A DNA stretch of 51,178 nucleotides. Origin: Promethearchaeota archaeon. GTDB lineage: Archaea; Asgardarchaeota; Lokiarchaeia; Sigyniarchaeales; SOKP01. Below, one piece after another: positions 1 to 51,178 of this stretch. Within the stretch, counting starts at the first letter, position 1. The number at the start of each line of letters is the position of its first letter. A model generated the notes under the pieces. The model had not been told where the DNA came from. It saw only the letters and a program-made list of their open reading frames with translations, and made no database searches. Where the stretch lies: the NCBI GenBank assembly GCA_019894715.1, contig JAGXOA010000204.1, positions 1 to 51,178 on the forward strand, written 5' to 3'. The translations under genes and the position numbers were made by a program.

Positions 1-195
1 TGTGACTGTGGAAGTCATATTGATCGAGATCTTAATTCAGCGATTAATATTATGGTATCTTTCCTTGATATAAAGGATACCTTTGATTTCCTATCGCATC
101 AATCCTCTGTGGACGAGGAATCATTCCTATCACATTGGGATGGTTTTCTACGACATACAGACCAATCCGTACTAGAAGCGATTGTGCACTCGTAG
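1..195 (+). CDS. tnpB: TnpB (IS200/IS605-IS607 OrfB) C-terminal fragment, cut by window edge
   Basis: The reading frame is open from base 1 to the TAG at 193-195 (64 residues). It begins CDCGSHIDRDLNSAINI: the second half of the TnpB zinc ribbon (CxCG) followed by the RuvC-III motif DRDLNSAINI, whose first Asp is catalytic. TnpB proteins are RNA-guided nucleases encoded by IS605/IS607 elements, and their guide (omega) RNA comes from the transcript running into the element's right end, which is visible just downstream. The tail after RuvC-III is about 45 residues and keeps an open frame, so this copy may be intact upstream. The left part lies outside the window, so it is not possible to say whether a TnpA accompanies it. 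Confidence 0.88.
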   Translation, partial: CDCGSHIDRDLNSAINIMVSFLDIKDTFDFLSHQSSVDEESFLSHWDGFLRHTDQSVLEAIVHS

Positions 196-229
196 GAAGC
201 CACGGCCTTTAGGCCGTGTGTAGTTCACT
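196..229 (+). mobile_element. Right end of the TnpB element / 3' part of omega RNA
   Basis: Directly after the tnpB stop there is a perfect 8-bp hairpin, CACGGCCT (201-208), loop TT, AGGCCGTG (211-218), followed by TGTAGTTCAC. The sequence context (AAGC-hairpin-GTAGTTCA) is what IS605/IS607-type right ends and omega-RNA 3' ends look like. The element boundary is inferred to fall near the TTCAC at about 224-228, because a host reading frame resumes there. The guide segment would lie just outside the end. Confidence 0.6.
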
Positions 230-316
230 CCTATCTTTTCTGAATATTTTATTGGAGAAATAGGTGGAATAATTTTAATTGTTGCTGGTGCATATAAATT
301 AAAACAACAAATGTAA
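230..316 (+). pseudogene. 3' tail of a membrane protein gene truncated by the TnpB element
   Basis: Right after the inferred element end a frame is open to the TAA at 314-316. It encodes a charged stretch and one hydrophobic helix (GGIILIVAGAYKL) with a short basic C-terminus. It has no start of its own and reads like the last membrane span of a larger protein whose front was separated by the insertion. The parent family is not recognisable from about 28 residues. Confidence 0.4.
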
Positions 317-328
317 TTTTTTTTTTTT
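317..328 (+). terminator. Oligo-T terminator (T12)
   Basis: A run of 12 T follows the TAA at 314-316 immediately. Archaeal RNA polymerase terminates at oligo-T tracts without needing a hairpin, so this is a likely terminator of the gene whose tail is at 230-316. Confidence 0.5.
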
Positions 329-403
329 ATATTAGATAAGCCCTAAATTATTAATTGATTCCCTAATCTTAAATACAGGAATAGCTTTTATTGATGAAAT
401 AGT

Positions 404-1291
404 ATGGATAATATTCATTTAGCACCAATGAAGAATATTTCTTGTTGGGCTTTTAGGAACTCATTTAGACATATTTCAAATAGTTATACTGAAATGCTAA
501 ATCTTAATTCTTTATTGCATAAAAAACAAAAAGCATCTAAATTAATTGATACATATAAAATACCTAATCAAAATCAATGGCTCCAAGTATTAACTCATAA
601 TCTTTCAGATATGAATGATTTACCCAATTTTATTAAAGAGTTTCAAAATAAATATCCGGAGAAAAAGTATATTTATGGAATAAATTTAAATGCTTGTTGT
701 CCAGATTTAGGTGTTATCGCAGCTGGAGATGGTGCTGCTTTAATAAAACGTACGAAAAGACTTATAGATCTATTTAAAATATTTTTAAGGGCCTCAAGTA
801 CCGATTTCTTACGTATTAGTTGCAAAATTCGATTGGGAATAAATCTACAAGAAATGAAACATAATAAGGTACTAAATTTTATTAAAGAACTTGATAATAT
901 AGATGATGATCGGATTTCACCGACTATAATTCATTTTCGCCATGCACAACAAAATTCTGATAGCACACCTCATTGGGAAATAATTGAGGATTTATTAAAT
1001 TGTGATCATAAGATAATTATTAATGGAGGGATAGGATCTATCAATGATATCCATAAAATTCAAACCTATCTTTCAGATAATGTAAGAGAGAAATGGAATG
1101 AAAGACTATCAGGAATTATGATAGGAAAAGCGGTTCTAAAAAATCCTATCTGTATAGAATCTATTTCAAATATCTCTAAAAAGAAAGTTAGTTTAAAATA
1201 TTGGAAAGATCAATTTATCAGAGGTTTAAAGGAGCATCCTCCATCTTATCGTTTCATTAAAGAACTTAATAGGACATATCAAATTGATTAA
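404..1291 (+). CDS. Dihydrouridine synthase (Dus)-like TIM-barrel flavoprotein
   Basis: This 295-residue protein has the Dus signature in order: LAPM near the N-terminus (FMN-binding strand 1), NLNACCPD around residues 94-101 with GDGAAL shortly after (compare NxGCPxxxxxxxGxGAxL, where the Cys is the catalytic acid for uridine reduction), KIRLG in the middle, IIHFRHAQQ (compare TVHGRT) and INGGI (compare NGDI). Such enzymes reduce uridine to dihydrouridine in tRNA using FMN and NADPH. The match is distant: the usual C-terminal helical tRNA-binding domain is short, and the PM-to-strand-2 region is rearranged. It could be a divergent archaeal Dus or a related flavoprotein of other specificity. 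It is convergent with the cofE-like gene, with 9 bp between the stops. Confidence 0.68.
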   Translation: MDNIHLAPMKNISCWAFRNSFRHISNSYTEMLNLNSLLHKKQKASKLIDTYKIPNQNQWLQVLTHNLSDMNDLPNFIKEFQNKYPEKKYIYGINLNACCPDLGVIAAGDGAALIKRTKRLIDLFKIFLRASSTDFLRISCKIRLGINLQEMKHNKVLNFIKELDNIDDDRISPTIIHFRHAQQNSDSTPHWEIIEDLLNCDHKIIINGGIGSINDIHKIQTYLSDNVREKWNERLSGIMIGKAVLKNPICIESISNISKKKVSLKYWKDQFIRGLKEHPPSYRFIKELNRTYQID

Positions 1292-1300
1292 AAAATAAAA

Positions 1301-2098
1301 TTAATTTATTTTTTCCTTCAATTTATCTTTTTCCAGAAGATATTTAGAGAATATATTCATATATAAGCATTCTTCTGGAGTTAATTCTGGAGTTAATTTT
1401 GGATCATCTGTGAAGTTGACATTGACCCCTTTTATTATAGTTATAGGAGTTTGTTGATTTCCTTCATTAAGCATGAATTGTGCCGCACTTGCTAAATCAT
1501 CTGCTACTGCTCTTAAAGTTATTTTTAATGGTCTATCAAATAAATCTGGTTTTCCTCTCATATCCTCAATAGGTTCAAATCCAGCTGTCGAAACGGCTAT
1601 TCCAATTGTACCTTTTCTAAGAGGTTGAACTCTTGAATCAGCTATAATGATTCCAAGATCATGAATTTTAAAATGACTTTTAATTTCCTTATAATAATTC
1701 CATGCTGTCTCTTTTAGATTTTCAGGTAAAAGCACAACATTTCCCTCCCCCGCATTTGATTGATCTATTCCTGAATTTGCTATAAGAAAGTCGTTTACTT
1801 TAGTTAAAATGACATGTTTCATACCTCCCAATATCATTTTAGCTTCTTGAAGGATCAACTCAACAAATCTTTCATCCATATCATATTCTTTAGATAAATT
1901 TATAGCCTTTTCTGATATTTTTTCTATTTCAGAAAGATTTACTATTCTTCCTTGAGAAGTAGCAACAACTTTTTCAGATATAACTAAAATATCTCCATTT
2001 TCTATTGTAATATTTGCTTCTTTTAATGAATTAATAAGAATTTTCAATAGAGGATCTTTTTTCTTAATAAGAGGTAACTTAACTGAAATTAAATTCAT
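1301..2098 (-). CDS. cofE: Coenzyme F420-0:L-glutamate ligase family protein (CofE-like)
   Basis: CofE adds L-glutamate residues to F420-0 with GTP, the last steps of F420 synthesis. The 265-residue length is normal for archaeal CofE. Motifs seen: GDILVISEKVVATSQGRIV near residue 35 (first CofE strand-helix), NSGIDQSN at about 108-115 (canonical AGIDxSN), VVLLPEN, the IIIADSR metal/GTP region, then GTIGIAVSTAGFEPIEDMRG, AVADDLASAAQFM and IIKGV. One difference is visible: where many CofE proteins have DTxGRPWRxG, this one has DSRVQPLRKG, so substrate preference may differ. It is transcribed away from metG, 130 bp downstream of the metG stop, with an oligo-T tract between them. Confidence 0.78.
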   Translation of the reverse strand: MNLISVKLPLIKKKDPLLKILINSLKEANITIENGDILVISEKVVATSQGRIVNLSEIEKISEKAINLSKEYDMDERFVELILQEAKMILGGMKHVILTKVNDFLIANSGIDQSNAGEGNVVLLPENLKETAWNYYKEIKSHFKIHDLGIIIADSRVQPLRKGTIGIAVSTAGFEPIEDMRGKPDLFDRPLKITLRAVADDLASAAQFMLNEGNQQTPITIIKGVNVNFTDDPKLTPELTPEECLYMNIFSKYLLEKDKLKEKIN

Positions 2099-2176
2099 GC
2101 AATAAATAAAATTTTTCTTACTTTAAATCAGTTTTGAAGAGAAGATAATATCAATATAGAGACTTATAGATTAGAT

Positions 2177-2185
2177 AAAAAAAAA
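2177..2185 (-). terminator. Oligo-T terminator after metG
   Basis: On the minus strand this is a T9 tract, 43 nt beyond the metG stop and before the cofE start. It is a plausible archaeal terminator separating the two genes. Confidence 0.4.
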
Positions 2186-2228
2186 GATTATAGAAATAGT
2201 ATAAAACATAGTTAAAACATTTAAAATT

Positions 2229-4154
2229 TTATTGAATTTTAGATCCTATATTTACATCTTTGTCTGGTGTTAATATTGACACCAATTTACCATCATCTGC
2301 AGCAAGTAACATTCCTTGACTTAAAATTCCTCTGATTTTTCTAGGTTTTAAATTGATGAGAAGAGTAATTTTTTTCCCTTTTAATTCCTTAATTTCATAA
2401 TATTCTGCTAATCCAGCCACAATTATTCTCTTTTCAGTACCAATATCCACTGTTAATTTATATAGCTTATCAGCATTTTCAACTTTCTCAATATCCTCTA
2501 TTGAACCAATCCTTATGTCTAATCTTTTAAATTCATCATAAGTGATATAATCTTCAGTTTCTTTTTCTTGTTCAGATTCCATGATTATCTCAAGTTTAGG
2601 AAATAATACTTCCTTTTTATTTATTTGCCCTATAATATTTGGATTAAAATCTAGATCATTAAAATTATAATCTTTATCATTACCTATAAGTTCCATCATT
2701 TTTTTTGATATAGAAGGAATGAAAGGTTTTAAATAAATGGCAATAATTCTTAGTCCTTCCAATAAAACATATAATGTTGTTGAATATTCCTCTATATTAT
2801 TATTTTTTTTAAGTTCCCATGGTTTTCGATCATTAATGAATTTATTCGTTAATTTTACAAATTCCCATACTCTATCTAATGCTTTATTGATTTGAAAACT
2901 ATCAAAAAAAATTTTAATTTCATCAACAAAATAAAATTCTTTTACATATTTTTTATCAACATCACTTAAGGAATATAAAGATGGATATTTCAATTCAAAA
3001 TCCTTTTCAATAAAAGTTAAGACTCTCAATACTAAATTACCTAGATCATTACCAAGAACATTATTATAGATTTGTATCAAATCATTTTCTGAAAATGAAC
3101 CATCATCATAGGTTGAAATATTCTTTAGTAAATAAAACCTAAATGTAGGTACACCATATTTTTCTAATAAAATTAAAGGATCTGAGACATTACCAATTGA
3201 TTTTCCTATTTTTAATCCTTCTACGGTAAGGAAGCCATGAATAAATAATTTATTAGGTAATTGAAGCCCTGCAGAGAGAAGAATTGCTGGCCAATATATT
3301 GCATGGAATTTGACTATATCCTTTCCTATTAAATGAATATTTGCAGGCCATATTAAATTAAATTCTTTTGATGAGAATTCATATCCTACGTTTGTTATAT
3401 AGTTTGAAAGAGCATCTGCCCAAACATACATCACATGATCTTTATCATTTGGAACAGGAATACCCCATGGCATTTTTTCTTTTTGTCTTGAAAAACTAAT
3501 ATCGTCCAGACCATCTTTGAGAATATTTACTATTTCAGATTTGCGTCTTTTTGGAATTATCTGGATCTCATCTTTCTCATAGATTTTTATAAGCCTCTCA
3601 ATGTATTTACTTAATTTAAAAAAGTAATTTTCTTCTCTAAGTGTTATAATCTCTCGATTTGGATGATTTGGACATTTATTTTCAACTAATTCATTGAATG
3701 ATTTGTAAGCTTCACATCCAATACAATATAATCCATTATATGTACCTTTATATATATCTCCTTTATCTGCTAAGGTTTTCCACAACTTAGAAGCTCCTTT
3801 CTTATGGATTTCAGAAGTAGTTCTAACATACTTATCAAAACTAATATTTAATGTTCTATAAAAATCTAAAAATGCTTGATAGTTCTCGTTTAATAAATCT
3901 TTAACATCCATTCCTTTCTCTTGTGCTGTGTTCAAGATTTTTAAACCATGTTCATCAGCACCTGTTTGAAAGACTAAACTTTCACCAAATAACCTATAAA
4001 ATCTAGCAAGACAATCAGCTTGAATTATTTCTAAAGCATGTCCCATATGTGGTTTTCCATTAAGGTAAGCTATCGCCGTTGTAATATAAAAACTTTTTTT
4101 TTTAAAAGAAATCAACTCTTTAACTATAATTCCTATAATATTTATTGTAATCAT
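2229..4154 (-). CDS. metG: Methionyl-tRNA synthetase with C-terminal EMAP/Trbp tRNA-binding domain
   Basis: Class I aminoacyl-tRNA synthetase charging tRNA-Met. Seen: FYITTAIAYLNGKPHMGHA with the HIGH-type motif HMGH (residues 36-39), TGADEHG, a Cys-containing knuckle (YCIGCEAY, later CPNHP), VMYVWADALSNY, and the KMSKS-type loop as KIGKSIGN. The catalytic body is followed by an anticodon-binding helical domain (NDRKPWELKK) and, from about residue 535, a Trbp111/EMAP-II OB fold (DIRIGSIEDIEKVENADKLY, then GLAEYY and GMLLAA). Full-length for a MetG with this appendage. The annotated start adds about 20 residues before the conserved FYITT; the TTG at residue 15 is an equally possible start. The single-knuckle layout resembles bacterial enzymes, but no tree was made. 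Confidence 0.95.
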   Translation of the reverse strand: MITINIIGIIVKELISFKKKSFYITTAIAYLNGKPHMGHALEIIQADCLARFYRLFGESLVFQTGADEHGLKILNTAQEKGMDVKDLLNENYQAFLDFYRTLNISFDKYVRTTSEIHKKGASKLWKTLADKGDIYKGTYNGLYCIGCEAYKSFNELVENKCPNHPNREIITLREENYFFKLSKYIERLIKIYEKDEIQIIPKRRKSEIVNILKDGLDDISFSRQKEKMPWGIPVPNDKDHVMYVWADALSNYITNVGYEFSSKEFNLIWPANIHLIGKDIVKFHAIYWPAILLSAGLQLPNKLFIHGFLTVEGLKIGKSIGNVSDPLILLEKYGVPTFRFYLLKNISTYDDGSFSENDLIQIYNNVLGNDLGNLVLRVLTFIEKDFELKYPSLYSLSDVDKKYVKEFYFVDEIKIFFDSFQINKALDRVWEFVKLTNKFINDRKPWELKKNNNIEEYSTTLYVLLEGLRIIAIYLKPFIPSISKKMMELIGNDKDYNFNDLDFNPNIIGQINKKEVLFPKLEIIMESEQEKETEDYITYDEFKRLDIRIGSIEDIEKVENADKLYKLTVDIGTEKRIIVAGLAEYYEIKELKGKKITLLINLKPRKIRGILSQGMLLAADDGKLVSILTPDKDVNIGSKIQ

Positions 4155-4314
4155 AAAATAAAAAATCTATTATTGAAATGAAATGATTATGATGGATTAC
4201 TTCCCTACTATCTATTAAATAGATATAATCTTACACTTTCTTGTTTTAATCTTAATAATTTATAAAATTCAATAAATATTTTTTTATTTTTTCCTAAATT
4301 GAATTTAATTAAGA

Positions 4315-5184
4315 ATGGAAAAAATTTATTTTAAATTATTTGATATTTTAGAGATAGGAGACGATTTCCCTACATTAATTATGGGAGTTATTAATCTAAG
4401 TCCGGAATCCTTTTATAAAGGATCTATTTATGAAAATCCAGAGCATATAAAGATTAATGTAAAATCTATAGTAAAAAATGGTGCTAAAATGATTGATTTA
4501 GGTGCGCGATCCACAGCACCATGGTCTAAAAAAATAACAACAAAAGAAGAACTAAAACGATTAATCCCTGCTATGGAAACCGTGTGTAAAATAATATCAA
4601 AGGATATTATTATATCTTTAGACACACAATATAGGGAAGTAGCCGAACCTATCTATGATCTCTCTTTAAAATATAAAAGAAAAATGATTATAAATGATGT
4701 TAGCTGTTTAAAAACAGATAATAAATTACAAAATTTCATTATTGAAAAAGATTTACCAGTAATTTTAATGGCTTCTAAAAAGATTCCAGGAGATTTATGT
4801 ACAATAGAAGAAATTATTAACCAGTTTAACAAAACAATAGCTGAACTTAAATTAAAAGGATATGATTGTAAAAAAATTATCCTAGATCCAGGTATAGGTA
4901 GATGGATTGAAAAAAAAAATTATGTATATGATCTAAAAATAATAGGAAATTTAGATAAGTTGAGAGTGTTTGGATTACCTATACTAGTAGCTCTTTCTAG
5001 AAAATCATTTATTGCTTCAGTGTTAGGTAAATATAAAGATACACCAGAAAAGAGATATAATGGTACATTATCTGCTACAGCAATTTCAATTTACAATGGT
5101 GCTCATATAGTTAGAACACATGATGTAAATAATCAATTAATTGAGATCTCTAAAATTGCCCAAGAAATTAAAAGAAATCATTGA
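4315..5184 (+). CDS. folP: Dihydropteroate synthase-like protein (FolP family)
   Basis: A DHPS-fold TIM barrel of 289 residues. Motifs in order: MGVINLSPESFY (compare GILNVTPDSFS), GAKMIDLGARSTAPW (compare GAxIIDIGGESTRP), IISLDTQ, IINDVS, IILDPGIG (pABA/phosphate site, compare DPGIGF), VALSRKSFI (compare GxSRKSF, where Lys and Arg bind pterin and phosphate) and IVRTHDV (compare RVHDV). The pterin-binding Asp and Asn and the SRKS loop are all kept, so an active pterin-condensing enzyme is expected. In archaea DHPS-like proteins may serve folate or methanopterin-type cofactors, and the sequence alone does not say which. The nearby CofE-like gene also fits a C1/F420 cofactor theme. Confidence 0.85.
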   Translation: MEKIYFKLFDILEIGDDFPTLIMGVINLSPESFYKGSIYENPEHIKINVKSIVKNGAKMIDLGARSTAPWSKKITTKEELKRLIPAMETVCKIISKDIIISLDTQYREVAEPIYDLSLKYKRKMIINDVSCLKTDNKLQNFIIEKDLPVILMASKKIPGDLCTIEEIINQFNKTIAELKLKGYDCKKIILDPGIGRWIEKKNYVYDLKIIGNLDKLRVFGLPILVALSRKSFIASVLGKYKDTPEKRYNGTLSATAISIYNGAHIVRTHDVNNQLIEISKIAQEIKRNH

Positions 5185-5791
5185 AATTTATGATAAATTT
5201 GAGAACGCGGGTTTCTTCATAATAAAGGAAGATTCTAAAAGACTAAGATATTGAATTAACATAAATCTCTTGTCTAATATATTATATATAAAAAATATAT
5301 AACCCTCTTTATTAAGCTAAGACTTTTGTTTCAATAATTTAAAATTAACAATCCTACATCAAATAGAAGATTATTTTTTTTTTTATTTACAATAATATAT
5401 ATCAGTATACTCAAGTAAGTGCAATTTTATATTTCAAAATTATTATTTTAGATACTAACTTCATTAGAATCAGAAAATATCTCTAAGATTATGAGAAATA
5501 TATTCTATGAGGGCTAAATTATAATATCAGCTAACATTAAATTTTTTTACAGGAAGTGTTGTTACGTGAATATAATATTTTAGTTTAGATACATGGAATG
5601 ATTTTACTAAAGCAAATTATAGATTTGGTTTCCAAATTTCTCATAATATCTTATTAAATGGAATTAAAATTTAACCAAGATTAATAAATCAGAATTGACT
5701 TATATTTATTGTAATTCGTAAAATTTTCATAGAAATTTAACTAAATTCAATAATTTTTACTTTTACAAGTATGTATTAGATAAGATCTATT
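5185..5791. other. 607-bp intergenic region upstream of gyrB
   Basis: No open frame with coding character, no tRNA and no repeat of other parts of the window is seen. The stretch is AT-rich with T-tracts near 5372-5383. It must hold the 3' end of the folP-like transcript and the gyrB promoter, but I could not single out a convincing TATA/BRE pair. Confidence 0.5.
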
Positions 5792-7780
5792 ATGTCTGAT
5801 AATAAAAGGAAATACGATGCTGGAGATATTAAAGTCTTAAAGGGACTTGAAGGAGTAAGAAAAAGACCAGCAATGTATATTGGAGATACAGGGAAAAAAG
5901 GTCTTCACCACCTCATTTTTGAAGTAGTAGATAACTCAGTAGATGAAGCTATCGCAGGTTATGCGAGTGAGATAAAAGTAGTATTCAATAAGGATGATTC
6001 TGTATCGATTAAAGATAATGGACGTGGAATTCCAATAGGAAATCATTCTGAATATAAAAGACCTGCTGTTGAAGTTATAATGGAGTTCCTCCATTCAGGA
6101 GGGAAGTTTGACAATAAAAGTTATAAGATCTCGGGAGGTTTACATGGAGTAGGATTATCTGTAGTAAACGCATTAGCAGAATGGCTCGTTATTGAAATTT
6201 ATCGAGATGGATCTTTTTATAAACAAAAATTTTCTCGAGGAGTTAAAGTAAACGAACCTGAAATTAGTGAATCAAATGAATCTGAATCAGGAACTAAAAT
6301 TACATTCTACCCAGATAAAGATATTTTTGATTTTAATCCCGAGGAGAGAGTATTTAATTTTACTACAATCTCTAATCGTATGAGAGAATTAGCTTTTCTA
6401 ACACCCACAGCCAAATTTAAAATTTTAGATAAAAAGACAGAAGAACAAGAGAATTTCTTTTTTCCAGATGGGATTCAAGCTTTTATTCAATTTTTAAATA
6501 AAGAAAAACAACCTTTACATGAGAATATTATTTCCTTTACAGGAACTCTAAAGGATAAAAAGGGAGATGTTGAAGTAGATGTAGCTATGCAGTATAATCA
6601 AGGATATCAAGAGAATTTATTGACATATGCAAATACAATACATACAAGTGAAGGAGGGACATCACTGACAGGCTTTAAATCTGCCCTTACAAGAGTATTT
6701 AACTCATACATAGAAAATAATATGGAAAAAAAATATAAGGATATAACTCTTAGTGGTTCAGATACAAGAGAGGGCTTATCTGCAATAATATCTATTAAAC
6801 TCCCAGATCCACAATTTGAAAGTCAAACTAAAATTAAATTAGGAAATCCTGAAATTCGTCAGATTGTCAGCCAAATTGTTAATGATAAATTAACACAATT
6901 TCTCGAAGAAAATCCTGAGACTGCAAAAAAGATTATATCGAAGACTATTAGTGCAAAACAAGCTAGAGAGGCAGCTCAGAAAGCAAGATCTGTAATTAGA
7001 AGAAAATCCGTCTTAGATTCGGCAAGAATGCCAGGAAAATTAGCAGATTGTTCATCAAATAATCCTGAAGAATGTGAAATATTCATTGTTGAAGGCCCAT
7101 CTGCAGGTGGATCAGCAAAACAAGGAAGAGATCGATCTTATCAAGCGATTTTACCCTTAAGAGGAAAAATTCTTAATGTTGAAAAAGCAAGAATAGACAA
7201 AATACTGCAGAATACTGAAATTCAGGCGATTATTAAAGCTCTTGGTGTGGGAATTCAAGGTATGCCAAATCTTCTAGGAATTGATGAAGATGAAGATGAT
7301 TTTAATATTAAAGATCTAAGATATCATAAAATAATAATCTTTTGTGATGCAGACATTGATGGAGCTCATATTGCTACGCTTCTTCTCACATTCTTTTTTA
7401 GGTTCATGCGTCCTGTTATAGAAGAAGGACATTTATATTTAGCAGTTCCACCATTATACAAAATCTCATATAAGAAAACAAATAATTATGTATATACTGA
7501 TAATCAGAAAGAAGATTATTTTGAAGAATTAAAAAAGAAATATAAATTAAAAAATACAGAATCTATTAAGGTTCAGAGATACAAAGGATTGGGTGAAATG
7601 AATCCTGATGAACTTTATGAAACAACAATGAAAAGAGAAAACAGAACTTTAAAAAGAGTGACATATGAAGATTACCTTGAAAACGATATCATGTTTACTA
7701 AATTAATGGGCAAAGAAGTAACTGCTCGAAAGAAATTTATTATTGAACATTACGATGAAGTAAATGTATTGGATGTTTAG
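5792..7780 (+). CDS. gyrB: DNA gyrase subunit B
   Basis: ATPase and TOPRIM subunit of gyrase, which introduces negative supercoils. Length 662, close to the bacterial short (non-insert) form. Seen: LKGLEGVRKRPAMYIG near the N-terminus, VDNSVDEAIAGYA (Bergerat-fold Glu/Asn), DNGRGIP, GGLHGVGLSVVNALAEWL, QTKIKLGN, and the TOPRIM domain with EGPSAGGSAKQGRDR, LPLRGKILNVEKAR and DADIDGAHI (metal-binding DxDxD), ending with QRYKGLGEMNP. It sits directly before gyrA in the same orientation. Gyrase in archaea is generally regarded as acquired from bacteria; base composition and codon use here look like the neighbouring genes, so any transfer is old. Confidence 0.97.
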   Translation: MSDNKRKYDAGDIKVLKGLEGVRKRPAMYIGDTGKKGLHHLIFEVVDNSVDEAIAGYASEIKVVFNKDDSVSIKDNGRGIPIGNHSEYKRPAVEVIMEFLHSGGKFDNKSYKISGGLHGVGLSVVNALAEWLVIEIYRDGSFYKQKFSRGVKVNEPEISESNESESGTKITFYPDKDIFDFNPEERVFNFTTISNRMRELAFLTPTAKFKILDKKTEEQENFFFPDGIQAFIQFLNKEKQPLHENIISFTGTLKDKKGDVEVDVAMQYNQGYQENLLTYANTIHTSEGGTSLTGFKSALTRVFNSYIENNMEKKYKDITLSGSDTREGLSAIISIKLPDPQFESQTKIKLGNPEIRQIVSQIVNDKLTQFLEENPETAKKIISKTISAKQAREAAQKARSVIRRKSVLDSARMPGKLADCSSNNPEECEIFIVEGPSAGGSAKQGRDRSYQAILPLRGKILNVEKARIDKILQNTEIQAIIKALGVGIQGMPNLLGIDEDEDDFNIKDLRYHKIIIFCDADIDGAHIATLLLTFFFRFMRPVIEEGHLYLAVPPLYKISYKKTNNYVYTDNQKEDYFEELKKKYKLKNTESIKVQRYKGLGEMNPDELYETTMKRENRTLKRVTYEDYLENDIMFTKLMGKEVTARKKFIIEHYDEVNVLDV

Positions 7781-7826
7781 ATTAAAAGTTTTCTAAATAA
7801 GAAGAATCTTAAAAGGTGTAAAGAAA

Positions 7827-10277
7827 ATATCAAGTTCAGAAAATATTAAAGATATACTTTTAAAAGATGAACTAAAAAGTAGTTATTTAGACTATGCAAT
7901 GTCGGTAGTAGTTGGTCGGGCTATTCCAGACGCAAGAGATGGTTTAAAGCCAGTTCATAGAAGAATTATATATGCAATGCATAAAAACAATTGGCATTAT
8001 GGTAGTTCTCATGTAAAATGTGCTAAAGTAGTTGGAGAAGTTCTTGGGAATTATCATCCTCATGGTGATATGGCTGTTTATAATGCTCTTGTTAGAATGG
8101 GACAAAATTTCTCATTAAGATATCCTCTAATTGATCCTCAAGGTAATTTTGGATCTATTGACGGAGACCCTCCAGCAGCATACAGATATACAGAAGCAAG
8201 ATTATCAAAAATAGCTAATGAATTGGTAGAAGATATTCAAAAGGAAACAGTAGATTTTCAATCTAACTTTGATGATAGTACATCTGAACCTAAATGTTTA
8301 CCTGCCAAATTACCAAATATACTAATAAATGGAACAAAAGGTATTGCAGTAGGAATGGCAACTTCTATGCCACCACATAATATTATGGAGATATCTTTGG
8401 GTATAATTTCTACAATTGAAAATCCCGATATTTCATTACTAGAACTTATGGAAATCATTAAAGGTCCAGATTTTCCAACTGGGGGTATAATCACAAATCC
8501 TTCAGGAATATATAATGCTTATGCAACAGGTAAAGGCAATGTAATTTTAATGGCAAAAATCGAAGAAGAGAAAAAAGGTAAAAAAAATAATTTAATAATA
8601 TCAGAAATACCTTACCTCCTAAATAAAACTACTTTAATAGAATCTATTGCTAAACTAATAAGGGATGGCGTTCTAAAAGATGTACGGGATTTAAGAGACG
8701 AGTCAGATAGAAAAGGAATGCGTATAGTCTTGGAACTAAAGAAAGATGCCCAACCTGAGATTATAAAAAATATATTATTTAAACGTACTAGGCTTCTTTC
8801 TAGTTTTAGTATAGTAAATCTTGTATTAGTTAATGGTGGAAAACAACCAAAAATTCTAAATCTCAAAGAATTAATTCGAGAATATATTGAACATAGGGAA
8901 GAAATTATCTACCGAAGTACAGAATTTGATCTTAGAAAAGCTCAAGATAGACTTCATAAGGTAGAAGGCCTTCTAATAGCTCTTGCTAATATAGATGAAG
9001 TTGTCCAAATAATTAAATCATCTAAGGATACAGAAGAAGCAAGAAATAAATTACAAGAGAGATTTAAACTTACTGATATCCAAGTAAGAGCAATATTGAA
9101 TATGACTCTTTCTCGTTTGACTAATCTAGAACAAGAAAAATTAAAAGAAGAAGCAATATCATTAAAGCAGGACATAAAAAAATATGAGGAGATTTTAGCT
9201 AAAAGAGAACTAAGATTAAAAATAATTAAGAATGAACTAAATGAGCTAATTAAATCCTATGGAGATAAAAGAAAAACAGAAATAATTGATCAAGAAGAAA
9301 TTGATGTTAGAGATATAGAAAGAGTTGATCTAATTAAAAAAGAACCAAACATAATTATTTTCACAAATGATCAATATATCAAGCGTGTTTCATTAGAAGA
9401 ATATCGCTCTCAAAAACGTGGAGGTCGTGGAAAGAAAGGTATGACATTTCGCGAAGAAGATTTTATTAAAGATCTTTTTGTATGTTCTACACATGACACT
9501 ATACTTTTCTTTACTTCAAAAGGAAGAATTTATTCAAAAAAATCATTTCAAATACCACTACAAAAAAGAACAGCAAAAGGAAGACCTATTGTAAATGTTA
9601 TTAAACTTCAAAAAGATGAAGAAATATCTGAAATGATTCCTATCAATAATTTTGATACAAATGAAATGTTAATCATGGTTACTAAAAATGGAATTGTTAA
9701 AAAAATAGCATTAAATAAATTCTCAAAAATACAGAAAACAGGTATTAGAGCTCAGAAAATTCGTCTTGATGATAAATTAATTAGTGTAAAAAGAATAACT
9801 AATGAATTTCAAGATATTTTTATTGCTACAAAGTTAGGATATGCAATAAGATTTGATGAATCAGAACTAAGGGAATTAGGACGTACATCTATGGGTGTAA
9901 AGGGAGTAGATCTAAGAGAGGGTGATAAAGTTATTGATTGTCTTCTCGTTACTAATGATGAAATAGCACTTACTCTGACTGAAAAAGGTTACGGTCAAAG
10001 AGCTTACATTAAAGAATATCGAAAAACTGGAAGGGGCGCTAAGGGAGTTCATAATATTAAATTAAATCGAGAAAAAAAGGATAAAGTTATTGCTATTAAA
10101 TTATCAGTAAAAGATGAAGATCTATTAATTGGTACTGAACAAGGTCAAGTAATTAGAGTCCCAGTTGATTCAATAAGAATTACACATAGAAGAGCTAAAG
10201 GAGTTAGAGTAATTAATCTGTATGAAAACGATTCTGTCTGTGCTATTGGAAAATGCTCAAAAGAACTTGAAGAATAA
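7827..10277 (+). CDS. gyrA: DNA gyrase subunit A (apparent AUA start)
   Basis: DNA cleavage/religation subunit. Seen: LKSSYLDYAMSVVVGRAIPDARDGLKPVHRR, NYHPHGD, then AAYRYTEARL with the catalytic Tyr, and a C-terminal beta-pinwheel carrying the GyrA box as QKRGGRGKKG, which marks gyrase rather than topoisomerase IV. The first in-frame ATG (7899) lies inside the conserved YLDYAMSV motif, so starting there would delete the first helix. The frame is open upstream to a TAA at 7794-7796 and has no ATG, GTG or TTG in that interval. An AAGGTG Shine-Dalgarno-like sequence (7813-7818) sits 8 nt before an in-frame ATA at 7827, which I choose as the start (816 residues). A sequence error is the alternative. 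The gap to gyrB is 46 bp. Confidence 0.9.
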   Translation: MSSSENIKDILLKDELKSSYLDYAMSVVVGRAIPDARDGLKPVHRRIIYAMHKNNWHYGSSHVKCAKVVGEVLGNYHPHGDMAVYNALVRMGQNFSLRYPLIDPQGNFGSIDGDPPAAYRYTEARLSKIANELVEDIQKETVDFQSNFDDSTSEPKCLPAKLPNILINGTKGIAVGMATSMPPHNIMEISLGIISTIENPDISLLELMEIIKGPDFPTGGIITNPSGIYNAYATGKGNVILMAKIEEEKKGKKNNLIISEIPYLLNKTTLIESIAKLIRDGVLKDVRDLRDESDRKGMRIVLELKKDAQPEIIKNILFKRTRLLSSFSIVNLVLVNGGKQPKILNLKELIREYIEHREEIIYRSTEFDLRKAQDRLHKVEGLLIALANIDEVVQIIKSSKDTEEARNKLQERFKLTDIQVRAILNMTLSRLTNLEQEKLKEEAISLKQDIKKYEEILAKRELRLKIIKNELNELIKSYGDKRKTEIIDQEEIDVRDIERVDLIKKEPNIIIFTNDQYIKRVSLEEYRSQKRGGRGKKGMTFREEDFIKDLFVCSTHDTILFFTSKGRIYSKKSFQIPLQKRTAKGRPIVNVIKLQKDEEISEMIPINNFDTNEMLIMVTKNGIVKKIALNKFSKIQKTGIRAQKIRLDDKLISVKRITNEFQDIFIATKLGYAIRFDESELRELGRTSMGVKGVDLREGDKVIDCLLVTNDEIALTLTEKGYGQRAYIKEYRKTGRGAKGVHNIKLNREKKDKVIAIKLSVKDEDLLIGTEQGQVIRVPVDSIRITHRRAKGVRVINLYENDSVCAIGKCSKELEE

Positions 10278-10322
10278 ATTAATTATTTTATAAAATACAT
10301 ATTCAATTATTTTAAATTTTAT

Positions 10323-10892
10323 TTGTCTAATTATTTAATAGATTCATTATCAAAGGGATTATTATTGACTGATATAAATAAAGAGATAATATTAATTGGA
10401 CTTATTTCAGATACTCATATTCCATCAAGAGGTTTAAAAGTCCCAGAATTAATTATTAATGATTTTAAAAAGAATAAAGTGGATTATATTTTCCATTTAG
10501 GTGATCATACCACATTTAAAACTCATAAATATTTTGTAGAAACCTTTGGAAAAGAAAAGATTATCAGTGTTGCTGGAAATATGGATGATATGAGTATTTC
10601 TAGAGTACTTCCAAAAAAAAGAGATATTGAGATATTGGGATATAAGATTTTTCTGACTCATGGAGAGGGGGGTCCGCAAGGGATAATAGAACGCTTAAAT
10701 AGAAAATTTGATTTGAGAACCTTTGATATAATTGTTTTTGGTCATACACACAAACCATTTAAGGAAAAAAGAAATGGAAAATATTATTTCAATCCAGGTG
10801 CTCCTACTGACAGAAAATTCACTAATCTAAATTCATATGCTTATTTAAAACTAACTAAGGATAAAATTGATTTTCAAATTATATACATTTAG
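10323..10892 (+). CDS. YfcE/MJ0936-type metallophosphoesterase
   Basis: Small calcineurin-like phosphodiesterase of 189 residues. The dinuclear metal motifs are complete: GLISDTH (DxH), HLGDH (GD), AGNMDD (GNxD), LTHGEG (H) and FGHTHKPF (GHxH), followed by the usual NPGAPTDRK. Family members hydrolyse phosphodiesters or 2',3'-cyclic nucleotides in vitro; the physiological substrate is not predictable here. The frame starts at TTG 10323 and carries about 24 residues before the conserved IGLISDTH strand, so a later start is possible. It follows gyrA by 45 bp on the same strand and may be co-transcribed. Confidence 0.88.
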   Translation: MSNYLIDSLSKGLLLTDINKEIILIGLISDTHIPSRGLKVPELIINDFKKNKVDYIFHLGDHTTFKTHKYFVETFGKEKIISVAGNMDDMSISRVLPKKRDIEILGYKIFLTHGEGGPQGIIERLNRKFDLRTFDIIVFGHTHKPFKEKRNGKYYFNPGAPTDRKFTNLNSYAYLKLTKDKIDFQIIYI

Positions 10893-10926
10893 ATTAAAAT
10901 AAATTAAAAAAAGAGAATAAAAATAA

Positions 10927-11541
10927 TTACGTTTTTTCTATAGCTTTTCCAGATAATTTCTTATAATGATTCAATACTGCTTGACGAGCAGCATACACAA
11001 AACCTCTTTTTACATTAACTCCTGTTATGGCTATGGTCTCATAAATTAGAGTATCATTTAATTTTGCCGTATCTAAAACTTGTCGAATCTTTGAGATATC
11101 AATAATTCCTTCCAAATCCCTTTTATTTCCTAATACAACCATAGGAACTTCTGGAGGTTCTCCTGGAGCGGGTGAGATTAATTGATTTCCATAAAATTTT
11201 AGTAATTCCTTAAGAGACCAGATATTTTCTTCCCATTGGTCAATCAAACTATCCCATGTGAAGATCACGGCATCAGTACCTTTTAAAACAGTTTGTCTTT
11301 GGAATTTATGCCTTCTCTGACCTGCAACAGTATATACTTGAAATACTACGTTAGATACTCTCGCTACAACTCTGTCAAAGAACAAAGTTCTACCTGTTGG
11401 GTCTTGAATTTGTTGCATATCACCAGAGGCTAGTCCTTCCTTATGATATACCCATTCTAAGGCAGTAGTTTTGCCTCCTAAGGAAGGGCCATAAAAACAT
11501 ATCTTAAATACAAGAGTTCCATCACCACGACGACTTGGCAT
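10927..11541 (-). CDS. MglA-like small GTPase
   Basis: Ras-superfamily GTPase of 204 residues. G1/P-loop is GPSLGGKTT (residues 18-26), the G3 motif is TVAGQ (71-75) with Thr in place of the usual Asp, as in MglA proteins (TVPGQ), G4 is NKRD (139-142) and a G5-like region follows near ETIAITG (168-174). Between G1 and G3 the pattern SGDMQQIQDPTGRTLFFD matches the MglA layout. MglA switches control cell polarity and motility in bacteria, and related GTPases are highly expanded in Asgard archaea, often paired with roadblock/longin regulators. No lipidation motif is present at the C-terminus. Monocistronic; the roadblock genes in this window (24599 and 39685) are possible partners. Confidence 0.88.
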   Translation of the reverse strand: MPSRRGDGTLVFKICFYGPSLGGKTTALEWVYHKEGLASGDMQQIQDPTGRTLFFDRVVARVSNVVFQVYTVAGQRRHKFQRQTVLKGTDAVIFTWDSLIDQWEENIWSLKELLKFYGNQLISPAPGEPPEVPMVVLGNKRDLEGIIDISKIRQVLDTAKLNDTLIYETIAITGVNVKRGFVYAARQAVLNHYKKLSGKAIEKT

Positions 11542-11729
11542 TTGATTTCATTTCCTTAATTTGTAATTAAACTAAAAATTTGTATATAAATTTTATAATA
11601 ATTGTATAGAAATTAATTAATATAAAAATATGTTTTTAGAAAATGTATTCTACATATAATTATTTTTCTATAGAAAGGAAATTCCAAAACGATTATTTAG
11701 TTTTTCATCAAAATTCTTATTAGTTTTTT

Positions 11730-12851
11730 TTATGAAATTACCTTATTTGGAATATTACTAATAATGCTAAAATGAATTAAGCTTTCTTTTAGCTTTTCAA
11801 TTGTGTTAAAGCATAACTGAATTGATCGAGATAATGTTTCATTTTCAGATGGAAAATGCATTTCTAAATCCATTTCTCTATTGAAAAATCTAATTTTTAC
11901 ACCTTTAGATGTAATTAAAATATTAAATTTATCTAATTCTCTCTTACTCCTCCATAGAATTTTATTATCTTTATTATTTTCAAAAAGAATCTTATATTTT
12001 TTTACTTCAGCTATAGTATTTTGATAAGAATCAATCGATATAAGTAAATCTTCTTTAGCTTGTGTGTTTTTATGTTTTTTAATTAAATTTAAGGCTAAAA
12101 TGCAATATTTTTCACTTCTATTGATATAGGCTCGGATAATTCTTTTTTCAAAATTAAAGATTTTTAAATATAATCTTGTCCTCTCAACAGTTCCAAAAGA
12201 GATTTCTAACAAGAGATAATAGAGATCTATTACTTCTTTCCAGTAATTTATAGCTCTAAGATAATCATTATTTTGATTAATCTTTTCTGCCTTTTCAGCT
12301 AGATAATTCACTTTGTTATTAATAAAAATTCTAGTATCCTCACCTAATTCTAAATTTCCAATATTTTCTGTATCCCGGCAAAATTCTAATTTTTTACTTG
12401 CTATCTCTTGTATATCTTTAAAATTAGAACTTTTAGATTCTTGGATAATATTCTCCAATGAATTGATAATTTTAGGGTGATAATCTTTTTTTTCTATTTT
12501 CTTATCTGTTCTATAAAATCTATTTAATAGTTTTTGTCGTTTGTTAAGTGTTTTACTTTTTTTCTCTCTATTCCAATTTATCAGAAATTTTAAAATAAAA
12601 TAAGAAACACAGAATATTACAACTATGAATATGAATAAGATTATTATGATTAAAAAGGTTGGAAATTGTGAACTCATGAACATTTTATATTCAATAATAG
12701 AATAATGATTTGTTCTCTCATTAATGGGGAGATCCATAGTTATAGAAAAATAAAGATTTGCTCCTGCAATGATGAAAATAAGTAGAATTATAAAAATTAA
12801 GTGAACTAAGATGACATTCCTATTTTTATTGAAAATATTTGTTAACTTCAT
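11730..12851 (-). CDS. Two-helix membrane protein with helical cytoplasmic domain, unknown function
   Basis: 373 residues, not recognised. Two hydrophobic helices at about 14-33 (LVHLIFIILLIFIIAGANLY) and 62-90 enclose a short loop of about 30 residues. After a basic stretch (NWNREKKSKTLNKRQKLLNR) comes a helix-rich soluble part of about 270 residues with a TPR-like feel (AINYWKEVIDLYYLLLEIS; KYCILALNLIKKHKNTQ). The positive-inside rule places the long C-terminal domain in the cytoplasm. It is followed downstream on the same strand by the MglA-like GTPase, but about 190 bp apart, so co-transcription is uncertain. Confidence 0.6.
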   Translation of the reverse strand: MKLTNIFNKNRNVILVHLIFIILLIFIIAGANLYFSITMDLPINERTNHYSIIEYKMFMSSQFPTFLIIIILFIFIVVIFCVSYFILKFLINWNREKKSKTLNKRQKLLNRFYRTDKKIEKKDYHPKIINSLENIIQESKSSNFKDIQEIASKKLEFCRDTENIGNLELGEDTRIFINNKVNYLAEKAEKINQNNDYLRAINYWKEVIDLYYLLLEISFGTVERTRLYLKIFNFEKRIIRAYINRSEKYCILALNLIKKHKNTQAKEDLLISIDSYQNTIAEVKKYKILFENNKDNKILWRSKRELDKFNILITSKGVKIRFFNREMDLEMHFPSENETLSRSIQLCFNTIEKLKESLIHFSIISNIPNKVIS

Positions 12852-13066
12852 AGTAAATTTTGTAATTGTATTTTAAAAAGAATAATAATTCAAATTCGCC
12901 TTATATTAACCTAACTAAGGATGATTAAGATTTATTGAATGTTAATATTTAAATCTTTCCTTTTTGTCATGGGATTTAAAGGATTTTTCTATAATAGATA
13001 ATATTAGACATTTAAAAAAGATTATTTATTTATCAAATTAAGATAAGAAAGTGAATAGAATGTGAT

Positions 13067-15277
13067 TTAATTAGATTTATGACTCGGTTCAAATACAACT
13101 TTTTTTGTGAGATTATCTAATTTAGAGAAATTTACATTTAGAATAGTTCTTATTTTATTGGAACTTATATCAGGATTGTTAAAAGTAAGATCGCTAACAT
13201 ATGTTGTATATTTTATTCCTTTTTTAGCAAGTCTGTAATGTAAATTATTTGATTCATCATATATTGGGATTGGAAAACGGAATGGTCTTTTATGAATATG
13301 ACGAGAGCTTTTAATTACATTTATGTATTTATTTAATTGTTGTGAATTAAATATAGCTGCTAGGTAATAAGCCTCATATTTAGAGTCAGTTGAATAATGA
13401 TAATTCTCTGAACCAATAATAATTTTTTCTTCGTATTGTTTTATAACAGCTGATTTAATCTTTGAACCACTTGCATTATAAACAACAGTATATAAGTTCT
13501 TATTTGCTTGTTTTTGTAATTTATTCCAATAATTTAAATTTGAGAAGAGAGTCTCAATTTTACTTGTCTTTTTCTTTTTTGTTTGGTAAATTCTGTTTAA
13601 TTCTTGATAAAATTTCTTGGCATATGGATATTGATCTAAATATCTCTCTCTATATCCGTAATTATCTTTGTCAATAGGAAGGAATATATTTCTTTTTTTC
13701 TTTATTACAAAAGGTACTAAATCTAAATTTAAAAAAGTTTTAAATCTAAATTCTTTTTCAATTTCTCTCTTATTGAAATTAAAAGCCCATTCTTTCTTGG
13801 ATCTTGAAGCAATATCTTTATCAGTGGATATAATTAATTTATCATCAATATATTCATCTATGTCAAAGAAAACAAGCGTTCTAGGGACTAGTGTTGCTCC
13901 TTGAAAAAATTTATCTCGATAAGGGCTATATTTGATATCATATAGAAATTTTAATTCTTTTTTGGGTAAAATTATCAAGGCACCATTATCACTAATTTTT
14001 AAGGTTGAATATAATGTTTCGTTTTGAATATCAAGTTGATTATTAAATATTTTAGCTTTTATAGGATATTTATTTTCAATAATAGGATCTTGATTACCTA
14101 TGAATCTTGCCTTGAGACAGATATGATCAACATTAAAGAAATATTTTTTTGGAAAATCCCAGATTTCTAGTTCATCAAAAATAGTAAATGCTCTAAATTT
14201 TTCACAATGATCTCCATTTAAGACACTTTGGGTCATAACAAAGAATATAACACCATTTAATTTTAGAAATCTTTGTGAAATTTTATAAAAAAAGATTGTT
14301 GCTAATTCAATTTGAGTTATATATTGGCTGGTTGGTTTTATATTTAAAAAATTTGCTAAACGACGGATTTTATTTTGATATGCTTGGTTATTTAAATCTT
14401 TGTAAGTAAGCCATGGAGGATTTCCAATTATTAAATCAAATGAATTATATTGTTGTTGGATTTTTTGATCAACAATTTGATTTTCTTCATCTATTAAAGA
14501 ATCTGTAAGAAAAATATTGGTATTTACATTATCTAAATTAAATTTCGTAAATTTCTTATTTAAGAGCAATAATAAATTTGCCTTTACCGTTAAAATTGCC
14601 AAGGGATTAATATCAAACCCATAAACATTACTTATAGCTTCTATCTTTAATAGATCACTTTTCTTAGAGTTTAGAATCTTTAGTAAAATCTCTATTATGA
14701 AATTCCCTGAACCACATGAAGGATCAAGAGTTTTTTGTCCAAAGACATATGAATCTTCTATCATTTTTTTTACAAGATGAGAAGGTGTATAAAATTCCCC
14801 TATTCTATGTCTAGCAGATAAAAAAAACATTTGTTGATATAATGCATGAAATAAATCCCCATCAATTTGAACTCTTTTTATAATTTTCTCAAGAATTTCT
14901 TTAAAAATCTGTTTATCTACTTTAAACCAATTATAGAGGGAAAATTCATTAATTATAGATATTGGTTTTATTGTATCGGATATGTAATGATCATATAGAC
15001 TGTTTAAATCATTATAATCAATATTTATTATTCTTGAAATTAGAATTGTCTTTAAAATAGTAGTATAATAAAGTTGTCTTAAAAATAAATTATGATTACA
15101 TTCCTGATCATAAATCTCTAAAAAAATTGATTCCCAATTTTTATAATTGGAATTAAATTCATCTTCTTTTAATAATTTGATTTTTTGAAAATACTTATTA
15201 AATTTCTTAAAAATATCTGAATTAATACCATATATTTTTGTAATTACATTAGAATCTATATGTTTTTCTGCAGTCAT
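13067..15277 (-). CDS. N6-adenine-specific DNA methyltransferase (Eco57I/type I-like), apparently orphan
   Basis: 736 residues. SAM-binding motif I is DPSCGSGNF (185-193), followed by YGFDINPLA (motif II acidic end), and the catalytic N6-adenine motif is NPPW (286-289). GEFYTPSHLVKKM just before motif I is typical of type I HsdM and type IIG enzymes. Residues 1-155 are helical, and the part after about 390 contains a probable target-recognition domain ending in a helical spacer. I see no PD-(D/E)XK or other nuclease motif and no neighbouring restriction subunit, so it is either a solitary methylase or a type IIG enzyme with a nuclease I do not recognise. Flanking genes are not defence genes. 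Confidence 0.85.
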   Translation of the reverse strand: MTAEKHIDSNVITKIYGINSDIFKKFNKYFQKIKLLKEDEFNSNYKNWESIFLEIYDQECNHNLFLRQLYYTTILKTILISRIINIDYNDLNSLYDHYISDTIKPISIINEFSLYNWFKVDKQIFKEILEKIIKRVQIDGDLFHALYQQMFFLSARHRIGEFYTPSHLVKKMIEDSYVFGQKTLDPSCGSGNFIIEILLKILNSKKSDLLKIEAISNVYGFDINPLAILTVKANLLLLLNKKFTKFNLDNVNTNIFLTDSLIDEENQIVDQKIQQQYNSFDLIIGNPPWLTYKDLNNQAYQNKIRRLANFLNIKPTSQYITQIELATIFFYKISQRFLKLNGVIFFVMTQSVLNGDHCEKFRAFTIFDELEIWDFPKKYFFNVDHICLKARFIGNQDPIIENKYPIKAKIFNNQLDIQNETLYSTLKISDNGALIILPKKELKFLYDIKYSPYRDKFFQGATLVPRTLVFFDIDEYIDDKLIISTDKDIASRSKKEWAFNFNKREIEKEFRFKTFLNLDLVPFVIKKKRNIFLPIDKDNYGYRERYLDQYPYAKKFYQELNRIYQTKKKKTSKIETLFSNLNYWNKLQKQANKNLYTVVYNASGSKIKSAVIKQYEEKIIIGSENYHYSTDSKYEAYYLAAIFNSQQLNKYINVIKSSRHIHKRPFRFPIPIYDESNNLHYRLAKKGIKYTTYVSDLTFNNPDISSNKIRTILNVNFSKLDNLTKKVVFEPSHKSN

Positions 15278-15445
15278 TATTTATTTTTAGATAACTTATT
15301 TTGATTTTTATGATGCTATTTTCCAAACAATACTATTGATCTTCAATATTTCTATTATTTTAATTTCTCAAAAATATATTCTTATTAGTAAAAAAATAAA
15401 ATATCGGCAATTATTTTCATAATACAAAAATGTAAGATTTTTTTC

Positions 15446-15979
15446 TTATCTCATAAAGGACGGAAGGAGTAAATTGAATATCTCTTTAATTTTGTTTAAT
15501 TTAGATGAATCGCTTATTTTTGTTTCTATTAAAATAGAATTATCTAATTCATTTTTATCTAAATTCCCACCAGAATATATAGCATTTTGATCATTGAATA
15601 CTAACAAAAATTTTACACGAGGATTATTTATTATATCAACTCCCTTAAAATTTTTTAATTCATCGTAAAAAACTCTATAATTTTTAGGAATCGTACTTCG
15701 TTCATTTGTTATTATCAATATTTTAATACCTTTATTGGCTAGATTCCTAATTTCATTTGTATAAAATCTATCGATCTTGGGACTTAGAATATTTAATTCC
15801 TCTTCAGTTGTATTCATCAATTCAAGTATCTCATTATTTATTAGTCCTTTACTATTCGGCCCTCCAGATGTATTAAGCTCTATATTACCCACTAATGATA
15901 ATATTTTTAGTTCTAAATCTTCAATTTGCTTTTTTAGTTTTTTATTTTCAATTCTAAATTCAGTAAGTCTATCAGACAT
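15446..15979 (-). CDS. Coiled-coil plus PLD-like (TrmB C-terminal type) domain protein, unknown
   Basis: 177 residues. The first 35 form a leucine-rich coiled coil (LKKQIEDLELKILSLVGNIE). The rest, from about residue 50, resembles the phospholipase-D-like fold found in TrmB-type regulators: ILSPKIDRFYTNEIRNLANK, IKILIITNE, and VKFLLVFNDQNAIYSGGNLD, where the active-site HKD has been lost. Such domains bind sugars or nucleic acids without catalysis. It lies 123 bp beyond the stop of the CHAT-like gene on the same strand and could be a fourth gene of that operon, although an oligo-T tract lies between. Confidence 0.5.
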   Translation of the reverse strand: MSDRLTEFRIENKKLKKQIEDLELKILSLVGNIELNTSGGPNSKGLINNEILELMNTTEEELNILSPKIDRFYTNEIRNLANKGIKILIITNERSTIPKNYRVFYDELKNFKGVDIINNPRVKFLLVFNDQNAIYSGGNLDKNELDNSILIETKISDSSKLNKIKEIFNLLLPSFMR

Positions 15980-16085
15980 TATATTACCTTGTAAAAAAAT
16001 TAATTTTCATAATTCTATAATATAATTATATTATTTAACATTTAATTTTAGAAATTATGATTTAGTCAATATAAAAAATTCTAAG

Positions 16086-16093
16086 AAAAAAAA
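16086..16093 (-). terminator. Oligo-T terminator of the actin-like/CHAT-like operon
   Basis: On the minus strand this is a T8 tract, with more T beyond it, starting 10 nt after the stop codon of the CHAT-like gene. It is a probable archaeal terminator for the operon that begins at 20645. Confidence 0.45.
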
Positions 16094-16102
16094 CAAAAAT
16101 AT

Positions 16103-18679
16103 TTATAACTTTCTCCAAGGTTCACCATATAGAATAAAACTTGAAATAGATTTACTATTTTTTATATTTATATGAGTATTTTCAATGTTATTATCTAAAT
16201 CTGTCATTTTTTGTTCTATAAGTTGTGTTGTTCTATTAGCAATGTACTCTTGTCTAGCTTTAAGTAAAGAAATACCTAAGCTATTTTGTTTAAAAAGATA
16301 TTTAAAGAAATTAGCTATTATCTGTTTGGTTTCTTCATTGAATATTGGATAAACCCTTGAAATTATTCCTGTGATTTTGTTAAAATCAAATTGCGAGATA
16401 ATATCCCCAAAACATCTCAAATCATCTTCTATTCGATTTCCATTCATATCATAGATCTGTGTATTGAAAAATAATACAGGTTTTAATTTATATTTATTTT
16501 CTGTTATACCATCAAATAATTCTGTGAATTTTATGAGATTATTATCATTTGCTATAAAATAGCTATTTTTTGGATTCAGATGAGAATAAAAAATATTCCC
16601 AATAATATATATAATCATATAGGGTTTATTTGTTATGGATTCTAAAATTGCTTTTTTATTACTTTCTCTACCAGATAAAATCTCAATTGATCTTACTTCT
16701 TCACATTGATTAAAATATTTACTAATAAAATCTAATTCATTAGCTCCAGCAGGAAAAGGAAATAATAACTCTTTATTTTTAATATCTTCATTCCATCTTG
16801 TTGGGTTAATTGTATTAGTAGAATCTATAATTAAAATATCATACTTAAAATTTTGTTCTTCAGTTATATCATCTATCTTTTCTTCTTTAAAGTTTACTCC
16901 ATGAATAGGTGGTTCTCCTTTATTATAACCACAAGAATATTTTAAAAAGAAGAAATTTCCATCGTAAATTAGTTCAAAAGGTATTGTCATAGAATCGATA
17001 ATAAAATATATCTGGGGAATAAAATCAATACTCTTAAATTTAAATTGAGAAAAAATATTTCTTATAATCTTTGGTAATGATAGATATAAAATTGTTCCTA
17101 ATTCTTCTAAGGAAAAATCATATATTCTTACTTCTTTATTGGAAAAAAGATCGTTATATAATTCCATTAGATGGGTATCATTCCAAAATTCATCTTTAAT
17201 TTTCCCTTCTAAAGTTTTATTATCCAAAGATAAAATTCTGTATGATAATTCCCCTTGAGAATTTATCCTTAGAATAATATTTTTAATATCAAAATCGATA
17301 CCATCTAAAATATTATCGATTTCATCTTCTAGTGAATAAATAGTTTTATTTAATTCTTTAGTTTCATTATGAAGATTCTCAATATTACTCAATAGAGGTT
17401 GTATTCTTTTATTTAGCAGAGGTCTAATTTTTTTAACTATTTCCTTATTATTTTCTTCATATAAGGCTCTATAAAATAACATCCTCCAAAAGTCTTGTTT
17501 ATCAGAATAAAAAAACATTGATTTAAATTTCCATAAATAATTGCAAGTGTAAAAATAATGGTAGATCTGAGGTCCATTTTGAGGAATTTTAAGATTACTA
17601 GATAATTTCTCGATTGATTGTAAAAGATATTTTTTCTCTCTCATATAAACAAATTTACCACATGCTTCAGCCCATAATTCAATAAGTACATTATCGTAAC
17701 TTAAATCGGATTGAATTAAGAATAAATCTTCTAAGAAATCATATATTTCATAAGAGATTTCAAATTTATTTCTATCTATTGTATAATTGATAAATTGACG
17801 AATTTGAACAATAGCATCTCCTAAAGATTGAAATTTCTTGATATTATGAAAAAGACTTCGAATAACAATAATAATCCATGATGCTTCTCCAATATTATTT
17901 AGATATTCAATAAGACTAATAAGGTCTTGTTGTATAGTGCTAAACGACCTCTCATTTATAGAAATTCTACTTAAATTGCTAAAATCATTTTTTAAATAAT
18001 TTGGAATTCGATTTACCAGAATTTTATTCATTATTTTTATGAATTCCTCTGAATTTTCCAAGAGATTAAATTTAATATTAATATTTTCAAGGATTATAAA
18101 TAGAAAGAGAGATCTTTTTCCAGGTTCTAATTTATAGATGATTCTTCCCATACTTTCCATTGCGAATCTAAAAAAATCTGTAGGAATAATTGATTTTCTT
18201 AAGAACATTAGCAATATCTGTAATTCTATTAGTTTTAGATTATTATTTTGTTCAATTACTTTTATTGAGTAAGAATTAATGAATTTAGTAATACCTCCAA
18301 TTGATAAATTTTGTTTTGTAATAAAATTTTTTAGTAAATCTGTAGCAAATTTATCAAATAGGTCAAAATCTTCTAGTTTTGAAAGAAATGAGAAAAATCT
18401 CTTATATGCATCAATATATTTTATTAAATCAAAATCTTCATTTTTCTTTTTTATTTTAAGGGAATTAAGATACATCCACCATGAATTTGATAAGATTAGG
18501 ATCAGTTGATGTTTTTTCTGAGCATCAAGCCATTCTTTTGTTTCAATATTAAAGTAGAGATCAAGAAATACTCTGGACGCCCAATGATGATTTCCTAATT
18601 GAAGAAGCTTCCTTCCTTGAATAACACTTTTCTGAAAATTTTTTAGAAATTCTTCTTTTTTTTCCTTGTTAATTGACAT
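16103..18679 (-). CDS. Large helical protein with a C-terminal CHAT-like domain lacking the catalytic dyad
   Basis: 858 residues. Residues 1-430 are alpha-helical, TPR/armadillo-like, without a recognisable family. Residues 430-480 are a short coiled coil. From about residue 560 the protein follows the CHAT (caspase/separase-like) layout: MTIPFELIYDGNFFF (compare LPWExLxxxxxxL), LLFPFPAGANELDFI (compare LPGAxxEV), EILSGRESNKKAILESI, then IYIIGNIFY at 690-698 and VLFFNTQ at 735-741, ending LGISLLKARQEY and SFILYGEPW (compare WAxFxLYGDP). At the positions of the dyad His (xxHG) and Cys (NAC) there are Asn695 and Gln741, so protease activity is unlikely. It follows the actin-like gene by 36 bp. 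A scaffold or pseudoprotease role is inferred. Confidence 0.68.
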   Translation of the reverse strand: MSINKEKKEEFLKNFQKSVIQGRKLLQLGNHHWASRVFLDLYFNIETKEWLDAQKKHQLILILSNSWWMYLNSLKIKKKNEDFDLIKYIDAYKRFFSFLSKLEDFDLFDKFATDLLKNFITKQNLSIGGITKFINSYSIKVIEQNNNLKLIELQILLMFLRKSIIPTDFFRFAMESMGRIIYKLEPGKRSLFLFIILENINIKFNLLENSEEFIKIMNKILVNRIPNYLKNDFSNLSRISINERSFSTIQQDLISLIEYLNNIGEASWIIIVIRSLFHNIKKFQSLGDAIVQIRQFINYTIDRNKFEISYEIYDFLEDLFLIQSDLSYDNVLIELWAEACGKFVYMREKKYLLQSIEKLSSNLKIPQNGPQIYHYFYTCNYLWKFKSMFFYSDKQDFWRMLFYRALYEENNKEIVKKIRPLLNKRIQPLLSNIENLHNETKELNKTIYSLEDEIDNILDGIDFDIKNIILRINSQGELSYRILSLDNKTLEGKIKDEFWNDTHLMELYNDLFSNKEVRIYDFSLEELGTILYLSLPKIIRNIFSQFKFKSIDFIPQIYFIIDSMTIPFELIYDGNFFFLKYSCGYNKGEPPIHGVNFKEEKIDDITEEQNFKYDILIIDSTNTINPTRWNEDIKNKELLFPFPAGANELDFISKYFNQCEEVRSIEILSGRESNKKAILESITNKPYMIIYIIGNIFYSHLNPKNSYFIANDNNLIKFTELFDGITENKYKLKPVLFFNTQIYDMNGNRIEDDLRCFGDIISQFDFNKITGIISRVYPIFNEETKQIIANFFKYLFKQNSLGISLLKARQEYIANRTTQLIEQKMTDLDNNIENTHINIKNSKSISSFILYGEPWRKL

Positions 18680-18715
18680 CTTATTCTCATCTAAGATTAT
18701 TAATTTAGTTATAAT

Positions 18716-19885
18716 TTATTGATTTGTTGGTTCTTCAATATTTGGATTTTTAATCCAACCTTTTAATTTGTTTTGAGAAAATAAAATAGAAGCACCTATC
18801 CAACTCATATTCTCTCTTCCAGAGGCAGCAAAGATCTCTATTTTTGGTTTTAATTGATCTGGAAAATATTTTTTTAACTCAAATATTAATCTTTCTTTAA
18901 GACCAACAAACAGACTATTTCCCCCAGAAATTACTATATTTGATACAAGATCCACCCAATTCTCTCGATCCCAAAATTTAATCACTTTTACAATAGCTTC
19001 AGGAAGACTGATATAATCAATATGAATTAATTTAGGATCAAATAAGGGCTCAATAAGTTGGAGTCTCTCAAAATTAATTTCTAATTTTGAATTATCTGGT
19101 AAATTTACAATTCTATTATATTTAGTTAAACCTTCCTTTATCATTTTTTTTTCTGCTTTAGGATTCAAGACGCATAATCCCATTTTCTCTTTTATTTCTT
19201 TTGCTAAGAAATAATCAAGATAAAAATTTTTACTAGAACCTTGTCCTTTTAACATTATATTCAGAAAATAATTCGTTAATTCCTTTCCAGCTATTGGAAA
19301 AATATCTCTAGCCATTATATTAGTAAATCCATGATATATTGATGATATATATGTTTTTGATTCTCCCATATTTATTATAATTCCATCTGCTTTCTTTAAC
19401 GTTGAAAGAATTGCTTTATCATCATTAAGGAATAAAAGATAAGGAAAATGAAATTCTTCAAAAAATATATTTTGTAACTTATTTCTATCAATATCAGTTA
19501 AAATAAAAGAAGATATTAGAATAATAGATTGTAAGAATCTATATTCTATTGGAATCTCTAACTTCTCATAGTGATAGAGAAAAAATTTAGAAAGAATATT
19601 ATAATTATTTTCTTTTTTAAATTCATGAATTTTTAATATATTCTGATAAACTAAAGCATCATTACCATATTTATATCCATTATTCTCTTTTTCAATAAAA
19701 ATTTCTTCGAGCCCATCTATAACGTCTGAGTTAAAGATATAGTCAGTTCTGTCCACATAAATGCTTGGTACAATGATTTCTGGAAAGTCCTCACCTGCCC
19801 AACCTATTTTAAAGGTATTACTTCCTATGTCTAAAACTAATGGTCTAAGATATTTATCATTATCAGAAGACATTTTTGTAAACAA
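18716..19885 (-). CDS. Actin-family protein (Asgard actin-related, altered nucleotide site)
   Basis: 389 residues, close to actin length. Recognisable actin landmarks: LVLDIGSNTFKIGWAGEDFP at 17-34 (actin phosphate-1, with Asp19 and Lys26 for actin Asp11 and Lys18), NKLQNIFFEEF at 135-145 (compare EKMTQIMFETF), GIIINMGESKTY at 168-179 (phosphate-2, compare GIVMDSGDGVTH), GKELTNYFLNIM at 200-211, VISGGNSLFVGLKERL at 318-333 (compare GGTTMYPGIADRM) and MSWIGASILFS at 360-370 (compare VWIGGSILASL). Three ATPase residues differ: actin Gln137 is Asn139, Asp154 is Asn172 and Asp157 is Glu175. It is an actin-related protein rather than the conventional Asgard actin. It lies in an operon, 31 bp after the coiled-coil gene and 36 bp before the CHAT-like gene. 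Confidence 0.88.
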   Translation of the reverse strand: MFTKMSSDNDKYLRPLVLDIGSNTFKIGWAGEDFPEIIVPSIYVDRTDYIFNSDVIDGLEEIFIEKENNGYKYGNDALVYQNILKIHEFKKENNYNILSKFFLYHYEKLEIPIEYRFLQSIILISSFILTDIDRNKLQNIFFEEFHFPYLLFLNDDKAILSTLKKADGIIINMGESKTYISSIYHGFTNIMARDIFPIAGKELTNYFLNIMLKGQGSSKNFYLDYFLAKEIKEKMGLCVLNPKAEKKMIKEGLTKYNRIVNLPDNSKLEINFERLQLIEPLFDPKLIHIDYISLPEAIVKVIKFWDRENWVDLVSNIVISGGNSLFVGLKERLIFELKKYFPDQLKPKIEIFAASGRENMSWIGASILFSQNKLKGWIKNPNIEEPTNQ

Positions 19886-19916
19886 ATAATAATAAAAGAA
19901 TTATATATAGTTTCCC

Positions 19917-20645
19917 TTAATGGAACATTTCATCTGTAAATCTTTTTAATTGATATTCTTTAACTTGTAGTTCTAATAATCCTAATACTTTCTTAAATTC
20001 ACCAGACATATCTTGAATATTTACTTCAGCAATATTTTCTATTTCATCTCTTTTAATTTTAAATTGTTCAAGATGTTCTTGAATTCGACCATAAGCTTGG
20101 CTTATTTCAAGTACTAATTCTTCCGTATTTTTTTTTGTTATTTTTCTCATTTTTCTTAGAATAGTGAGAAGTGTTGAAATTGAATTTTCCCACCGATTAT
20201 ATCTTTCCCCATAACCCTCAAAGAATTGTGTAAAAAATACGCCTAATTTCTCAAAAAGATCACTTTCTTTGGATTCTTTTTTCTCAACTTTTTTAATTGG
20301 AGGAGGAGATTGAGTTTCTGTCTCTTTGGGAACCTTTCCTTTTTTTTCAACTGGTTTTTCTTCCACCAATCGCTTTCTTTCCTTAACTCTTTCTCTTTGA
20401 ATAAGAGGTACTTCTTCTAAAGCATATTCGTTAGCTATTTGTTTTGCTATTTCTTTATCATAAGAAAGATGAGGCTTTATTTTACCTTCAATAATGTCTT
20501 TTCTTTGATAAGTTCCCTTACCCTTAGATAAAGATCCTAATAGACTATGTAAATCATTCCCAGTTTTTTCAGTTGATTTTAATGCTTCTCCTAAAGAAGG
20601 TACTTGTGTTGTTTTTTTCTTCTTATCTCGTTTTTTTTTTGCCAT
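19917..20645 (-). CDS. Charged disordered/coiled-coil protein heading the actin-like operon
   Basis: 242 residues, not recognised. The first 15 residues are almost all Lys/Arg (MAKKKRDKKKKTT). Residues 15-125 are low-complexity and probably disordered, with a proline stretch (QSPPPIKK) in a Lys/Glu-rich region. Residues 130-242 are helical with heptad character (LFEKLGVFFTQFF, then RIQEHLEQFKIKRDEIENIA, ending LQVKEYQLKRF). It is the first gene of a three-gene operon and could be a filament- or membrane-associated adaptor, but that is inferred from position only. The Lys-rich N-terminus could bind acidic filaments, lipid or nucleic acid. Confidence 0.6.
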   Translation of the reverse strand: MAKKKRDKKKKTTQVPSLGEALKSTEKTGNDLHSLLGSLSKGKGTYQRKDIIEGKIKPHLSYDKEIAKQIANEYALEEVPLIQRERVKERKRLVEEKPVEKKGKVPKETETQSPPPIKKVEKKESKESDLFEKLGVFFTQFFEGYGERYNRWENSISTLLTILRKMRKITKKNTEELVLEISQAYGRIQEHLEQFKIKRDEIENIAEVNIQDMSGEFKKVLGLLELQVKEYQLKRFTDEMFH

Positions 20646-20670
20646 AGTCTCTATATCATTTATATTGGTG

Positions 20671-20682
20671 CTTTTTATAATA
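20671..20682 (-). promoter_or_regulatory. Candidate TATA box of the actin-like operon
   Basis: On the minus strand this reads TATTATAAAAAG, an archaeal TATA-like element whose near edge is 26 nt before the ATG at 20645. That spacing would put transcription start at or just before the start codon, so the mRNA may be leaderless. No Shine-Dalgarno sequence is seen in front of the gene, which agrees with this. Confidence 0.4.
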
Positions 20683-20883
20683 TTTATTATATTATATTAT
20701 CATTATAAAATTAATATTTTTTTAATGTTTCCAATATATATTCATTTCTTTTCAATATTTTAAATATTTGTTTCGTCATTTCAAAATTCAAATTGATTTC
20801 AATAATTAAAATGAATTACTAGAAATACTTTCCAAAAAAAAAAATAGGTAGAAAAGAAGATTTATATTATGTTTGGTGAGTAT

Positions 20884-21246
20884 ATGAATATAAGCGATGA
20901 TTGGACAGGAAATGTGTAAAAAAAATTATAGAGGATATAAAAGTAAAATCAAGAAAAACGATTGATGTCAATAGCGAAATTTACCAAAATTTAATTTATT
21001 ATAAGTCTAGCATAATCTCTATTAGAATTCCCTCTTATACTCAACGAAAAACAAACATTACCACTCAAGGTCCAGATTTGTCCAGAATTTTAGAAACTAT
21101 GGACAACCCTTTTTATAAGAGTTTCCTTATAATGTCCAAGATTGTCTTAGTTGTTTTCAACTAAAGATGACGGTTTAGATGAAACAATACCTATTTCTAA
21201 TGAGAATCGAACTAATTTTCAATGGATACGAGATGATGTAAAATAA
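20884..21246 (+). pseudogene. Small gene broken by a frameshift and an IS607 left-end insertion
   Basis: A GGTGAG Shine-Dalgarno sequence (20874-20879) precedes an ATG at 20884 (MNISDDWTGNV), which meets a stop at an A8 run. The next frame over continues with KIIEDIKVKSRKTIDVNSEI up to about 21010. There the 99-bp left-end repeat (21012-21110) interrupts it, and a coding-like tail resumes in the original frame (DDGLDETIPISNENR, FQWIRDDVK) up to the TAA at 21244-21246. The KTIDVNSEIYQNL segment resembles the N-terminal strand-helix of small antitoxin/CopG-type DNA-binding proteins, but this is weak. It reads as a dead gene with one indel and one insertion. Confidence 0.55.
21012..21110 (-). 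mobile_element. Solitary IS607-type left end (copy A of 99-bp repeat)
   Basis: Matches 29707-29805 at 97 of 99 bases, in the same orientation, with one C/T and one G/A difference. In the other copy the repeat runs exactly from the tnpA start codon to the apparent outer end, so it is the left end of the element. Here no tnpA follows: the similarity stops at the base where the start codon would be. Inside are the inverted pair TGTCCA / TGGACA and two direct GTCCAG copies, probable transposase binding sites. It is either a MITE-like derivative or a deletion relic. Confidence 0.75.
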
Positions 21247-21375
21247 TTTAAATATGAACAAAAAAATAAATATATTGCAATCTAATAATACATTCAAATT
21301 ATTCTTTTTTTTATAATACGATTATTTATTTTAATACAAATTTCTCTCAAAAAATATAAAAATAGATTGTTTGCA

Positions 21376-21777
21376 TTATAGTGGAACGATTTCTACTTTT
21401 ATAGCATCTCCTTCATTTTTCAATCTCTCTTTTAACTCATTTAGAGGAATATTAGGAGTAGGGCTTATTACGGTCCATAATGCAGTTTTATTCTTCTCTA
21501 ATATTGCAGACTCACCATACATTAAGGAAATTCCTAGAGTACCAAAAGTCTCGGCAATTTTAGCTAATGATCCTGGTGAATCCGCTATTGTAATTCTTAA
21601 TTTAATTGGTTTTTGATCTTTATCTAACCCAACGGGTGTGATCTTGATTTCCTTCATCTCTGTATCAGCAACCATCATTAATTTTGTATCTAAAGTTATT
21701 CCAAAACTTTTTCGAACAACTTGTGGTAGTACCAACCTCCCTCGGTCATCAATAGATATAATCCTTACTTCCTTCAT
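21376..21777 (-). CDS. AbrB/SpoVT DNA-binding domain fused to an ACT domain
   Basis: 133 residues. Residues 1-45 form a swapped-hairpin AbrB domain (VRIISIDDRGRLVLPQVVRK, then FGITLDTKLMMVAD), a dimeric DNA-binding fold common in archaeal regulators. Residues 58-133 form an ACT-like ferredoxin fold (IKLRITIADSPGSLAKIAET, LGISLMYGESAILE, ALWTVISP), which usually binds an amino acid or other small ligand. A ligand-responsive transcription regulator is the natural reading. It stands alone between transposon relics, so its targets are not evident. Confidence 0.8.
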   Translation of the reverse strand: MKEVRIISIDDRGRLVLPQVVRKSFGITLDTKLMMVADTEMKEIKITPVGLDKDQKPIKLRITIADSPGSLAKIAETFGTLGISLMYGESAILEKNKTALWTVISPTPNIPLNELKERLKNEGDAIKVEIVPL

Positions 21778-22465
21778 TAGTATCAGACAAATATATTAAA
21801 ACTTTATAATAATAAATAGAAGGATCAATTTATATATTTTATCATATAAGCAAAAGAAAACTCATTCCTTTAGGGATTGGATGAATTTTATTAAAAAAAT
21901 ATTGCAAAAATCACTAATCTATCTCACATCCTATTTTTAAATAGAGGAAAAACTCTATATTAGGTATAAATGATCAATTAGATAACCAATAATTAGTCAT
22001 AATACTACCGTAGGGACTACAGGATGTCAAGCGTTTGGAGAAACTGTAAAACTCAAGTAATCCATTGAGCTCGTTTCGAGGAATTACTAATCCAACACCT
22101 TTAGATGATGGTAGTTCAAACATTGTTCATTAATATCATATTCAATAAATTGTTTTTTCTTCTTACTTTTTTTTTTAAATATATAAATAAAAAAATTCAA
22201 CTATAACATAAAATTCAGAAATAGATTTAGTTATTAAAGTTAATTATCGAGTATTTCTAACTCTTTTGGATAAATATTTAGAATATATCCCTCTTTTCTT
22301 GAAATTATGAGAGAATTATTTTCTTATTTTTTAATATGGAAATGAACTATATTTTTTTTTTTAAATCTAAATCTTCAGTAATAGTTGAAGGTGTTATTCC
22401 TGGATTATATACGATTAATTTTAGAATTTTAATTTAAAAGAAAGAGAAAATAAATTTAATTATTT
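21778..22465. other. 688-bp gene-free stretch holding a tnpB relic
   Basis: No intact frame. Besides the tnpB 3' relic at 22010-22120 there is a small hairpin with a TTTA loop at 21864-21877 (ATTCC-TTTA-GGGAT), a shape often seen in IS605-family ends but too short to call. The remainder is AT-rich, with T-tracts near 22160-22180 and 22350-22361. Confidence 0.5.
22010..22120 (+). mobile_element. Decayed tnpB 3' end with right-end/omega-RNA remnant
   Basis: In frame from 22010 the sequence reads VGTTGCQAFGE, close to the common TnpB C-terminal pattern VGTTGxxACGD, then a stop. About 45 bp later TCCAACACCTTTAGATGATG followed by GTAGTTCAAAC matches the IS605-family right end (stem, CTTTAG loop, GTAGTTCA), with the stem decayed. 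The RuvC and zinc-finger regions are absent upstream, so only the tail survives. Confidence 0.6.
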
Positions 22466-24460
22466 TTATTTAACATTTGCTTTTAATTTTACTGAAAGAT
22501 CTCTTGCTCTTTTGGAGTACCATACCAACAATTCTCCAGCATCTTCGGGTTTAAAGTATTCTCCACCACATAAGGCTGCTGCTCTTGACATTAATTCATC
22601 ATCAGGATTACCAAGACCAACAATGTAGATAATAACATTTGTCATAGTAGAAAATTTTTGTATTGCATTGAAAAAAGCATCACCATCTGTTGGAACACCG
22701 TCCGTTAACATGACAATCATAGTAGGTTGATTCGGATTAATCTTATTGAATTCATTCAATATATTCATTGCTTTTACCATAGAATCACCCATATTAGTCG
22801 CTTGACCGTAGGAATTTCCTATACGGTCCACAATCATTCTAGCAGACTCTTCAAGAACACCTTTTTTTCCACTAGCAGAATCCATATAATAACTATTTCC
22901 AAAAGGTAAAATTTGAGCCTCATCAGCAAAACGAATAACAGATACTTTTTCACCAAACCCTCTACCAACTTTTTCACTTAGGAAAAGAACAGCTGCAAAT
23001 GCTGCAGATATACGCCGAGGTATATTAATACCATCCTTAAAATTCTTTAAAAACTCTTGTATTTCTCTTGATTCCATAGCTGCTTTTATTCCTTCAATAG
23101 CAGGTGCTATATTAGTAACATACACATCTCTTGCCATCATTGAACGGCTTATATCGATAATTAATATAGCGTTAAAAGGAATTAATCCCATAGGACTTAG
23201 AGTCAGTGTAGTATTTTCAGTAATACTAGATAATATATCTCCTGATAAATCAGGAACACAATCAAGGATTGAACATGCTAAATTTACAACATTCCATCTT
23301 AACTTAATACCTTTAAATATAATATAGTTTGAAAGCCATTGTTTGAGTTGAACAATATTTTGGCGAGCTATTGATATAAGTTCCCACATATTTTCTCCTG
23401 CAATAGGAGAAATACCTAAAGATACACTCTGAAGAGGTATAATTTGTCTCTGGTTTTTATAGACTTTAACTTCATAACTTCCAATACCAGATGCCTCTAA
23501 TATTTCACTATCTATAACTATTGTATTTTCTGGAGCATCTTCAGATATTTGAACCTTTCCAGCACCAACAGCACCAGTAAGCCCATCTTCAAAAGCAATT
23601 ATATCATTATTTTGAAGAGAGAGGGTAAGCTGGATTCTTGGACTCACTAGACAATATCCTTGAAGATCTCCTTTAGAATCAACTTGTAACATAATTTGTC
23701 CAGCTTTTTTAATAGGAGGTTCTGTGGAATATATAACAACTTTTTCGGATTGAATATTAGTATCCTCTTTTGTATCTCTACTCATTCTTATTTCTAGATC
23801 ACTTATATTTGCTTCATCTATTCTTGCTGAACCAATTGCTCTTGTTAGAGGATCTTCCCATACAATCAACATTCCTTGACCAAGGCCAAGTTTATTTAAG
23901 TTTTTAGGACTTACTTGTACTCTTCCTCCAACAATTGAAGGAGTAATAATAGGTTTTACTGAAATTCCGCCTTTATGTTTCTTTAAAATATCAATATTGA
24001 TTTGATTAGCGTTTACTTGTACTTGAGGTTGTTGAATGGTAGGTTGTGTTTGAAATCCAGAAGTTGGTTGTTGATAAGGCATTGTAGGAGGGGGAGGTGC
24101 AAATCCTTGTGAGGAGGGTGATGGATAAGAGTGAACAGGAGGTTGTGGTTGCTGATATTGTTGAGGTTGTGGTTGCTGATATTGTTGAGGTTGTTGTGCT
24201 TGTTGCGTAATTTTTCTTACGATAAGTTCAACACCACTATATTCTAAATTGCTTATTATATCTCCTGAAAATTTTCCAGCAAAATCTAATACTTTGTCAG
24301 ATATTTCTACAGAAGCAAAAATTGTTTTATAATTATCTGGATTAAAAATCTCCACTTGTTCTCCATTATTTACTCCTAATATTTGACCATTTCCGGGAGA
24401 TATTATAACTTTATTTGTAATATCATTTTTTTGATCAACAAATATTTTTATCTCTGGCAT
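22466..24460 (-). CDS. VWA-domain protein with N-terminal double-psi-barrel-like repeats and a P/Q-rich linker
   Basis: 664 residues. Residues 1-84 and two further units (about 165-250 and 255-340) look like related beta-barrel modules of the Cdc48-N/AbrB-like kind: VIISPGNGQILGVNNGEQVE; VQVSPKNLNKLGLGQGMLIV; LVSPRIQLTLSLQNNDIIAF. Residues 85-150 are a Gln/Pro-rich linker. The VWA domain starts near 428 with IDISRSM (MIDAS D436, S438, S440), and a second MIDAS Asp is in LTDGVPTDGD. A metal-dependent protein-binding module is expected. No signal peptide or membrane helix, so it is cytoplasmic. It is the last gene of a minus-strand series with the roadblock and gelsolin-like genes (gaps about 130 bp). 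Confidence 0.8.
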   Translation of the reverse strand: MPEIKIFVDQKNDITNKVIISPGNGQILGVNNGEQVEIFNPDNYKTIFASVEISDKVLDFAGKFSGDIISNLEYSGVELIVRKITQQAQQPQQYQQPQPQQYQQPQPPVHSYPSPSSQGFAPPPPTMPYQQPTSGFQTQPTIQQPQVQVNANQINIDILKKHKGGISVKPIITPSIVGGRVQVSPKNLNKLGLGQGMLIVWEDPLTRAIGSARIDEANISDLEIRMSRDTKEDTNIQSEKVVIYSTEPPIKKAGQIMLQVDSKGDLQGYCLVSPRIQLTLSLQNNDIIAFEDGLTGAVGAGKVQISEDAPENTIVIDSEILEASGIGSYEVKVYKNQRQIIPLQSVSLGISPIAGENMWELISIARQNIVQLKQWLSNYIIFKGIKLRWNVVNLACSILDCVPDLSGDILSSITENTTLTLSPMGLIPFNAILIIDISRSMMARDVYVTNIAPAIEGIKAAMESREIQEFLKNFKDGINIPRRISAAFAAVLFLSEKVGRGFGEKVSVIRFADEAQILPFGNSYYMDSASGKKGVLEESARMIVDRIGNSYGQATNMGDSMVKAMNILNEFNKINPNQPTMIVMLTDGVPTDGDAFFNAIQKFSTMTNVIIYIVGLGNPDDELMSRAAALCGGEYFKPEDAGELLVWYSKRARDLSVKLKANVK
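24139..24186 (+). repeat. Two perfect 24-bp tandem repeats in the VWA gene linker
   Basis: The unit GAGGTTGTGGTTGCTGATAT+TGTT occurs at 24139-24162 and again at 24163-24186, followed by a partial third copy. It encodes the repeated QQYQQPQP of the Gln/Pro linker. In-frame slippage would lengthen or shorten the linker by eight residues. Confidence 0.9.
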
Positions 24461-24598
24461 TTTTTAATACTATTTTATAGTTTATTGAATAATATAAAAT
24501 AAGTATGCATAATGTTATTAATAAATTTGGAGATCAATAGAATAAGTAATTAAAACTTAGAATAATTCCAGATCAAAAAAATGCTATACTATATAAAA

Positions 24599-24988
24599 TT
24601 AAGATTTCGGGTATCTTTTTTTGATTTCTCCAGAATAGTATCTAAAAACAGAAACAACCTTTCCTAAATCACCAATTTTTCTAGATGCACCCATTAAGAA
24701 GAATCTTCCAGCATTTGAAAGAATAATAAACGCATCTTTTCCACGAAGTATAACTTCTAACATATTTTGAAATCCTAATGATGTTATTGCATCATTTCCA
24801 GCTTGTACCGCAACAGCACTTAGACTAGAAAACAAATCAGGATCTACTTCATAACCTGGTACAGAAGAAAACGCTAATCTTACTCCTTCACGAGTTATTA
24901 AAGCTAATGCTTCTAATTCTGAATGTTCAGTTATATTTCCTAAAAATTTGGATAAATTTTGGGCTTCTTCAACAGTTAAATCAGACAT
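24599..24988 (-). CDS. Roadblock/LC7 domain protein
   Basis: 129 residues, a single roadblock/LC7 fold: an N-terminal helix (TVEEAQNLSKFLGNI), LEALALITREGVRLAFSS (the strand pair of the family), a central helix beginning PDLFSSLSAVAVQAGNDAI, LEVILRGKDAFIILSNAGRF, and a C-terminal helix. Roadblock proteins in Asgard archaea and bacteria (MglB) commonly regulate Ras-like GTPases, and the MglA-like GTPase at 10927 is a candidate partner. Between the gelsolin-like and VWA genes, same strand. Confidence 0.87.
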   Translation of the reverse strand: MSDLTVEEAQNLSKFLGNITEHSELEALALITREGVRLAFSSVPGYEVDPDLFSSLSAVAVQAGNDAITSLGFQNMLEVILRGKDAFIILSNAGRFFLMGASRKIGDLGKVVSVFRYYSGEIKKRYPKS

Positions 24989-25120
24989 TGTAATATTTTA
25001 TATGTATTTGGAATGATTATTGAATTATTATACTATAATTAAGAAATTGGAATTTAAAAATTTAGTTGGTTTTTAGCAAATAAATATAATTACAAGAAAG
25101 TGATAAATATTAAAATTTTA

Positions 25121-25948
25121 TTATGATTTTGATTCTAATTGCTTTTTAATTTGATCTTGGAGTACATTTTTTTTCTTTGCAGGTGTTTTTGACACTCCTT
25201 CTTTTTGTTTTAAAAATTCAATTGCTACAATTTTACCATTTTCAGAAAGGATTCTTGGTGAGTAATCTTCAGCAAAAAATATACCTTCAGGAATTGAACC
25301 TATTTTTTCAATAACTTTTTCAGATTGTTTTTTCCCTAAAAAAGATTGGACTTTTTCGACTACAGAATAAGCATAATTACCTATAATGATTAATTCCCTT
25401 TCAAATCCATCAGGAATTTTAATTTCTTCTAATTTTTGCATTATTTGTTCAAAATTAACTTGAGATTGATCTGATGTATATGCAGCCATTGATTTGGCTC
25501 CAGTATAAAGAGGTCCAGTATTTTGATTTCTATCTCTACTTCCAGCTATATTCATACCACTTGCAGGTTTAGGAGGTTGAAAGGTAGGTTTTTCTTTAAG
25601 AGGATTACCTCCACTAGTACCCCCGCCTAAGTCCTCTGCCTTTATTTCCTTTGCAATGCCATCGGTTGTCTCTCCGCCTATCAGACCTATAAATTCAGAT
25701 TCTTCATCCCCTTGATCTTGTGGAACAACAACATAATGCATACCAACTTGTCCTCTAAAATCTTGACTTCTTTTGGCACCAATAAATTTCTTACGTACAC
25801 TACTTTTCAATCCTTTCCATAAATATATCTTTCTTACTTCATCAGCGATAAGTACATAACATTCATCCTCTTGTAGAACATCTTTAATTTTTCCCTCAGA
25901 TTGCACTTCAGTAGTTGTACCATCATTGTTTATACGGAAAACTTGCAT
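25121..25948 (-). CDS. Gelsolin-like domain protein
   Basis: From the ATG at 25948 the protein has 275 residues; the open frame extends 22 residues further up (26014), but the family fold begins right at MQVFRIN, so I take the later start. Residues 1-75 follow a gelsolin segment: MQVFRINNDGTTTEV, then LQEDECYVLIADEVRKIYLW with KGLKSSVRKK (compare LxxxDxYILDxxxxIYLWxGKxSSxxEK) and a helix. Residues 85-155 are Gly/Pro-rich linker. The C-terminal 110 residues are a second, unrecognised domain (FEQIMQKLEEIKIPDGFERE, VEKVQSFLGKKQSEK). Small gelsolins in Asgard archaea sever, cap or bundle actin, so this is a candidate regulator of the nearby actin-like protein. Confidence 0.66.
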   Translation of the reverse strand: MQVFRINNDGTTTEVQSEGKIKDVLQEDECYVLIADEVRKIYLWKGLKSSVRKKFIGAKRSQDFRGQVGMHYVVVPQDQGDEESEFIGLIGGETTDGIAKEIKAEDLGGGTSGGNPLKEKPTFQPPKPASGMNIAGSRDRNQNTGPLYTGAKSMAAYTSDQSQVNFEQIMQKLEEIKIPDGFERELIIIGNYAYSVVEKVQSFLGKKQSEKVIEKIGSIPEGIFFAEDYSPRILSENGKIVAIEFLKQKEGVSKTPAKKKNVLQDQIKKQLESKS

Positions 25949-26158
25949 TTCAGAACACTCGTTATTTTGTTTTATTTTTTCTTTTATTTTAAGTAATAAT
26001 ATATAAACAATCAAAATATAAAATTTGATGTTACAAATCTAGTATAGAAAGCAAATAAAAGATTTTGTATAAAAATTGTTATTTGTTCTTTCATAACTAA
26101 AAAAAAGGATTTTATCCGAATTAAAAAAATAATAGAAAGTAATATTATCAAGTCAGAT

Positions 26159-26180
26159 ATAATAATAATAATAATAATAA
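26159..26180 (+). repeat. (ATA)7 microsatellite next to the gapN ribosome-binding site
   Basis: Seven ATA units plus one A run from 26159 to 26180 and abut the AAGGTAG Shine-Dalgarno sequence (26179-26185), which ends 6 nt before the gapN ATG at 26192. Changes in copy number would alter the distance between promoter and ribosome-binding site. Confidence 0.85.
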
Positions 26181-26191
26181 GGTAGATAAAA

Positions 26192-27697
26192 ATGATAAAT
26201 AAGATACAAGAATTTAATGTAATGAGAGAGAATCTTAATTATAAATTTTTTATAAATGGAGAATGGAGAGTCTCTACTTCTGGAAAAACTATCACAATAA
26301 AGAATCCTTTTAATAATGAAATAGTGGGAAATATTCAAGCATGTACTAAAGAAGAAGTAGATCAAGCCATCATAAATGCAAAACAAAGTGTCAATTGTTG
26401 GGAAAATACACCTATAAGAGAAAGGGCAGAGATTTTAAAAAAAGCAGCAAATTTAATGAATAAATGGTCAGATTATTTAGGAGAATTGTTGATGAATGAA
26501 AATGGAAAACCATTAAAAAGTGCCATATCTGAAATTAAAAGAACTGCTCTTATATTTAATGCTACTGCTGAAGCAAAATCTGAATTAGTAGGCACAACAA
26601 TGACAGGAGATATCCTAGAAGGTGGTAGTCGTGAGAAAATATCCATAACATATAGAGTCCCTCTTGGCGTTGTATTATGTATTGGTCCATTTAATTATCC
26701 ATTTAATTTAACAGGGTCAAAAATTGCACCCGCATTATTAACTGGAAATTCAGTTGTAATGAAACCTTCTACAGAGGGATCTATTACTGCATCTCACTTA
26801 GGTATTATCTTAGATAAGGCAGGTGTGCCTCCGGGAGTATTTAATATTATCACGGGAAGAGGTTCGGAAATTGGAGATTACCTAATAAGCCATCCAGATA
26901 TTAATATGATTAATTTTACAGGTTCTTCAAAGACAGGAAAACATTTGGCAGAGGTTGCTGGTATGATACCATTACTTTTAGAGTTGGGTGGAAAAGACGC
27001 TGCAATAGTGTTAAATGATGCAGATTTAAAAAAAACTGTTAAATCAATAGTTTCTGGAGCATTTTCATATAACGGTCAACGATGTACGGCAGTAAAAAGA
27101 GTTCTTCCTATGCCAGATATTGCAGACATACTTATAGAAAAAGTTGTAGAAGAAACTAAAAAATTATCAATAGGAGATCCAGCAGAAAATAAAAGTATTG
27201 GTCCATTGATTAATTCTAATCAATGTGACTATGTACAAGAATTAATAGATGATGCTATTGATAAAGGTGTGGAAGTTAAATGTGGTAATAAAAGGGAAGG
27301 AAATATTTTATGGCCAACCGTACTTGATAAGGTAACAGTAGATATGAGAATCGCATGGGAAGAACAATTCGGTCCAGTTGTCCCATTTATTCGAGTTAAA
27401 ACAATTGAAGAAGCGATAAAGATATCAAATGATTCAGAATATGGGCTTCAAGGTATGATCTTCACAAACAATATAGATTTAGCCCTTAATATAGCTCAAG
27501 AATTAGAGGTAGGGACAGTTCAGATAAATGGTCAAAGTTCTCGAGGACCAGATCATTTTCCTTTTATAGGAACTAAAGCCTCAGGTATGGGTGCTCAGGG
27601 AATTAAGTACTCTATAAAAAATATGAGTCGACCCAAAGTCATAGTTATGAATTTATCAGAAAAAGGTAAATTACTTAGAAAATGTGATATTGATTGA
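26192..27697 (+). CDS. gapN: Non-phosphorylating glyceraldehyde-3-phosphate dehydrogenase (GapN)
   Basis: Aldehyde dehydrogenase superfamily, 501 residues. It oxidises glyceraldehyde-3-phosphate directly to 3-phosphoglycerate, usually with NADP+, without making ATP. Active-site residues are present: Asn168 (GPFNYPFN), Glu264 (LLELGGKDA) and the nucleophile Cys298 (YNGQRCTAVKR). The strings FSYNGQRCTAVKRV, KREGNILWP, AWEEQFGPV, RGPDHFPF and GAQGIKYSI match the GapN subgroup rather than other ALDHs. Start: ATG 26192 has an AAGGTAG Shine-Dalgarno sequence at good spacing; a second ATG at 26222 is closer to the family N-terminus. Monocistronic, convergent with nnr. Confidence 0.92.
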   Translation: MINKIQEFNVMRENLNYKFFINGEWRVSTSGKTITIKNPFNNEIVGNIQACTKEEVDQAIINAKQSVNCWENTPIRERAEILKKAANLMNKWSDYLGELLMNENGKPLKSAISEIKRTALIFNATAEAKSELVGTTMTGDILEGGSREKISITYRVPLGVVLCIGPFNYPFNLTGSKIAPALLTGNSVVMKPSTEGSITASHLGIILDKAGVPPGVFNIITGRGSEIGDYLISHPDINMINFTGSSKTGKHLAEVAGMIPLLLELGGKDAAIVLNDADLKKTVKSIVSGAFSYNGQRCTAVKRVLPMPDIADILIEKVVEETKKLSIGDPAENKSIGPLINSNQCDYVQELIDDAIDKGVEVKCGNKREGNILWPTVLDKVTVDMRIAWEEQFGPVVPFIRVKTIEEAIKISNDSEYGLQGMIFTNNIDLALNIAQELEVGTVQINGQSSRGPDHFPFIGTKASGMGAQGIKYSIKNMSRPKVIVMNLSEKGKLLRKCDID

Positions 27698-27715
27698 GAA
27701 AAATAAATTGGGAAT

Positions 27716-29278
27716 TTAAATAAGATTTTGGATTGAATTGTTAATATTAGTGATCATATCCATAGCTGTAAATCTAGGTCCTATCTTTTTTTTGCAAAAT
27801 TCACCAATATATCCGTTTAAAAATGCACCTGAGCATGCAGATTCAAAAATTGGATTTCTTGTAGCTATGAAGCTTGTACAAAGCCCAGCAAGTACATCAC
27901 CAGTTCCACCAATGGCCATTTCTGGACATCCTGTTTTATTTATTTTTAGTAATTTACCATTACTTATGTAATCATAAGAACCTTTAAGAAGGATATTTAA
28001 GTCTAATTTTTTTGCTATTTTAAATATATCTGAGCTTCTCTTTGAAATATTATTATAAGACGCAATAGTAGTTTTTGTCATAACTTTAAGTTCGTTTTCA
28101 TGAGGTGTTAAAATACAATTTTGTCCTTTTATTAGATCATGGTGATTTCTCACTAATTTTAGAGCATCAGCATCTAATACAAATTTTTTCTTATCGTTTT
28201 TATATTTCTTTAACAAATTTACAAGTAATTCTTCAGTTTCTTTCTCTTCTCCCAATCCAGGACCAATCAATATTGCATAAGCCCAATCAGATAACAATGC
28301 TATTTCATTATAAGCTTTCATATTAAGCCAATCACCTGGACTTGATCTAACAATCATATTTGGAGAATAACTTCTCAATATATCAGCAATTACATGAGGA
28401 GTATATGTTATTACTAGATCTATCCCGAAATTTATTCCTGTTAAAGATGAATATGCTGGAGCACCTGAATAATTCTTTGATCCTCCAATAACAAGCATTC
28501 GTCCAAATTCTCCTTTATGGGAATTATAATTTCTTTTTTTTAAAGTTGGTAATAGATCCCCTCTTCCTATAAAAATAAATGCTTCTTCTGGTATACCAAT
28601 TGGTTTTATTATTATTTCTTCAATATATTCATTGTCAATATTCATCCCTGTTTTATTTCTATGAAAGGTTATAACTAAATTAGCTTTAATTGCTTTATCT
28701 TCTACATCACCTGTGTTTGGATTTAATCCCGAAGGAACATCTATAGATACTACAGGAATGTTTCTTTCTAGTTTTAAGGTATTTATAAAATCAATCGCTG
28801 AAGAAATTGGTTCTTTTAATTTACCTTTAATTCCAGTTCCTAATAATCCATCGATGATTAGATTGTATTTGGTTTGTCCTTTCAAAATCTTATTTTGATA
28901 TTCTTTAATTTCTGATGAATCTTTAATTATTTTATTTTCGATGGAATAGTTTAATGAATTATAAATAATTTCCCAATTTAATTTTGCTTCTTTAGTTCTT
29001 ATTTTTTCAGGAGTACCAATTAAAATTATTTTACATTTAATCCCAACTGAAGATAGATGACGCCCTATAACAAATCCATCTCCTCCATTATTACCAGTAC
29101 CACATAAAATTAGTACTGTTTTAGTACGATCTAAATAATATTTACGTATAACTTCCATAGCAAAAGAATAACCTGCACATTCCATTAAATGAGTTTTAGG
29201 AATTCCCAGCCATTCTGTATTATTATCTAATATTGAAATTTGTGCTGAAGAAATTTTTTCAGAATTTAATCTTTCCAT
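27716..29278 (-). CDS. nnr: Bifunctional NAD(P)H-hydrate epimerase / ADP-dependent dehydratase
   Basis: 520-residue fusion that repairs hydrated NADH/NADPH. The N-terminal YjeF_N epimerase domain (about 1-220) has CGTGNNGGDGFVIGRHL and IIDGLLGTGIKG, VSIDVPSGLNPNTGD. The C-terminal kinase-like dehydratase domain (about 235-520) has GRMLVIGGSKNYSGAP, LIGPGLGE, VLDADAL, ILTPHENE and the catalytic GGTGDVLAGL. Both domains look complete. This is the standard archaeal/bacterial fused form. Convergent with gapN (18 bp between stops), which makes NADPH, though linkage may be chance. Confidence 0.95.
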   Translation of the reverse strand: MERLNSEKISSAQISILDNNTEWLGIPKTHLMECAGYSFAMEVIRKYYLDRTKTVLILCGTGNNGGDGFVIGRHLSSVGIKCKIILIGTPEKIRTKEAKLNWEIIYNSLNYSIENKIIKDSSEIKEYQNKILKGQTKYNLIIDGLLGTGIKGKLKEPISSAIDFINTLKLERNIPVVSIDVPSGLNPNTGDVEDKAIKANLVITFHRNKTGMNIDNEYIEEIIIKPIGIPEEAFIFIGRGDLLPTLKKRNYNSHKGEFGRMLVIGGSKNYSGAPAYSSLTGINFGIDLVITYTPHVIADILRSYSPNMIVRSSPGDWLNMKAYNEIALLSDWAYAILIGPGLGEEKETEELLVNLLKKYKNDKKKFVLDADALKLVRNHHDLIKGQNCILTPHENELKVMTKTTIASYNNISKRSSDIFKIAKKLDLNILLKGSYDYISNGKLLKINKTGCPEMAIGGTGDVLAGLCTSFIATRNPIFESACSGAFLNGYIGEFCKKKIGPRFTAMDMITNINNSIQNLI

Positions 29279-29406
29279 AAGAATTATTTTTTATCCTTTA
29301 ATAAAAAGTTTTTATGATTTTTAGAAGAAATTATTGATAACTACTAAAAGTTCATCAAAATTATTATCTTCAAATTCTGTAGGAAAATGAAATTTTTGAA
29401 TCTTTA

Positions 29407-29706
29407 TCAATAAAGATGATGATTGTGCGCATATTCCTTAATAATATGAATTTGATGCTCAAGATCTCCTCGTTTATATTGTTTATGAGAAGACACTCTT
29501 CCATAAATAGCGCATTTTGTAGATATATTGATCGAAGAAGCCTTATATGCATCTTTACCTTCAATAATTCTCTTTATTTCTCTTAAGGAAAAACGACGAT
29601 GACCTCCAGGAGTTCTGATACAATGAATCTTATTTACTTTATGCCATCTTCTTACTGTTTTCACACATACACCTAAAATAAAAGCAGCAGTACCAATAGA
29701 ATACAT
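29407..29706 (-). pseudogene. tnpA: Truncated IS607-family serine recombinase TnpA
   Basis: From the ATG at 29706 there are 99 residues: a MerR-like winged helix (YSIGTAAFILGVCVKTVRRW, TPGGHRRFS) followed by the beginning of the serine-recombinase catalytic domain, YGRVSSHKQ with the nucleophile Ser region and DLEHQIHIIKEYA. IS607 TnpA is normally about 200 residues; here the frame ends at HHLY, and the remaining catalytic core and C-terminal helix are missing. No tnpB follows. The 5' flank is the 99-bp left-end repeat. The element is therefore dead in cis. Confidence 0.85.
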
Positions 29707-29805
29707 ATAATCTCTATTAGAATTCCCTCTTATACTCAACGAAAAATAAACATTACCACTCAAAGTCCAGATTTGTCCAGAATTTTAGAAACTATGGACA
29801 ACCCT
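29707..29805 (-). mobile_element. IS607-type left end (copy B of 99-bp repeat) upstream of tnpA
   Basis: Starts at the base before the tnpA ATG and ends with AGGGTTGTCC on the minus strand. It is 97/99 identical to 21012-21110. The TGTCCA / TGGACA inverted pair and the two GTCCAG direct copies are conserved in both, as expected for recombinase binding sites. The outer end is placed where the two copies stop matching (29805/21110). Confidence 0.75.
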
Positions 29806-29983
29806 AAAAGTATTCTTGATATATTGGTCTAGAAAATTGTCAACTATGACTTGCACTCCAAGCATCAAAAACAATCCATTGAACTTTTTCTTCCATTATT
29901 CATGATTTTAAATATTCCTTGGAAAAAAAAATATCATGATATTTAGAATAACAATGGGAATAAAATAATTATTAAAAAACTAG

Positions 29984-30121
29984 TGCCGGTGGTGGGATTT
30001 GAGCCCACGACATCCAGAATACATCCAGTCTGACCCAATCTTTCAGTAGGATTATGAGTCTGGCGCCTATTAAACATTTGAGTATACGAAATGTTTTATA
30101 ACCAAGCTAAGCCACACCGGC
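29984..30121 (-). tRNA. tRNA-Met (CAT), with two introns
   Basis: Mature 75-nt elongator-like tRNA: acceptor GCCGGTG/CACCGGC, D stem GCTT/AGGC, anticodon stem CCAGA/TCTGG with loop CTCATAA (anticodon CAT at 30054-30056), T stem GTGGG/CCCAC with loop CTCAAAT, discriminator A, no encoded CCA. Two insertions break it: 33 nt at 30019-30051 at the canonical anticodon-loop site (37/38 or 38/39) and 30 nt at 30069-30098 in the D loop around position 21/22. The D-loop insert carries the perfect inverted repeat AAACATTT / AAATGTTT. Exon pairing is perfect apart from one G-T in the D stem, so both inserts are taken as introns for the archaeal splicing endonuclease. Confidence 0.88.
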
Positions 30122-30133
30122 AAATTTATTAAA

Positions 30134-30281
30134 AGCCTTTGGAGGGTTATGATCCCCCGACCTTTGCCTTTTCGTTATTTTGGATAATTTCCAATTTATA
30201 CCAAGGCAACGCTCTTTACCGACTAAACTATAACTTGCTTTCAACTAAGTTACGGCTCGTTACCGACTGAGCTACAAAGGC
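30134..30281 (-). tRNA. tRNA-Thr (GGT), with two introns
   Basis: Mature 75-nt tRNA: acceptor GCCTTTG/CAAAGGC, D stem GCTC/GAGC, anticodon stem TTGCC/GGCAA with loop TTGGTAA (anticodon GGT at 30200-30202), T stem GGGGG/CCCTC, discriminator T, no CCA. A 29-nt insert sits in the anticodon loop after position 37 (about 30170-30198). A 44-nt insert sits in the D arm and is flanked by a 9-nt direct repeat of the D-loop sequence AGTCGGTAA (30260-30268 and 30216-30224), so its exact ends can slide; it contains the pair TAACTT / AAGTTA. The T loop reads ATCATAA, with A54 and T58 unusual. It lies 12 bp upstream of tRNA-Met, probably co-transcribed. Confidence 0.85.
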
Positions 30282-30748
30282 ATGATTTAAACTTTTTAAA
30301 ATTAATATTTTAAATGGTTTTTAAGTTAAAAGTTTTTCTTTAGCATAAAGGATTTTATTATATGATAACTAATTTTATAAAAAAAAGAATAATCTATCAA
30401 CAATAGCACTTTAATAGAGATAATTTTTATAAAAAATAAGGGGAGTGTACTCTAATTTTCAATAAAACTATTTCTCCCCAAGTCTTCTTATTTTAAGAGA
30501 ATAAATATGAAAAAGGTACTAAATACTTTATGATCTTTTTATAATAGCACCATGATGTTAAGAATAAAATAAATATCTTCCCACCAACTAGTTAAATTTC
30601 ATGACTAGAACTAATTTTCTCTTATTCTAAAAAATAAGTTTTAAAAACATAAAAATAAGAGAATCTGATAGTCTTGAGGTTTCTACTCTTTAAATTCAAG
30701 AAAGTTAAACGTCTTACCTTTGAATAAATCTTTTTTATGATTGTTAAT
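30282..30748. other. 467-bp gene-free stretch with several inverted repeats
   Basis: No open frame of coding character. Inverted repeats seen: GGGGAG (30440-30445) with CTCCCC (30474-30479), a TCTTA/TAAGA hairpin near 30486-30498, and a perfect 10-bp pair TTCTCTTATT (30617-30626) with AATAAGAGAA (30654-30663). G/C-rich stems are unusual in this background and could belong to a small RNA, but no known RNA family is recognised. Confidence 0.35.
30303..30314 (-). promoter_or_regulatory. Candidate TATA box of the tRNA-Thr/tRNA-Met unit
   Basis: On the minus strand this reads TTTAAAATATTA, with its near edge 22 nt before the first base of tRNA-Thr. Position and composition fit an archaeal TATA element; no clear BRE is seen. 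Confidence 0.35.
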
Positions 30749-30958
30749 CTATACGAAATCTTTTATGTAATTGTTACATCTGGGACAAAATATCATTTCT
30801 TTTCTCAATTTTTCTCCACAATATTCACAATAATGATTTAATTTGAATGTTGACTCATTCTGTTTTTTTATTTTATATGGATCTTCCAATTCCATCTTGT
30901 AATAAGAATATTTTTCTTTTTTTCCAGAAATTTTATATATTTGACTAAATTTACTCAT
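30749..30958 (-). CDS. Small zinc-ribbon protein
   Basis: 69 residues. The C-terminal half has two CxxC knuckles, YCEYCGEKL and FCPRCNNYI, spaced 14 residues apart, forming a zinc ribbon. The N-terminal 40 residues are charged and Tyr-rich without a recognisable domain. Such mini zinc ribbons are abundant in archaea and may bind nucleic acid or protein. No operon partner. Confidence 0.65.
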   Translation of the reverse strand: MSKFSQIYKISGKKEKYSYYKMELEDPYKIKKQNESTFKLNHYCEYCGEKLRKEMIFCPRCNNYIKDFV

Positions 30959-31292
30959 TATTATATATCAGTATATTCAATAATATGTTTATATTGATTC
31001 CTAATATAATAATATATGTAAGAACATATAAATTTTCTTATTTTTCCAAATTAATGGTTTAATATAAATACAGAGGAGGAGATAAATATATAAATATATA
31101 GAATTGGATTTTTTTTTTTCATATTCTATAATATAAAAAAATATGAAAAAGAATTAAGAGGACATAGAGAAAAAATTCAGTTTTTATCATATGTAATAAA
31201 AAAATATTTAAAGTAATATGATAAAATATAAGAACATAGATCATCTATTATATAACGAGGTAAAATAAAGTTCAAATTTTTCATATTGAATC
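30959..31292. other. 334-bp intergenic region with a long AT hairpin before the RHH gene
   Basis: Contains an 11-bp perfect inverted repeat TTTTTCATATT (31115-31125) / AATATGAAAAA (31140-31150), extendable to 14 bp with one G-T pair, around a 14-nt loop. It lies 140 bp before the RHH-protein start. It could be an operator for that regulator or a terminator reading rightward; AT background makes chance pairing possible. Confidence 0.35.
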
Positions 31293-32042
31293 ATGGAGTT
31301 GAAAAATATGGTCAGTAAAAAAGGAAAATTAGAGGAAAAAAATATTGCAGAAACTTCACCCATATATGTTAAAGTTTCTAACGAAACAAGAGAAATTATT
31401 GATAAATATAAAGATGAGGGTAAAACTATATCATATATCATAGGTGAATCAATTGAATTATATAATAATATTAAAAGTTTATCTCCAGAAATTGTAGGTA
31501 TAATTGAAAAATATAAAAATAAATATGAAACTGAAACTAAACTATTTGAAAGTGCTATAAGATTATTAGATAAACGTGAAAATTTGGAGCGTTCTGAAGA
31601 TATAGATCTATGGTGTCGAGCGAGAGATGAATTACAAATGATGCTCATAGGAAAAACAACATTTAATCAATTATTATCTGCAGCTGAATCACCAGAAGAA
31701 AGTTTAGATAAACCAATGAAAAGAAATATTGCATTGGGAGTTATATTATGGGTTACAGGAAAACCAATTAATGTATTATCTTTAGAAGAGATTATTTATG
31801 CAATTAAAAAGATGTGGATTGTTGCTAATTATTTTTATTTTGTTGATATAAAAAAGTTAGCAAGTGATGAGTATCATGTGGTTTGTAAACACCATGAAAA
31901 TAAAAGATATAGTAATTATTGGTTGGGATATTTTAAGGAATTATTTCTTTCAGAAGAATTACCATTTAAATGCATAGTGGAAGGTCAAGCATTTGATGAA
32001 ACACTATCCTTAACAATTAAAAAATTATTTCACAAAAAGTAA
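31293..32042 (+). CDS. Ribbon-helix-helix-type protein with unknown C-terminal domain
   Basis: 249 residues. Residues 20-60 have the strand-helix-helix pattern of RHH DNA-binding proteins: SPIYVKVSNETREIIDKYK, then EGKTISYIIGESIELYNN. Residues 60-110 are helical. The C-terminal 130 residues (KPMKRNIALGVILWVTGKPI, MWIVANYFYFVDIKKLASDE, YHVVCKHHENKRYSNYW) look like a compact alpha/beta sensory domain not assigned to a family. A DNA-binding regulator is inferred. Alternative start ATG 31308 (MVSKKGK) is equally plausible. Confidence 0.5.
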   Translation: MELKNMVSKKGKLEEKNIAETSPIYVKVSNETREIIDKYKDEGKTISYIIGESIELYNNIKSLSPEIVGIIEKYKNKYETETKLFESAIRLLDKRENLERSEDIDLWCRARDELQMMLIGKTTFNQLLSAAESPEESLDKPMKRNIALGVILWVTGKPINVLSLEEIIYAIKKMWIVANYFYFVDIKKLASDEYHVVCKHHENKRYSNYWLGYFKELFLSEELPFKCIVEGQAFDETLSLTIKKLFHKK

Positions 32043-32229
32043 TAATTAGACATTTTTCAAAATATCCTTGGATTTTTTTTTGAAAAATAGTTAATTTGGT
32101 TTTCTGTCTTTGATAATATTATTAAAAACCATTGACTTTTGTGTTTATTGCAGGTTAGAGTCTATTTTTTTATTTTTTAATATTATCCATACAGAGAAGA
32201 TTAAATATTTTTAAGCATTTATTAATATA

Positions 32230-33309
32230 ATGAACATCAAATATTATACAAAAGAGATCTTATTATCCTCAATCAAAGACGTTACTGAATCTTCAGAATT
32301 AATTCAGAATAATGGAAGTAGCGTCATCATTTCCGAATACGGAGGGAGACCATTAGGCATTTTCCCTAAAAAAGACTGTTATTCCTTATTATGGATATGT
32401 CCAAATATCAGAAATAAAATCACAAAAAGAGATAGAGAAATTGGAGGTGATCGATATTGGTTAAGTCCAGAAAGAGCTTTCTTTTTTAGAAAACCAAAAA
32501 AATGGAAAAAATGGATATGTCAAGAAGGATTAGATCCAGCTAATTATAAAATAATAGAAAAAAATACAACTAGTTGTAAAGTTAATTCTCCAATTCTCGT
32601 AGAAAATTATGTTTCAAATGAAATTTTTAGAGGAAATATAACAAGAACTATAAAATTAATTGATGATCCAATATCTGGGGGAATTCATTATATTGGTATA
32701 GAAATTAATGAAGAATGTATATTAGATAAGCCTCATCTTAAAATTAATAGTTGGAATGTAGCAAATGTCATTAGTGGAGGAAGATATAATCCAGGTACAG
32801 TTATTATACCTACAAAAAACGGAACAAAACCTATATCATACATAAAAGATATTCCACAAGAGTGGTTGAATGTTGAAAATAAATATACAACATTTAAAAT
32901 AGATTCAACTAAAGTATATAAACTTGGTATTAGTCCTGAAAATTTGGATTTTTCAAAAAAAGTAAAAATAGGTTATTTCATTAAAATTCCAAATACAGAT
33001 AACTATGGGTTTTTAGTGAAAATTTCAGACGATCTTCCAAAATCCAAAAAAGAATGTTTTGATGTTCCAAGAAATCCAAAATATAAGAATAATGAGATTG
33101 GAATAGTTCAAGCTTATAATTCAAAATCTAAAAGAAAATCAAAATTGTTGTATGGAGAAATTGAATTACAACTTAATCCATCAAAGACAATAGAAAATAA
33201 ATCACATCTTAAAGCTAAACATCAATTATTAGCCTATATAGGAAAAAAAGAAGAAATATTAAAAGTATTGGAGAAATTTTTAGGAATTAATAATTTTAAA
33301 TCCTTTTAA
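32230..33309 (+). CDS. Galactose-mutarotase-like beta-sandwich protein, unknown
   Basis: 359 residues. The N-terminal half has features of the aldose-1-epimerase-like superfamily: VIISEYGGRPLGIFP (compare the opening GGRVxxL strand), SLLWICPN, and GGDRYWLSPERAFFF, with the paired Trp/Pro-Glu near the sugar site as seen in DUF6786-like proteins. The middle (GIHYIGIEINEE) and end form more strands. The catalytic His/Glu of true mutarotases cannot be placed. It may bind or isomerise a sugar or be purely structural. Transcribed alone and convergent with the TrmB-like gene. Confidence 0.45.
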   Translation: MNIKYYTKEILLSSIKDVTESSELIQNNGSSVIISEYGGRPLGIFPKKDCYSLLWICPNIRNKITKRDREIGGDRYWLSPERAFFFRKPKKWKKWICQEGLDPANYKIIEKNTTSCKVNSPILVENYVSNEIFRGNITRTIKLIDDPISGGIHYIGIEINEECILDKPHLKINSWNVANVISGGRYNPGTVIIPTKNGTKPISYIKDIPQEWLNVENKYTTFKIDSTKVYKLGISPENLDFSKKVKIGYFIKIPNTDNYGFLVKISDDLPKSKKECFDVPRNPKYKNNEIGIVQAYNSKSKRKSKLLYGEIELQLNPSKTIENKSHLKAKHQLLAYIGKKEEILKVLEKFLGINNFKSF

Positions 33310-33338
33310 GGAAGAATTATATAATTTTTTAGATCCTT

Positions 33339-35276
33339 CTATTTTTTGATTTTGAGCTTATTTCTCCAGAATTTTATTTTATTTAATAAATCTTTTATTT
33401 CAGAAGAATTTAATACAGAATTATTATTTTGATACTGTGCTATACTTAGATTAATTTGATTTAATACGCTTGAATATCCAAATTGTTCAATCAGATTATC
33501 TTTGATATTAATGAGAATAGAGCTTACTTCGATACCTGTTAAAGATTTTAGATTTATTTCTAAATGATTAAATTGATCATTTAATGATTCTGATGATTTT
33601 ACTTCTTTTGATGTTTTTTTTGATGATTTTATACTAAGAGAAGATATGGGAGTTGGTATTTTTTCTTGTTTGAGATGAGGAAGAGGGATTTTCTTCGTTT
33701 TATTTTGATATTTAATTACTTTTGGTAATGGTTTAGGAGCGGAATCCTGAAGATTTTTAATTTTTGAGGGTTTAACAGTTGGTATTATAGATTTGTATGC
33801 TTGTTTCATACTGATTTGATCTAATTTTTTACTTTGAATCCAAACATCCTCCAAGATTCCAGCAAATAATTTTACATGTTCTTCTAATATTGAACCCATA
33901 CCCGCTATTTCTAACTTTTTACCTTCACGATTTTTTGCTACTACACAAACAACTACCTCTTCAAAATCTTTGTTTATTGACCATATATTTTCTCGACTAT
34001 AATGACGCAGTACAATATTAGGATATTTTTCCAATTCCGTTATTCTATTTCTATCATCTTGATTATTGATATCAAAATTTGTTGATATCCGAACATTTAC
34101 ATGTTTTGGAACATTAGTAAAAACACTAATATCAATATCGTTAAGTTTAGGAGCGATTATGTGTGCTCTCATTTTAATCCTTGATATTGATTCATTTATT
34201 TGAGCTCTCATACCTTCAGAACTTCTTACAAACCATACATCTTGAAATGATAACATTGGTGCTTCTTTTTCTGTCTCCAAGAATTCTTCCATAGTTTTTT
34301 CTGATAAATCTAATTGGTCAAATATATTGATTATTACATCTTGATTCAGTGTTTTAAAGATTTCTTGCTCAAAAGAATTCTTCAGTTCTTGTATTCCTGT
34401 TAGTACATCTTCATATATTTTCATAATATCATTATCCAAGTTTTCTAATGCTTGTTGTAATCCCGTTTCTATATTATTTATAGTGTCACTAAGCCCTACC
34501 TTAATATTCCCTGCTGTATCAGAAAGACCGCCTAATTGATTAATTACCTTATCTAGCATTCCTTGTGTTGTTTGTACAAATTTAAATTTAAATGAATTGA
34601 CCATTTCATAAAATTCTTTTTTCATAATTCGAGCTACAATCTTTTCAGCCATTTTTTTTATAGCTCCAACACGGAATTGAGTCTCAAAAGCACTGGAAAT
34701 CTCATTCTTAATTACTTCTACTCTACTCTCCATTTTTGCAAATTCCTTTGTTATATCATCAGGTACTATTTCTTTAAGGCTATTGATAAAGTCCTTTATT
34801 TCATCAAATCTCTTGACTTTCTCCAGTTCTTGTTCATAATTTTTAAATTGTTCTCTTATTTTAATTGGGAGCTCTTCTTTCATTGCATGAATTGTATTGC
34901 GAAATTCTCCTAATTTTTTAATTTGGGAAGAATCAATTTCAATTGATTTGAGTCTTTCCTTTAAAGATTGGGGTGCATAGGATTGTATATTAGTTACTAT
35001 ATCTTTAAACTGTCTAATTTGGCCTAATAATGCTGTATAAGGAGGTAATACCATAAAATGAGGTGTTTTACCAGGTATTTTTCTTACTAAACCTTTTTCT
35101 AATAGATTTAAAGCAATTTCATTTGCTCGATTTTCAGTAATTTTTGAAATAAGGGCTATTTCACCAGCAGTCACAGGTCCTCTCCCAGTTATTTTAAAAT
35201 AAGTTTCAATTTCATCTTGAATTAGACCTAAACGTTCTAATACTTTTTTTGTTGAAGACTTACCTGAATCATTCAT
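33339..35276 (-). CDS. TrmB-type HTH protein with long coiled coil and PLD-like domain
   Basis: 645 residues. Residues 8-75 are a TrmB-like winged helix (VLERLGLIQDEIETYFKITG, VTAGEIALISKITENRANEI, LLEKGLVRKIPG). Residues 85-330 are a long helical/coiled-coil stalk. Residues 340-490 contain a PLD-like, TrmB-C-type domain (RAQINESISRIKMRAHIIAP, VNVRISTNFDI, EVVVCVVAKNREGKKLEIAG) with no HKD catalytic motif. Residues 500-570 are basic and disordered, and a short helical domain ends the protein. TrmB proteins are usually sugar-responsive and about 250-350 residues, so this is about twice the normal size. It follows the 35301 gene by 24 bp in one operon. Confidence 0.68.
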   Translation of the reverse strand: MNDSGKSSTKKVLERLGLIQDEIETYFKITGRGPVTAGEIALISKITENRANEIALNLLEKGLVRKIPGKTPHFMVLPPYTALLGQIRQFKDIVTNIQSYAPQSLKERLKSIEIDSSQIKKLGEFRNTIHAMKEELPIKIREQFKNYEQELEKVKRFDEIKDFINSLKEIVPDDITKEFAKMESRVEVIKNEISSAFETQFRVGAIKKMAEKIVARIMKKEFYEMVNSFKFKFVQTTQGMLDKVINQLGGLSDTAGNIKVGLSDTINNIETGLQQALENLDNDIMKIYEDVLTGIQELKNSFEQEIFKTLNQDVIINIFDQLDLSEKTMEEFLETEKEAPMLSFQDVWFVRSSEGMRAQINESISRIKMRAHIIAPKLNDIDISVFTNVPKHVNVRISTNFDINNQDDRNRITELEKYPNIVLRHYSRENIWSINKDFEEVVVCVVAKNREGKKLEIAGMGSILEEHVKLFAGILEDVWIQSKKLDQISMKQAYKSIIPTVKPSKIKNLQDSAPKPLPKVIKYQNKTKKIPLPHLKQEKIPTPISSLSIKSSKKTSKEVKSSESLNDQFNHLEINLKSLTGIEVSSILINIKDNLIEQFGYSSVLNQINLSIAQYQNNNSVLNSSEIKDLLNKIKFWRNKLKIKK

Positions 35277-35300
35277 TTTTTTTTCAATTATATATTTTTA

Positions 35301-36434
35301 TTATTTTGATTTTGGATATACAGTTTCTAAAATATCTAAATGTTTAGTTGCTATTTCCCTTCTTAATTTTCCACTGACAAAATCCTTTCTAATATTTTCA
35401 ATTAAATATTCAGGATAGAATTTTTCCACTAAAATATCGGAAAGAAGAAAAACCCATTTAATATCTTTTTCATTCTCAATAATACATATAATATTATCTT
35501 GTTCTAAATTGTAAAGTAGATCAGCTGTTTGTTTTCCTAATGATCCAGAACTTTTTGGAAGTTTATTTAAAGGATAAGGTTTATCTCTTAGAAGGGCAAT
35601 ATAATCATAGGTGTCTGGATTAATCATATGAGAAGCAATTTTTATATTATCTTCAAACGTTGGTGAATATCCATTATAAAATTCTCTTACTTTTTTCATA
35701 TATTTTTTGGCTAGATAATTTGATGGGTGATCTTTTTTCGCTTCGTTCATTAATTTTTTAGGATTTGAACGAAAAATTATAAAATCATTCTGAAGAAATA
35801 TGTGAATATCTGTACTTCTCTCAACCCAATCTTGTTTTATTAAATCTGCTTTAATAAATGGTTCTAATGTTATATCCAAATTTGTGATGATTTTATTAAG
35901 TTGATCCTCTAATTTATTTTGTAAATCCTTTCTTGACATCGCTTTTTCTTGCAATAATTGTAATATTTTTCTTGTTTTTTCTCCTGTGTAAATTTGTGCC
36001 ATCTTTTGTTCTTTTGTTAGATTTTTTAGCCTTTCTAATAATATTATTGTTTCTCTAAGATATACCTTCAAATCTTTTATTATTTCAGGGGCTTTATACA
36101 TGTCTTTATCCATTTCTAAAAGATATTTTAAAATATCATAATAGATATCCCTTATTACTTTTTCACCATATGTTTCGGGATCCTCACCCAATTCAAGCAT
36201 TAAATTAATCATATAAGGATTGGAAGAATCTATTCCTGTAAAATAACTAGCAACATTTGATTGGGCTTTTTCTAATCGAACAACAACATAACCTGCTTCC
36301 CCTGCTCCTGTGATATGGGCATAAAAGATCCTCATCATATCATCTAAATCAACTTCTAGAGTTTCTGGGTATTTTAAATGAACTACCAAACCTCTATCTT
36401 CGGTCCATTTTGTAATTATAAATCCCTTTGACAT
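35301..36434 (-). CDS. Conserved-looking cytoplasmic protein, partner of the TrmB-like gene
   Basis: 377 residues, not recognised. Residues 1-115 alternate strands and helices (GFIITKWTEDRGLVVHLKYP, MMRIFYAHITGAGEAGYVVV, YEKAIRD-like helix) in a way compatible with a longin or roadblock-type fold, which is inference only. Residues 130-250 and 290-377 are helical with winged-helix character (TRKILQLLQEKAMSRKDLQN; LLYNLEQDNIICIIENEKDI). No membrane span. It is the first gene of a two-gene unit with the TrmB-like regulator, so the pair probably acts together. Confidence 0.5.
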   Translation of the reverse strand: MSKGFIITKWTEDRGLVVHLKYPETLEVDLDDMMRIFYAHITGAGEAGYVVVRLEKAQSNVASYFTGIDSSNPYMINLMLELGEDPETYGEKVIRDIYYDILKYLLEMDKDMYKAPEIIKDLKVYLRETIILLERLKNLTKEQKMAQIYTGEKTRKILQLLQEKAMSRKDLQNKLEDQLNKIITNLDITLEPFIKADLIKQDWVERSTDIHIFLQNDFIIFRSNPKKLMNEAKKDHPSNYLAKKYMKKVREFYNGYSPTFEDNIKIASHMINPDTYDYIALLRDKPYPLNKLPKSSGSLGKQTADLLYNLEQDNIICIIENEKDIKWVFLLSDILVEKFYPEYLIENIRKDFVSGKLRREIATKHLDILETVYPKSK

Positions 36435-36597
36435 TTAATTCACTTTTTTTTTTTGATGTGTTTTTTTTTTTTAATTAAATTTTTTCATCATTACATATAT
36501 TCATTACTTCTTACTTCTATTTTAAAAAATTATATTTATGTTTTTTATTTAAAATCTTTTTTTTTTTTATAAAAATATTATTATAAAAATTAAAAAA

Positions 36598-39456
36598 TTA
36601 TTTTTTAATTTCTGATTTATATGACACCGGTACAGCAGATATCTTATTATCCTCATATATATCTTTTATATAACTTGTTCTATTACTGAAATCGATAGAT
36701 TTAGGCTTTTTCCCTTTGCCAATTTTACCTTTTAATTTCCTTATTTTGCGTACTGTTGGTGGATATTTAAGGATTTTTTGATAGATTGCAAAATAGATAC
36801 CTAATCCAATCACAGCAAGTCCTAATATTGCAGTTATTATAATATAAAGCATTGGATCTACTCCTGATGGAGGTATAGCGGAAATAAGAAGCTCAAAATC
36901 AAGAAATGCATAATCACCTTGTGTAATTGCACTAATAGTAATAATATGGCTTCCTTCTGGAATATTTAGAATGGTTGTATTATATACACCATCACTATCA
37001 AGATCAATTAACACTCCAGTTCCAAACTCCCATATATATGTTATTACAGCATCATAAATAAGCAGATTATTATCAGTATCATTTAGTATAACTTCTATAA
37101 AAGCAGAACCACCAGTGTTTATCTCTATTACAGAGATATTTGTGTTATAAAGAGCTATTTCTGTTTGAATCGGCTGGACATCAATAATAAATGCTATCTC
37201 TGATAAAGGAAAGTATATTGCAATTGCAGATACCGTTAATGGATTTTGTGCTAAGTCAAGATCATCAGATGTATCAATCTCAATTGTATAATGTCCCGAA
37301 TCCCATACTAAATATCCAATAAACCGACTTTCTTCATCTTTAAGTGTTACAGTAGCACCAAATATAGACTCTCCACTAGTTTCATTTAAAAATACAGCAG
37401 TTATATTTACATTCCTCATTGATGGAATACTCAAATACCCAGATACATCAGGCATAATATCATTATTAAGATATATTGTTAGATCTGCTGTTGAATTTGA
37501 AGGTGTTGTGGAATTTATTGCAAATTGATAATCCGGAAAATAATAATCAGGTCCAACAACAGCACTAACAGTAATAGAATAATATCCATCTGAATTTGAT
37601 GTTATTGTTGCATTATAGATTCCATTATTATCAGGATCAGTAAAAATTCCATTTCCAAGCCCTCCAGTATAAGTCACTGTAGCGCCTATAATTGGTAAAT
37701 TATTATCAGTATCATTAAGATATAATTGAACAAATTCGGGTGCATTTGTACTAGCTTCAATTTGATCATTAACAAAGTTAGAACTATTACCCGTAATTTC
37801 AGCACTAATAGGTTCTACAATAATTATTATAGTTGTGTCATTGAGTTCATAATTCTTTTTGCTCGCTTCAATGATTATCGTATTTGAACCTAGACGTAAA
37901 TCATCTGTTGTATTAATTGTTATTTCATATTGTTCTAAGCCAACATTTTCATTAAGGTCGCCTACAGCATCTCCTTTCAATACTACATCTGCGTCAGAAA
38001 TATGACCAGAAGTGTCATTTAAATATTTCACAACAATATCTAATTCTCTCATAACTGGAACATAAACAGCCCCATCATATGCTTGACCATCAATATCTAC
38101 TTCGAGTAAAGTAGAATAATCATCAAAATATATAGTATATTCTATCTCAAAAGATATATTATCAATTGAAACTTCAATAGTCTCATTTAAATCAAATTCA
38201 TCTGCAATATAGACTTCAATAGATACTTCTATATCATCTTTACCACTGATTAGATCAATTAAATTTAGGCTTACATCTGAAAATGATGTTCCAGCTAAAT
38301 TTAATTTTCGGGAAACATAATTTGTGCCATTGTTTAGAGAAATTCTAACTTCTGAATTTAAGGACGCAGAAGGCCAGTATGGCTCCACTTGATAAGAGAA
38401 ATTAAACCTTGCGAGATTTATTATATAATAATTATAGCTTGAAAATCCATTATTTGAAATATCGTCTGAAATACTTCCAGTATCTTGATATAATTTAATA
38501 CTCGTAGATTGATCAATGATTTTTTCATAAGTAAAGGTCAAATTTAAATAATCAAATCCTAAATTTGTATATTCATCAATATCATAACTATTCCAATTAT
38601 CTGCTGAATGAATATATATACCTAGAAGTATTGTAAATGTTTTATGCCCTGGATCAGCAGATAAAACATTTGTCAAAGCATTTATAATAGCTTGCTCACC
38701 TTTAATATACAGAGGATCATCAAGACTATAATTACTTGTAGCTTCTTCTCCTAGTGTTTCTGTTTGATTAGCACCTACCTCATAGGTATTAAGAACATCA
38801 ACATCTAAATCAGAAATCTCTGCAGAAAATCTACAATAATCATAACTATCCCTTTGATTTAGTGGACTAGAAAATGGAATACAATATGAATCAGTTGGTG
38901 TATCAACATTATTTTCTACAGTTGCAACTACATTTACATCAAGAGAAGCAGATAAAATTTGATAATCCTCTAAAGAGTGATCTAATGTAACATTATTTAT
39001 AAAATAAATAATTGGAGTCTGATCAGAACCGCCATTATCATTCCAAATATGACTAACCCAGCAACCTGTTGAATCTACACCATAATCATCTGGTGTTAAG
39101 GGATCTAAAGTTTTGTTATATGGTTGCCAATCAGAATATGAGGTAGAATTAAGAATAATAGATTTTTGTCCCTCACTTCCTAGAACATAACTATTATATT
39201 CTCCAATTGAAATATCTGAACTAATATCGTTTATATCTCCCTCTGTTCCATTTTCTATAAGCCAATTATTGGCATTATCAAGAACTCCATTTGTAATCCA
39301 ATCTCTAGAAGAGATGATTTCATCTCCAGAATTTTTGACCATGTCATATTTAGAAGTATCATCTATATAAGACATCTTAAATGTCGTAAAAAACATTGGT
39401 ATAATAATTAAGAAAATTAGTATAATTCCTTTTTTTTTTTTGTTAGTTAAATTCAA
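36598..39456 (-). CDS. Large cell-surface protein with alternating Ig-like repeats
   Basis: 952 residues. N-terminal signal sequence (KKKKGIILIFLIIIPMFF), a 400-residue Ser/Asn/Asp-rich beta domain, then two kinds of Ig-like modules alternating A-B-A-B from about residue 450: A begins VPVMRELDIVVKYLNDTSG and SIPSMRNVNITAVFLNETSG; B begins VQLYLNDTDNNLPIIGATVT and IEVILNDTDNNLLIYDAVIT. A transmembrane helix (LYIIITAILGLAVIGLGIYF) precedes a strongly basic cytoplasmic tail (RKIRKLKGKIGKGKK). Many N-x-S/T sites suggest N-glycosylation. Type I membrane topology; adhesion or S-layer-associated role inferred. Confidence 0.75.
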   Translation of the reverse strand: MNLTNKKKKGIILIFLIIIPMFFTTFKMSYIDDTSKYDMVKNSGDEIISSRDWITNGVLDNANNWLIENGTEGDINDISSDISIGEYNSYVLGSEGQKSIILNSTSYSDWQPYNKTLDPLTPDDYGVDSTGCWVSHIWNDNGGSDQTPIIYFINNVTLDHSLEDYQILSASLDVNVVATVENNVDTPTDSYCIPFSSPLNQRDSYDYCRFSAEISDLDVDVLNTYEVGANQTETLGEEATSNYSLDDPLYIKGEQAIINALTNVLSADPGHKTFTILLGIYIHSADNWNSYDIDEYTNLGFDYLNLTFTYEKIIDQSTSIKLYQDTGSISDDISNNGFSSYNYYIINLARFNFSYQVEPYWPSASLNSEVRISLNNGTNYVSRKLNLAGTSFSDVSLNLIDLISGKDDIEVSIEVYIADEFDLNETIEVSIDNISFEIEYTIYFDDYSTLLEVDIDGQAYDGAVYVPVMRELDIVVKYLNDTSGHISDADVVLKGDAVGDLNENVGLEQYEITINTTDDLRLGSNTIIIEASKKNYELNDTTIIIIVEPISAEITGNSSNFVNDQIEASTNAPEFVQLYLNDTDNNLPIIGATVTYTGGLGNGIFTDPDNNGIYNATITSNSDGYYSITVSAVVGPDYYFPDYQFAINSTTPSNSTADLTIYLNNDIMPDVSGYLSIPSMRNVNITAVFLNETSGESIFGATVTLKDEESRFIGYLVWDSGHYTIEIDTSDDLDLAQNPLTVSAIAIYFPLSEIAFIIDVQPIQTEIALYNTNISVIEINTGGSAFIEVILNDTDNNLLIYDAVITYIWEFGTGVLIDLDSDGVYNTTILNIPEGSHIITISAITQGDYAFLDFELLISAIPPSGVDPMLYIIITAILGLAVIGLGIYFAIYQKILKYPPTVRKIRKLKGKIGKGKKPKSIDFSNRTSYIKDIYEDNKISAVPVSYKSEIKK

Positions 39457-39684
39457 AATTTTTCACTCAAAATTTTTAATCTGGTTAGTTTTAAATTTAT
39501 AGTATAAAATACATACTACTAATTAAAATATCTTATGCATTAATAAAATTATAATTATAAATACTTATCAGATATAAAAATCTTAGTAATAATCTTTATG
39601 TTATTAACATTTGAATTTTATATATCGATCTTAAGATGATATGTATAAAAGAAGGTTTAAAAATTAGATGTAAAAAATATATCA

Positions 39685-40140
39685 TTAATCAGGAGTTAAT
39701 TCATCTAGATCGCTTAAATCCAATCCGGAATCAAAAGTATCAGGAACTTCTGAGAGGAATTCATCTAATATTTCTCGTAATTCATCACCTGATCTTTTCA
39801 AGATCAATCTAATCAATCCTATATTTATATCTGGATCAGAAATCAAACATAAGACACCTTTAGGACCACAACTAGCGGCAAATATTTTTCCACCAGTGAA
39901 TTCACTTGTAACAATATCTAAGGCCCCTAATTCAAGATTTTTACCTTGTTCTTCACTAGCACAGAAAACAGCACTAGCTATAGCTCCAATTCCATCAACA
40001 TCTGCGGGAAAATATGAAAATTTCGAGACACTTGCAATTGTTAATCCCGTTCTATCAACTAAGATTACTTTTTTTATTCCGCTTTCTGATTTTATAATTT
40101 TACTTAAAATATTATCAAAAGATTTAGTATCAACACTCAT
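39685..40140 (-). CDS. Roadblock/LC7 domain protein
   Basis: 151 residues. Pattern of the family: FDNILSKIIKSESGIKKVIL, VDRTGLTIASVSK (strand pair), VDGIGAIASAVFCASEEQGK (central helix), LDIVTSEFTGGKIFAASCG and VLCLISDP, then a helix. A 25-residue acidic tail follows (SGLDLSDLDELTPD). Probably dimerises and regulates a Ras-like GTPase. It is monocistronic, between the surface protein and the coiled-coil gene. Confidence 0.85.
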   Translation of the reverse strand: MSVDTKSFDNILSKIIKSESGIKKVILVDRTGLTIASVSKFSYFPADVDGIGAIASAVFCASEEQGKNLELGALDIVTSEFTGGKIFAASCGPKGVLCLISDPDINIGLIRLILKRSGDELREILDEFLSEVPDTFDSGLDLSDLDELTPD

Positions 40141-40347
40141 GCTTTTCTTACTCCAATCTTTTTTTTTATTATATTAATTTATAACGTTATTACTTAAAAA
40201 TTATTATTATTATAATATAGAAAAATTCTCTATATAAAAATATGTTTTTATCTGGATTAAATCACAAATAATCATAGGAGAAAATGGAAAGTCTAATTAT
40301 ATCAAAATAATATCAAAAAATTTGATAACAGATATCAAATAGTTTTC

Positions 40348-40357
40348 AAAAAAAAAA
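40348..40357 (-). terminator. Oligo-T terminator after the coiled-coil gene
   Basis: On the minus strand a T10 tract begins 12 nt after the stop of the 40369-41088 gene, a typical archaeal terminator position. Confidence 0.5.
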
Positions 40358-40368
40358 GGATTGTTGTT

Positions 40369-41088
40369 TTAAAGTAAATTTTTTTCTTTTACAATTCCTT
40401 TATAATGGTCTCTTTCCCTTCTAAGTACTTTTACTTCTTTTTTTAAGTAAATTATTTGGTCATCTATTTTTTCTTGAATTCCATTATTAGATTCTTGTAG
40501 ATCTTTAATTGATTTCATTTCCATTTTAAGATCAGTGATACTTTCTAAGTATGTTTCGGAAGTTCTATTCAGTTCTTTATTTTTCTGCTCCAAGTCTTCA
40601 TTTATTCTAAGTTGCTTTTCGAGTTCTTTTTTTAAAGTTTCATTATTTTGTTTAATCTTGTCTAGTGACGAAATATCTTCTTTAAGCGAATTTAAATTTT
40701 TTTCTTTATTTTCTAATTCATTTTGTAAATGTAATATTTTTTCTTCATTGGTCCTAGTTTCATTCTTTATTCTGTTATTAATCTCTTGTATTTTTTGCTC
40801 AATATCTTGGATTTGAATATTCTTTTTCTCTAATTCTTGTTTTAATTCATTATTTTCTATTCTGGAATCAGAAATTATCAGAGTTTGTTTTTTAATATTC
40901 TCATTTAATTCATTGATTTTACTATCTGACTCAGATTTTATCAAAGTTAGTTCATTTATCATCTGAATTTTTTCTTCTAACTCCTCATTTTTTTTTTTTA
41001 TTTTTTCTTCAAGAGGATTAGAATCAATATTATTAGCTACAAAATTATTTTGATTATCATTATTTTCTTCTTGGGTTATTTTCATCAC
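40369..41088 (-). CDS. Coiled-coil protein, unknown
   Basis: 239 residues, nearly all one long coiled coil rich in Glu, Lys, Asn and Ile with heptad leucines (EEKIQMINELTLIKSE; NELENKEKNLNSLKEDISSL; LKKELEKQLRINEDLEQKNK). No globular domain, signal peptide or membrane span. Structural or filament-associated role is possible but not shown. It reads toward the roadblock gene (about 230 bp apart). Confidence 0.6.
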   Translation of the reverse strand: MMKITQEENNDNQNNFVANNIDSNPLEEKIKKKNEELEEKIQMINELTLIKSESDSKINELNENIKKQTLIISDSRIENNELKQELEKKNIQIQDIEQKIQEINNRIKNETRTNEEKILHLQNELENKEKNLNSLKEDISSLDKIKQNNETLKKELEKQLRINEDLEQKNKELNRTSETYLESITDLKMEMKSIKDLQESNNGIQEKIDDQIIYLKKEVKVLRRERDHYKGIVKEKNLL

Positions 41089-41180
41089 CTAAATTTTAAT
41101 CTAATAGAAAAAAATTTGTTTTTTATTTTCTAGATCCCTAATGAAAATTAGAAAATATAGTTTAATAAATTAATTTAATT

Positions 41181-42728
41181 TCAAATAAAAATCTGAGTTA
41201 GTCCTTTCTCAACTTCCTTCACATCTTTTGCAACATAATAATTTCTAAAAATATTTGAAAAGAAGTTCCTTACTTCAGGAGTGAAATATTTATTTCCAAA
41301 TTTGTTCATACTCATATAATATTTTAATGGAGCAAGTAAAAAGATTCTATTACTGATAAAATTATTCAGATATAGGGGTATCTCTGTTGTGGTTGTAGGT
41401 TTAAATGTAGTTAGAAGGATATTATCATTTAATTCACTCCAATTCTGATTAAACTCCAATAAAATATTTTTAATATCTATTTTATTTTCTGCAATTAAAT
41501 TTGAGAGAGCTATCAAAGCAGTATTAAAAGCATTGATTTTATTATGATTAGATGGTGGAGTAGCGATAATTGTTGTTGTTAGATTTTTATCAAACTTACC
41601 CATTTGTGTTAAATTATATTCTGGAAGTATTTTAAGTTGATTTAATCCTAGAATATTTTTAGTATCTATTATTTTTCCTCCATTATCAAAAAAATCTTTA
41701 TTAATTAATTGTATTAATAATTTTTCTGCATGTACTTCTCCAAAATAAGGGTAATCTGTTGCAAATAATAAATATTCAGACCAATCTCTATTATCTATAT
41801 TATATTTATTATTTGATTTAAACCATCTACGAAAGTCAATTAAAAAATTTTTTGCACCTTCGCCATGAAGCATAGAAAGATCGCCATAAGTATTAGGTTG
41901 AACTATTGCATTATAAACTTCGTGATCTCCCACATTTCCTTGTGCAAAGTGAGCAATTATTACCTTAAAATGAGGAAGTAATTGAGGTAATTTATTCTTT
42001 AAATAGATCCTCGTGGATCTAATTAATTCACTAATATCCATAATTGTTTTCTTTCCTCTAGTATCAAAAATTATTGGCATCGAATGTCTAATTGCTTCCA
42101 TTAATATTGGAATTGGTTTATCAGAAGTTACTTTTTCTACCCATCCCTCAGAACGAGGATGTAATTTTAATCCTCGCAGACCTAGAACTTCTCTGGCATA
42201 TTTTACTTCTTTTGTAGCTTTATCCCCCTCCATTGGATCTACTCTAGCATAACCAATTAATTTCATAGAGAATGGGAATCTGGTTGTAAAACGAGAAATA
42301 TTTAAATTACTCGCTCGATATAAAGCTTCTGGAATTTTATCTCTGAAAACATCTTGGAATGGAAAAACAACAGCTTGGTCTATAAATTTGTTAAATTTTA
42401 ATTTTTCTTTTATTTCAGAATATCTTTTTCCAAGTTTTTCTAATTCTTGAAATAAACTTTCAGTAAATAGATGACCTTCAAATGAAAAAGAAATGTTTAT
42501 TCTTTGATTATCCATGACTGTTGTAAATGATTGATTACCTGATTTTTTCCAATCATCAACAATCTTTCCTTGAATTTTAGACCAAAAATCAAATGTTCCT
42601 GTTCCAGGAGCAAGTGGATTCATCATAGAAGCCCCATCAACATCTGTACCTAAATGGGAATGAGCATCGATTACAAATATCTTTTCTACTCTTTTCTTAC
42701 CATTTTGTTCTATATTCGCAATTAACAT
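41181..42728 (-). CDS. Amidohydrolase (TIM-barrel, amidohydrolase-2-like)
   Basis: 515 residues. The core follows the amidohydrolase-2 pattern: FVIDAHSHLG (residues 19-28, metal-binding HxH), GYARVDPMEG, LRGLKLHPRSEGW (the strand with conserved Lys/His), PIIFDTRG, FKVIIAHFAQGN (metal His) and LLFATDYPYFG (catalytic/metal Asp). About 120 C-terminal residues beyond the barrel are extra. Members hydrolyse or decarboxylate ring and amide substrates; the substrate is not predictable. Third gene of an operon, 18 bp after the GCS2-type ligase, so it may act on that enzyme's product. Confidence 0.76.
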   Translation of the reverse strand: MLIANIEQNGKKRVEKIFVIDAHSHLGTDVDGASMMNPLAPGTGTFDFWSKIQGKIVDDWKKSGNQSFTTVMDNQRINISFSFEGHLFTESLFQELEKLGKRYSEIKEKLKFNKFIDQAVVFPFQDVFRDKIPEALYRASNLNISRFTTRFPFSMKLIGYARVDPMEGDKATKEVKYAREVLGLRGLKLHPRSEGWVEKVTSDKPIPILMEAIRHSMPIIFDTRGKKTIMDISELIRSTRIYLKNKLPQLLPHFKVIIAHFAQGNVGDHEVYNAIVQPNTYGDLSMLHGEGAKNFLIDFRRWFKSNNKYNIDNRDWSEYLLFATDYPYFGEVHAEKLLIQLINKDFFDNGGKIIDTKNILGLNQLKILPEYNLTQMGKFDKNLTTTIIATPPSNHNKINAFNTALIALSNLIAENKIDIKNILLEFNQNWSELNDNILLTTFKPTTTTEIPLYLNNFISNRIFLLAPLKYYMSMNKFGNKYFTPEVRNFFSNIFRNYYVAKDVKEVEKGLTQIFI

Positions 42729-42746
42729 ATCTAAAACCTTTTTTTT

Positions 42747-44387
42747 CTAATTTCTCATTTCCTTTGGAAGTGTTAAAACCCCTGTTAAGGGATGATTTAA
42801 AGGATCTTGGCAATACATTACGGTAAAATATATTAAATCCCATAATATATTCGGATTTTCACCAATTTCTAATTTATGATTATATAAAGATAATTGATAC
42901 TCTGCTTCTGTCATAGGAGGTTCTGCATAACTTATGTTGCCAAACACACTTTGTAATAAAGGCTTTAAAAAGGGAGAGTATAAAAATCCTAACTCCTTTA
43001 ATTCATCTCTAATGTAAAAAAACATTCTCTGTACAGCTTGCATCATGTATCTTATAGGTTCATTTTTTGGACCTAAATATTGTTCAGCAAAACTATGATC
43101 ATATTGTTTTAAAAAATCATGAGTTAAGTTTGATGCAGGTTTAAAAAGGGATATTAAACCACGTTCAATTGCTCCTTTACGATTTAAAGTAATAGTTTCA
43201 CTTCCAGCATCAGGAACCCACTTTTTTTGTTTGACAAGTTTTCTAGCTTTATAACATAGAGCTTGTATTATTAATCCAATTCCTATACGTCTACAAATTG
43301 AAATCTGAGCATCACAGACACGTAATTCAATAGTTCCCCAATCAGTAAAGGGAAATAAATCTTGAAACCTTCCATCTTCCATACTGGCTTTATCAACTGT
43401 TTGTAAAAATAGATTCTGAGCATTAACATCTGTTGATGTCAAATAAGGAATATAATGTCGAGGATCGTTATTACTTAACATTGAAGCATTATTCTTTAAT
43501 CTTAAAGATCGAACACAATTTGGAGCTGTTATCCTATTATTTATGATTTTTACAACGTCAGTAGGTTTGTTATTAATTATTGGAGAATTGGTCGAAAGCG
43601 CAATTAAATGAGGAATAAAATTCCTAATCATACAATAAGCTTGAATTTTTTCTAGTTCAGATTCAAATCCTCCTAGATGATGATGATCTCCTTGAGTTAA
43701 GCCTCTCTGGTATTCTTTTGCAGAGGGATTAACAGCTGAAGCAATAATATGAAGATCTTTTGGTAAAGTATTCTTAGCTAATAGAAATAATGTACTCGAC
43801 CAGTATGCTAACTCTTCTAAAAACTCACAAGGTGGACTGACGAGTTCTAGGATATAGGTTATTGCAGTTACATTACCATCTCTTCCAAATGTATCAATAT
43901 CTACAGAATAATTACCTATTTGATATCTAATATCCATAACATAGCCTTTTTCTATATCTTCCTTACCCCATGGTCTTGCTAAGACTTTTTGCCGAATATA
44001 ATCTGGAACAGGATAAAAATCTGATCTTCCTTCATATAATATTTGGTCCATTATTCTTATAGCATCTTTTACTATCTCTCTCATTCGATAGACCATTTCA
44101 TCGCCATCAGGGTAATTTCCATTATCATCTGCAATAATTAATTCCATTTCCATACCATGTGAAAAAGGCAATCTTGTCCAATTCTGAACATCTACTAAGA
44201 TTTCCCCCCATGATCTATCATCAATAAAGACTTCTCTGTAATCGGTACCTAAAAATAACCTGTCATGAGATCGATCGATTTGACGACCTGTCTGTCCTAA
44301 TTTTCTTGAACCTTTATCTTGTTGCTTAAATTTAATTTTATCTTTTTTGGATTTCTTTTGTTTTTTCTGTTTTTTTTTGCTTCCCAT
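42747..44387 (-). CDS. Carboxylate-amine ligase of the GCS2 (glutamate-cysteine ligase-like/YbdK) family
   Basis: 546 residues. A very basic N-terminus (KKKQKKQKKSKKDK) precedes the ATP-grasp-like GCS2 core: HGMEMELIIAD near residue 78 (compare GxExE for Mg-ATP), YILELVSPPCEF (compare LE..TP), HHHLGGFESE (compare HVHVG), FIPHLIALSTNSPI (compare lPlllALSANSPf) and DWGTIELRVCDAQ (compare TVExRxxDvQ). It should join an amine to a carboxylate with ATP. The acceptor is not known and need not be cysteine. Middle gene of the operon 46244-41181, with 69 bp to the upstream gene and 18 bp to the amidohydrolase. Confidence 0.8.
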   Translation of the reverse strand: MGSKKKQKKQKKSKKDKIKFKQQDKGSRKLGQTGRQIDRSHDRLFLGTDYREVFIDDRSWGEILVDVQNWTRLPFSHGMEMELIIADDNGNYPDGDEMVYRMREIVKDAIRIMDQILYEGRSDFYPVPDYIRQKVLARPWGKEDIEKGYVMDIRYQIGNYSVDIDTFGRDGNVTAITYILELVSPPCEFLEELAYWSSTLFLLAKNTLPKDLHIIASAVNPSAKEYQRGLTQGDHHHLGGFESELEKIQAYCMIRNFIPHLIALSTNSPIINNKPTDVVKIINNRITAPNCVRSLRLKNNASMLSNNDPRHYIPYLTSTDVNAQNLFLQTVDKASMEDGRFQDLFPFTDWGTIELRVCDAQISICRRIGIGLIIQALCYKARKLVKQKKWVPDAGSETITLNRKGAIERGLISLFKPASNLTHDFLKQYDHSFAEQYLGPKNEPIRYMMQAVQRMFFYIRDELKELGFLYSPFLKPLLQSVFGNISYAEPPMTEAEYQLSLYNHKLEIGENPNILWDLIYFTVMYCQDPLNHPLTGVLTLPKEMRN

Positions 44388-44456
44388 ACTGTTAATATCC
44401 TCTTTTTAGTTAGTAGATTATTTTTTTTTAATATAAATTATTAGGTTTTTATAAGG

Positions 44457-46244
44457 TCAAATTAGATTTTGCACTAATTCTTTAAATAAATAGTAATCGT
44501 TAATAAATTCATAAGAAAGAACTAAATTAGTTATTTTAAATGTATTTGATTCAAAAATATCGGCTAATTGATTTTTTGATTTACCTCCTGCAAAAAAAGA
44601 ATCATTAGTTATAACATCAATTTTATTGCTTATCTTTGAGAGTTTATTTTCAATCCATTGTATTATAGTCTTATATTCAGAACCTATAATAAGTGTTGGT
44701 TTCCCAAGATAAGGAATAAAATCTATATTATAGACATTAAATTGATTGGTTTTCCTTATTTTAGAAGATATCAGAAATTTTAATGTGTTTGATACTATAT
44801 TGAATTCATTTTGATTTAAATTTTCTGTAGATGGAAAGATATAATAAGCAATTGATTGATTAGAATTTTTTTTTAGATCTGAGTACAAGCGTTCAAAAAT
44901 AGGAAAAATACTAAAATCAAATTTAAATAATAAAATAAATAAATTATTAAAATTCGTATCTCCAGAAAGTGTATTTAAACTCAGATTTCCACCTTTTTTT
45001 GCAAAATTAATAATATTTTCGTTAATATTCGATGCAAATGTATTTAGATGATATTGAAAAGACGCTAATAATTTAGTCTCTGTTTTGGATTGAATTTCTT
45101 CAACCAAGTAATATATATCATTAAATAAGTCATTAGCAATTTTTTCTTTTAATTTTTGATCTTCAATAGATTCAATTATATTATCTGCAATTTTAGGTGT
45201 GAATAATTCTGCCATAGCATAAATAGCATCTCTTATAAACTTATAATTGCTAGAATTTTGTTTATCTTTGACAAAATATATTATTCTTAAGAGGTTTTCT
45301 TGTACCTTTTCTAAATTTCCTTTAAGCCAATAACTTTCAATAATATTTAGTATTATTCTTAGATATGTATTAACGTCAAGTTTAATGTATTTCATCAATT
45401 CAAGAGTAACTTCTGGTTTTTGCTGAACTATTTTTTGGATAATCTCTAAAAAACATTCTTTTTTTACTTCTGAATCTTCGATTCTTGATGCAATATTGAT
45501 TGCCATATTAGGATTCTTATATACCTCATCCAATGCAATAGTTTTTAAAAGTTCGGATTTTTTAATTTTTTTATTCAATTTATCAATATATTTAATAGCA
45601 TATTGAGTATCTACAAAAGCATATGCTCTAACAATATCTTTTAAAAAAGTTAATTTCTTTTTTTCTTTAGGAATTTTATTTGCTGTCATTAAAGCCTTTT
45701 CAAATTGTTTATTTGAAAGATATGCTTTTGCAAGTCTAATTAAACTTTTTTCTTTCTCATTTTCAGAGCTCTCTATTAATTCCTTTTCTAAAGTTTTGAT
45801 TTCATTTTTACTAAGCTCGATTAGATATTCAGTAGGATCGAATTTTTTTAAATAATCTTTTTTTTTAAAATGATAAGTTTCTAAAAGACTACTAAGTTTC
45901 TTTGAACTAATTTTTTCTTTTATTTTTTGAACTTTAACCTTAACTTGAGTTTCTTTAGTCCAAATAGCTTTTATATCTAATTCTGCAATCCCATTAGAAG
46001 TTGGAATAAGATTAATATTTACCATTTTTGTTTCTTTTGGTTTTAATATAATCTCATTTGAATTGTTATCTAAAAATTCAATATTTAGATTCTCAGATTG
46101 GAGCTCTATTTTAATATGTTCTTCATTTTTTGATGAGCTTATTAATTCTATTTTTAATAGATTTTGAATATTTGGAATTAAAAGATTTTGAGGTAAGCTA
46201 GCTATTTTTAAAAGAATGTTTTTACTTGTATCAGAGACAGACAT
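44457..46244 (-). CDS. Beta-sandwich plus alpha-solenoid protein, unknown
   Basis: 595 residues, not recognised as a family. Residues 10-105 form an Ig/appendage-like beta sandwich (KIELQSENLNIEFLDNNSNE, ILKPKETKMVNINLIPTSNG). Residues 115-400 are tandem helix pairs, TPR-like (SLIRLAKAYLSNKQFEKALM; LKDIVRAYAFVDTQYAIKYI; AINIASRIEDSEVKKECFLE). Residues 425-595 look like an alpha/beta domain (LFKFDFSIFPIFERLYSDL; LGKPTLIIGSEYKTIIQWIE). No signal peptide or membrane helix. First gene of an operon with the GCS2-type ligase and amidohydrolase. Confidence 0.55.
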   Translation of the reverse strand: MSVSDTSKNILLKIASLPQNLLIPNIQNLLKIELISSSKNEEHIKIELQSENLNIEFLDNNSNEIILKPKETKMVNINLIPTSNGIAELDIKAIWTKETQVKVKVQKIKEKISSKKLSSLLETYHFKKKDYLKKFDPTEYLIELSKNEIKTLEKELIESSENEKEKSLIRLAKAYLSNKQFEKALMTANKIPKEKKKLTFLKDIVRAYAFVDTQYAIKYIDKLNKKIKKSELLKTIALDEVYKNPNMAINIASRIEDSEVKKECFLEIIQKIVQQKPEVTLELMKYIKLDVNTYLRIILNIIESYWLKGNLEKVQENLLRIIYFVKDKQNSSNYKFIRDAIYAMAELFTPKIADNIIESIEDQKLKEKIANDLFNDIYYLVEEIQSKTETKLLASFQYHLNTFASNINENIINFAKKGGNLSLNTLSGDTNFNNLFILLFKFDFSIFPIFERLYSDLKKNSNQSIAYYIFPSTENLNQNEFNIVSNTLKFLISSKIRKTNQFNVYNIDFIPYLGKPTLIIGSEYKTIIQWIENKLSKISNKIDVITNDSFFAGGKSKNQLADIFESNTFKITNLVLSYEFINDYYLFKELVQNLI

Positions 46245-46514
46245 AATTCGTTAAAAATAATGAGTAATTGATTCTTACAGTAATTAAAATAAGTTTATAA
46301 ATTTTTATTTTCAAAATTTAGTAAACTGTTATAATTTCTATTAATATCATTCTAACTGTTATTAAACAATTTATAAAAAATAAAAAATTACTTGTTTTTG
46401 ATAAATAGTTGTAAACGTATAGTATAAAGAAAATTACTATAGAAAATAGATCATTATAATTTAGTTGAAATTTTAAAATAAATAAAATAGACGATTAGAA
46501 AATTTTAGAGATAT

Positions 46515-47252
46515 TTATTTTCCCTTTCTTCGGTTCCTTTGTACATATTCTTGTAGATCTTCATATAAAAGATCCTCATTATATTCTGGCCAATATTCAT
46601 TGCGGAATTTGAATTCTGAGTAGGATGCATCCCAAAGTAAGAAACCGGAAATTCTTGCCCCATCATTCATTCCAGTTCTTATAATTAAATCAACTTCAGG
46701 AAAATCAGGAGTATATAAATAATTTTTAACTAGATTTCTATTAATTTCTTCTGGATTAATTTTTTCTTCTACAATTTTTTTTATTGCATCTGTTATTTCT
46801 GCTTGACCATCATACATTATGAGTAAATTAACGAAGTTTTTATTAAAATTTTCTGTAAATTTATGCAGCTCATTTACTTTTTCCTTAACTTCATCCGGTA
46901 ATAATTCTATTCTTCCTATTACGCGAAATCTTACTTTATTTTTTACTGTATCTTTTTCTTTAATTATGGTATCTATCGCTTTTATTATAATTTTATAAAT
47001 ATATTTCAATTCATCTTTAGGTCTATTTAGTGCATTTTCTAAAGAAAGTGTATACACAGTTAAATATTGAATACCTGCATCAAAAAAATTATATAGAATC
47101 TTTTTTAAACTCTTATATCCATTGAGATGGCCTATTTCTGTTTTAAGATTATTTAATTTTGCCCACCTTCTATTTCCATCTGGAATAATTCCAACATGTC
47201 GAGGTAGTTTCTGATTTGATATTTTCCCTAACTCAATTAATTTACTGACCAT
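46515..47252 (-). CDS. uppS: cis-Prenyltransferase (undecaprenyl-diphosphate synthase family)
   Basis: 245 residues, normal length. It elongates a short isoprenyl diphosphate with IPP to the cis-polyprenyl carrier used for N-glycosylation (dolichol type) in archaea. Motifs: VGIIPDGNRRWAKLN (residues 20-34, catalytic Asp and P-loop-like Asn/Arg), GHLNGYKSLKKIL, YLTVYTLSLENALNRPKDEL, FRVIGRI, MYDGQAEITDAI, DLIIRTGMNDGARISGFLLW, YSEFKF and WPEY. All expected active-site residues are present. It is divergent from mvaS, linking isoprenoid synthesis and use. Confidence 0.94.
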   Translation of the reverse strand: MVSKLIELGKISNQKLPRHVGIIPDGNRRWAKLNNLKTEIGHLNGYKSLKKILYNFFDAGIQYLTVYTLSLENALNRPKDELKYIYKIIIKAIDTIIKEKDTVKNKVRFRVIGRIELLPDEVKEKVNELHKFTENFNKNFVNLLIMYDGQAEITDAIKKIVEEKINPEEINRNLVKNYLYTPDFPEVDLIIRTGMNDGARISGFLLWDASYSEFKFRNEYWPEYNEDLLYEDLQEYVQRNRRKGK

Positions 47253-47721
47253 TTTTAAAGAACTTTTTTTTTATATCGCTTACTATTTTACTATTTTTAT
47301 TAAATACCCTACAAAGAGAAATAATTATTACTATAAAAATTTAATTTATCATCAAAAAGATACTTTATCATATTATTATACTATTTTCTAAATCTATTTT
47401 TTTTAAATTTCTAGATTAAATCAAATACATATTAATAAAAATAAATTGATTATTTAATATTATTCATATTTTACTCTGTATTAGTATTAGGATATATTTT
47501 CATAAGAAAAATGTATTTAATTATTGTGAGTTTTACTATATTGTGGTAAATTTTTTATGATATTTATAACAATATGAATAGTTTCGAAAAAATAACCGAC
47601 GTAAGAGTTAAATAGGAAGCTGTTTTTTTTAGATCATCTATATTAAATTATTACTAATTTAATAAAGATCAACACCAAAAATACTAAAAATTAACTATAT
47701 TTTCTAGAGTTATGAATAATA
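47253..47721. other. 469-bp divergent intergenic region between uppS and mvaS
   Basis: AT-rich, no coding frame, no repeat. It should contain back-to-back promoters for uppS and mvaS, but none stands out. The GAAGCTG around 47618-47624 followed by a T8 run is the only non-AT patch. Confidence 0.4.
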
Positions 47722-49350
47722 ATGATTGGAAATGATTATTTATTCTCTAATATTGGTATAGATTCAATGGGGTTTAACGCTCCAAGATACTATGTTAATT
47801 TAGAAGAATTAGCAAGAGCAAGAAATGTTGATCCAAAAAAATATACTACGGGATTAATGCTTAAAGAAATGCGTTTACCTGAAGTCGATGAAGATATTGT
47901 CTCAATTGGCTTAAAAGCAGGTTATCATGCATTACTTAGAGGTAATATAGACCCTAAAGAAATTGATGCTATTTTTGTTGGTACTGAAACAATAACATAT
48001 GCAGTTAAGTCAGTATCAAATATTTTTGCAGAATTACTTAATGTTTCACCAAATTGTTTAACCCAAGACATCTACAATGCATGTGCTGGTGGGACATTAG
48101 CTGTTTTAAATGCGATTGCTTTAATAGCTAAAGGGGTTATTAATAAGGCGTTAGTTATTAGTGTAGATATATCGTCATATCCTTTAGAAAGTCCAAGTGA
48201 ACCAACACAAGGTTCAGGAGCAGTAGCCTTGGTACTTTCAAAAAATCCTCGAGTTGCTACTTTTGGAGAAAAATTTGGAAAAGTTTCTGGAAATATCAAT
48301 GACTTCTGGAGACCAGCCAATGAAAAGAATGCTCAGGTATTTGGTAAATATTCATTAGATAGTTATTTAAAGCTTCAATTAGAAGCTTATGATGATTTAA
48401 TTGGAAAGATGGGTGATATATATGCAGATTATTATGCATTTCATGCACCCTTCTCAAAAATGCCTTTAAAGGTTATACAACAGATAATAGAGAAAAGATG
48501 GAGTAGTAATCTTAATAATTTATTAAAAATAAATACAAATCATATAAAATCTTCAATTTTTCAGAAATTTGACTCTTTCATAAAAGATATTAGCGTTTTA
48601 CCTGAATATGTATATCTAAATCTTAAAGAAAAAGGATTTTCTTCAGATAAATTGGAGAAATTATCAAATTGGGTTGTTTCTAGTGTTAAAGAAAGAATCC
48701 TACCTCATCTTTCAGTACCAATGCATTTTGGTAATATGTATTGTGCTTCTGTTTGGGCTCAAGTCATATATATCCTTGAAAATTTTGCTCATGAGAATGA
48801 TACTGTTTATTTTGGTTCCTATGGCTCTGGAGCCACTTGCATATCTGGTTTATTAAAAGTTAAATATGGATTTAAAGATATTACCAAGAAAGGTCCAAAA
48901 ATTAATGATTTTATTAAGCACAACAAAGAAAGAAAAAGTGTTGAGGAATATGAACTTATTAAAAAAGGATCCATCAAACCAGATTTTATTATTGCTAAAG
49001 TAGAAGAACATGAACTAAATGATCATAGAGGTTTTTATCTCAGATTCTGTGATGAAGGATGTATTATCCCCAATGTAAAAGGTTTAAATTATTGTCCAAA
49101 AGGACATAAAGGCTTCCATGAAAGATTTTTCCCATTATATGCTAAACTTATTTCAGAACCTATTTATGCAAATTCCTTCGACTATAGTTTCTTAAATCAG
49201 GGATTAGTAAGAGTAGCTAATAATGTAAGTAAAAATAATATTTTAGAATATGAAATTCGAAGAATTGAAATGGAAGATGAAGCTTCCAGCCAACGTGGAT
49301 ATTTAAATTGGGCACCAATGTATATTAAAACAAATCATATTGTAGATTAA
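47722..49350 (+). CDS. mvaS: Hydroxymethylglutaryl-CoA synthase with C-terminal extension
   Basis: Condenses acetyl-CoA with acetoacetyl-CoA to HMG-CoA, the second step of the mevalonate pathway. Catalytic triad seen: Glu89 (VGTET), Cys121 (YNACAGGTLA) and His241 (FHAPFSKM), plus GSYGSGATC near residue 365. The FHxPFxKM string is the bacterial/eukaryotic-type pattern. The usual enzyme is about 390 residues; here 150 extra residues follow, including FCDEGC and YCPKGHKGFH, a possible metal-binding knuckle. It precedes hmgA by 180 bp on the same strand. Confidence 0.9.
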   Translation: MIGNDYLFSNIGIDSMGFNAPRYYVNLEELARARNVDPKKYTTGLMLKEMRLPEVDEDIVSIGLKAGYHALLRGNIDPKEIDAIFVGTETITYAVKSVSNIFAELLNVSPNCLTQDIYNACAGGTLAVLNAIALIAKGVINKALVISVDISSYPLESPSEPTQGSGAVALVLSKNPRVATFGEKFGKVSGNINDFWRPANEKNAQVFGKYSLDSYLKLQLEAYDDLIGKMGDIYADYYAFHAPFSKMPLKVIQQIIEKRWSSNLNNLLKINTNHIKSSIFQKFDSFIKDISVLPEYVYLNLKEKGFSSDKLEKLSNWVVSSVKERILPHLSVPMHFGNMYCASVWAQVIYILENFAHENDTVYFGSYGSGATCISGLLKVKYGFKDITKKGPKINDFIKHNKERKSVEEYELIKKGSIKPDFIIAKVEEHELNDHRGFYLRFCDEGCIIPNVKGLNYCPKGHKGFHERFFPLYAKLISEPIYANSFDYSFLNQGLVRVANNVSKNNILEYEIRRIEMEDEASSQRGYLNWAPMYIKTNHIVD

Positions 49351-49530
49351 CTTTTCTACTATAACATTAATTTTAATTTCTTTTTTTCTTTAATTTATTT
49401 TTAACAGAGATTTTTATTCAGATTATTTTAAATCTTTTTCATAGTTAAAATTTTAAAATTTCTAATATTAAGAATATAAAAGTATTTTATGGAGATTTTT
49501 ATATTTTCATTATTTTAAGAGATATTAAAA

Positions 49531-50802
49531 ATGAAAGAAATAAATTCTAAAATATCTGGTTTTTACAAATTAAGTGTCGAAGAAAGACAAAAAATAATTG
49601 CGGAAAAAGCAGATTTAAATGAAGATGAACTAAATTTACTAAAGAATTTCGGGTATTTTAAATCAGAACAACTTGATACTATGATAGAGAATGTAATTGG
49701 AAGTTATCAATTACCTTTTGGTATAGCCTGCAATTTTAAGATTAATGGAAAAGATTTTCTAATTCCAATGGTTATTGAAGAACCTTCAGTTGTAGCTGCG
49801 GCATCAAATGCAGCAAGAATTGCAAGAAAACAAGGGGGATTCCAATCAAACAAAGTTAAAGCAATTATGATTTCCCAAATTCAAATCACAAATTTAAAAA
49901 ATATAGGGGATGTTGAAAAAGAGATAATAGCAAATAAGCAAAAGATTATTGAATTAGCGAATGAAAAAGATCCTTTGCTTATTAAATTAGGTGGAGGAGT
50001 AATTGATATTGAAACCCGCAAATTTAATACAAATTATGGTGATATGCTTATTGTCCATTTATTAGTGGATGTTCTTGATGCAATGGGTGCTAATGTAGTA
50101 AATACAATGGCGGAAGCAGTAAGTCCTTATTTAGAAGAATTAACCAAAGGTAAGATCTTTCTTCGAATTGTGTCTAATTTAGCGACTCATCGATTAGCAA
50201 AATCTAAAGCTATTTTTGATAAAGAATTATTAGGTGGAGAAGAAGTAGTTGATGGTATCCTTAATGCCTATGAATTTGCAAGAGTCGATCCTTATAGAGC
50301 AGCAACACATAATAAAGGAATAATGAATGGGATTATTGCACTTACTTTAGCCACAGGAAATGATACTCGAGCTATTGAATCTGGAGCACATGCTTATGCA
50401 TCTCTTAAAGGTCAATACTCTCCTTTAACAAAATACAGTAAGGATGATAGTGGAAATTTAGTAGGAGAGATTGAATTGCCCTTAGCATTAGGTATCATTG
50501 GAGGCATGACTAAAATCCATCCAATGGCACGTTTAGCGATTAAGATTTTAAATATAGAGAATACGGAAGAATTATGCCAAGTCACGGCAGCTTTAGGTTT
50601 AGCACAGAATGTAGCTGCTTTAAGAGCTTTAGCCTCAGAGGGTATTCAGAAAGGTCATATGGGATTACATTCTCGAAATATTGCAAAATTAGCAGGAACT
50701 CCAGATCATCTTGTAGAAAAAGTTGCTAAAATATTAGTACAAGATAAGAAAATTCGAATAGACTATGCTAAAGAAGTCTTGGAGAAATTAACAAAAAATT
50801 AA
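49531..50802 (+). CDS. hmgA: Hydroxymethylglutaryl-CoA reductase, class II type
   Basis: Reduces HMG-CoA to mevalonate, here for archaeal membrane lipids. 423 residues, matching the class II (Pseudomonas mevalonii-like) length and motifs: ENVIGSYQLPFGIA, EEPSVVAAAS (catalytic Glu), ATHNKGIMNG (catalytic Lys), ATGNDTRAIESGAHAYA (catalytic Asp) and GHMGLHSRNIAKLAG (catalytic His in the C-terminal flap). Most archaea use class I enzymes, so this may reflect an old exchange with bacteria. Together with mvaS it makes a two-gene mevalonate module. Confidence 0.94.
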   Translation: MKEINSKISGFYKLSVEERQKIIAEKADLNEDELNLLKNFGYFKSEQLDTMIENVIGSYQLPFGIACNFKINGKDFLIPMVIEEPSVVAAASNAARIARKQGGFQSNKVKAIMISQIQITNLKNIGDVEKEIIANKQKIIELANEKDPLLIKLGGGVIDIETRKFNTNYGDMLIVHLLVDVLDAMGANVVNTMAEAVSPYLEELTKGKIFLRIVSNLATHRLAKSKAIFDKELLGGEEVVDGILNAYEFARVDPYRAATHNKGIMNGIIALTLATGNDTRAIESGAHAYASLKGQYSPLTKYSKDDSGNLVGEIELPLALGIIGGMTKIHPMARLAIKILNIENTEELCQVTAALGLAQNVAALRALASEGIQKGHMGLHSRNIAKLAGTPDHLVEKVAKILVQDKKIRIDYAKEVLEKLTKN

Positions 50803-50858
50803 ATTTTCATATTAGATTAGATAATAAGTTATTATAACAAGTAATTAGAGGTTTAATT

Positions 50859-51178
50859 ATGAATAAATTAGAGATAAGCATTTCCAAAACTATATCTTAT
50901 ATCCTAAGACATCATCCTGAAGAATTTAATATTCAATTAGATTCAGAGGGATTTGTAAATCTTCAAGATATACTAATGATTTTAAATAAAAAATATGAAA
51001 ATATTAAAATAACAAAAGAATTTGTAGAAAATATCAACAGAATATCAGATAAAAAAAGATTTGAAATTGAAGAGAATAAAATTCGAGCAATATATGGTCA
51101 TAGCATTAAGAAAAAAATAGAAATTCCTGAAGTCTTAGATCCTCCAAATGAACTCTTTCATGGAACATCAGAAAAAGC
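50859..51178 (+). CDS. kptA: RNA 2'-phosphotransferase (KptA/Tpt1), 3' part beyond window
   Basis: The frame opens at ATG 50859, preceded by a GAGG Shine-Dalgarno-like site (50848-50851), and stays open to the window end (106 residues). It shows the family pattern ISKTISYILRHHPEEFNIQL, DSEGFVNLQDIL, DKKRFEIEENKIRAIYGHS and LFHGTSE, including the NAD+-binding Arg-His-His and HGT residues. Tpt1 removes the 2'-phosphate left by certain tRNA ligases; in archaea its role is unclear. The tRNA introns in this window make an RNA-repair role of interest. It follows hmgA by 56 bp. Confidence 0.9.
   Translation, partial: MNKLEISISKTISYILRHHPEEFNIQLDSEGFVNLQDILMILNKKYENIKITKEFVENINRISDKKRFEIEENKIRAIYGHSIKKKIEIPEVLDPPNELFHGTSEK

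Follow-up and report, generated by a model that had tools for sequence, protein, structure and literature searches.

The single tRNA-Thr(GGT) gene found in the genome of an uncultured Asgard archaeon of the class Lokiarchaeia carries in its D-loop an insert made largely of a second, decayed copy of its own D-arm. The duplication, its absence from relatives and the intact remainder of the tRNA can be read from the sequences themselves. Our best explanation, to which we assign a probability of roughly 0.72, is that the insert is an archaeal tRNA intron of the bulge-helix-bulge (BHB) type at position 20/21 and a recent product of tandem duplication of part of tRNA-Thr(GGT) itself. The formation of the BHB, its cutting and the normal D-arm product are what we infer for the transcript. 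The host genome comprises 3.36 Mb in 288 contigs and is 98% complete; all coordinates below refer to the window, the whole stretch of 51 178 nucleotides that was analysed.

The duplicated D-arm of tRNA-Thr(GGT)

The tRNA-Thr(GGT) precursor gene occupies positions 30134..30281 on the minus strand and is read from 30281 to 30134, exactly where the first-pass annotation had placed it. It has the acceptor strands GCCTTTG/CAAAGGC, the anticodon GGT and the discriminator T. A search of the whole genome found its anticodon-arm motif, RTTGCCTTGGTA, only once, so that this gene is very likely the single reader of ACC/ACU codons. Outside the introns, the acceptor, anticodon and T stems all pair in the spliced alignment, and acceptor pair 5-68 is T-A here versus C-G in G001, a genome of the same genus, which is a compensatory change. 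Neither this gene nor the adjacent tRNA-Met was detected by ARAGORN and Rfam at default thresholds, and a pattern search, BLAST and spliced alignment were therefore used to locate tRNA genes. A second intron of 29 nt had been claimed at the canonical anticodon-loop site; spliced alignment and BHB scan confirm it at 37/38 (30170..30198, minus strand), with a 29-nt counterpart in G001.

The 9-nt direct repeat that had been reported to bound the D-arm insert, AGTCGGTAA, is indeed present twice on the minus strand (copy 1 at 30260..30268, copy 2 at 30216..30224) with a spacing of 44 nt. However, a length of 9 nt understates it, as the two copies belong to a larger in-register repeat, 39 nt long, in which 28 of 39 nucleotides (72%) are identical at the period of 44, and both ends of the insert are homologous to the flanking exon in this one register. 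The repeat contains two D-arms on the minus strand: copy 1, TAGCTCAGTCGGTAACGAGC (30255..30274), has an exonic 5' strand and an intronic 3' strand, and copy 2, TAGTTTAGTCGGTAAAGAGC (30211..30230), has a decayed, intronic 5' strand (GTTT) and an exonic 3' strand. They are identical at 17 of 20 positions and are separated by 24 nt. The number of such doubled D-arms expected by chance is zero, and when the intron was dinucleotide-shuffled 20 000 times, an equally good in-register match did not appear once. To the right of the 9-mer, in the register that it sets, the flank matches at 13 of 22 positions (binomial p 0.001). Beyond the D-arm the right flank, in the same 9-mer register, still matches at 9 of 17 (p 0.017), so that the duplication may reach into the anticodon arm and take in its 5' half. 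The left flank by itself matches at 6 of 13 positions, which is not significant.

No donor tRNA turned up when the rest of the genome was searched. The D-arm 20-mer pattern has two sites in 3.36 Mb within two mismatches, both in tRNA-Thr(GGT), which excludes a donor among the other tRNAs at that stringency. When the 3' part of the intron was compared with 30 other tRNAs of the genome, its closest match remained exon 1 of its own gene. The copies of the repeat diverge by 28%, which would not be expected of an assembly artefact. A 22-nt triple repeat of the D-arm was also examined, in which the middle copy matches its neighbours at 12 and 11 of 22 positions (p 0.004 and 0.014, both post hoc); the D-arm may possibly be present three times, but we make no such claim.

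The insert had been attributed either to a tandem partial duplication or to a target-duplicating insertion, and the two can now be separated. A 9-bp target-site duplication predicts a foreign insert with homology limited to the 9-mer, but the homology continues rightward in register, and the intron core has no match within three mismatches elsewhere in the genome or among 12 relatives, so that an insertion of this kind is not supported. There is good support for partial tandem duplication, because the homology extends far past the 9-mer in a single register and has no other genomic source; we infer this origin from one gene in one assembly. The duplicated unit would have been about 44 nt long and would have covered the D-arm and probably the anticodon arm as well, in its 5' half.

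Predicted splicing of the insert

The length of 44 nt previously given for the insert is that of the repeat period, whereas the best BHB reading from spliced alignment, BHB scan and folding removes 46 nt (30216..30261, minus strand). An alternative 44-nt reading (30217-30260, minus strand) is nearly as good, and its energy is equal with TCGG/TCGG pairing. The BHB scan puts the best site at 20/21 with a 3 nt-4 bp-3 nt geometry (p=0.017 versus shuffled introns). The predicted structure is [GTCG]GT/a...[CGGT]aa/A, with slashes at the splice sites, an exon helix GCTC/GAGC and A14 bulged, and it matches in geometry the 20/21 intron of a relative from another genus, G034. The same scan recovered good bulge-helix-bulge ends for most introns of the family. 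Removal of the 46 and 29 nt gives a gap-free alignment, and the resulting D-arm is identical to that of the intronless G017 and G023.

In the proposed precursor, the exon helix would consist of the D-stem 5' strand from copy 1 paired with the 3' strand from copy 2, and the inner strands, GAGC of copy 1 and GTTT of copy 2, would form the intron helix together with GTAACTT/AAGTTAT. The two copies of the D-loop would lie opposite one another, held together by base pairs in their partly self-complementary core (GTCG/CGGT or TCGG/TCGG), with about 3 nt left single-stranded at either end. Cleavage by EndA would fall within these bulges and RtcB would join the exons, giving the normal D-arm GCTC-AGTCGGTA-GAGC. 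The genome has one RtcB gene and two EndA-type (PF01974) genes, of which the first shows the catalytic Tyr/His/Lys pattern and the other, beta-like, has no His, as judged by eye. EndAs of the two-gene (alpha-beta)2 type have broad specificity (PMC6379350), and the gene pair found here is what would be expected of that type.

Three observations limit this picture. Folding of the precursor, proposed earlier as a check, yields the BHB at 20/21, but the minimum energies, -41.5 for this fold and -41.2 for one in which the D-arms stay separate, do not differ beyond error, and roughly one in three shuffled introns gets as low as the BHB fold; the folding energy is therefore not decisive. The repeat period of 44 nt and the best splice length of 46 nt differ by 2 nt, so that excision would not simply reverse the duplication. 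Finally, both copies read GTAAM versus GTA in relatives, which requires a prior or parallel 2-nt change.

Age of the insert and rival explanations

About 50 tRNA-Thr(GGT) orthologues from Lokiarchaeia relatives were compared in spliced alignment. At the orthologous syntenic locus of G001 the 37/38 intron is shared and the D-arm insert is absent, and all four tRNA-Thr(GGT) genes from the neighbouring genus g3 (G003, G017, G023 and G028) likewise lack the insert. In a screen of 83 genomes of the class, the repeated D-arm was recognized in one, in this gene only. Parsimony thus points to a recent gain in this lineage, and the comparison with close relatives that the first-pass annotation had suggested comes out in its favor. 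That annotation also regarded unrelated D-arm introns at the same place in relatives, without the direct repeat, as evidence to the contrary. Such introns do exist in other genera, at 20/21 in G034 and at the neighbouring site 22/23 in G002, G016, G004 and G030, so that this objection holds in part, and D-arm introns in this group are therefore not generally born by duplication. However, G001 and the four g3 genomes have no D-arm intron of any kind, so that a recent, separate birth of the tRNA-Thr insert stands.

In this family, to judge from the alignment, introns have turned over rapidly in tRNA-Thr(GGT), which is a hotspot for them. Among the orthologues (L032-L112) there are at least eight intron sites (8/9, 14/15, 20/21, 22/23, 37/38, 43/44, 44/45 and the T-loop) and up to three introns per gene (in G004 and G072), and nearly all introns outside 37/38 are 29-31 nt long. 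Repeats of 10-11 nt at the D-arm introns of G032 and G085 and at the T-arm intron of G023 (p about 0.01 each) are not significant after correction for multiple testing. Pooled over 30 other introns, in-register similarity is no better than chance (p 0.32). Duplication as the general origin of introns in this clade, or as their usual route, is accordingly unsupported, because the pooled signal is null and D-arm introns at 20/21 or 22/23 in other genera lack repeats.

Noncanonical BHB introns themselves are well known. In Thermoproteales, the gain of tRNA introns has been put down to similar introns moving from one tRNA to another by transposition (Fujishima et al. 2010, as cited in PMC4090602). 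The present insert resembles the noncanonical introns of Thermoproteales and Thaumarchaeota in being short, outside 37/38, one of several in its gene, equipped with BHB-like ends and accompanied by a two-gene EndA; unlike them, it has a body that is a recognizable copy of the host tRNA's own D-arm. If it were nevertheless an ordinary noncanonical intron that had spread by transposition, this likeness would be coincidental or imposed by BHB pairing. The repeat-less D-arm introns at 20/21 or 22/23 in other genera, the heavy turnover at many sites of this tRNA and the null result for the 30 pooled introns all agree with such an origin, but BHB pairing explains at most about four matching bases against the 17 of 20 and 28 of 39 observed, 46 nt is long against the typical 29-31 nt, and no second copy of the core was found within the limits given above. 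We consider a transposed intron unlikely.

Sugahara et al. (2012, PMC3293823) attributed an intron gain at 24/25 of Caldiarchaeum tRNA-Thr(GGU), associated with a duplicated 5' tRNA fragment, to a mobile element. The parallel is close, as it involves the same tRNA species, an intron gain in the D-arm region and a duplicated tRNA fragment, and it raises the possibility that our insert is the scar of an element that integrated into tRNA-Thr and left such a fragment behind. Beside the Thr-Met tRNA pair there is, moreover, an apparently truncated ORF of 118 aa (29407-29763, minus strand) with a MerR-type HTH followed by a stretch resembling the start (TnpA N-terminal part) of an IS607-type serine recombinase, and G001 has a different ORF at that place. 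However, IS607-type elements are not known to target tRNAs or to duplicate their target. In Caldiarchaeum the fragment lies 1.8 kb off, across the putative mobile element, whereas here an internal duplication of about 44 nt itself forms the intron, and the 24 nt between the D-arm copies contain no element, integrase gene or att-like remnant. An integration scar is thus very unlikely. Retention of the insert, in a pseudogene or in an expanded tRNA with two D-arms, we also rate as highly improbable: folding with the D-arms as separate hairpins costs almost no stability relative to the BHB fold, but this is the only GGT gene of a 98% complete genome and is needed for ACC/ACU codons, every other stem is intact, the acceptor change is compensatory, and genes for EndA and RtcB are present. 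A pseudogene, which had been named as a possible refutation, is unlikely on the same grounds.

Duplication as a possible route to introns, and the adjacent tRNA-Met

A 2014 review called for snapshots of intron insertion to reveal the mechanism by which archaeal tRNA introns arise (PMC4033280). An intron confined to a single species, with a still readable copy of the host gene, is such a snapshot. Among the open-licence papers searched, we found none that dealt with Lokiarchaeia tRNA introns or with BHB introns derived from an internal duplication. Rogers and Bendich (2025, PMC11782384) claimed direct repeats at all intron borders or near splice sites and read them as insertion scars; their repeat criteria are loose and cover only five archaeal introns, whereas about 70 introns were tested here, of which one is clearly beyond chance, and that one is a long duplication and not a target-site repeat. 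In hairpin-duplication models of tRNA origin, a duplicated tRNA hairpin gives rise to a new tRNA architecture (PMC4033280). Those models concern a primordial molecule, whereas the present event would be recent, in a living lineage, with an intron as its product.

The tRNA-Thr insert points to a cheap, element-free mechanism of intron gain that is open to test. A duplicated hairpin would, just as it stands, offer an outer helix, an inner one identical to it in sequence and two opposed loops; where the loop contains a partly self-complementary tetramer, the duplicated hairpin would automatically be a BHB. When tandem duplications of 20-50 nt were simulated in tRNA-Thr(GGT) sequences, 61-83% gave a BHB scoring like those of real introns (>=30, on a score of our own that is uncalibrated on enzyme data), compared with 0.5-1% for random inserts. 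The preferred cuts in the simulation (14, 19-22, 37 and 58/59) are close to the real intron sites of this tRNA. Shuffled sequences, however, yielded BHBs after duplication at the same mean frequency, and several other tRNAs of the genome rarely did so. An effect special to tRNA stems is thereby rejected, and the creation of a BHB is a property of tandem duplication as such. We put forward only tentatively, as a rather doubtful generalization, that a spliceable intron can arise in one step when a tRNA arm is duplicated in tandem, with this gene as an example caught in the act and tRNAs with such loops as intron hotspots. If true, the duplication route would explain repeated intron gain at some tRNAs and sites.

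The 3' neighbour of tRNA-Thr(GGT) is tRNA-Met(CAT) (29984..30121, minus strand), and this Thr-Met order recurs in many relatives. The two-intron layout that tRNA-Met had been said to share with tRNA-Thr is real, consisting of a 30-nt D-arm intron (30067-30096, minus strand) and a 33-nt anticodon-arm intron (30019-30051, minus strand), but its history differs. Several relatives have the D-arm intron of tRNA-Met with identical splice geometry and no flanking repeat, and it is therefore a separate event from the tRNA-Thr insert. Across the family the 33-nt intron has kept its sequence (CTGAAA, then GGGTCAGACTGGATGTAT) far better than the other introns have, and a repeat of CTGGATGT spans its 3' splice site; this intron may have a function. 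In tRNA-Met of G073 (L098) the anticodon-arm intron has apparently moved upstream to around position 32, with the ends CCAGAC/CTGGAC, whereas in relatives it lies near 38/39; the intron may have slid.

In tRNA-Thr(GGT) the T-loop reads ATCATAA in this gene and has the form ATCRTRN in several genera (also at L032, L033, L035-L038, L041 and L043), so that A54/T58 replaces the near-universal T54/A58. Among the other tRNAs listed for this genome, those with an intact T-loop show the usual form, and a swapped 54-58 pair in a sole gene seems unusual. Genera g4 and g8 each contain both T-loop forms of tRNA-Thr(GGT).
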